Assembly: GCA_903919615.1 (NCBI GenBank) | Contig: CAIXIX010000044.1 | Span: 1 to 34,387, forward strand | Origin: an uncultured Chthonomonas sp. | GTDB taxonomy: Bacteria; Armatimonadota; Chthonomonadetes; Chthonomonadales; Chthonomonadaceae | Direction of reading: 5' to 3' | DNA: 34,387 nt | Part shown: positions 1-34,387 of the stretch, one piece after another | Layout of the letters: every line of letters begins with the position of its first letter | Numbering within the stretch: position 1 is the stretch's first letter | Notes under the pieces: model-generated | The model's input: only the letters and a program-made list of their open reading frames with translations | The model's database searches: none | Told to the model about the DNA's origin: nothing | Program-made: the position numbers and the translations under genes

Positions 1-158
1 CCTGTGAGGTGGTGCGCCGCCGTGCCTACTCTACGGAATGAGGGATCAGTTAATCGTCGGTACGATGTGTACGGCACGATGGCCTGTAAACCTAAGGAAT
101 CGACCGGATTGACTCCCCGGACCTCGCATCCGTTGGCCGTGTCAGGGCCCCGTCGCAA

Positions 159-203
159 GGCACGGAGCGTTCCTCTCAATTCGAATCACTTTTGCTCCGT
201 GCC
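159..203. repeat. Inverted repeat, 10-bp perfect stem
   Basis: GGCACGGAGC at 159-168 is perfectly complementary to GCTCCGTGCC at 194-203, with a 25-nt loop. Neither side has a T-tract, so it is not a classic intrinsic terminator. It may be a transcript-end or RNA structural element. Confidence 0.6.
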
Positions 204-253
204 GCCGTCGATGGGCTGACCTCGGCCGGGCCTGATCCGATTTGCGGAGGATC

Positions 254-282
254 CTAAGGAACCCGCAATCAGGGTTCCTTAG
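254..282. repeat. Inverted repeat, 11-bp perfect stem, 7-nt loop
   Basis: CTAAGGAACCC at 254-264 pairs perfectly with GGGTTCCTTAG at 272-282 around a 7-nt loop. No U-tract follows on either strand. It sits just left of the tandem repeats. Confidence 0.65.
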
Positions 283-291
283 CGGGGTGTG

Positions 292-490
292 GGGCGGAGC
301 CCTGCAAGAAGCACTATCACGGGGCAAAACCCTGATCCGGAGGTTAGCGCAACCGACGAAAAGACTTCATTAACCCCGGGCGGAGCCCTGCGAAAGCACT
401 ATCACGGGGCAAAACTCCGCTACGGAGGTTAGAGCGATCGACGAAAAGACTACATTAACCCTGGCGGAGCCATACCAGAAGCACTATCAC
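292..490. repeat. Tandem repeat, about 85 bp, 2.3 units
   Basis: Unit 1 is 292-377 (86 bp), unit 2 is 378-461 (84 bp), and a partial unit 3 is 462-490. Shared landmarks are GGCGGAGCC at each unit start, GCACTATCAC about 20 nt in, GGAGGTTAG in the middle, and GACGAAAAGACT followed by CATTAACCC near the end. Units 1 and 2 differ by scattered substitutions and two missing bases. The third copy diverges after the GCACTATCAC block. There is no open frame across it and no CRISPR-like repeat/spacer pattern. Confidence 0.75.
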
Positions 491-545
491 GCTGAAAGCG
501 TTCCCTTCGAAGGGCACCTCAAAAGACGAAAAAACTACGAAAAGC

Positions 546-576
546 AAAAAAAACACCCCCCTACCGCGGCGCGGTA
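546..576 (-). terminator. Putative intrinsic terminator of the aldo/keto reductase gene
   Basis: Read on the minus strand, the end of the reductase gene contains TACCGC-GCC-GCGGTA (plus 576-562). An eight-base G-rich spacer follows, then eight consecutive T residues (plus 553-546). The spacer between stem and T-run is longer than ideal, so the call is moderate. Confidence 0.4.
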
Positions 577-1535
577 AGCGCCAAATCCAACCACCCCATC
601 TCACCCTCCGTAAGCTCCAGATTCATCGCCGCCACATTGCCCGCAACCTCATCCGCCGTCGCAGACCCAACAATTGCAAAGATATTCAACGGATAAGAGA
701 GCACATACGCAAGCGCAATCTGCGCAACGCTTACCCCCTTCGCTGCAGCAAGCTCCTTCGCACGATCCAATCGAACGAAGTTCTCTTCGGTGCCATAACA
801 CTCCACCGCGAGTTTGTCGAAGTAGCCTGTAAAGCTCGCGCCATTGTCTCGCGTAAATCTACCAGATAGAAACCCTCCAGCCATGCTGGACCACGTGAAC
901 AGCGCCATACCGGATGCGGCATACGCCGCTCTTTCTTCTCTGCGGCCCGGGCCAGAGATGCTGACGCATCCATCCCACGGCTCCTTAAGCTGATCTGCCA
1001 GCGAGAAGTTCGGAGACGAGACGGCAAACGGAATCTGCCCGGTGCTCGCCGCGTAGGCGTTCGCCTCCGCGAGGCGCGCCGCAGACCAGTTCGATCCACC
1101 AAACGCGCGGATTTTGCCCTGGCGAACGTACGCGTTCAGCGTATCCACGATTGGCCCGATCGGAACCGACGGATCGTCCCGATGCAGAACATAGAGGTCG
1201 ATATAATCGGTTTGAAGTCGCGCAAGGCTATCGTGAAGATCCGATCCGATGTCGTAAGGAGTAACGCGCTTGCGGAGATCGTTGTGGTGCGCGCCCTTGG
1301 CGAGCACTACTACCTGATCGCGGTTGTTCCGCGCCTCCATCCATCGGCCAATAAATTTATCATTGCCACCGTTCCCGCCATAAACAACTGCCGTATCCAG
1401 GCAGTTGATGCCGGCCTCCCAGGCACAATCCATCTGCGCGAATCCGACAGGATCGTCATTGATCGCAACCTGCATCGTTCCCTGAACAAGCCGAGAGATA
1501 GGGGTATCAATCCCCTGCACCGTTCCATATTTCAT
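561..1535 (-). CDS. Aldo/keto reductase family oxidoreductase
   Basis: A 324-aa cytosolic NAD(P)H-dependent aldo/keto reductase, normal length for the family; substrate unknown. The family's catalytic tetrad is visible: D47 and Y52 in the LDTAVVYG segment, K80 in VVVLAKG, and H118 in DLYVLHRDD. The NADP-binding end is represented by the IVGSATADEV segment near residue 290. The AFGGSNW segment near 144-150 and SSPNFSL further on are typical of YdhF/YajO-like members. The ATG start has GAGG five to nine bases upstream. The gene is alone, followed by a likely terminator, and preceded by palindromes that may bind a regulator. Family assignment is firm. Confidence 0.93.
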   Translation of the reverse strand: MKYGTVQGIDTPISRLVQGTMQVAINDDPVGFAQMDCAWEAGINCLDTAVVYGGNGGNDKFIGRWMEARNNRDQVVVLAKGAHHNDLRKRVTPYDIGSDLHDSLARLQTDYIDLYVLHRDDPSVPIGPIVDTLNAYVRQGKIRAFGGSNWSAARLAEANAYAASTGQIPFAVSSPNFSLADQLKEPWDGCVSISGPGRREERAAYAASGMALFTWSSMAGGFLSGRFTRDNGASFTGYFDKLAVECYGTEENFVRLDRAKELAAAKGVSVAQIALAYVLSYPLNIFAIVGSATADEVAGNVAAMNLELTEGEMGWLDLALTAPR

Positions 1536-1580
1536 GGTTACCTCGAATAATCTTGAATAATAGTTGTTGAAGGACGATTC

Positions 1581-1618
1581 ATTTTACACGCATCGTACGA
1601 TAGGGCAGGTTACACCTG
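1581..1618 (-). promoter_or_regulatory. Possible promoter/operator of the aldo/keto reductase gene
   Basis: On the minus strand a TAAAAT -10-like hexamer lies at 1586-1581, about 45 bp upstream of the ATG. Just upstream are two perfect palindromes, ATCGTACGAT (1592-1601) and CAGGT-TAC-ACCTG (1606-1618), where a -35 box or operator would be. No good -35 hexamer is seen at 17 bp, which fits an activator-dependent or weak promoter. Function is inferred. Confidence 0.3.
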
Positions 1619-1730
1619 GGTTAAGTCAACGGATTTGACAATGTGAAACGGAGGAACGTAACGAAGAACCGAGACCAAAAAACCAAACATCCTCAAAACC
1701 AATTACCCAACTACCGATTTACCAAACTGA

Positions 1731-1803
1731 TGGGTCGTCAGGGACTCGAACCCTGGGCCAGCTGATTAAGAGTCAGCTGCTCTACCGACTGAGCTAACGA
1801 CCC
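1731..1803 (-). tRNA. tRNA-Lys(CTT)
   Basis: The reverse strand folds as a complete 73-nt tRNA. It has acceptor stem GGGTCGT/ACGACCC, a D arm with GCTC/GAGC, anticodon stem GCTGA/TCAGC, a loop with anticodon CTT at plus 1770-1768, T stem CAGGG/CCCTG with TTCGAGT, and discriminator base A at 1731. The 3' CCA is not encoded, so it must be added after transcription. The anticodon CUU reads lysine AAG codons. Confidence 0.95.
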
Positions 1804-1851
1804 GCACTGAAAACAAGGGAGATTGCAACAATCCCCGAACAAACGGTTTGT

Positions 1852-1880
1852 ATGATACCCACGAGGCGATCAAAAGTCAA
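1852..1880 (-). promoter_or_regulatory. Promoter of tRNA-Lys
   Basis: On the minus strand TTGACT (1880-1875) and TATCAT (1857-1852) are separated by exactly 17 bp. Each matches five of six bases of the sigma-70-type consensus. Transcription would begin near 1845, leaving a leader of about 40 nt before the tRNA 5' end at 1803. It lies just past the 3' end of the GxGYxYP gene. Confidence 0.6.
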
Positions 1881-1905
1881 GGCAAATACGCACCACACAC
1901 CACAC

Positions 1906-3717
1906 TTACTGATTGCTGGATGCCTCGGTGGACTGCAGATACAGATCGGCGAGCTCACTGGGTGTTACAAAAACGTACCTGTCCCCGAGTTTCTTGATAA
2001 TGTCGGGGAGCGCGTACAGAAACGTCCAGTTATCCAGCGTGATGTTCACAAATCCGTTCAGGAACGCTGGCTGTCCGACAGCCGCCGCCTTGTCGATCGC
2101 GCTGATAAACGCCTTCTCATTGGAAACCTCAACTAGGGGCGTTACCGCATTGAACACTGGCAAGCCCGATCTCGTTCGAGAGCTCGCGTTGGAGTCTCCG
2201 TTCTCCGCACCATATCCCGGTACGAGGTAACGCAGCCGGGATAGACGGTCTGAACACAGATCCAGCCACTGCTTGTCACCCTGGTACGGCCGCAGGCCGT
2301 GCTGATCCATCCGAGCCATATACCTGTCCGTCCAGCTAAGGAACTCCAGCACCACCGCATCCCGATTGGGCCGTCGGTTCGCGAAGTGCTCCGGATACAT
2401 GTATCCGATGCCGGAGACATCACAAAAGAACTCATTCGTCGGCGTCGCCTGATCGTAATACCAGTCCGCGATCGCAGGGATCAGGTCGATCGCTCCCGGA
2501 CCCACTCCGATTCCAATCGGGAAGTGCCGGTTGCGTCCGGCTAAGAACCAATCTACATGGTAGTTGTAAAAGGTGCCGAGAGCATCGCCGTCCGACGTAG
2601 TTAGGGTAACGTAGGTCTTGGATCGATCCAGGCGCGGGGATATGCGACGCGACGGTCGCTGCCGCAATCGGGATAGATGGTAACCAGTGTGGACCGATAG
2701 GTTGGGTATCCCGATCGCTATCAGAACGTCTCCCCATTCCGATATCATCTTGACGCCTTCGAACTCTCCCATCCCTTCGTTTGTTCCCGCCCACGTAAAA
2801 CCGCATACCGGAATGCAAGGCGGAAGATCAGCAAGAATCCTCTCGATTACCGCCTTTTCTTGCTTAGCGTTGCATTTGCGACTGCCGAGGCTCTCGACGC
2901 CCGTTACCCAGAACACAAACACCCGGTTCTGAATGTAGTAGTCCACAGGGAAAGCCCAGGGCAAAGCGTGATGCGACTTCGGATGCCCTGTCGCCAAAAT
3001 CTGGTGATTCAGCTTTGAACGGTAGGTCTGCCACACCCACTCCATCGCCTGATGGTTCATCGCGAACCGGCCCCGGAGATCGATTTTTAGCTGCAAGTGG
3101 TAATTTTCCGCAAGGGCGGCAGTGCAGACAAGGAGATCCTCCACGCCGGCGATCGAGATAGCGATGTTGTTGCTAACCGGCAGATCGGGGTCGGGCACGA
3201 CGGCACCCCGATAGGAGTGCGCAAAACGCGTCAACAGGTCGGCGATCCCTGTCGCATCTCCAGAGATACGCTCAGTATCAAGAACAAGCCTGCGCTTTCT
3301 TAACCACGCTAGCCAGAACTCATCTCGACGGTGCTCCGGCGGTTCATGGGACTTATCGCCAATCCACCTGCTGTTCGGTATCAGGTAGATTCGAGGTTTT
3401 TCACGGTTGACGAGGCCCTGCAAAGACATGAGCAGCAGATGCTCATCCGGTGAGGCATCGTGGCAATCGACAACGATTAGCTTGCGGGCTGGCGCAGGCG
3501 CCGTGGGGAAGAACAAGGCTTTATCTCGGATGGCTTGTTGCGGCAGTGCGGTTTCTGCCATGGCGCCCGAGGTCAGGCCGACGGCGGCAAGTGAGAGTAA
3601 TAGCTCGCGCCGATCGATTGCGCTGCCAGGCTCGTAAACTGAAGATTGCCCGTTAAAGTTCAAGGTGTTGCCTTTTTGGCTGGTGGAGAGGGACTTCCGT
3701 TGCTTGCCGGTTGCCAA
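1906..3717 (-). CDS. Secreted GxGYxYP domain protein
   Basis: A 603-aa protein of the GxGYxYP family, named for the motif seen here as GIGYMYP at residues 436-442. The family's N- and C-terminal domains are linked by context to carbohydrate metabolism, but no activity is established that I know of. An Arg-Arg pair (36-37) before a hydrophobic stretch (DRRELL, then LSLAAVGLTSGAMA to about residue 54) resembles a Tat signal, suggesting export of a folded protein. Aromatic and acidic residues are abundant in the central part. Start choice is uncertain: TTG at 3717 has AAGG four bases upstream, and a second TTG at 3663 (AAGG seven bases upstream) would shorten the leader by 18 residues. The gene appears monocistronic. 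Confidence 0.85.
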   Translation of the reverse strand: MATGKQRKSLSTSQKGNTLNFNGQSSVYEPGSAIDRRELLLSLAAVGLTSGAMAETALPQQAIRDKALFFPTAPAPARKLIVVDCHDASPDEHLLLMSLQGLVNREKPRIYLIPNSRWIGDKSHEPPEHRRDEFWLAWLRKRRLVLDTERISGDATGIADLLTRFAHSYRGAVVPDPDLPVSNNIAISIAGVEDLLVCTAALAENYHLQLKIDLRGRFAMNHQAMEWVWQTYRSKLNHQILATGHPKSHHALPWAFPVDYYIQNRVFVFWVTGVESLGSRKCNAKQEKAVIERILADLPPCIPVCGFTWAGTNEGMGEFEGVKMISEWGDVLIAIGIPNLSVHTGYHLSRLRQRPSRRISPRLDRSKTYVTLTTSDGDALGTFYNYHVDWFLAGRNRHFPIGIGVGPGAIDLIPAIADWYYDQATPTNEFFCDVSGIGYMYPEHFANRRPNRDAVVLEFLSWTDRYMARMDQHGLRPYQGDKQWLDLCSDRLSRLRYLVPGYGAENGDSNASSRTRSGLPVFNAVTPLVEVSNEKAFISAIDKAAAVGQPAFLNGFVNITLDNWTFLYALPDIIKKLGDRYVFVTPSELADLYLQSTEASSNQ

Positions 3718-3829
3718 TCTGCCTTGTCACCGAGATGTGAACCAAGAAAAATCCATCGCCTCCGGATGTCTCCAATACTGTATCACCATTCATCCCACCT
3801 GCGTTCCCACCACGTATCATCTACAGCCT

Positions 3830-3854
3830 ACCTGAACAGCCACTCAGGTATACT
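3830..3854 (+). promoter_or_regulatory. Inverted repeat overlapping a -10-like box upstream of trpE
   Basis: ACCTGA (3830-3835) and TCAGGT (3844-3849) form a perfect 6-bp inverted repeat with an 8-nt loop. The right arm touches a TATACT -10-like hexamer at 3849-3854. It lies about 100 bp before trpE, in the 234-bp gap between the divergent GxGYxYP and trpE genes. No clear -35 box is present at 17 bp. Operator function is a guess. Confidence 0.25.
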
Positions 3855-3951
3855 TCGTGGAAAGTAATTCGCCCTGCATGGATAGCACGCGCCGATGGTC
3901 GTCGTGATATTTCAACCGCCAGGCGCATTGTGTCGAAAGGTAGCTGCCTAG

Positions 3952-5463
3952 ATGATTGTGCCGGACCGTGACGCGTTTGTCGCCCTCTCTGCAAGAGGCA
4001 ACCTGATCCCCGTTTACCGTGAGATGCTGGCCGATCGCCTCACGCCGGTCTCCGCCTTCGAAAAACTGGTGGGGCAGGGGTCGCCAGACGCAGAGAACCC
4101 GTATGCCTTCCTGCTGGAGAGCGTGGAAGGCGGCGAACGCATCGGCCGCTACTCGTTTTTAGGCAGCAAACCGTCTCTCGTATTTCGCAGCAAAGGACGC
4201 ACCGCCCATATCACCGAGGAGGGTGAAACGCGCACCGAAACGATTGAACAGGGCCAGGACCCGCTTACTCTCATCAAGCAGTTGATGAGCCGGTATCAGT
4301 ACATCGAGAACCCGGCATTGCCGCGTTTCTGCGGCGGTGCCGTCGGCTTCTTTGGCTACGATGTCGTTCGATTTTTTGAGGATCTATCGGATACCAATCC
4401 GGACGACCTGCAGGTCGATGACGCGACCTTCCTTTTTACAGACACACTCGTTATCTTCGACCATGTTCGTCATCGTATCCTGATTGTCTGCAACGCCCAT
4501 ATAACCGAGGATGATCCCGCCTCAGCATACGACGAAGCCGTTCGCAAAATTGAATCGCTCGCCGCCCGCCTTGCGGCTGCGCAGCCTGCTATTACGCCGT
4601 ATCGCCCCGCGCCAGATTCACCGGGAATAACTGTCGAGCACCTCACGCCACGAGCCGATTACGAAGCGGCCGTGCAGCGCTGCCGCGAGTACATCCTGGC
4701 GGGCGACGCCTTCCAGATCGTTCTGTCGCAGCGCTTTAAGGTCCAATTTAATGCGCCGCCCTTCGATCTGTATCGCGCCCTTCGGCATGTTAATCCATCG
4801 CCCTACATGTACTATCTGGATATGGGCGAGCGCAAGATCATCGGTACCTCACCGGAAATTCTCGTTACTGCCGAGCAAGGAACGGTCCGCAGTCGGCCCA
4901 TCGCAGGAACGCGCCCTCGAGGCGCAACATCGGCAGAGGATAAGCGGCTTGAAGAGGAGCTGTTGGCCGATGAGAAGGAGCGCGCGGAGCATATTATGCT
5001 CGTGGACTTGAGCCGGAACGACGTCGGACGTGTCAGCATCTATGGCACCGTGCGCGTTAAGGAGCTTATGGTCGTAGAGCGGTACTCCCACGTCATGCAC
5101 ATCGTGTCGGATGTGGTCGGTAAGCTCAGCCCTGAGCGAGATATCTACGACGTGCTTCGAGCCGTGTTCCCGCATGGCACAGTGTCTGGGGCGCCGAAGG
5201 TGCGGGCCATGGAGATCATCGACGAACAGGAGACGACGCGCCGAGGGTTCTATGCTGGCTGTGCTGGATATTTCAGTTACAGCGGAGGCATGGATATGGC
5301 CATTACGATCCGAACTATGATGGTGGATGGTCAGACAGCCTATCTCCAATCGGGCGGTGGACTCGTAGCGGATTCCACACCAGCGATGGAGTATCAGGAG
5401 TGCGTGAACAAGGCGCGGGCACTCGTTCACGCGATCGAGCTTGCGGAGGCGGGGCTGGACTAG
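3952..5463 (+). CDS. trpE: Anthranilate synthase component I
   Basis: A 503-aa enzyme that, with a glutaminase partner (TrpG), converts chorismate and glutamine to anthranilate in the first committed step of tryptophan synthesis. The N-terminal regulatory domain carries the conserved LLES motif (54-57) of the tryptophan feedback site. The C-terminal chorismate-binding domain carries PIAGTRPRG (316-324), the DEKERAEH-MLVDLSRND block (340-356), HGTVSGAPK (408-416) and the GGG at 468-470. These features and the full length distinguish it from PabB and isochorismate synthases. No trpG, trpD or leader-peptide attenuator is nearby, so the trp genes are probably dispersed. The ATG start has AAAGG about 12 bases upstream. 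Its 3' end lies 5 bp from the convergent kinase gene. Confidence 0.95.
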   Translation: MIVPDRDAFVALSARGNLIPVYREMLADRLTPVSAFEKLVGQGSPDAENPYAFLLESVEGGERIGRYSFLGSKPSLVFRSKGRTAHITEEGETRTETIEQGQDPLTLIKQLMSRYQYIENPALPRFCGGAVGFFGYDVVRFFEDLSDTNPDDLQVDDATFLFTDTLVIFDHVRHRILIVCNAHITEDDPASAYDEAVRKIESLAARLAAAQPAITPYRPAPDSPGITVEHLTPRADYEAAVQRCREYILAGDAFQIVLSQRFKVQFNAPPFDLYRALRHVNPSPYMYYLDMGERKIIGTSPEILVTAEQGTVRSRPIAGTRPRGATSAEDKRLEEELLADEKERAEHIMLVDLSRNDVGRVSIYGTVRVKELMVVERYSHVMHIVSDVVGKLSPERDIYDVLRAVFPHGTVSGAPKVRAMEIIDEQETTRRGFYAGCAGYFSYSGGMDMAITIRTMMVDGQTAYLQSGGGLVADSTPAMEYQECVNKARALVHAIELAEAGLD

Positions 5464-5468
5464 TTCGG

Positions 5469-6674
5469 TCAGGCTGTTGCGGTTAGATTTGCCGGTATGG
5501 TAACGCGAAAAGCGGTGCCTCCGCCCTCTTCAGGACTGCGGTTTTCGACCTGCATCGATCCACGCTGCAGGTCGACATACTTTTTCACCATCGCCAGCCC
5601 CACCTGCCACATGTCGTATCCTCTATCCGGCATATTCTCTTTCACCTGGACTGCGCCGTTAAAGCTGTCGATAATACCCTCCGGAAGATGAAGCGCCGTA
5701 TCGTAAGTAATAATCGTTAAAGCGGTATCGGTGCGAGCCGCGCTAAGTGAAACTATTCCACCCGTTGGCGTTGATCGCAGAGCGCTCGCAAGCAGATGGT
5801 AGACAATGTGGCGAACGATGGTCTCGTCCATATTGATGTGACCGAGCGTTGGCTCCATCTCCAGTTTGAGCTCAACCTGTCTCCGCTGCGCAAGAGCGCT
5901 GAGGATGTCGTATACCGATGCCAGCATCGGGTAGATCTCAGTACGCTTGCACTTAAGAGTAAGCTTGCCAGCCTGAAGCTGCATCACATCTATCAAATCA
6001 TTAATGATCTCAAGCAGGTTCTGGGCCGAGTTGTAAATGTGCCCGAGTGCCATGAGCTGCGATTCATTCATCTCCCCGTACTCGTGTTCGGAAAGAAGCT
6101 CGGAGAACCCTAAAATCGCGGTGAGTGGGGTACGCAGCTCATGCGAGGCATTTGCAATAAACCGGCTTGCAAACTGGTGCGTAAGCACTGTTTGCTCGCG
6201 AACCTCCGTTAGTTCAAGGTCAAGCGCCCGCACGCGCAAGCTGCATGCCTCATTTGCGATGTCAGTAATAAAGCGTGAGCACACGCACCTTGTGGTAGAT
6301 ACTACGTCAACGCTTGCCAGCGCCCGGTCGATGCTGCTCGTTAGCAGTCGAATGAGGCGCTGCACCTCTGGCCATTGAAACGCTAGATCGCTCCAGAGGA
6401 GACCAAGCTGATTCACACTGTCCGGCTGCAATCCCCAGTGCGAAAGACCTTCCTGCGAATATTCATGTGGATCCGGAAGCGCAGAGCCCAGAATATCAAG
6501 GCAGCCAACTAGCGTATCGAGAGTTGCGCCGCCCGCTCTTTGCACTTTCGGCCATAGCGACGAATCCGCTTTGTAAATCGGTCCGGCTGCGGCAAGCGAT
6601 TCGTCCTTCCAGGACTGCAGGATCTGGTCTCTTTTTGAGACGATTATGGTGCTAACGCTAGATCCTTCGGCCAC
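5469..6674 (-). CDS. Histidine kinase-like protein with degenerate ATPase domain
   Basis: A 401-aa soluble kinase-like protein. Residues 1-150 are mainly helical with no transmembrane segment. A good dimerisation/phosphoacceptor domain follows, with SHELRTPLT at 177-185 (H178). The C-terminal ATPase domain is recognisable but eroded. The N-box asparagines are replaced in HLLASALRSTP (293-303). The G1 box DTGxG reads DTALH (325-329). The G2 box keeps only VGLAMVKK (358-365), without its first glycines. ATP binding may be weak or absent. The GTG start overlaps the TAG stop of the preceding chaperone gene by one base, so translation is probably coupled. No response regulator is adjacent. Family placement is firm; activity is doubtful. 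Confidence 0.87.
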   Translation of the reverse strand: MAEGSSVSTIIVSKRDQILQSWKDESLAAAGPIYKADSSLWPKVQRAGGATLDTLVGCLDILGSALPDPHEYSQEGLSHWGLQPDSVNQLGLLWSDLAFQWPEVQRLIRLLTSSIDRALASVDVVSTTRCVCSRFITDIANEACSLRVRALDLELTEVREQTVLTHQFASRFIANASHELRTPLTAILGFSELLSEHEYGEMNESQLMALGHIYNSAQNLLEIINDLIDVMQLQAGKLTLKCKRTEIYPMLASVYDILSALAQRRQVELKLEMEPTLGHINMDETIVRHIVYHLLASALRSTPTGGIVSLSAARTDTALTIITYDTALHLPEGIIDSFNGAVQVKENMPDRGYDMWQVGLAMVKKYVDLQRGSMQVENRSPEEGGGTAFRVTIPANLTATA

Positions 6675-7360
6675 TATTGCTTGCCCCCGTGCTTGCCAAT
6701 TCGCTGAAGAACCGCAGGCGTGATATCGTTCGTAGATGTGACCATTGCATTCACATCAAATACATGATCGATCTTCTTTTCTCGCGCAACCTTAGCAATT
6801 TCGACCCGTAATCCCGCTATTAAACCTCGTTTCACCAGGTCGATGCGCTCCGCGACCTGCTGCCGAATGTCGGCCTGCAGTATCTGAATCATCTTATCGA
6901 ACAGCCGCTTTTGCTGCGTCGCCGCGCTCATCAGCTTCCGGTCCTCCGGGGTAAGCTGGGCCTCCGGTTTCTGCTGCACTTCGCGCAGGTGCTCACCGCG
7001 TTTGTCGCTAAAATCCTTTAACTCTTCCATGCGAACCTTCTGCTTGGCATCCGGATTCTTGACACCTGCAAGATCACCAAACTCTTTCAATTCCGCCTCG
7101 CTCAAGTGGGAAACGGCAATCATTGCATCGACCCTCGATTGAGCGTCCGTTTCTATCTCTGCAGCCGATTGGGCAAGCTTGCCAGGTGCGTCGGAAGCTT
7201 CGTAGACCTTCTCGAGGTCAACCATGCCAAAGGCAGCGTCCGCAGCCGGTGGATCGCCTGGCTGCTTGCGAGCATGAACCATCACCGCGCCAACACCAAG
7301 GAGCAGATTCAGGGTCAACGCTGCCGTAACTGCGGTGGCATGTGCTCTATTGAACTTCAA
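6674..7360 (-). CDS. Skp/OmpH-family periplasmic chaperone-like protein
   Basis: A 228-aa exported or membrane-anchored protein. A hydrophobic signal segment (about 9-30) is followed by FGMVDLEKVY (44-53), the typical Skp/OmpH opening strand. A long charged alpha-helical coiled-coil region (about 57-190) comes next. It ends with KKIDHVFDVNAMVTSTNDIT, matching the family's closing strand and NDIT motif. Skp chaperones carry unfolded outer-membrane proteins across the periplasm, implying a diderm cell. The coiled coil is somewhat longer than in E. coli Skp (about 161 aa in total). The start is TTG; no earlier standard start is in frame, and GGAAGG lies about 13 bases upstream. It lies between purN and the kinase in one leftward operon. 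Confidence 0.82.
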   Translation of the reverse strand: MKFNRAHATAVTAALTLNLLLGVGAVMVHARKQPGDPPAADAAFGMVDLEKVYEASDAPGKLAQSAAEIETDAQSRVDAMIAVSHLSEAELKEFGDLAGVKNPDAKQKVRMEELKDFSDKRGEHLREVQQKPEAQLTPEDRKLMSAATQQKRLFDKMIQILQADIRQQVAERIDLVKRGLIAGLRVEIAKVAREKKIDHVFDVNAMVTSTNDITPAVLQRIGKHGGKQ

Positions 7361-7395
7361 ATCAGATCTACCGCCTTCCTATTCAATCGTGAAAA

Positions 7396-8061
7396 CTACT
7401 CTGGATCAGCTCCCAAAACCCGTCTCTCAACAATACTTAACGCACCCTTAGCGAACAGCCGCACGGCTCGCACATAACACTTGTGCTCTTGCACAAGCAC
7501 TCGCGCCGCAAGCGTCTCCGGCGTGTCGGCATCCAGAATTGGGACAGGCGATTGTACGATAATCGGACCATTGTCATACTGGTTGTCGACGAAGTGAACG
7601 GTACATCCCGATAGCTTCACACCACTTGCGAGTACTGCTCTGTGCACATTTTCGCCGTACATTCCCTTGCCGCCGAAGAGTGGTAAGAGCGCATTGTGGA
7701 TGTTCATTACCCTGCCTGGATACTGTTCGAGGACGGCATCCGGCAATTTGAGCATATAACCTGCGAGGCAGATGAGCCCGGGCTCCGATTTACCCAGAAC
7801 CCGTAGCAAAGCTGCAGCGTAGCCGGCCTCATCGTCCTGGTACTTTCTTGGAGAAACAACTATCGTTGGAATTCCAGCGTTTCGAGCGCGCTCCAGCGCA
7901 GGAGAATCGGTCCGCGTGCCAATTACAAGCTCAACCGTGCCATCTATCTCCCCAGAGCTGCAGCCAGCCATAATTGCGCCGAGATTGCTGCCGCGCCCAT
8001 GTCCAGAGACAAGCACCGCAATCTTTAGTGGCGCTGGCTCCGGATCTTCAACATCTGGCAT
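7396..8061 (-). CDS. purN: Phosphoribosylglycinamide formyltransferase
   Basis: A 221-aa GAR transformylase, which transfers a formyl group from 10-formyl-THF to GAR in purine synthesis. The catalytic triad is present: N120 and H122 in the MNIHNALLP segment, and D163 in QYDNGP. The phosphate-binding loop reads SGHGRGSN, and FGGKGMYG follows the catalytic loop. These are variants of the E. coli pattern, and I take them as lineage features rather than loss of function. The ATG at 8061 is preferred to the in-frame TTG six codons earlier because GGGAG stands 9 bases before the ATG. It is the first gene of the purN, chaperone, kinase operon, with 35 bp before the next gene. Confidence 0.93.
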   Translation of the reverse strand: MPDVEDPEPAPLKIAVLVSGHGRGSNLGAIMAGCSSGEIDGTVELVIGTRTDSPALERARNAGIPTIVVSPRKYQDDEAGYAAALLRVLGKSEPGLICLAGYMLKLPDAVLEQYPGRVMNIHNALLPLFGGKGMYGENVHRAVLASGVKLSGCTVHFVDNQYDNGPIIVQSPVPILDADTPETLAARVLVQEHKCYVRAVRLFAKGALSIVERRVLGADPE

Positions 8062-8196
8062 AACTAAATACTCCCTCAATTACGAATACATCAGCCGAAT
8101 CCTCGATATGCTAGCAGGATGCGGATCGGTTCGGGTACATTTGCCAGAACTTATCATCACTCCTGCACGTCGGCGCGCATTTGTCTAACGCAGCGC

Positions 8197-8225
8197 TAGA
8201 CCCGGATTGTAACACGTCGTATATT
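8197..8225 (+). promoter_or_regulatory. Putative promoter giving a leaderless mRNA
   Basis: TAGACC (8197-8202) and TATATT (8220-8225) are spaced 17 bp apart and match four and five of six consensus bases. The expected start of transcription, 6-7 bp downstream, falls on the A of the ATG at 8232. No Shine-Dalgarno sequence is seen before that ATG, which agrees with a leaderless transcript. Confidence 0.45.
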
Positions 8226-8231
8226 ATAGAC

Positions 8232-8990
8232 ATGAACACAAGCTTGAGACGAATGATTCCCTATATGGCTTTCCTGCTCGCAGTTACCATTGGCTTAGGT
8301 GGCAGCTTCGGGTGCGGGAGAGCCGTTAATCGTGCCGCAGAGCGTCATATTCGCGATCTGCTGCCCGATATGCTCGGAGAGGCGCGCGTATACCGCGTAC
8401 ACGTTGAAGGCGATGAGCTTGCCACGTCTCACGGCAAGCTCGATTCTGTGGAGATCAATGGCGAAGACGTTCAATTGTCGGGCGGGCTCTTAATCGACCG
8501 ACTGAAGGTATCGCTTCACAAGGTCGACGCTGATCTGGATCACCGCAAGCTGCGGAGTATCGGCGCGGCAACATTTGCAGCTACGATTTCATCTAGAACA
8601 CTGGACGAGTATCTGGCCGGAGAGTCGCCGGAAGATGAGCGGATTCGTAATGCCCACGTCACACTTCGAAATGGCGAGGTCACTATTTCTGCGGAAAGAG
8701 TCGTTCTAGGCGCTGGCGTTCCGTTTCGTGTCTACGGTCCGCTTAAAGTAATTGGACCGCACCGCATCGAGCTGGACCCGAATAGACTTGTGGTGGTGGG
8801 GGTTCCAATTACGGGGGTGCCTTTACGCTTTCTAAAGCGCCGGTTCGAGAGCGCAATTGATCTCTCCGGGCTTGGGGTTCCGATGGTTCTGGAATCCGTT
8901 CGTACGGAAAACGGCAAGCTAATATTGAGCGGATCACCGGATATTACGGCGATGCTGAAAGCCCACGCTCGAGAAGAAGGCGAACGATAG
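8232..8990 (+). CDS. DUF2993 / LmeA-like lipid-binding protein
   Basis: A 252-aa protein with an N-terminal hydrophobic export segment (about 8-27) and a cysteine at 28. The lipobox before that cysteine is poor. The rest is a predicted beta-rich DUF2993 fold: repeated amphipathic strands such as GGLLIDRLKVSLHKVDADL, and TISSRTLDEYLA followed by DERIRNAHVTLRNGEVTISA. LmeA, the characterised mycobacterial member, binds phospholipids in the periplasm, so a role in envelope lipids is likely. The ATG at 8232 is chosen over an upstream in-frame TTG at 8181 because the TTG would need an N-terminus with no export signal. It overlaps the next gene by the tetranucleotide ATAG if the next gene starts at ATA. 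Confidence 0.72.
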   Translation: MNTSLRRMIPYMAFLLAVTIGLGGSFGCGRAVNRAAERHIRDLLPDMLGEARVYRVHVEGDELATSHGKLDSVEINGEDVQLSGGLLIDRLKVSLHKVDADLDHRKLRSIGAATFAATISSRTLDEYLAGESPEDERIRNAHVTLRNGEVTISAERVVLGAGVPFRVYGPLKVIGPHRIELDPNRLVVVGVPITGVPLRFLKRRFESAIDLSGLGVPMVLESVRTENGKLILSGSPDITAMLKAHAREEGER

Positions 8991-10096
8991 ACACTTCGGA
9001 TTCCACTGTAGCGTCTACACACGATGGCGATCGAGCGGAGAAACTAACGCTTGCCGCATCGGCTGCTGGCGTTGTACTCGTTATTGGAGATACTGACACC
9101 GGTAAGTCGACCCTATGCAAGGAGCTATTGCATCAAGGCGTCCAGCATAACTTAACCGTGGCATGGATAGAGGCTAACTGCGCACACAGTAGTATGTCCG
9201 CACCTGGATGCATCGGCCTCGCGATGCCAGAGACCGCCGAAATCCATGCGGATGCTGCCTTGCAATCCGCAGCTTCGGCATTTGTAGGGGCTCTGACGCC
9301 GACTCAACACGTAACCGAGCTTATTGGCGGCATTGGCCGCTTGATGCGTGTGGCCAGAAGCCGGCAGCTAATCGTAATTGAGATGGATGGTTTCATTCGA
9401 GGTCCCAGGGCACGCCGGCTGCATCAGGCTGTAATCGATACAACCGCCCCCTCGCACATCTTTGCGATGCAACACAGCAACGAGCTAAGCACGATCCTGG
9501 CTGGCTGGCGTCGCAACTCCACGCTAGCTATCCACGAATTGCGTCCATCGCCCGATATTGTTCCAGTGCCCCTCAGTTTTCGAGCGCAGCGAAGAGCGAT
9601 CCGATTCTCGTCCGCGTTCAGCTCACCTGAAGGCGAGGTCCATTCTTACTCTTTTGATTCGGTGGCTTTTGAAGGGACGTGGTTAGGTTCCGGGGAACCT
9701 AGTCCACCGCACATGCTCCGTTACCTGGCAGGTGCGCTTGCTGAGGAGACCCAGGTCTACTACGCAGAGACATACGGAAATCACCTGGGAATAATGGTGT
9801 CACGGACGGTGCCAGATGACTGCGCGGCCCTTACGATCGCAATGGATCAGTTCCATGCTGGTGAGGCCACCATTACTCGAGCGCCTATCTTAAAGCATCT
9901 TGTAGTTGGCCTCGAAACCTCAGCGGGAAAGCTGCTGGGAATAGGGCGAATCGAAGCGATCGATTTCAAAAGGCGAACCCTGGGTGTGCGTTCGTTGGTG
10001 CGCACGCCTGCAGCGGTAAGCGCTATCCGCTTCGGAAGCATGCGGGTGGATGACAACGGCGAAGTGTTCGCGCTAATCTCACCCGGAGAGATTTAG
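8987..10096 (+). CDS. Clp1/Grc3-type polynucleotide 5'-kinase-like ATPase
   Basis: A predicted 369-aa P-loop protein of the Clp1/Nol9/Grc3 family, whose known members phosphorylate 5'-OH ends of RNA or DNA. The Walker A motif GDTDTGKST is encoded at 9086-9112 (residues 34-42). The CAHSSMSAPGCIGLA segment resembles the family's DxGQS...PG motif, QLIVIEMDG the Walker B strand, and RGPRARRLHQAVID the lid region. The C-terminal half (about 190-369) is beta-rich. No ATG, GTG or TTG lies in frame between 8882 and the Walker motif. The first standard start (TTG, 9128) would remove it. I therefore propose the ATA at 8987, which overlaps the upstream TAG stop as ATAG and has GAAGG 6 bases before it. 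Family call moderate to good; start uncertain. Confidence 0.65.
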   Translation: MDTSDSTVASTHDGDRAEKLTLAASAAGVVLVIGDTDTGKSTLCKELLHQGVQHNLTVAWIEANCAHSSMSAPGCIGLAMPETAEIHADAALQSAASAFVGALTPTQHVTELIGGIGRLMRVARSRQLIVIEMDGFIRGPRARRLHQAVIDTTAPSHIFAMQHSNELSTILAGWRRNSTLAIHELRPSPDIVPVPLSFRAQRRAIRFSSAFSSPEGEVHSYSFDSVAFEGTWLGSGEPSPPHMLRYLAGALAEETQVYYAETYGNHLGIMVSRTVPDDCAALTIAMDQFHAGEATITRAPILKHLVVGLETSAGKLLGIGRIEAIDFKRRTLGVRSLVRTPAAVSAIRFGSMRVDDNGEVFALISPGEI

Positions 10097-10104
10097 GCGC
10101 GCTA

Positions 10105-11475
10105 TCACTCACCGCCGTTAGAGGCAAGAGCGGAAACGCCGCGGGAAATGCCCTGTTGCCTGGCCCAATCAATGGGCTTCAATCCAGCATGATCCGGTTG
10201 GGTCGGGCTGACACCGGCACGGTATAGAATTCGAATGGCGTCTTCGCCGCCGGAAAGCGCCTCAGGCGTTCCATCTGCCATGCCTGCAAGCGCCCATCGA
10301 ATTGCGTTCGCACCTGAGTTATCTATCGCATGCACATCCGCCTGATGTTCAACCAGAATCTTTAGGATGTCTGTGCGATGTCCACGAGCTGCGGCCATTA
10401 GAGCTGTCCTGCCGATCGCGTCCTTCGCGCTAATATTGGCTTTCGCCTCCAATAGCAGATCGACAATCCGTCTCGTACTGTTTTGGCTCGCCCAGATTAA
10501 TACGGGTGTTCCAGCGCTATCTGCGGCATTGGGGTTTGCGCCTGCGGTAAGCAGCATCTGAACACTATCAGGGTCTACCCCTTCACCTTGCTCAATTAGT
10601 GTAACCAGAGGCGGACCATTATCCCCGGCTACGTTGGGATTTGCATGATGTTTAATCAGACGCGAGATGACGCCGCCAAAGCGTGTAGAGGAGCAGGCGT
10701 AGGCGAGCAGAGTTCGACCGTGCTGATCGGTCCGATTTGGATCCGCGCCCTCATCCAGCAGATTGTCTACAATTTCGGGATGCTCAATGCCCGTTAGTCC
10801 GAGCAGCGTGATGCCAGACGGAGAACCAAGATTCGGATCTGCATGATTCTTCAACAGAAGCCGCACAACATCTGCCTTACCATTAACCGCCGCGTACTGC
10901 AGAATCGACGTTCCACTGGCATCTCGAGTGTTCGCGCTGATACCCGACGTGAGATCTCGCCCAACCTTCGTCACGTCATCGGCAGCGATCGCATCGAAAA
11001 TAGAGAGCCTTGCCCGTTCACTGTAGGTCAATTTCAGCTCTACAGCGCCGATTGCGAGACCTATACCTGCCGTGTAAAGGATTACATTCCGTACTGACCA
11101 GCCGACCCGACGCATACGGTTTCTAACCGATACCGGCGGACGGGATTCGCTTCTGGCAGACGTGGCAGGCTGCACGGGCTCTGGCGCCCCACCAAGCAAG
11201 GCAATAAACTCTGCGTCCTTGGTTTGCTTCGCATGCGCTAACGGCGATTTGCCTGTTGAGTCGATAACGTGTGGGTCGGCTCCGTATTCCATTAGAAACG
11301 AAGCCGACTTCAAATGCTTGTTGAGCACCGCAATGGTCAGCGCACAGCGGTTGCTGCTGTCCAGCTCATTGGGATCTGAGCCAGTCTCCAGCAAAAACTG
11401 AACCGTAGCGTCGTCGCCAATAGAGACGGCTTGCGTCAGCGGACTAAAACCAGCGGAGTCAATGGATAGGTGCAT
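10105..11475 (-). CDS. Ankyrin-repeat membrane protein
   Basis: A 456-aa protein with ankyrin repeats on both sides of one transmembrane helix. About two to three repeats lie in residues 8-95 (for example TQAVSIGDDATVQFLLETGSD). After a basic linker with RNRMRR comes a hydrophobic helix at about 128-146. At least seven more repeats, with signatures such as GRTALMAAARG and ADPN loops, fill 165-440. Ankyrin repeats bind proteins; no enzymatic domain is visible. The basic residues before the helix suggest the short N-terminal repeat block is cytoplasmic and the long one periplasmic. I prefer the ATG at 11475, 4 bp after the preceding stop, to a TTG eight codons earlier that would overlap the SGNH gene. 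It is cotranscribed with that secreted hydrolase. Confidence 0.85.
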   Translation of the reverse strand: MHLSIDSAGFSPLTQAVSIGDDATVQFLLETGSDPNELDSSNRCALTIAVLNKHLKSASFLMEYGADPHVIDSTGKSPLAHAKQTKDAEFIALLGGAPEPVQPATSARSESRPPVSVRNRMRRVGWSVRNVILYTAGIGLAIGAVELKLTYSERARLSIFDAIAADDVTKVGRDLTSGISANTRDASGTSILQYAAVNGKADVVRLLLKNHADPNLGSPSGITLLGLTGIEHPEIVDNLLDEGADPNRTDQHGRTLLAYACSSTRFGGVISRLIKHHANPNVAGDNGPPLVTLIEQGEGVDPDSVQMLLTAGANPNAADSAGTPVLIWASQNSTRRIVDLLLEAKANISAKDAIGRTALMAAARGHRTDILKILVEHQADVHAIDNSGANAIRWALAGMADGTPEALSGGEDAIRILYRAGVSPTQPDHAGLKPIDWARQQGISRGVSALASNGGE

Positions 11476-11479
11476 ATGA

Positions 11480-12265
11480 CTAATGCATATCCGCTTCAAC
11501 GGCCTTAGTTACGGCCGCGCGGGATTCGGGCGTAATGCCGAGGCCCTCAAGTAGCGTGTATGCCATAACTTTGTTGCCCAGGCCATTCATGTGAACGCCA
11601 TCGACCGTGAGCAGCAGGTCTCTCGCGCCGGTGTCTTTCCTATATGCTGTGATCATGTCCTTGAAAGGCTTCTGGTAATCGACAAAGAGCGCATGGTGCT
11701 TGCGAGCAATCTCCTTAAGCGCAGCATTGTAAGGGATGAGCTTCTGGTTTTCTGGACTGTCGAGCTCTTCATGAATGACGGTTGTAGATAAAATCAGAAC
11801 GTGAGCTTTCGCGGCTTCTGCATCGCTCACCATTTTCTCCACATTTGCGCGATACTGATCAATCGGAATGGCGCGTGGACCGTCTCCCAGCGGATGGTTA
11901 TCCATAAATCCATGCCACACGTCATTAACGCCCACAGAAATTGTAACCAGGTCCGGCTTATGATCAATAACGTCGCGCTGATACCGGGCCAGCATGTCGT
12001 TCGATTTATGCCCGGATATACCCGAGTTAATGACTTCGATTTCGCCGTTGCCACTGGCGCCAGGGTAAAGCGCTTTGAGATAGTGGCGCAAGAGCCAAAC
12101 ATAACCGCCAGGCCCTTCGCCGCCCTGAGTAATGCTGTCGCCAAGACACACGATTCTGTTAACATCTTTCAATGCCTGCGGACGAGCTTCCTCGATTGGG
12201 CTTGCTCCCGCAACGCTCACCGCCGTGGTAAGAACCAGCATCAAGCCGGCCGATAAACAGTTCAT
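11480..12265 (-). CDS. Secreted SGNH/GDSL-family hydrolase
   Basis: A 261-aa exported esterase or lipase-like hydrolase. The signal peptide is residues 1 to about 21 (MNCLSAGLMLVLTTAVSVAG, then ASP). The four SGNH blocks are visible: nucleophile S44 in CLGDSITQG, a glycine in INSGISGH, N114 in SVGVNDVWH, and the D222/H225 pair in TVDGVHMNG. The order and spacing fit SGNH_hydro-type enzymes that deacetylate carbohydrates or cleave lipids. The exact substrate cannot be read. The ATG at 12265 is chosen because GGGAGAG sits five bases upstream and the signal peptide begins there; 22 codons of upstream open frame are charged and not signal-like. First gene of a two-gene leftward operon with the ankyrin protein. 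Confidence 0.92.
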   Translation of the reverse strand: MNCLSAGLMLVLTTAVSVAGASPIEEARPQALKDVNRIVCLGDSITQGGEGPGGYVWLLRHYLKALYPGASGNGEIEVINSGISGHKSNDMLARYQRDVIDHKPDLVTISVGVNDVWHGFMDNHPLGDGPRAIPIDQYRANVEKMVSDAEAAKAHVLILSTTVIHEELDSPENQKLIPYNAALKEIARKHHALFVDYQKPFKDMITAYRKDTGARDLLLTVDGVHMNGLGNKVMAYTLLEGLGITPESRAAVTKAVEADMH

Positions 12266-12340
12266 TCGTCTCTCCCTACTATGCCGACGCGCATGTTTTT
12301 CCGGCATGAAATCGCAACAGGTCTTTCGCACTCCACTCTA

Positions 12341-12369
12341 TTATGGATGATCCCATCTTATGTTATACT
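12341..12369 (+). promoter_or_regulatory. Possible promoter of the PpiC/SurA-like gene
   Basis: TATACT at 12364-12369 is a good -10 element. TTATGG at 12341-12346, 17 bp upstream, is a weak -35. The start of transcription would be near 12376, leaving a leader of about 87 nt. It lies in the 197-bp gap between the divergent SGNH gene and this gene. Confidence 0.35.
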
Positions 12370-12462
12370 TGTTTGTATGCCCGACAGGTAGTTCGTTGAA
12401 GCGTAGCACTTTAATTTATTTGCTTCAACAAATCACTTACCGTGATTGAAAGGTTTGTCCCC

Positions 12463-13719
12463 ATGCCCAGCGACGCGGATGTACCAGAGCCAATAGAAGA
12501 TAAAGACAGGGAAAAACACGCACCAATGCGGCAGACCGGTGTCGATGCTGCGCAATCTGCTGCACGAATGCTGGATCTGGACCGACCCTCTAAGCCTGCT
12601 CCAAAGCCTCAAGAAGAGAAACAGGAAGCTCCCGCAAGCAGCGCCGACGCCGCACCGGTGACTCCTCGCCGCGTAAAACCACGCCCGGAAGCTGACGAAT
12701 ACGATGATCCTCAGCCCGCCACGAACGCACGCGTCAGATCAGCGCCAAGACCCGCAGCTCCTGCTCCCGCACCGCCTGTCCGAAAGAGCAAATTTCCGCT
12801 CGTTATTGCAGCTGCAGTGTTATTTGGCGCTGGTGCGGCTATTGGGTCTCGCGTCGAAAAGCGCAAGTTCAATCATGTGATCATAACTGTCAATGAGGAT
12901 TCGATCACTGCGGACGATTTCGCACATGCGTCTGAGATTGCAAACGGGCGACAAACGATACAGAAAATTATCGATGAGCATCTCGTCGTACAGTTCGCCA
13001 AGCAGAAGAAGGTAGTGCCCGACCAAAAGACGGTTGAAGCGAAGTACGCGGAAGAGGCCAAAACTCCAGATTTCTTCAAGAAGCTGCGCCAGGCTAACAA
13101 ATCTCCTGAGGATTTCAAGCATGACATCCTGGTGGCATTGTGCCGACAGGCAGTCGTGGATAATGGAATAAGCGCTTCGCCTGCCGAGATTAAAGAGTAC
13201 TACGATCGCAACATTGATCCTAAGAATCCTGCCGCTCGCTACTATCACCCTGAGACGGTCCAGATTCAGGTGGTCGTAACAAAGGATGAGTCAGAGATCC
13301 AGAAAGCCTGGAAGGACCTTCAAGCGGGCCTGCCTTTTACCACCGCAGTGCAGAAATACAGCAAGGATGTAAGCCGAAGAAACAACGGATTGCTTCCAGC
13401 CATCCGGAAGGGGACCATTGTTAGCAGCAAGTTCCCTGGTCTGGAACAAACGCTCTTCGAGGGCCTTGGCGTAAATGCTCTGGTCCCGCCGCATCAGTAT
13501 CAGGGCACCTGGTGGGTCATTAAGTGCCTCAGCCATGTGGTGGAATCGACCGATGCCTTCGATAAGGTGCAGCAGGAATGTTCCGACGCCGTTCTCTACA
13601 ATAAGGGAATTAAAGAGAAGGGCGGCATCATTAAGAAGGAAGAAGAAGAGTTCGTAAAGAAATCCAAGATCGAGATTACAAATCCGCAGTATGCGGATAT
13701 GGCGCCAAAGAAACAGTAG
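12463..13719 (+). CDS. Membrane-anchored PpiC/SurA-like peptidyl-prolyl isomerase
   Basis: A 418-aa protein of unusual layout. Residues 1 to about 108 are hydrophilic, rich in Pro, Ala and charged residues, and predicted disordered and cytoplasmic. A single transmembrane helix spans about 111-129. A SurA-like N-terminal helical region follows (about 135-235: VNEDSITADDF, IIDEHLVVQFAKQKKV, EIKEYYDRN). A parvulin-type domain (about 245-345) has the typical YHPETVQIQVVVTKDES opening, then F-TTAVQKYSKDVSRRNNGLLPAIRKG, and closes with WWVIKCLSH. The C-terminus is lysine-rich. It probably helps envelope proteins fold on the outer face of the inner membrane. The ATG at 12463 with AAAGG 9 bases upstream is preferred to a GTG seven codons earlier. 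Confidence 0.82.
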   Translation: MPSDADVPEPIEDKDREKHAPMRQTGVDAAQSAARMLDLDRPSKPAPKPQEEKQEAPASSADAAPVTPRRVKPRPEADEYDDPQPATNARVRSAPRPAAPAPAPPVRKSKFPLVIAAAVLFGAGAAIGSRVEKRKFNHVIITVNEDSITADDFAHASEIANGRQTIQKIIDEHLVVQFAKQKKVVPDQKTVEAKYAEEAKTPDFFKKLRQANKSPEDFKHDILVALCRQAVVDNGISASPAEIKEYYDRNIDPKNPAARYYHPETVQIQVVVTKDESEIQKAWKDLQAGLPFTTAVQKYSKDVSRRNNGLLPAIRKGTIVSSKFPGLEQTLFEGLGVNALVPPHQYQGTWWVIKCLSHVVESTDAFDKVQQECSDAVLYNKGIKEKGGIIKKEEEEFVKKSKIEITNPQYADMAPKKQ

Positions 13720-13792
13720 GCAACTGCTACCTTGAGCGTGTTCGCGCCATTTGAATCGAAGCCTATCCGGTATGGTTTGAGAGTGTGCAAAG

Positions 13793-15811
13793 ATGTATTA
13801 TGGCGCTGCCTGGTATCCAGAGCATTGGCCGGCCGCGCGCTGGGACGAGGACATTCGTCTCATGCGTTCGGCCGGAATGAATGTGTGTCGCATTGCAGAG
13901 TTTGCGTGGAGCACAATGGAGCCGACGGAGGGTTATTACACCTTCGACTGGCTCGAGTGCGCAATTGATAAACTGCACTCTAACGGCATTGCGGTTGTCC
14001 TGGGCACTCCCACAGCTGCCCCTCCTGCATGGTTAACACACCATCATCCCGATACCATTGCGACGGAACAGGACGGACGTCTTGCTCAGCATGGTAATCG
14101 CTGTCACTACAATCCGGGCAGCATCACATACCAGAAGTATGCTCGGCGAATCGTAGAGCAGATGGTTAAGCGGTTCGGCCACGACCCGCGAATTATCGGC
14201 TGGCAGATCGATAACGAATATAACCGTGTGGACTACTCTGAGGACACGGGACGCCGATTTCAAGCGTATTTGAAAGACGTTTACGGATCCCTTGATGCGC
14301 TTAATTCGCATTGGTCTACCGCCTACTGGAGCCAGAGCTATTCGGATTGGCGCGAGATCCCCATTCCGATCGGTCCCCATAACCCTGGGCTAATGCTGGC
14401 CTTCCGCCACTTTGCTACTCGTGTTTGGGCGGATTTTCAGCGCGTTCAGGTTGATTCCATCCGTGCCGGCGCCCTCTCATCTCACTGGATAACTCACAAT
14501 TTCATGGGCTGGTTCGATGGCTTCGATCACTATGTGGTGTCGAAGGATCTCGATCTCGTTTCATGGGACTGGTATGTAGGCTCCGGGCACCATGATTACC
14601 TGTCGACTGGCGTAGTTCACGACCTTACTCGGGGTCTAAAGCGGCAGAACTTCTGGCTAATGGAGACCCAGCCCGGCTGCGTTAACTGGTCCCAGAACAA
14701 CAACATGCTAAACAAGGGCGAAGCGCGGTGCATGGCATGGCACGCTGTCGCCCACGGAGCAGACGCACTGCTATACTGGCAGTGGCGCTCGGCGTATGGT
14801 GGGCAGGAGCAGCTCCATGGTTCGCTCATAGGCGCGGACGGCGCGCCGCGGCCCTTCTACTCCGAAGCGGCCCAGATCGGTAGCGACATCGCTGCGCTTA
14901 ACTCCAGCCTGGACTTAAGCAAGTCAACTCCCGTAAACGACGTGGCCATCCTCCACTCCTACGATTCCCGCTGGTCGATCAATGCTCAGCGCCACAATAA
15001 GAGCTTCGATCCAGTCGCGGTGCTCAATCAATACGCGCGTCCGTTTGCTGCACAAAACATCGGAATAGATGTCGTGAGCGCTGAGGCCGCGCTCGAGACA
15101 TACAAACTCGTTATTGCTCCTGCCATTGCAGTACTTACAGAGACTTCAGAAGCGGAGATGGCGGCATTTGTGGAGCGCGGCGGAACGCTTGTGCTTGGGG
15201 TTAGAACCGGTCAGAAGGACGCATATAATGCGCTCTTACCAGCGCTCCAGCCAGGCAGGCCACTGCTGCGCAAACTAGCAGGAGCGGAAGTAGCTGAGTA
15301 CTACGCCCTCGACGATTCGGCGCCAGTCTCGCTTAACCTGGCGGGTACGACTTCCGAGGGTGAGAGTAAAATCTGGGCCGAACTTCTGCGGCCATTAGAT
15401 GACGCAACTAAGGTTGTTGCCACCTATGGCGAGTTCAACGGTTGGTTAGATGGCGGAGCGGCAATCACGGTTGGGCCAACCAATGCCAACGGTGGAAAAG
15501 TGATTGTCGTCGGCGCCCTGCTGGATGATGATGCACAAGGCGAGCTTACAGAGTGGCTTGCGCAAATTGCGAGTATTGAGCCAGTCTGGCCAGATCATAT
15601 CGAGGGGGTTGAATTCAGCCGCCGCCGATTTAAGGATTCTGACGAAGAGTTGCTGTTTATCATCAATCATACGCGATCTGCACAGGATGTCAACACGGCG
15701 GGCAGTCTGGATCCAGCGACGGTCAACATACTAACGCAACAGCCTGTTCAGGGTACGCTTCACCTTGAAGCTTACGATGTGGCCGTCCTGAAGATCAATA
15801 TCGGCGTTTGA
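13793..15811 (+). CDS. Beta-galactosidase, GH42 family
   Basis: A 672-aa glycoside hydrolase family 42 enzyme. The TIM-barrel start YYGAAWYPEHWP is diagnostic. The acid/base E142 lies in IGWQIDNEYN and the nucleophile E291 in FWLMETQPGCVNW. The trimerisation domain (about 395-600, including VAILHSYDSRWSIN and FVERGGTLVLGVRTGQKD) and the small C-terminal beta domain are present, so it is full length. No signal peptide is seen, so it acts in the cytoplasm on imported beta-galactosides or arabinogalactan/pectin-derived oligosaccharides. Its stop overlaps the start of the methyltransferase gene (TTGA), which implies translational coupling of two unrelated functions. Confidence 0.95.
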   Translation: MYYGAAWYPEHWPAARWDEDIRLMRSAGMNVCRIAEFAWSTMEPTEGYYTFDWLECAIDKLHSNGIAVVLGTPTAAPPAWLTHHHPDTIATEQDGRLAQHGNRCHYNPGSITYQKYARRIVEQMVKRFGHDPRIIGWQIDNEYNRVDYSEDTGRRFQAYLKDVYGSLDALNSHWSTAYWSQSYSDWREIPIPIGPHNPGLMLAFRHFATRVWADFQRVQVDSIRAGALSSHWITHNFMGWFDGFDHYVVSKDLDLVSWDWYVGSGHHDYLSTGVVHDLTRGLKRQNFWLMETQPGCVNWSQNNNMLNKGEARCMAWHAVAHGADALLYWQWRSAYGGQEQLHGSLIGADGAPRPFYSEAAQIGSDIAALNSSLDLSKSTPVNDVAILHSYDSRWSINAQRHNKSFDPVAVLNQYARPFAAQNIGIDVVSAEAALETYKLVIAPAIAVLTETSEAEMAAFVERGGTLVLGVRTGQKDAYNALLPALQPGRPLLRKLAGAEVAEYYALDDSAPVSLNLAGTTSEGESKIWAELLRPLDDATKVVATYGEFNGWLDGGAAITVGPTNANGGKVIVVGALLDDDAQGELTEWLAQIASIEPVWPDHIEGVEFSRRRFKDSDEELLFIINHTRSAQDVNTAGSLDPATVNILTQQPVQGTLHLEAYDVAVLKINIGV

Positions 15812-17094
15812 AAGCAGCGCTCTGGCTCCAATCGAAGGAGGCGAGGGATCTCCTTGAGACGGCCGCTCACTATCCTGAAGATAGCCTAACGCGGATCTCC
15901 AGATTGCGTAAGCTGACCTCTCCTGAATATGCGGCGGCTATCGTGGAGCAACTCACCCTTCGCAAACGAGGCCGGAATAAGTTTGCAAATGCAGACTTGA
16001 TGCTGTTTACTGCTGCTGGTCTCGAGCAGTCGACCGGGGATCTGATTGCTCAGTATCGCGCTTCACGGTTTCCTGCCAATGTATCCGTCTTGGACGCATG
16101 CTGTGGCGTTGGCGGCGATGCCGTGGCGCTGGCAGCAGACCGTAACGTTATAGCTGTCGATCTCGACCCAGAGGCTGCTGCGTGCACGCACTATAACTGT
16201 CGTCTTGCCAGGAACACTGTCCACACGCTGTGCGCGGATGTAACCCAACTTGATCTCTGCCTGTTAGCTTCCCATGGGATACAAGCAGCCTTTTTCGATC
16301 CGTCGCGCAGAGTTGCGGCAAACAGCGGAGAGCAGCGCCGAGCGAGGGCGACGGACGAGTATCAACCGCCGCTCGATTGGATGCACGCGTTGAGATCAGC
16401 TATCCCTTTTAGCGCCGCCAAGGTCTCACCCTTCGTACCGGACGACACACTTATAGGATTTCCTGGCGCAGTAGAGTTCATTTCTGCCGAGGGCGAATGC
16501 CGGGAGGCAGTCTTATGGCCACCCGACGCGAGCCATGTTTCACTTATAACACCACCAAACGAAGCGCCCCTATTTACAGCAACCACGATTGATAGCAATA
16601 AGGTTGCACATACTCTACAGCCGATAAAGATTGCTGGCCGTTTAAACTACGACGAGCCGCACCAGTTCATCTATGAACCGGATCCTGCGATCGTCCGCGC
16701 TCATCTCTTAAATACCCTTACCGCACAGATCGCCGGCGCTTCTGCTCTCGATCCGACCAGTTACTACCTTACTTCCGACACGCACGTGTCGACACCATTT
16801 GCTGGCCGATATCAGGTATATGACTGCATGCCGTTGAGACCGCAAGATATCCAGAAGCGATGTACATCGCTTGGCCTCAATATTTCAGCAATCAAAACTC
16901 GGTGGTCATCCTTTCAGCCGGAAGAGCTCCGCAAGAAGATCACGGGAGACAAGGGGTCTCGGGTTCGAGGCGTCGTCATCGTAACCAAAGTTCTGGGTCG
17001 TCCGTCTGCACTAATCTGCGGGGAAGTTGAACGCGCTGCAACAGCATCAGATCCTCTAGCCGCTGCTATGGATGCCTGCGATAATCCGGAGTAA
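15808..17094 (+). CDS. Class I SAM-dependent methyltransferase, PG_1098/THUMP-like type
   Basis: A 428-aa SAM methyltransferase. The SAM-binding loop reads DACCGVGGD (96-104), followed by an acidic VIAVDLDPEA strand end. The catalytic-type motif is FFDPSRR (162-168). The N-terminal block with KFANADLMLFT (58-67) and the C-terminal region ending KITGDKGSRVRGVVIVTKVLG resemble the PG_1098 ferredoxin-like and THUMP-like domains of a poorly characterised family. An RNA substrate is likely, but the site is unknown. The start is TTG in a TTGA overlap with the GH42 stop, and no other standard start exists before residue 64. The upstream DNA has no SD, so translation probably depends on reinitiation. 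Confidence 0.8.
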   Translation: MKAALWLQSKEARDLLETAAHYPEDSLTRISRLRKLTSPEYAAAIVEQLTLRKRGRNKFANADLMLFTAAGLEQSTGDLIAQYRASRFPANVSVLDACCGVGGDAVALAADRNVIAVDLDPEAAACTHYNCRLARNTVHTLCADVTQLDLCLLASHGIQAAFFDPSRRVAANSGEQRRARATDEYQPPLDWMHALRSAIPFSAAKVSPFVPDDTLIGFPGAVEFISAEGECREAVLWPPDASHVSLITPPNEAPLFTATTIDSNKVAHTLQPIKIAGRLNYDEPHQFIYEPDPAIVRAHLLNTLTAQIAGASALDPTSYYLTSDTHVSTPFAGRYQVYDCMPLRPQDIQKRCTSLGLNISAIKTRWSSFQPEELRKKITGDKGSRVRGVVIVTKVLGRPSALICGEVERAATASDPLAAAMDACDNPE

Positions 17095-17105
17095 CCATTA
17101 AATTA

Positions 17106-17963
17106 ATGATTCAACTTGATATCGATCTTGACGGCAACGTCAGTAGGAGCACATCTGACGCAGCTAATACTGACATTGCCTGCGTCTCCAAATTCCATGA
17201 AGGGCAATCCCTTGCCAGCATTCATCCTGATATGGATGGACGCCTGTTTGGCGCCGCACAGCTTGAAGAGCTTACAAAGTCGAGCCCAATAATTCTCTAT
17301 ACCAGAGTGGTGTCGGCGGATAGGTGTGAGAAACTAGCGGTTGTTGAGATAACCGCTGCAGAAGATGGCTTGGGATATCGGTATACAGCGATAGATGTGA
17401 CCTCGCTTCCTCTCGCGGTGGGCAAGCTGCTTGCACAGGCGGAGGTTCAGGCACAGAAGGACAGAAGCCAGATTGAGCTCCTGAAAATAGAAGTCGCTGA
17501 GCTAAAAAACTTAGCAATGACCGATTCGCTGACCGGCCTTGCCAATCGCAGGGCATTTCTGGCGCGCCTTCAGAACGAGTTTCTGAGAGCACGTCGCTAT
17601 GGAACCACTCTTTCCCTGCTGATCCTGGATGTCGACTGCTTTAAGAGCTATAACGATAACTTCGGCCATCCGGCTGGCGATGCCGTTCTTCGCGCAATCG
17701 CAGACAAAATCGGTTCTACCTGCAGACAGACCGACTTTGCCGCACGCATTGGCGGCGATGAGTTTGCCGTTGTCCTATCTCAGACGGATAGACCTGGGGC
17801 GGAGATTGCCTCATGCAGGCTTCTTGCCGAAATCACAGCCTGCAAACTTCCGTACGGGGCGCTGAGCGCCACTCTCGGAATAGCGTCTTACACACACGAC
17901 ATCGAATCTATAGATGCTCTGATTGAAATCGCAGATAAAGATCTGTATCGTAACAAGTCGTAG
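17106..17963 (+). CDS. Diguanylate cyclase (GGDEF domain)
   Basis: A 285-aa predicted cyclic di-GMP synthase. Residues 1-105 look like a small PAS-like sensor with no transmembrane segment. A coiled-coil linker (about 108-137) leads into the GGDEF domain, with MTDSLTGLANRRAF at 138-151, the metal-binding D175 in LDVDCFK, and an intact GGDEF at 216-220. The product-inhibition I-site RxxD is present at R207-D210, five residues before GGDEF. The enzyme should therefore be active and feedback-controlled. The gene starts 11 bp after the methyltransferase stop. Its 3' end converges on the small transporter gene 31 bp away. Confidence 0.92.
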   Translation: MIQLDIDLDGNVSRSTSDAANTDIACVSKFHEGQSLASIHPDMDGRLFGAAQLEELTKSSPIILYTRVVSADRCEKLAVVEITAAEDGLGYRYTAIDVTSLPLAVGKLLAQAEVQAQKDRSQIELLKIEVAELKNLAMTDSLTGLANRRAFLARLQNEFLRARRYGTTLSLLILDVDCFKSYNDNFGHPAGDAVLRAIADKIGSTCRQTDFAARIGGDEFAVVLSQTDRPGAEIASCRLLAEITACKLPYGALSATLGIASYTHDIESIDALIEIADKDLYRNKS

Positions 17964-17994
17964 CCTGCCTCAAACCGTAACAGCTGGCAACAGT

Positions 17995-18312
17995 CTATCC
18001 CTTTTGCCACAGTGTCATCACGAGTCCACCTGCAACGATCAGCGCTCCACCAACCACGATGGGCTGCTTCAGCTTTTCGTGAAAGGCTGCGACAGCAATC
18101 ACCTGAGAAACTACAAAAAAGAGTGCAATATATACACCCATTAGCCTGCTAAAGTCCCATTTAGGCAGGTTTACCGTTAGGCCATACATAAACAAAACGA
18201 GTGCGCCAAGAGCAAAGCCGATTGGACGGCCACCGCGGAGGCCGGTTCGAACAAGAGCATCCCCGCCGACTTCAAGCACAGCGGCGATCACGAGAAAAAG
18301 CGCTTCACGCAT
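17995..18312 (-). CDS. Small four-helix DMT/SMR-like transporter
   Basis: A 105-aa integral membrane protein with four predicted helices (about 4-20, 29-46, 55-74, 82-101). The pattern fits the small multidrug resistance branch of the drug/metabolite transporter superfamily. A glutamate sits at residue 14 in helix 1 (AAVLEVGGD), the same place as the essential E14 of EmrE. The last helix, GGALIVAGGLVMTLW, is also SMR-like. The substrate is unknown and the overall match to EmrE is distant. The ATG at 18312 is chosen because a consensus AAAGGAGG stands seven bases upstream; a longer frame reaching 18372 would run into the divergent gene. Confidence 0.75.
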   Translation of the reverse strand: MREALFLVIAAVLEVGGDALVRTGLRGGRPIGFALGALVLFMYGLTVNLPKWDFSRLMGVYIALFFVVSQVIAVAAFHEKLKQPIVVGGALIVAGGLVMTLWQKG

Positions 18313-18319
18313 CGAAATA

Positions 18320-18327
18320 CCTCCTTT
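18320..18327 (-). promoter_or_regulatory. Strong ribosome binding site setting the transporter start
   Basis: Read leftward, AAAGGAGG precedes the ATG at 18312 by seven bases. It rejects the 20-codon longer open frame. Confidence 0.7.
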
Positions 18328-18370
18328 GAGGTAAACAGAGTACCCCGATAGAAACGGAATAAGACCAGAC

Positions 18371-19438
18371 ATGACCAGGCGTTATCGATATGGGATCATA
18401 GGCACGGGGATCCCCTGGAAGCAAGAAGGTGCCACCGGATTTGGCATGGCGAACCCACACTATCGTGGCTTTACCGCTACCGACCGAACAACACTCGTCG
18501 CCATTGCGAACACGAACGACGACCACGCCAGGCTGTTCAAGTCGCGGCACGGTCTTCATTGCCCTGTTTATCACGATTACCGCGAAATGCTTTCAAAAGA
18601 ACGCCTCGACATCGTGAGCATCTGTACCTGGCCTCATCTCCATGCCGAGATGACGATAGCGGCATGTGAAGCCGGTGTGCGGGCAATCCATTGCGAGAAG
18701 CCGATGGCGACTACCTGGGGCGATGCGAAACGGATGAGAGCCGTAGCCGAATCGAGTGGAGCAATCCTTTCATTCAATCACCAGCGTAGATTTCTTGCCC
18801 CATTTCAGTCTGCGAAAAGGCTAATCGAATCGGGGTCGATCGGCGCAATTGAACGAATGGAGGCGACGTGCGGCGACATGTCCGACTGGGGAACACACTG
18901 GCTGGACATGATGTTCTACTTCAATGAGGAGACCCCGGCAGAATGGGTGCTCGGCCAAATCGATAGCCGAGAGGAAGTTCGCACCTTCGGTGTCTGGACA
19001 GAACAGCAGGCCGTAAGCCATTTCAAGTTCAAGAACGGTGTTCGTGCCGCGCTGTACACTGGCTTCGAAGCGAATATTGGCGGTCCGGCAATTCGCGTCA
19101 CTGGAAGCGAGGGCGTGCTCGAAATTTTGTGGGAGAGCCCGTGGCTTCGCTACAAAATGGCCAAAGACGCGGACTGGAGAATCGTGAACTCGGATGAGGG
19201 CATTCACGGAGAAGCGGCAATAGACCGGGCCTGTGCAGACCTGGTGGATTGCCTTGAGCGACCGGGTCATGCTCCGCTGTTAACGGTGGAGCACGCCATC
19301 CAGCATACGGAAGTGATCTTTGCGACGTTCGAATCTAGCCGCCGAAGAGGCCGGATCGACTTGCCGTTAACAGCCGATGACTCGGCCCTGATCGACCTGG
19401 TTCAGCGGGGCGAGATCGGCCCATCGCGTAGTTCCTAA
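18371..19438 (+). CDS. Gfo/Idh/MocA-family oxidoreductase
   Basis: A 355-aa NAD(P)-dependent dehydrogenase of the glucose-fructose oxidoreductase/inositol dehydrogenase family. A Rossmann start (YGIIGTG) is followed by an unusual insertion (about 14-28). The family's EKP motif is at 109-111. The catalytic region reads GDMSDWGTHWLDM, with D172 and H176 as likely catalytic residues. Such enzymes oxidise or reduce sugar or cyclitol hydroxyls. An inositol or sugar substrate suits the neighbouring MIOX and uronate genes but is not shown by the sequence. It is divergent from the small transporter (58 bp apart) and convergent with the isochorismatase-like gene. Confidence 0.9.
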   Translation: MTRRYRYGIIGTGIPWKQEGATGFGMANPHYRGFTATDRTTLVAIANTNDDHARLFKSRHGLHCPVYHDYREMLSKERLDIVSICTWPHLHAEMTIAACEAGVRAIHCEKPMATTWGDAKRMRAVAESSGAILSFNHQRRFLAPFQSAKRLIESGSIGAIERMEATCGDMSDWGTHWLDMMFYFNEETPAEWVLGQIDSREEVRTFGVWTEQQAVSHFKFKNGVRAALYTGFEANIGGPAIRVTGSEGVLEILWESPWLRYKMAKDADWRIVNSDEGIHGEAAIDRACADLVDCLERPGHAPLLTVEHAIQHTEVIFATFESSRRRGRIDLPLTADDSALIDLVQRGEIGPSRSS

Positions 19439-19454
19439 CGCGCCGTATTTAGGA

Positions 19455-20030
19455 TCACTTCACGAGGTTCAGGATCTGCTTGAAGAAGCGATTGTTTGCG
19501 TCTCCCATAAGCTCATAGAGCGCCATTTCGGCTGAAGATGCAATCGCGCCGGAGTGATGCATCTTTGCCAGGCCGATGCGGCAGTTCTCTTCGCTACGGG
19601 ATGCGACGGCATCGCCTATGACGTGAACCTGGTATCCACGCGCCAGTAAGCCATGAGCAGTTTGTGAAACACAGATGTGCGACTCAAGCCCGCAGAGCAT
19701 AATCTGCGTCGCCTTTGTCGCCTCCAATGCTTCAAGGAAGCTTTTGCTTCCACAGCAGTCGAAGCTCAGCTTGTCGTGAGGAGGGGTTGACGGCAGAAAG
19801 TGCCGTATTTCTGGAACGATTTCGCCAAGTCGGTCCACATACTGTGTGGTTCCGATAATGGGGACTTCCAGGATACGGCATCCCTCGCCAAGAATCGAGA
19901 TGTTCCTCAATAGCTCTTCGCTGTCTTCGATACTCCTGACTAATGGGGGCTGCATGTCGATTACAATGAGCGCTGCGGAACCGCGCTGCAATATTCGAGG
20001 GTGTTTCGAAAACGTGTTAATTTCTGTCAA
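19455..20030 (-). CDS. Isochorismatase-like cysteine hydrolase
   Basis: A 191-aa hydrolase of the isochorismatase/nicotinamidase/YcaC superfamily. The catalytic triad is in place: D25 in IVIDMQ, K87 in HDKLSFD, and C120 in CGLESHICV. The last motif is typical of YcaC-like amidases of unknown substrate. No signal peptide is present. No ATG is available near the N-terminus. The TTG at 20030 with GGGAG five bases upstream is preferred over the TTG four codons earlier, which has no spaced SD. It is divergent from the glycerate kinase gene (92 bp). Confidence 0.88.
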   Translation of the reverse strand: MTEINTFSKHPRILQRGSAALIVIDMQPPLVRSIEDSEELLRNISILGEGCRILEVPIIGTTQYVDRLGEIVPEIRHFLPSTPPHDKLSFDCCGSKSFLEALEATKATQIMLCGLESHICVSQTAHGLLARGYQVHVIGDAVASRSEENCRIGLAKMHHSGAIASSAEMALYELMGDANNRFFKQILNLVK

Positions 20031-20122
20031 TGCGTCTCCCAACCTGGCGCTGCCGTTATGTCAATGTCTTGCCAATTTCGTGCAGCGTAAGGCATATCCT
20101 TCCCGATGAGATCTTCAAAATT

Positions 20123-21286
20123 ATGAACGATAGAGCACGTATCAATGTCCTCGTCTGCCCGAATGCCTTTAAGGGCAGCTTAACCGCTGCCGCTGCCGCC
20201 AATGCGATTATCCGAGGGCTTGATAACTGCTCAACAAAAGAAAGACAATTTCAGTGTACTGCATTACCGCTCGCAGATGGCGGAGACGGAATCCTGACTA
20301 CGCTCGTTAACGCAACGGGGGGCGAGATTTATCGTAGTGTTGTCACTGGTCCGCTTGGCTCAGCCGTGGAGGCGAAGTGGGGTCGCCTCGGCGGAAACCA
20401 GCAGGATTGTGCGGTGATTGAGATGGCGGAAGCCAGTGGTTTGCGCCTCTTAACATCAGACCAGTACGACGCCATGAACAGTTCGACCTACGGCACCGGC
20501 GAGTTGATTCTACAAGCGCTCACCGCGGGATGCAGACGTTTACTTATTGGCATTGGCGGCAGCGCGACGAATGATGGCGGCGCGGGAGTGGCGCTGGCGC
20601 TCGGGGCAAAGCTGTTAAGTAGTGATGGCTGCGAATTGCCTGGAACCGGCCAAGGACTGGAACAGGTCGCGGCAATCGATATGTCTGGATGGAAGATTCC
20701 GGATGGGGTAGAAGTTATCGTTGCTTGCGATGTCGAGAACCCACTGACTGGTGATCGAGGCGCATCGGCGGTTTATGGTCCACAGAAGGGAGCGTCTGCT
20801 GACCATGTGCGCAGGTTGGACACAGCGCTTACCCGTTGGGCACAGCTCTTAGAGGCAGATTTTGGATGCCGCATTTCGGATGTGCCAGGTTCCGGCGCTG
20901 CAGGTGGATTGGGTGCCGGATTGATGGCATTCCTTAACGCAAGATTGCTTCCTGGCGCTGAATTGGTGCTGGACGCCGTGGGTTTCGATACCCTTGCTGG
21001 GAAGAGTGACCTGATCATTACCGGTGAAGGGCGCCTGGACGAACAGACTGCCAATGGCAAGCTCATTGCAATTGTGGCAGCGCATGCTAAGGCCAGCGGC
21101 AAACCATGCATTGGCCTTGCCGGTTCGATTGGAGCCGGCGCCGAGGAGATACTGCGCAAGATTGGTCTGACGGCTGCATTCAGTATTGTGCCAGGGCCAA
21201 CCACTCTGGAATATGCTATGGCTGAATCGGGGAGACTTCTAACTGAGGCAGCACAGCGTCTGGGCGAATTATTGCTGAATACTTGA
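20123..21286 (+). CDS. Glycerate kinase (GarK/GlxK type)
   Basis: A 387-aa type I glycerate kinase, which phosphorylates D-glycerate, usually to 2-phosphoglycerate, feeding glycolysis. Conserved blocks are CPNAFKGSLTA (12-22), PLADGGDG (49-56), GIGGSATNDGGAG (143-155), DVENPLTGDRGA (203-214) with YGPQKGA following, and a C-terminal ITGEGRLDEQT block. The length is normal. The ATG at 20123 matches the usual N-terminus of the family; the open frame continues upstream without family-like sequence. Glycerate can come from aldarate or glyoxylate metabolism, so it fits a sugar-acid degradation theme with the uronate genes further right. Confidence 0.93.
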   Translation: MNDRARINVLVCPNAFKGSLTAAAAANAIIRGLDNCSTKERQFQCTALPLADGGDGILTTLVNATGGEIYRSVVTGPLGSAVEAKWGRLGGNQQDCAVIEMAEASGLRLLTSDQYDAMNSSTYGTGELILQALTAGCRRLLIGIGGSATNDGGAGVALALGAKLLSSDGCELPGTGQGLEQVAAIDMSGWKIPDGVEVIVACDVENPLTGDRGASAVYGPQKGASADHVRRLDTALTRWAQLLEADFGCRISDVPGSGAAGGLGAGLMAFLNARLLPGAELVLDAVGFDTLAGKSDLIITGEGRLDEQTANGKLIAIVAAHAKASGKPCIGLAGSIGAGAEEILRKIGLTAAFSIVPGPTTLEYAMAESGRLLTEAAQRLGELLLNT

Positions 21287-21307
21287 AGTTGTCCATAAAC
21301 AAACGAT

Positions 21308-21338
21308 CAGGGCGCAATCTCAAAGAGACTGCGCCCTG
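21308..21338. terminator. Bidirectional terminator-like hairpin between convergent genes
   Basis: CAGGGCGCA (21308-21316) pairs with TGCGCCCTG (21330-21338). After one mismatch, TCTC/GAGA closes a 3-nt loop. The hairpin sits between the convergent glycerate kinase and 140-aa exported-protein genes. On the minus strand a T-rich stretch (GATCGTTTGTTTATGG) follows it; the plus side lacks a T-run. Confidence 0.6.
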
Positions 21339-21365
21339 ACGGGATACCGAACTGAGTATTATGGG

Positions 21366-21788
21366 TTACTTATGCTTTTCGACGTTTGGGTTTGGCCTGA
21401 AGTTAACTTTCGGCAAAACCAGTCTTAAATGCTGCGCCCACGTCTCGGCAAGTGCGAGCGGTTTCGCCTGGTTGAAGCGGGCAGTCTGCGCATCTACCGT
21501 TACCAGCAGCTTGTCTTTGACCTTGATTATCGCATCCTTACCGGATGGGCTTACAACGATATCAGACGGCTTGAGATTCGGATCGCTCAAGATCCGTGTC
21601 AGCCGATCTGTGATGGCCTCTGCTCTATCTTTGACGCTGTACCCATTTGAGGCAAATCGCACTGTTAAGATATGCTCTCCGCCGACATTGACATCTCCGT
21701 CACCATCTGCTTGAGCAGCCTTTGCGAATGCCAAGCTCATTATGCAAATTGCAACTGCCGCTGCCATTCGAATCGTCTTTTTAAACAT
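21366..21788 (-). CDS. Small exported protein, similar to MscS-type periplasmic domains
   Basis: A 140-aa secreted protein. The signal peptide (about 1-27) includes MAAAVAICIMSLAFAKA, with cleavage likely near AQA. The mature part has the order DRAEAITDRLTRIL, then strands IIKVKDKLLVTVDAQTA, then LALAETWAQHLRLVLP. I recall this arrangement from the periplasmic domain that precedes some MscS-like channels. Here it stands alone without channel helices. The ATG at 21788 is chosen for the signal peptide. A leftward frame continues upstream but carries no features. Similarity is by eye and should be treated as tentative. Confidence 0.65.
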   Translation of the reverse strand: MFKKTIRMAAAVAICIMSLAFAKAAQADGDGDVNVGGEHILTVRFASNGYSVKDRAEAITDRLTRILSDPNLKPSDIVVSPSGKDAIIKVKDKLLVTVDAQTARFNQAKPLALAETWAQHLRLVLPKVNFRPNPNVEKHK

Positions 21789-21871
21789 GTACCCTGCACA
21801 TTTCCTTTCAATATTGGCTCGGGTTTCATTCCTGTCTAGAATGCTGCCCGCCAACACGCACACCAAATCAA

Positions 21872-22165
21872 TTATCCGGCACCGTTGCTACTGGCATGCT
21901 CAGAGGCCGCGAGCAGCCCGTCGTTGTCACCCCGATGCAGTAAATCCTGGATTTTGTCCGAAGTTTGGCTCCAGCGATCTCGCGCAGAATCTGCAACATT
22001 GCTTTTGAACTCCACTGCGCGATCTTTATAGTCGCCTGCCTTCTCTCCGATCAAACGCCGCGTAGACTCGCCATCTTGCGGTGCGTAAAGTAACGCAACC
22101 GAGGCGCCAATTGCAGCGCCAGCAAGAAAGAATACCAGATTGCTGCCCCAGTTCTCTTTGCTCAT
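21872..22165 (-). CDS. YtxH-like membrane-anchored protein
   Basis: A 97-aa protein with a glycine-rich N-terminal membrane helix (about 9-27) and the YtxH motif AGAAIGASVALLYAPQDGESTR at about 15-36. A charged amphipathic helical tail (EKAGDYKDRAVEFKSNVADSARDRW) follows. YtxH proteins are small envelope or stress-associated proteins of unknown mechanism. The ATG at 22165 has AAGGAGGA about 5 bases upstream, which overrules the longer frame. It lies upstream of the exported 140-aa protein on the same strand (83 bp gap) and may be cotranscribed with it. Confidence 0.85.
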   Translation of the reverse strand: MSKENWGSNLVFFLAGAAIGASVALLYAPQDGESTRRLIGEKAGDYKDRAVEFKSNVADSARDRWSQTSDKIQDLLHRGDNDGLLAASEHASSNGAG

Positions 22166-22341
22166 GATAGTCCTCCTTCGCGTACCTCGCTTGTACTTGT
22201 CGATCACATCGATCGTCGATACGTCATACTTTATTGACGCAAAAATGCTGTAAGAGGTTTCAATGGTCAAGGTCGTCGACCTGAATTGAACCATGAGGAG
22301 TTGTAATCTATGCACCGTTTCGCAAAAGATGTGCGCACAAA

Positions 22342-23205
22342 ATGACGCCACTCCAGGGAACAGAGCTCTTTGTGGCAGCAATGCTCGCCGGCGCGGTGAA
22401 CTCCGTTGCTGGTGGGGGAACACTAATCACGTTCCCTGCATTATTTAATGTTCTTGGTCCATCAGGCGCACTGGTGGCGAACGCAACAAGTACCGTTGCG
22501 CTCTGGCCCGGTCAGCTGAGCAGCCTCTTCGGGTACCGCAAGGAGATTGGCAATAGCCGCGACGCCATCCAGAAAATGGCGATTCCGAGTGTCGTTGGAG
22601 GTGGCATCGGTGCGGCCCTGCTGCTGCACACGTCTCCTGGCCAGTTTGTACACATAGTCCCTTTTTTGATCCTGTTGGCAACCGTTCTCTTTATGGCGCA
22701 AGAGCCGATATCCAGGATGCTGAAAGGCAAAGCGCAAGCCACAGATTCGCCAGCCGAAAATAGAGAGTCTGGAGACAGTTCGGAGATGGATGCGGGGCGA
22801 AGCTCAGGCGTTGCTCGCACAGCGGAAGTTATGGTTTTCCAGCTACTTGTCGCCATCTACGGGGGGTACTTTGGAGCAGGGATCGGCATCCTGATGTTGG
22901 CCGCCCTCGGGTTTATGGGGTTCAACCATATTCACCGGATGAATGGCATCAAGAACCTTAACGGTCTTCTTATCAATATGGTTGCGATCTGTTTCTTTAT
23001 ATTCGGCCACACGGCGCCGGGTGCCGGCGTCGGAGCCAATCATAACAGTCTCATAGATTGGCCACTTGCATTTCTGATGATGTGCGGATCGATTGTTGGC
23101 GGCTATTCGGGCGCCGGCATCGCGCGCAAAATCGGACAGAAGAACGTTCGCAAAATCATTATCTGCCTGGGTTTCGCGCTTGCCATTTCCCTATTCCGAA
23201 AATAA
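22342..23205 (+). CDS. TauE/SafE (TSUP) family permease
   Basis: A 287-aa inner-membrane protein with about eight helices. The duplicated TSUP signature is clear. NSVAGGGTLITFPAL near 20-34 and AIYGGYFGAGIGILMLAALGFMG near 171-193 are the two half-repeats. GGYSGAGIARKIG closes the second half. A hydrophilic loop (about 127-160) separates the halves. Family members move sulfite, sulfoacetate, taurine-derived or other small organosulfur anions; no substrate can be assigned here. The ATG has no clear SD. It is divergent from the YtxH gene across 176 bp, and a short distance upstream of the FKBP and MIOX genes on the same strand (101 bp). Confidence 0.9.
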   Translation: MTPLQGTELFVAAMLAGAVNSVAGGGTLITFPALFNVLGPSGALVANATSTVALWPGQLSSLFGYRKEIGNSRDAIQKMAIPSVVGGGIGAALLLHTSPGQFVHIVPFLILLATVLFMAQEPISRMLKGKAQATDSPAENRESGDSSEMDAGRSSGVARTAEVMVFQLLVAIYGGYFGAGIGILMLAALGFMGFNHIHRMNGIKNLNGLLINMVAICFFIFGHTAPGAGVGANHNSLIDWPLAFLMMCGSIVGGYSGAGIARKIGQKNVRKIIICLGFALAISLFRK

Positions 23206-23306
23206 TCCGATGCGATTGTATATGCAGGCGCAGCGCGACGTTCACATTGTGCCGGTACAATATTAGCTGAATTACGAAACTGAATTGTTGGTGAGAGGAG
23301 AGATCG

Positions 23307-23642
23307 TTGAAAACACCATCAGGGTTGGAGTATGAGGACATTCGAGAGGGAGAAGGGGTAAGCCCTACCCACGGACAAACCGCGGTGGTCCACTATGTCG
23401 GCACGCTGACAAACGGAACGAAATTTGATAGTTCACGGGATCGCGGCCAGGCCTTCGAATTTCCAATTGGGCTGGGGCGAGTAATCAAGGGCTGGGATGA
23501 AGGCGTTGCCTCGATGAAGGTTGGCGGCCTCCGCAAGCTGACAATCCCACCGGCGCTTGGGTATGGCCCACGTGGGGTCGGCGGAGTTATTCCTCCGAAT
23601 GCAACTCTCGTGTTTGAAGTTGAGTTACTGGGCGTCAAATAG
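23307..23642 (+). CDS. FKBP-type peptidyl-prolyl cis-trans isomerase
   Basis: A 111-aa minimal FKBP. The opening [15 protein letters not shown] leads to [51 protein letters not shown] and a closing VFEVELLGV strand. The usual binding-pocket residues (Tyr, Phe, Asp, Val-Ile, Trp, Tyr) are present. There is no signal peptide, so it is cytosolic. The start codon is TTG at 23307, strongly supported by GAGGAG six bases upstream, and the family-typical N-terminus begins there. Only 18 bp separate it from the MIOX gene, so they are likely cotranscribed. Confidence 0.94.
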
Positions 23643-23660
23643 CGATCTCTGGAGGTTCAG

Positions 23661-24518
23661 ATGAGTGAAACGGCTGTAGATCAGAATCCGCTGAAGGATA
23701 TGGATGATCTCGATGCTCTGCGGATCGAGGCGGTTATTGCAACGGATGAAAAACACGTCTACCGGGACTATGAGGCTGAAGCGCGCAGTACAGTTCGCGA
23801 GTTTTACCGACTGAACCATACTTACCAGACCCTCGACTTCGTACGCGCCAAAGAACAGGAGTTCAAACCAGGCGCTCATGGTGAGATGGGAATCTGGGAG
23901 GCGATGGAGTTCCTGAATAACCTTGTCGATGATAGTGATCCAGACACCGACTTGAGTCAGATCGACCACCTGTTGCAGACCTCTGAGGCTATTCGTGCCA
24001 ATGGCTTGCCGCGCTGGTTTCAGCTAACCGGTTTAATCCACGATCTAGGCAAAATACTCTGCCTGCTTGGCGAACCGCAGTGGTCCGTCGTTGGAGATAC
24101 GTTTCCTGTAGGTTGCGCCTATTCCGATAAGATCGTTTACTCGGAGTTCTTTACAGCGAACCCGGATTATCAGGTACCCGAATATCAAACATCCTGCGGC
24201 ATCTACGAAGAGGGATGCGGCCTAGACAAGGTACATCTGTCGTGGGGCCACGACGAGTATATGTACAATGTTTGCAAGCCTTATCTTCCGGAAAGCGGCC
24301 TCTATATGATTCGCTTCCACTCGTTCTACCCTGCTCACACGGGTGGCGCTTATGGGCAGCTATTTAACGATCATGACCGCGAAATGTTCAAGTGGGTGAA
24401 AGCCTTCAACCCGTTTGATCTCTACTCTAAAACAGCAGTTAAACCAGATGCCGCCGAGTTGAGGCCCTACTACGAGGATCTTATCTCCGAGTACTTCCCT
24501 GCGAAAATCGCCTGGTAG
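23661..24518 (+). CDS. myo-Inositol oxygenase (MIOX)
   Basis: A 285-aa non-haem diiron oxygenase, the size of animal MIOX. It converts myo-inositol and O2 to D-glucuronate. All six iron ligands of the HD-type fold can be placed: H103, H127 and D128 (LIHDLGK), H197 (SWGHDEY), H220 (RFHSFYPAH) and D253 (FNPFDLYSK). The substrate-binding lysine of LIHDLGKI (K131) and the [15 protein letters not shown] region are also kept. Residues H220 and D253 even have the same numbers as I recall for the human enzyme. GGAGG stands 5 bases before the ATG. It is downstream of a FKBP gene (18 bp) and upstream of a flavin/2Fe-2S reductase gene (81 bp). Bacterial MIOX is uncommon, as most bacteria use inositol dehydrogenase instead. 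Confidence 0.95.
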
Positions 24519-24599
24519 TTCTCAGGTTATTGTCCCCACGGAGAGCCCTCGCCAGCAGGTTAGGTTAGTAAAAGCGGCAGAGGGGCAGACGAGGACGCT

Positions 24600-25583
24600 A
24601 TGGCTTGCGTTCGGTTTCAGAACAGTAAATTTGAAATTCAGCCTGGGCAAACTGTTCTGGATTGCCTTACCGAGCATGGCGTTCGCATCTCCTCCTCCTG
24701 CAAAACAGGCATATGCCAGACCTGCATGTTGCGGTCAACATCGGGAACTGTTCCTGTAAGTGCGCAGCAGGGTCTTCGAAGCACTCTCGTCGATCAGGGA
24801 TATTTCTTATCCTGTGTCTGCATACCAGCCGATACGATTGCGGTCGAGATGCCCGGCACACAGGCAAACCCGGTCACGCATGTATCGCTCGTAGCGAAGG
24901 ACTGGCTAAACGAAGACACTGCCCGTCTTATGTTCGAAGGCGACTTTCCGGACGAGGCAAAATCTGGGCAGTTTTTTAACATAGAGCGCCCGTCAGATGG
25001 CCTAATTCGCAGCTACTCCTCCGCACAGATTGGCATGGGGTCGCTAGAGATCCATGTTCGGCGTCTGCCTGGTGGCAAAATGAGCTCGTGGCTATGCGAT
25101 GAGATTTCGCCCGGCGTGCCCTGCCGGATTACTGGCCCATATGGCGCCTGCTACTATGCTGGCTGTGATGCCGATCAGCCCATCCTGATGATCGGAACGG
25201 GAACAGGGCTTGCCCCGCTTTTGGGAATTGCCAACGATGCGCTCGCAAAGGGTCATCGGGGCACAATCAGGCTTTACCACGGCAGCTATCGAACGTCTGG
25301 TCTATACTTGGTTTCTGAGTTGAAGCTCCTTGCCAAGCAGTACTCCAATTTTGAGTATCTGCCATGCGTCGACTTTGGTGAGCACGGCACGGATAAGGGA
25401 GAATTCCGCATAAAGCGTGCGGACCTAGCCGCCGCCGAAGATCTTGCAGATCTAACAGGGTACAGGGTGTTTCTCTGCGGCCATCCCGAAATGGTAAAAT
25501 CTGCCAAACGCCGCTCTTACCTCGCAGGCGCCAGCCTGAAGGACATCTTTGCAGATCCATTCGTAATCTCTCCTGTGGGCTAA
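24600..25583 (+). CDS. 2Fe-2S ferredoxin:FAD/NAD(P)H reductase
   Basis: A 327-aa electron-transfer protein built like the reductase subunits of bacterial oxygenases. The N-terminal plant-type 2Fe-2S domain has cysteines C34, C39, C42 and C72 (spacing 4, 2, 29). The FAD domain follows, with the IRSYSSA motif near 136-142. The NAD-binding domain has GTGTGLAPLLGI near 200-211 and ends FLCGHPEMV. It should pass electrons from NAD(P)H via FAD to the iron-sulfur centre and on to a partner. No oxygenase other than MIOX is nearby. GAGG lies five bases before the ATG. The sequence does not identify the partner. Confidence 0.92.
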   Translation: MACVRFQNSKFEIQPGQTVLDCLTEHGVRISSSCKTGICQTCMLRSTSGTVPVSAQQGLRSTLVDQGYFLSCVCIPADTIAVEMPGTQANPVTHVSLVAKDWLNEDTARLMFEGDFPDEAKSGQFFNIERPSDGLIRSYSSAQIGMGSLEIHVRRLPGGKMSSWLCDEISPGVPCRITGPYGACYYAGCDADQPILMIGTGTGLAPLLGIANDALAKGHRGTIRLYHGSYRTSGLYLVSELKLLAKQYSNFEYLPCVDFGEHGTDKGEFRIKRADLAAAEDLADLTGYRVFLCGHPEMVKSAKRRSYLAGASLKDIFADPFVISPVG

Positions 25584-25704
25584 TCAGAACCTCATTTTTC
25601 ACCTTGTTGCTGTATCTTTCTCTTTGGTCGATCGCCTTTTGCCGTTCACGATGTATACTCTGTTTCACCATCTTGATTCCCGAAGACTGTGGAGAAAACC
25701 GCCC

Positions 25705-26604
25705 ATGCGCCGTTGCACCGTGCCACTGTGTCTATGTCTAATCGCTCTAAGCTCCCTGCTCCCGTTGTCCAGCCGGGCACAATCGGCAGATTCTGCTCCG
25801 CGCAAACACCACTTTCTCTTTATGCAGTATTCGCCAGGCAATAAGATAATCGAGCTATCGGAAGATGGAAAAGTTTTGTGGGAGCACACGGTGCCAGGCC
25901 TCGCCGTGATGTTCGAGACACTGAAGAATGGCGATGTCATTTACGCCTATGGAGGTAATCCTACAGGCGTGCAGGAGGTCGATCGCGACCACAAGGTGGT
26001 GTGGAACTACACGGCAAAATGTGAACAGGTTTTAGGCTTCTGCACGCTGCCCAACGGCAATGTTCTGCTTGGAGAGCAAGGGCCATGCCAGGCCGTAGAG
26101 GTCAATCGCAAGGGCGAGATAGTACACACAACTCCATTGACAACTTTTGAGAAGCCTGCCCATCGACAGCTGCGAAGTCTGCACAAATTGAAGGACGGAA
26201 ACATCCTGTCGTGCCATGAAGCGGATGCTACGGTTCGAGAGGTGACGCCGGAAGGCAAGATTGTGTGGGAATATCCCGGATGTGAGAATGTTTTTGAAGC
26301 GGTTCGCCTTAAGAACGGCAACACATTGATCGGTACAGGCTCACATATAATTGAAGTTACGCCCGATAAGAAGGTTGTGTGGGAATTCAGCTCTAAAGAT
26401 GCGCCAGAGCTAATGCTGAGTTGGGCAGTCGGGATTCAGCGGCTCAAGAATGGTAACCTGGTAGTCGCTAATTTCAGCCGCGGCAATGAGGGCAAGGCGG
26501 CACACGCTTTCGAGATTACCCGCGACAAGAAGGTGGTTTGGGTTTTTGATGATCACGCGCTCTCCACACTGGTTACAATGGTTCACTATCTGGATGAAAA
26601 CTGA
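25705..26604 (+). CDS. Secreted beta-propeller protein (PQQ-like/arylsulfotransferase-like repeats)
   Basis: A 299-aa exported protein. The signal peptide is 1 to about 25 (LCLCLIALSSLLPLSSRAQS). The mature part is five to six blades, each with an LKNGN-type turn (NGDVIYAYGG, NGNVLLGEQG, DGNILSCHEA, NGNTLIGTGS, NGNLVVANFS) alternating with a GKVLWEH or KKVVWEF strand. This is a WD/PQQ-like propeller. Conserved Gln, Glu and His residues in the blades could bind a ligand, but no catalytic motif is certain. The ATG at 25705 has GGAG 10 bases upstream; the 27 upstream codons are not signal-like. It lies 47 bp before an ABC permease and may bind or process the transported sugar. Confidence 0.8.
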   Translation: MRRCTVPLCLCLIALSSLLPLSSRAQSADSAPRKHHFLFMQYSPGNKIIELSEDGKVLWEHTVPGLAVMFETLKNGDVIYAYGGNPTGVQEVDRDHKVVWNYTAKCEQVLGFCTLPNGNVLLGEQGPCQAVEVNRKGEIVHTTPLTTFEKPAHRQLRSLHKLKDGNILSCHEADATVREVTPEGKIVWEYPGCENVFEAVRLKNGNTLIGTGSHIIEVTPDKKVVWEFSSKDAPELMLSWAVGIQRLKNGNLVVANFSRGNEGKAAHAFEITRDKKVVWVFDDHALSTLVTMVHYLDEN

Positions 26605-26651
26605 ATTGCCGCTAAAAATAGTTGCGGAGTCCTTCTCTCGGGGAGGCCAGA

Positions 26652-27650
26652 ATGTCCGCTGAAGCAACTGTAAGCGCTGGCAATCGATCGTTCAAGAAGA
26701 TTGCGGCGCTTCAGGAGATCGGGGTGCTGGTCGCACTCGTTGGGATGTGCACCTATCTGGCGCTCAATCCCAACTCACGAGACGCATTTCGAACCAGCCA
26801 GAACCTGCTGCAGGTTGCGAGACAGGCCTCCTACTACGGCATCATGGCGGTTGGCATGGTGCTTGTTATTTCGATGGGAGATATCGATCTCTCTGTTGGA
26901 TCGATCCTCACGCTCACAAATGTTGTAGCGGCCATCGCTCTGCGCGGAGGTATGGCGGCGCCGACCGCGGTTCTCATTGCGCTCGCAGCAGGCGCGCTAT
27001 GCGGACTTATTAATGGTCTCCTCGCGATTGGGCTGCGAATCCCAATGATCATCGTCACCCTGGGTACCCTCAGTGTCTATCGTGGGCTTGCGCTGATGCT
27101 TTGTAACGCCTCACCGATCAGTCAGTTTTCAAAACAGGGTACTTTCTTTACTGTTGTTGGCGGTGACATCGCCGGTGTGCCCGCCAGTGTGCTTGTGATG
27201 CTTGCAGCCGGAATCGGCGGCTGGCTATTCATGACGCGCTCAGTTCACGGCCGTCGAATACAGGCAATTGGCAGCAACCCTACGGCAACCCGGCTTGCAG
27301 GTGTCCAGATTGAAAAGTACCGCGTCGGAGTCATGGCGCTCAACGGTCTGTTCGCTGCGCTTGCAGGAGTTCTCGCTCTCGCGTTTCTGCAATCAGCCGA
27401 TCCTAGCACGGGCGTCGGTTTTGAGCTCTGGGTGGTCGCCTCAGTTATCATCGGAGGAACGGCGCTCAGTGGGGGACATGGCTCTCCTCCCGGCGCCATT
27501 CTTGGCGCATTAATAATCTCGGTTATTCGTAATGGCCTTGTGCTGTTGGATGCGCCCATCTATGCCGGCACATCCGTCACGGGCATCATGATTATCCTTG
27601 CTGTTGCGGTAGATGCGTTTATCAAGAGAGCGCGAGCCCGTGCGCTCTGA
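26652..27650 (+). CDS. Ribose/inositol-type ABC transporter permease (RbsC family)
   Basis: A 332-aa inner-membrane permease of the BPD_transp_2 family with about eight to ten helices. GDIDLSVGS (about 76-84) is the family's characteristic motif, here with MGD in place of the usual GGI. GGTALSGGHGSPPGAILGA near the C-terminus is the region that contacts the ATPase. It imports sugars or cyclitols with the binding protein encoded next. The ATG at 26652 with GGGAGG six bases upstream is chosen over a TTG ten codons earlier. No ATP-binding gene is present on either side, which is unusual for this family. Confidence 0.93.
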   Translation: MSAEATVSAGNRSFKKIAALQEIGVLVALVGMCTYLALNPNSRDAFRTSQNLLQVARQASYYGIMAVGMVLVISMGDIDLSVGSILTLTNVVAAIALRGGMAAPTAVLIALAAGALCGLINGLLAIGLRIPMIIVTLGTLSVYRGLALMLCNASPISQFSKQGTFFTVVGGDIAGVPASVLVMLAAGIGGWLFMTRSVHGRRIQAIGSNPTATRLAGVQIEKYRVGVMALNGLFAALAGVLALAFLQSADPSTGVGFELWVVASVIIGGTALSGGHGSPPGAILGALIISVIRNGLVLLDAPIYAGTSVTGIMIILAVAVDAFIKRARARAL

Positions 27651-27708
27651 TTTCAGTGAGCAGTCCTTACACGTCCGTGTTAACACGATCCAATAGGAGA
27701 GAGTATCG

Positions 27709-28800
27709 ATGAGGAATCTCAAATCGGCCGGTCTCGCTATCGCGCCGCTCGCCTTACTTCTATTTGCCGGCTGTAACAACAGCAAACCGCCGCCTGTTGC
27801 CGGTGAATCGCCTTCCGCCACCGGGGGACCTGCTGCGGGTGGGGCAAAGATCAAGATCGGCTACGTCCTGCATGGTTTGAATGACTTCACCCAGGTGATC
27901 AAGCGTGGAGCCGAAGACGCAGGCAAGGCAGCCGGTGTGGAAGTAGAGGTTGTTGGTCCATCCAGTTTCGAAGCGACCGAGGCGATCAGCCAATTTGAAG
28001 GGATGATCCAGAAAAAGAAGGATGGTCTTGCGGTTATACCGATGCCTGGCGAAGTTTGGGTGAAGCCGATCAACGAAGCGACAAAAGCCGGGATCCCGGT
28101 TGTCTCGGCAAACATCACTAGCAACGGCTCGGACGCTGTCACCTGGTTCGGCCAGGATGAGTATCAGAGCGGCGTGATTCTTGCGACCGAGCTCAAGAAG
28201 ATGCTCGAGGCACAGGGCAAGAAAAACGGGCAGATCCTTATCGGCATCTGCAAGCCGGGCGTCGCCGTTCTTGAGGAGCGATACAAAGGCTTTAAGAAGG
28301 GCCTCGAGGGCAGCGCCTACACGCTTACCGATCCCAAGGACGTTGGCACCGAGAGCACCGCCAACTACTCTGCGTGGGAGAACCAGGCTGGCAAAGCGCC
28401 GCAGATTGTAGCAGCCGTCGGCCTATGCTCCATGGATGTGCCGAACCTCGCCAAGCTTAAGACCAAGACGCATGCCACCTGGCTCATTGGCGGATACGAC
28501 CTGAATCAGGATACGCTCGATGCAATCCGGGCCGGCACCGTACAGATCACGCTGGGGCAGCACCCGTACCTGCAAGGCTACCTGCCAGTGCTTGCGCTTG
28601 CGCAATTGCTAAAGGACAAGAAGCCGCTGCCAAAGGGATGGGTAAACGTCGGTACCGAAATCGTTACTAAGGCGAACGTCGACTCGATCTACCCGCGCGA
28701 GACAGACCATGCGGCGGAAACCAAGTGGTATGCCGATGACGCCGCAAAGCGCTTCAGCGACCTCGGCTCGCTTGCCAAACCGCTGCCAGCTACTCACTAA
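27709..28800 (+). CDS. Sugar-binding lipoprotein of an ABC transporter (RbsB/Peripla_BP_4 type)
   Basis: A 363-aa substrate-binding lipoprotein. The signal peptide ends in a lipobox (LFAGC, C22), followed by a low-complexity Pro/Ser/Ala-rich linker (to about 44). The type I periplasmic-binding fold begins KIKIGYVLHGLNDFTQVIKRG. Typical hinge segments include GLAVIPMPGEVWV, GIPVVSANIT, GQDEYQSGVILATEL and LIGGYDLNQDTLDAI. The fold binds pentoses, hexoses or inositols; the precise ligand cannot be read. GGAGAG lies before the ATG. Its stop codon overlaps the stop of the convergent mannonate dehydratase gene by 3 bp. Confidence 0.93.
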   Translation: MRNLKSAGLAIAPLALLLFAGCNNSKPPPVAGESPSATGGPAAGGAKIKIGYVLHGLNDFTQVIKRGAEDAGKAAGVEVEVVGPSSFEATEAISQFEGMIQKKKDGLAVIPMPGEVWVKPINEATKAGIPVVSANITSNGSDAVTWFGQDEYQSGVILATELKKMLEAQGKKNGQILIGICKPGVAVLEERYKGFKKGLEGSAYTLTDPKDVGTESTANYSAWENQAGKAPQIVAAVGLCSMDVPNLAKLKTKTHATWLIGGYDLNQDTLDAIRAGTVQITLGQHPYLQGYLPVLALAQLLKDKKPLPKGWVNVGTEIVTKANVDSIYPRETDHAAETKWYADDAAKRFSDLGSLAKPLPATH

Positions 28801-29789
28801 CCGGTTGCGTCGAGCAGGCCGCGGATGTAACCAATCGCATACGCGCGGCCACGATGGCCGTAGGGCGTGTCGTTCACGAGACGTGGCACATGGTCGTCCA
28901 GGATAAAGCCGTTGAAGCCGACCTCGCGCAGTTTGCGCACGACTGCCTTCACATCGCTCTGTCCTTCGTCAATGAAGCACTCCTCGAAGTCGTCCGCGCA
29001 TCCATGTACATCACGCAGGTGAACGTACAGGATGCGCCCTCGGCTGCCAAAGTATTCGATAGCGTCTAGCACGCCTTCTCCACCCAGCATTTCGCTCCAG
29101 CAGCCGTTGCAGAAATCCAGACCGTGCATGGGGCTATTGTGGGTTTCCAGGGCTCTTTTAAATCCGTCAAAATTGCAGAATAGTCGTGCAATGCCGCCCA
29201 GAGTTGGCACGGGCGGATCGTCGGGATGCAGGGCAAGATGCACTCCTGCCTCTTCGCAAACGGGAAGAATCCGCTCGAGATACCAGTCGTAGTTGCTCCA
29301 CATCTGCTCGGCGCTAATCTCCCGACCATGCGTTAATGGGGCGTCCTTCACCTTTTCATATCGAAACTCGTTAGACACGGCTCCGCCCCGAACGCGCGTT
29401 TCGAAAGAGGTTCGCCATACGCCGTTCGGCATAAAATGGTATCCAAGAATCGGGATACCAGCGCGGCCGATGTTGCGCACGGTCGCGATCATGTCTTCGA
29501 GCTGAATCTCACGCCCCTCCTGGCCCGTCATGATCTTATCATAGAAGCGAATTGGGACGTTTTCGAGGGTAATCAGTCGCAGCCCAGCCGATTCGGCTCG
29601 CTGTCGGAGAGCTTTCAGGTCCTCAAATTCCCAGCGCGCATCGCCCGGAAGGTTCGGAGTGTTTAGCTGAATATCGGAAACGCCGACCTGCACGGCGAAC
29701 GCAAGCTGTTCATCCGTGAGTTCGCTCATCTGCCCAACGGCAACGCGCATCGGCAGCGCTGCCAGATCAGTCGCGCTCAATCTCTCCAT
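28797..29789 (-). CDS. uxuA: Mannonate dehydratase (UxuA-like)
   Basis: A 330-aa TIM-barrel enzyme that dehydrates D-mannonate to 2-dehydro-3-deoxy-D-gluconate in hexuronate breakdown. The family's ALHPDDPPVP motif is at 186-195 (H188 and D190 likely metal or catalytic ligands). HGLDFCNGCWSEM (222-234) and HLRDVHG further on are also UxuA-like. At 330 residues it is shorter than E. coli UxuA (about 394) but matches the shorter bacterial form. The ATG start has GGGAG 12 bases upstream. Convergent with the ABC transporter genes and divergent from the glycosidase-like gene. It should act two steps after glucuronate made by MIOX. Family assignment is strong; some relatives act on other sugar acids. 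Confidence 0.9.
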   Translation of the reverse strand: MERLSATDLAALPMRVAVGQMSELTDEQLAFAVQVGVSDIQLNTPNLPGDARWEFEDLKALRQRAESAGLRLITLENVPIRFYDKIMTGQEGREIQLEDMIATVRNIGRAGIPILGYHFMPNGVWRTSFETRVRGGAVSNEFRYEKVKDAPLTHGREISAEQMWSNYDWYLERILPVCEEAGVHLALHPDDPPVPTLGGIARLFCNFDGFKRALETHNSPMHGLDFCNGCWSEMLGGEGVLDAIEYFGSRGRILYVHLRDVHGCADDFEECFIDEGQSDVKAVVRKLREVGFNGFILDDHVPRLVNDTPYGHRGRAYAIGYIRGLLDATG

Positions 29790-29935
29790 TCGATCTGTTT
29801 ACTCCCTGTTTGCGGTTCAGCACGAAACTTCAACTGTGAATTAGCCATTACAGTGTCAAGTACATGCATGATTGTCTATCCGGGATGTAAAACTCATCGA
29901 ATACTGGGTATTGTCTCTGCTGGAGGCATGCATAG

Positions 29936-32197
29936 ATGCTCGCGATAATTGGACTTACAAAGGTGTTGTTGGCGATGTTGATGAACGACCTGCCGGTAGG
30001 ACCTGCTCCCCAGCCGGTCTCAATCCCGCACTTTCCCGATCGATACCACGCTTATGTTTGGCGCAACTGGCGACTAGTTACGCCAGAGAGAATGGCCACA
30101 GCGATCGGTGCAAATCGAGAGCAGATCGTCGAGACCGGTAAGGCCATGGGGCTTGGCGATCCGCCTGCCATCACCGCCGACCAGAAGCTGCGCTCCACCC
30201 TCACCGTGATCCGGCGCAACTGGCATCTGCTGCCATACGATCAGATGTTGAAACTGCTGAATCTAACCCCGACACAGCTCGAATATACGCTCCAGGAAGA
30301 CGATTTTCTCTATATCAAACTCGGCAGCCTCAAGCCAAAATGCGACCCCATAAGGTATGTCCCCGCTTCACCCGCAGTCCTGCATCGGGAGCACGAGATC
30401 AAGGCGGAGGTGGCTGCAGAATTCCCACACGGCATTCCTCAAGCGAAGCTCTTTAGTTTTGTAAAGGATCTGAGCAGAACAAAGTCGTCTATCGCAACTA
30501 AAGCAAAATCTGCTCCACAGCTTTCTCCACGTTACTGCTACTCCTACTTCGCGCTCTATGGCGACCCACTCTTGGATAAGCGCGCCGATCCCTACCCGGA
30601 GGCCTATTTAGAGAGCTTGCACCAATCTGGCGTTGATGGGGTTTGGCTGCAAGGCGTCTTAAACAGGATCGCGCCATTCCCATGGGATGCGAAAGAGAGT
30701 CAAGACTGGGAGCAGCGCCTGGCAAACCTGAAAGAGCTGGTAGCAAGAGCACGCAGGCATGGCATCGGCATCTATCTCTATATGAACGAGCCCCGCTCCA
30801 TTCCCTTGGCCTTCTTCGATAAACATCCTGAGCTCAAGGGCGTAACGGAGGGCGACCATGCCGCGCTCTGCACCTCTGCCCCGGAAGTTAAGAAGTATAT
30901 CGCTAGCTCGGTCGAGACTGTATGCCGCGCTGTGCCAGATCTTGCCGGATTCTTTACTATCACCGGATCGGAGAACCTCACAAACTGTTGGTCTCACGGT
31001 GGTGGCAAAAACTGCCCAAGGTGTGGGCCACGAGGGTTTGCTAGCGTCGTTGCAGAGGTGAATGCCCTGATTCTGGATGGCATCCATGCGGCAGGCGCAA
31101 AGACCTCACTGATCGCGTGGGACTGGGGCTGGCCCGAGGATGCCGCAGAAGCAACCATCCGCCAGTTGCCTGCAGATGCAGCCCTAATGAGTGTTAGCGA
31201 ATGGGACTTGCCGATCCATCGCGGCGGCATCGAGACAACCGTCGGTGAGTACTCTCTCTCCGCAGTTGGCCCCGGCCCGCGAGCGATCCGCCATTGGAAA
31301 ATCGCGAAAGATCGTGGCCTCAAGACCATCGCCAAGATACAGGCTGCTAACTCCTGGGAGATGTCTGCGGTGCCCTATGTGCCTGCTGTGGCAAATTCCG
31401 CGCAGCATGCCGCCAACCTGAGGTCGCTCAATCTAGGCGGGTTGATGCTTGGGTGGACCCTCGGTGGCTACCCATCCCCGAACCTCGATGTGGTATCACA
31501 GGTCTGTGCTGGCGCCTCACCGGACGAGGCCATGCACACAACGGCTGCGCATCGCTATGGCGAAACGAATGCTGATAGTATCGTTAAGCTCTGGAAGTCA
31601 TGCAGTGCTGCGTATACCGAATTTCCTTTTCATATCGGGCTGGTCTACACGGCGCCGCTGCAGCATGGGCCGTCGAATCTGCTTTGGAGCGAGCCGACCG
31701 GCTATCATGCCTCTATGGTCGGCTTTGCTTATGACGATCTCGATGCCTGGCGTGCCGTCTATCCGCCGGAGATCTTCTCCTCTCAGCTAATGAAGGTTTC
31801 AGATGGATTTAAAGTGGCAGTCGGTGCGTTCCGGACCACGCATGTTCAGGGGACGCGTGAACAAAGGGCCGCAATTCAGCTTGAGCTGGGCCTTTCAGAA
31901 GCTGTGTCTCTTCACTTCAGAAGCGTTGCAAACCAGGCGCGATTCATCGTGCTGAGAAACTCGCTGAAGTCTGCGGACTTGAAGCAGCTTGAAGAGCGCA
32001 AATCGGCTATCCGAGAGATTCTGGATGATGAGATTCTCACCGCACATCGTCTGCTCGAACTGCAGGCAGCGGATCCTCGAATAGGCTTCGAGGCATCGAA
32101 CCAGTACTACTACGTGGGCGAAGACCTGATGGAGAAGGTGCTGAACTGCCACGATCTGCTGGATCGATGGCTTCCAACAGTAATTTCAAACCATTAG
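29936..32197 (+). CDS. Large glycosidase-like TIM-barrel protein with duplicated N-terminal modules
   Basis: A 753-aa protein without a clear signal peptide; function not established. Two N-terminal modules resemble each other: RNWRLVTPERM (43-53) and RNWHLLPYDQM (94-104), each followed by a helical segment. They look like a duplicated helix-turn-helix-like unit. From about 199 a TIM-barrel-like glycosidase region begins (YSYFALYGDPL, VDGVWLQGVLNRIAPFP, HGIGIYLYMNEPRSIP). Then comes GFFTITGSENLTNCW with a Cys cluster at C351, C360 and C363, and IAWDWGWPED. The tail contains RIGFEASNQYYYVGEDLMEKVLNC, which I recall from uncharacterised GH20-like or alpha-glucuronidase-like proteins. E285 and E346 are possible catalytic residues. 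GGAGG stands nine bases before the ATG. Upstream of the GH44 gene in the same direction. Confidence 0.75.
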   Translation: MLAIIGLTKVLLAMLMNDLPVGPAPQPVSIPHFPDRYHAYVWRNWRLVTPERMATAIGANREQIVETGKAMGLGDPPAITADQKLRSTLTVIRRNWHLLPYDQMLKLLNLTPTQLEYTLQEDDFLYIKLGSLKPKCDPIRYVPASPAVLHREHEIKAEVAAEFPHGIPQAKLFSFVKDLSRTKSSIATKAKSAPQLSPRYCYSYFALYGDPLLDKRADPYPEAYLESLHQSGVDGVWLQGVLNRIAPFPWDAKESQDWEQRLANLKELVARARRHGIGIYLYMNEPRSIPLAFFDKHPELKGVTEGDHAALCTSAPEVKKYIASSVETVCRAVPDLAGFFTITGSENLTNCWSHGGGKNCPRCGPRGFASVVAEVNALILDGIHAAGAKTSLIAWDWGWPEDAAEATIRQLPADAALMSVSEWDLPIHRGGIETTVGEYSLSAVGPGPRAIRHWKIAKDRGLKTIAKIQAANSWEMSAVPYVPAVANSAQHAANLRSLNLGGLMLGWTLGGYPSPNLDVVSQVCAGASPDEAMHTTAAHRYGETNADSIVKLWKSCSAAYTEFPFHIGLVYTAPLQHGPSNLLWSEPTGYHASMVGFAYDDLDAWRAVYPPEIFSSQLMKVSDGFKVAVGAFRTTHVQGTREQRAAIQLELGLSEAVSLHFRSVANQARFIVLRNSLKSADLKQLEERKSAIREILDDEILTAHRLLELQAADPRIGFEASNQYYYVGEDLMEKVLNCHDLLDRWLPTVISNH

Positions 32198-32229
32198 CTA
32201 TATCTAGCCGTTCAAAGGAGACGCGGTCA

Positions 32230-33885
32230 ATGGCAACAGGTACACGAGAATTGTATAGGTATGGCGCAGTTGCGGTTTTGGCATGTGCAGTCGCATGTGT
32301 CTCGTTGTTGTCGCCACACGCATGTGCTCAATCGAACGAAGTGATTATCCAGGTCGACACTGCAAGAGATCGACATCCCATTTCGTCACTTATCTATGGC
32401 GTTAACTTCGCAACCGAAGAGCAGCTGAAACTACTGCACTCTCCCGCGAATCGCAATGGCGGAAATGCAACAACGCGCTACAACTGGAAGCAGAACTGCA
32501 CAAACTCTGGTAACGACTGGTTTTACATGAGCCACACGGAACCGGGTACTGCCCCCGGCGAAAGTGTGGATCGATGGATCGAAGCGAACCGAGCCGCTGG
32601 TGCGAAAAGTCTGGTTAGTCTTCCGCTAATCGGCTGGGTTGCCAGGCTTAAGGCAGACCGCTCACCAACCTGGTCTTATTCCGTCGCGAAGTATGGCAAG
32701 CAGCAGAAGACTGAACCGAACAATGCTGATATGGGCAATGGCAGCGCGCAGGACGGAAAACCTGTAGATGGCAACGACCCAACGGATTCGAACATCAAGG
32801 TTGATATTGCATATCAGAAAGGCTGGCTCGAGCATCTCACGCAGAAATTCGGAACCGCGAAGTCTGGCGGCGTCAATTGGTATCTGCTCGACAACGAGCC
32901 GGGTATCTGGCAAGGTACGCACCGGGACGTCTTTCCGGTTGGCATCAAGATGGAAGATCTCTTTAACCGAGAGCTTGCCGCTGCGAAACTTGTAAAATCG
33001 GTGGATCCTAGTGCGCTCGTCGGCGGACCGGAGGAGTGGGGCTGGACCAACTACCTCTACTCTGGCTACGATTCGCAATGGGCAGGCGTACATGGTTGGG
33101 ATAAGCCAAAGCCCGATCGATCCGCGCATGGCGATGTCGACATCATGCCCTGGCTTCTTAAGCAGTTTGCTACGGCTGAGCAGACGGAAGGAAAGCGACT
33201 GCTGGACTATTTCACGCTGCACTTCTACCCTCAGGCGGATGGCGTGGGCGGGGATGACGTGAGTGAAGCGGTCAAGCTTCGCCGCAACCGCTCCACACGC
33301 GCTTTGTGGGAGCCTGCATACAAGGACGAGTCGTGGATTGCAACTGAAGTGAAACTGATTCCAAGAATGAAGGAGTGGGTCGCCCAAAGCTATCCTGGCA
33401 CGAAGATTGGCCTCACCGAGTACAACTGGGGCGCTGAGAAGAGCATGAGCGGCGCGGTAGCGCAAGCCGACATCCTGGGAATACTGGGCCGCGAAGGGGT
33501 CGACCTGGCGACACGCTGGGTCTGCCCGGCAACAAACACGCCCACGTTTAAAGCCATTCAGATGTACCGAAATTTCGACGGCAAGGGCGGATCGTTTGGC
33601 TCAACTTCGATCCATTGCAGTGGTGGAAATCCCGATGAGGTTGCGGCGTTTGCCGCTCAAGAAGGTGCAAACGGCCGAATAACCATCATGGTGATTAACA
33701 AGAAGCCGCATGATGCCGTTACTGCACATGTTCGCCTTACGCAGGGAAGGACGATCAATTCGTCGATTACACAGTACCGACTGAACGGAGGCGCCATAGA
33801 TCGAGTTGTCCCTCCGTTCCACGAGGGACCTATTGACGTCACGCTACCCGCCGAATCGGTTACTCTGCTTGTAGTTGGGAGTTAG
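32230..33885 (+). CDS. Secreted GH44-family glycoside hydrolase
   Basis: A 551-aa extracellular glycosidase. An N-terminal signal peptide (about 1-33) has AVAVLACAVACVSLLSPHACA as its hydrophobic core and cleavage region. The GH44 start (IYGVNFA) and NRNGGNATTRYNW at about 74-86 are diagnostic. The acid/base E223 lies in YLLDNEPGIW and the nucleophile E397 in IGLTEYNWGAE. The C-terminal beta-sandwich ends with an LPAESVTLLVV strand. GH44 enzymes are endoglucanases/xyloglucanases, so plant cell-wall glucans are the likely substrate. The ATG at 32230 is supported by AAAGGAG nine bases upstream and by the signal peptide. It starts 32 bp after the glycosidase-like gene, so they are likely one operon. 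Confidence 0.9.
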   Translation: MATGTRELYRYGAVAVLACAVACVSLLSPHACAQSNEVIIQVDTARDRHPISSLIYGVNFATEEQLKLLHSPANRNGGNATTRYNWKQNCTNSGNDWFYMSHTEPGTAPGESVDRWIEANRAAGAKSLVSLPLIGWVARLKADRSPTWSYSVAKYGKQQKTEPNNADMGNGSAQDGKPVDGNDPTDSNIKVDIAYQKGWLEHLTQKFGTAKSGGVNWYLLDNEPGIWQGTHRDVFPVGIKMEDLFNRELAAAKLVKSVDPSALVGGPEEWGWTNYLYSGYDSQWAGVHGWDKPKPDRSAHGDVDIMPWLLKQFATAEQTEGKRLLDYFTLHFYPQADGVGGDDVSEAVKLRRNRSTRALWEPAYKDESWIATEVKLIPRMKEWVAQSYPGTKIGLTEYNWGAEKSMSGAVAQADILGILGREGVDLATRWVCPATNTPTFKAIQMYRNFDGKGGSFGSTSIHCSGGNPDEVAAFAAQEGANGRITIMVINKKPHDAVTAHVRLTQGRTINSSITQYRLNGGAIDRVVPPFHEGPIDVTLPAESVTLLVVGS

Positions 33886-34216
33886 GGTGTTGGCCACCAT
33901 CCGGTAAGCGAAAGAAGTCCCTCTCCAGGGGCAACTTAGCCTGTAAACACGTATCGCCTAGCGCAACTGGAGAGGGATTTAGGGTGAGGCCAGATCTCGG
34001 ATTGGCTGCGCTACTTATGACAGAACGCCATCCGCAATAGGTGGTCTAAGAGTCCTCACCCCAACCCTCTATACTGGCCGCGCACGGTACGTGACTGTTA
34101 GCCTATTTCACCGTGGTGAGGAAGAATTGCTGCCAACGATACGTAAATACTCTGTGGTGTTCGCATACGACCACAAGTCGATAAGCCACTTTTATGCTCG
34201 CCCTTTTACGTCATTG
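33886..34216. other. Intergenic region after the GH44 gene
   Basis: No gene is recognised in these 331 bp. The left half holds a set of nested inverted repeats. The right half (34069-34216) shows nothing I can name; it would contain the transcript end of the leftward gene cut by the window edge. Confidence 0.6.
33918..34068. repeat. Nested inverted-repeat element, possible MITE/REP-like
   Basis: TCCCTCTCCAG (33918-33928) pairs perfectly with CTGGAGAGGGA (33967-33977). GGGTGAGG (33982-33989) is inverted at CCTCACCC (34054-34061), which is followed by AACCCTCT. The block AGAGGG-ATTTA-GGGTGAGG thus recurs in imperfect inverted form as CCTCACCCC-AACCCTCT. The first hairpin could end transcription of the GH44 gene. 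The whole looks like a dispersed intergenic repeat, but only one copy is in the window. Confidence 0.55.
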
Positions 34217-34387
34217 CTAGTCTTCTGGCCTTCTCGGCCATGTTTCCACAACGTAGACAAATACCACGATACAGGCGACAAAGCTCCTGGCTTCGGGCTG
34301 AGGTCCAGATTGATATATTGCAACTGCGCAAGCCGCAAGCGTGACAATTACGCGGCCCAACTTCGGTATGGCCCCCCAGAGTGCGTA
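34217..34387 (-). CDS. C-terminal part of a membrane protein, cut by the window edge
   Basis: A leftward open frame enters from the right edge and ends at TAG (34219-34217), giving 56 residues with no start inside the window. Two hydrophobic segments are visible, RVIVTLAACAVAIY and SFVACIVVFVYVVETW. They are separated by a short polar turn with two prolines, and a charged tail RRPED follows. This pattern suggests the last two helices of an inner-membrane protein. I do not recognise the family. Confidence 0.45.
   Translation of the reverse strand, partial: YALWGAIPKLGRVIVTLAACAVAIYQSGPQPEARSFVACIVVFVYVVETWPRRPED

Follow-up and report, generated by a model that had tools for sequence, protein, structure and literature searches.

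The 34,387-nucleotide stretch of DNA analyzed here (the window), from an uncultured Chthonomonas sp. of the phylum Armatimonadota, encodes a 753-residue protein that is probably an active glycoside hydrolase of the GH67/GH163 superfamily, as judged from its sequence and its predicted fold. No Pfam or NCBIfam model exists for its family. The protein would hold its active site in a TIM barrel and begins with a duplicated helix-turn-helix (HTH)-like module that probably does not bind DNA. This assignment is supported by a fold match to GH67, by profile alignments to GH67 and GH163, by invariant acids and cysteines, and by sugar-related neighboring genes. Counting against it are the low TM-scores of the fold matches, a GH67 alignment that ends after strand 4, an Ala at the E422 position in three homologues, neighborhoods that are not conserved beyond the genus, and a module without a significant fold match in the PDB.

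The coding sequence (29936 to 32197, forward strand, as are all features of this protein given below) starts with an ATG located 9 bases 3' of a GGAGG box (29922 to 29926), and the N terminus of the product reads MLAIIGLTKVLLAMLMNDLP. A structure model built from an alignment of 22 members (mean pLDDT, 89.3; pTM, 0.90) shows, in order, two tri-helical units, a barrel whose strands span residues 199 to 506, and long C-terminal helices. The TIM barrel proposed by the first-pass annotation is thus predicted with high confidence, at approximately residues 196 to 526 (30521 to 31513; strands 199-201 to 502-506), and the C-terminal helical domain covers residues 602 to 753 (31739 to 32194), including the EASNQYYY motif. 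When compared with the PDB by Foldseek, the model best matched GH67 alpha-glucuronidases (E value of 1e-7), then GH84, GH20, and GH115. The TM-scores were low (mostly 0.26 to 0.39 when normalized by query length), the alignments were long and gapped, and the relation to PDB structures is therefore remote. When its sequence was searched against Pfam, NCBIfam, and the PDB, the window protein gave chance matches only (RepA, eL29, and ZSWIM), a PDB profile search gave only weak alpha-amylase stretches, and a literature search found no published description of the family. The suggestion that the family is new is borne out as far as the Pfam and NCBIfam libraries show; a CAZy family may hold these sequences.

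Relatives are widely distributed. One scan of genome contigs recovered 23 of them, mostly 43 to 65% identical, from Armatimonadota, Verrucomicrobiota, Planctomycetota, Hydrogenedentota, a Chloroflexi bin, and a Bacteroidales bin, so that they span at least five phyla; the genome from which the window derives contains one copy of the gene. Conservation across 79 homologous barrel sequences supports the two acids that the first-pass annotation had picked out for mutation. E346, in an SEN motif after strand 4 (codon 30971 to 30973), is kept in all 79 and is the proposed general acid, while E285, in an NEPR motif after strand 3 (30788 to 30790), is Glu in 78 and Asp in one. Further candidates are E422 after strand 6 (31199 to 31201; 76/79, with Ala in three), E438 in a GEY motif (31247 to 31249; Glu in 74 and Asp in 5), and E475 in a WE or HE motif after strand 7 (31358 to 31360; 79/79). 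The three sequences with Ala in place of E422 are probably L049, L062, and L146, which are deep-branching, repeat-bearing members that start at the module, lack a clear leader, and carry RNH or RNF in place of RNW. The cysteines C351, C360, and C363 (30986 to 31024) are likewise present in all 79 sequences and, together with E285 and E346, are invariant in the 22-member alignment; all five residues lie at the positions first assigned to them. The Cys cluster itself is typical of the barrel in general, being shared with repeat-less cousins and aligned with Cys residues of GH163.

It is conceivable that the barrel was kept and catalysis lost, leaving a pseudo-enzyme or a carbohydrate-binding protein, and our literature search indeed found no measured activity for any member. 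The retention of acids 285, 346, and 475 in practically all 79 sequences, across several phyla, makes such a loss very unlikely. In an active enzyme, the likely proton donor would be E346, where strand 4 ends; the base would likely be one of E422, E438, and E475, and E285 would lie beside the active site. An SE motif at the acid, in place of DE, DD, or ND, makes direct displacement of the GH67 type more likely than the acetamido-assisted catalysis of GH20, GH84, and GH163.

GH67 (Glyco_hydro_67N/M/C; PDB IDs 1h41 and 1mqq) is the nearest fold, sharing the order of front domain, barrel, and helical C-terminal domain. By hhalign, the barrel profile aligned with a profile of ten GH67 sequences (E value, 1.4e-5; probability, 80%; 27% identity over 103 columns) as far as the end of strand 4, where TITGSEN faces VKANSEG. 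In the PDB alignment, the Glu facing E346, in the SE motif, corresponds to the Ala of 1h41, which is titled as the E292A mutant; E346 thus occupies the place of the catalytic Glu that follows strand 4 in GH67 (E292 in the wild type of 1h41). The base acids of GH67 are D365 and E393 (Cellvibrio numbering). The likeness has limits: the window protein has no Glyco_hydro_67M match above the Pfam cut-off (4 of 22 relatives match, with a best E value of 0.0052), and it lacks the N-terminal alpha/beta domain of GH67 (GH67N), residues 36 to 128 being occupied by the duplicated helical module instead.

The genomic surroundings bear on the substrate. As first described, the gene lies between uxuA and a GH44 gene. 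The divergent neighbor encodes UxuA, a D-mannonate dehydratase (28797 to 29789, reverse strand; 4.7e-56), beyond which lie a sugar permease, a binding protein, and the myo-inositol oxygenase MIOX. The GH44 gene (32230 to 33885, forward strand; Glyco_hydro_44, 5.8e-66) begins 32 bases after the stop codon, 32230 being its more likely start, preceded by an AAAGGAG box (32214 to 32220). A permease, a binding protein, and UxuA, 78% identical to those of the window, are found near the homologue in the genus-mate L001, the only one of the related loci compared to share the UxuA and transporter neighborhood. GH44 was found beside no related locus, L001 included; more distant loci have no neighbors in common with the window except for one 36% identical permease; and a survey of 78 flanking open reading frames revealed no conserved operon, no family occurring in more than four. 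As a weak lead, the neighbors point to uronic acids or a uronic-acid-bearing oligosaccharide as the substrate.

These observations raise the question of whether the protein is an alpha-glucuronidase proper, which would remove (methyl)glucuronic acid from xylan or related oligosaccharides, feed the UxuA pathway, and replace the GH67 that we did not find in this genome. The top fold matches to GH67 structures, the shared SE motif, the UxuA and sugar transporter genes adjoining the gene in both the window and L001, and the presence of MIOX in the window all agree with this activity. We nevertheless consider it unlikely, given that the surroundings are conserved only within the genus and that the GH67 alignment stops short of the other GH67 catalytic residues. 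Furthermore, GH115 shows that the same fold can bear quite a different catalytic set (PMC3879575).

The window holds several other genes of interest. At 23661 to 25583, the gene immediately after MIOX (7e-111) encodes a 2Fe-2S/FAD/NAD oxidoreductase, which could serve as electron donor for MIOX. A putative glycoside hydrolase of the GxGYxYP type is encoded at 1906 to 3717, and a CLP1_P-type P-loop protein (6e-18) at 9128 to 10096; the CLP1_P family resembles polynucleotide kinases and is more familiar from eukaryotes and archaea.

The superfamily assignment also rests on GH163, the beta-N-acetylglucosaminidases described by DUF4838, with which the barrel profile aligned better than with GH67 (E value, 8e-9; probability, 96%), including the Cys-x-x-Cys part. 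GH163 cleaves GlcNAc-beta-1,2-Man (PMC10154615), and a beta-N-acetylhexosaminidase-like enzyme using acetamido-assisted catalysis, as in GH20, GH84, and GH163, would fit this stronger match, the presence of GH84 and GH20 among the fold matches, and the Glyco_hydro_20b domain of the cousins described below. What speaks against such an enzyme is the residue before the acid: it is Ser in 52 of 53 repeat-bearing members, at a site where an assisting Asp or Asn would be expected. DUF4838 has SQND where the window protein has SE, and the DE pair of GH20 is likewise replaced by S345-E346. Moreover, there is no full-length match to GH20, GH84, or GH163; DUF4838 was not found above the cut-off in the window protein (1 of 22 relatives reached an E value of 0.006), and no Glyco_hydro_20b domain precedes its barrel. 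We thus hold an acetamido-assisted hexosaminidase to be unlikely. Since the defining profile matches and front domains of GH67, GH163, and GH20 were each looked for and not found in the window protein, we place the family of this probable hydrolase outside all three, with GH20, GH84, and GH115 as more remote kin. Genes of the DUF4838 (GH163) type are very numerous in the phylum (G000 and its relatives), with up to 29 in one genome; a DUF4838 member gave no PDB sequence match.

The duplicated RNW helical module noted in the first-pass annotation is a genuine duplication of two 51-residue tri-helical modules, kept in all relatives. Module 1 spans residues 33 to 72 (30032 to 30151; helices 36-44, 50-57, and 61-70) and module 2 residues 84 to 123 (30185 to 30304; helices 88-94, 101-108, and 112-121), as delimited by the predicted model and repeat scoring, with RNW at residues 43 to 45 and 94 to 96, 51 residues apart. 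In 22 homologues, the BLOSUM62 score of residues 33 to 71 against the stretch 51 residues further on was +23.2 per sequence, far above the -38.5 ± 10.2 of column shuffles, none of which (0/2,000) reached the observed score; across the protein, an offset of 51 scored best, and no other came close. All 22 aligned members share R43, N44, W45, N95, W96, E121, and D123.

The resemblance of the module to HTH units, and its fusion to a glycosidase-type barrel, likewise found support. Thirteen of the 17 Pfam families that weakly match it are HTH or similar (the best being HTH_11, at 2.4e-5), the deep-branching L049 matches HTH_11, and a Foldseek search with the module alone listed mostly HTH regulators. 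If the module bound DNA, a glycosidase barrel would have been made into a sugar-sensing regulator, and the absence of a leader in L049 and L062, which start at the module, would suit this role. However, none of the Foldseek matches was significant, nor did a profile search of the PDB return a significant match. The net charge of the module is near zero, and its second recognition helix carries -3 to 0, being acidic and never basic, as opposed to the basic recognition helix of DNA-binding HTH proteins. In contrast to HTH regulators, the module is always fused to the barrel (34 of 34 matches in 291 genomes of the phylum, 33 of which contain it), Tat or hydrophobic leaders occur in many members, and the active-site acids are fully kept. 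Therefore, a DNA-binding role is highly improbable, and the DNA-sensor reading was rejected on the grounds of charge, export, and conservation. The earlier view of the module as a sensor did not hold up either: it never occurs separately, is not basic, and occupies the site of a Glyco_hydro_20b-like domain in sister proteins. In the hydrolase that we favor, the module most likely packs on the barrel, where it would stabilize the barrel or shape the substrate pocket.

The sister proteins indicate how this arrangement may have arisen. Many proteins of the phylum match the barrel profile only from approximately column 204 onward, and no repeat was found in these barrel-only cousins; 19 of 24 cousins with the same barrel have Glyco_hydro_20b. 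In cousins such as L044 and L047, the barrel and C-terminal domain are homologous to those of the window protein over their full length (E value, 4e-100), with the same acids and cysteines. E719 separates the two groups, being kept in 52 of 53 repeat-bearing members and replaced by His in 26 of 26 cousins. In a barrel tree of 71 rows (45 repeat-bearing and 26 repeat-less), whose root is not fixed, a single branch (SH-aLRT, 99) split the two groups, with one change; hence, the front domain was exchanged once. Since Glyco_hydro_20b and GH67N-like domains occur in the wider superfamily, the repeat is presumed to have replaced Glyco_hydro_20b, and the duplicated module would now stand in the place of the Glyco_hydro_20b/GH67N-type domain. 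The sister lineage with Glyco_hydro_20b and the same barrel (L044, L047, and L118 to L137) occurs in many genomes of the phylum, its barrel also being without a Pfam model. GH67 above the cut-off (13 genomes) and the repeat-bearing enzyme (33 genomes) never occur together in the 291 genomes, numbers too few for significance.

The location of these proteins may differ between members. The window protein begins with a leader-like hydrophobic stretch at residues 1 to 19 (29936 to 29992; Kyte-Doolittle maximum of 2.26 over a 12-residue span), in a region modeled with low confidence (pLDDT below 50 for residues 1 to 21). Among 53 leaders, a twin-arginine motif occurs in 4 and a hydrophobic stretch in approximately 30, the remainder showing neither; this count includes three RNY-variant artifacts in the hydrophobic class and some loci twice, and it depends on an uncertain choice of start codons. 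The initial statement that there is no signal peptide is thus doubtful: it agrees with some homologues, whereas several others have Tat or Sec-like leaders. An intracellular location is not established, given the Tat leaders of some homologues and the hydrophobic leaders of many.

We speculate, tentatively, that an HTH-like duplication was recruited once from a DNA-binding ancestor, took the place of the front domain of GH67, GH163, and GH20 enzymes, and is now a required component of an active site that cleaves glycans. A one-time swap that put an HTH-like duplication in the place of a conserved front domain, and apparently a regulatory-type fold inside a hydrolase, is unusual, and it bears on the role of the front domain in GH67, GH163, and GH20 enzymes. 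Together with its Glyco_hydro_20b-bearing sisters, the family of the window protein represents a widespread glycosidase lineage missed by current family libraries, and its conserved active-site residues are ready candidates for testing.
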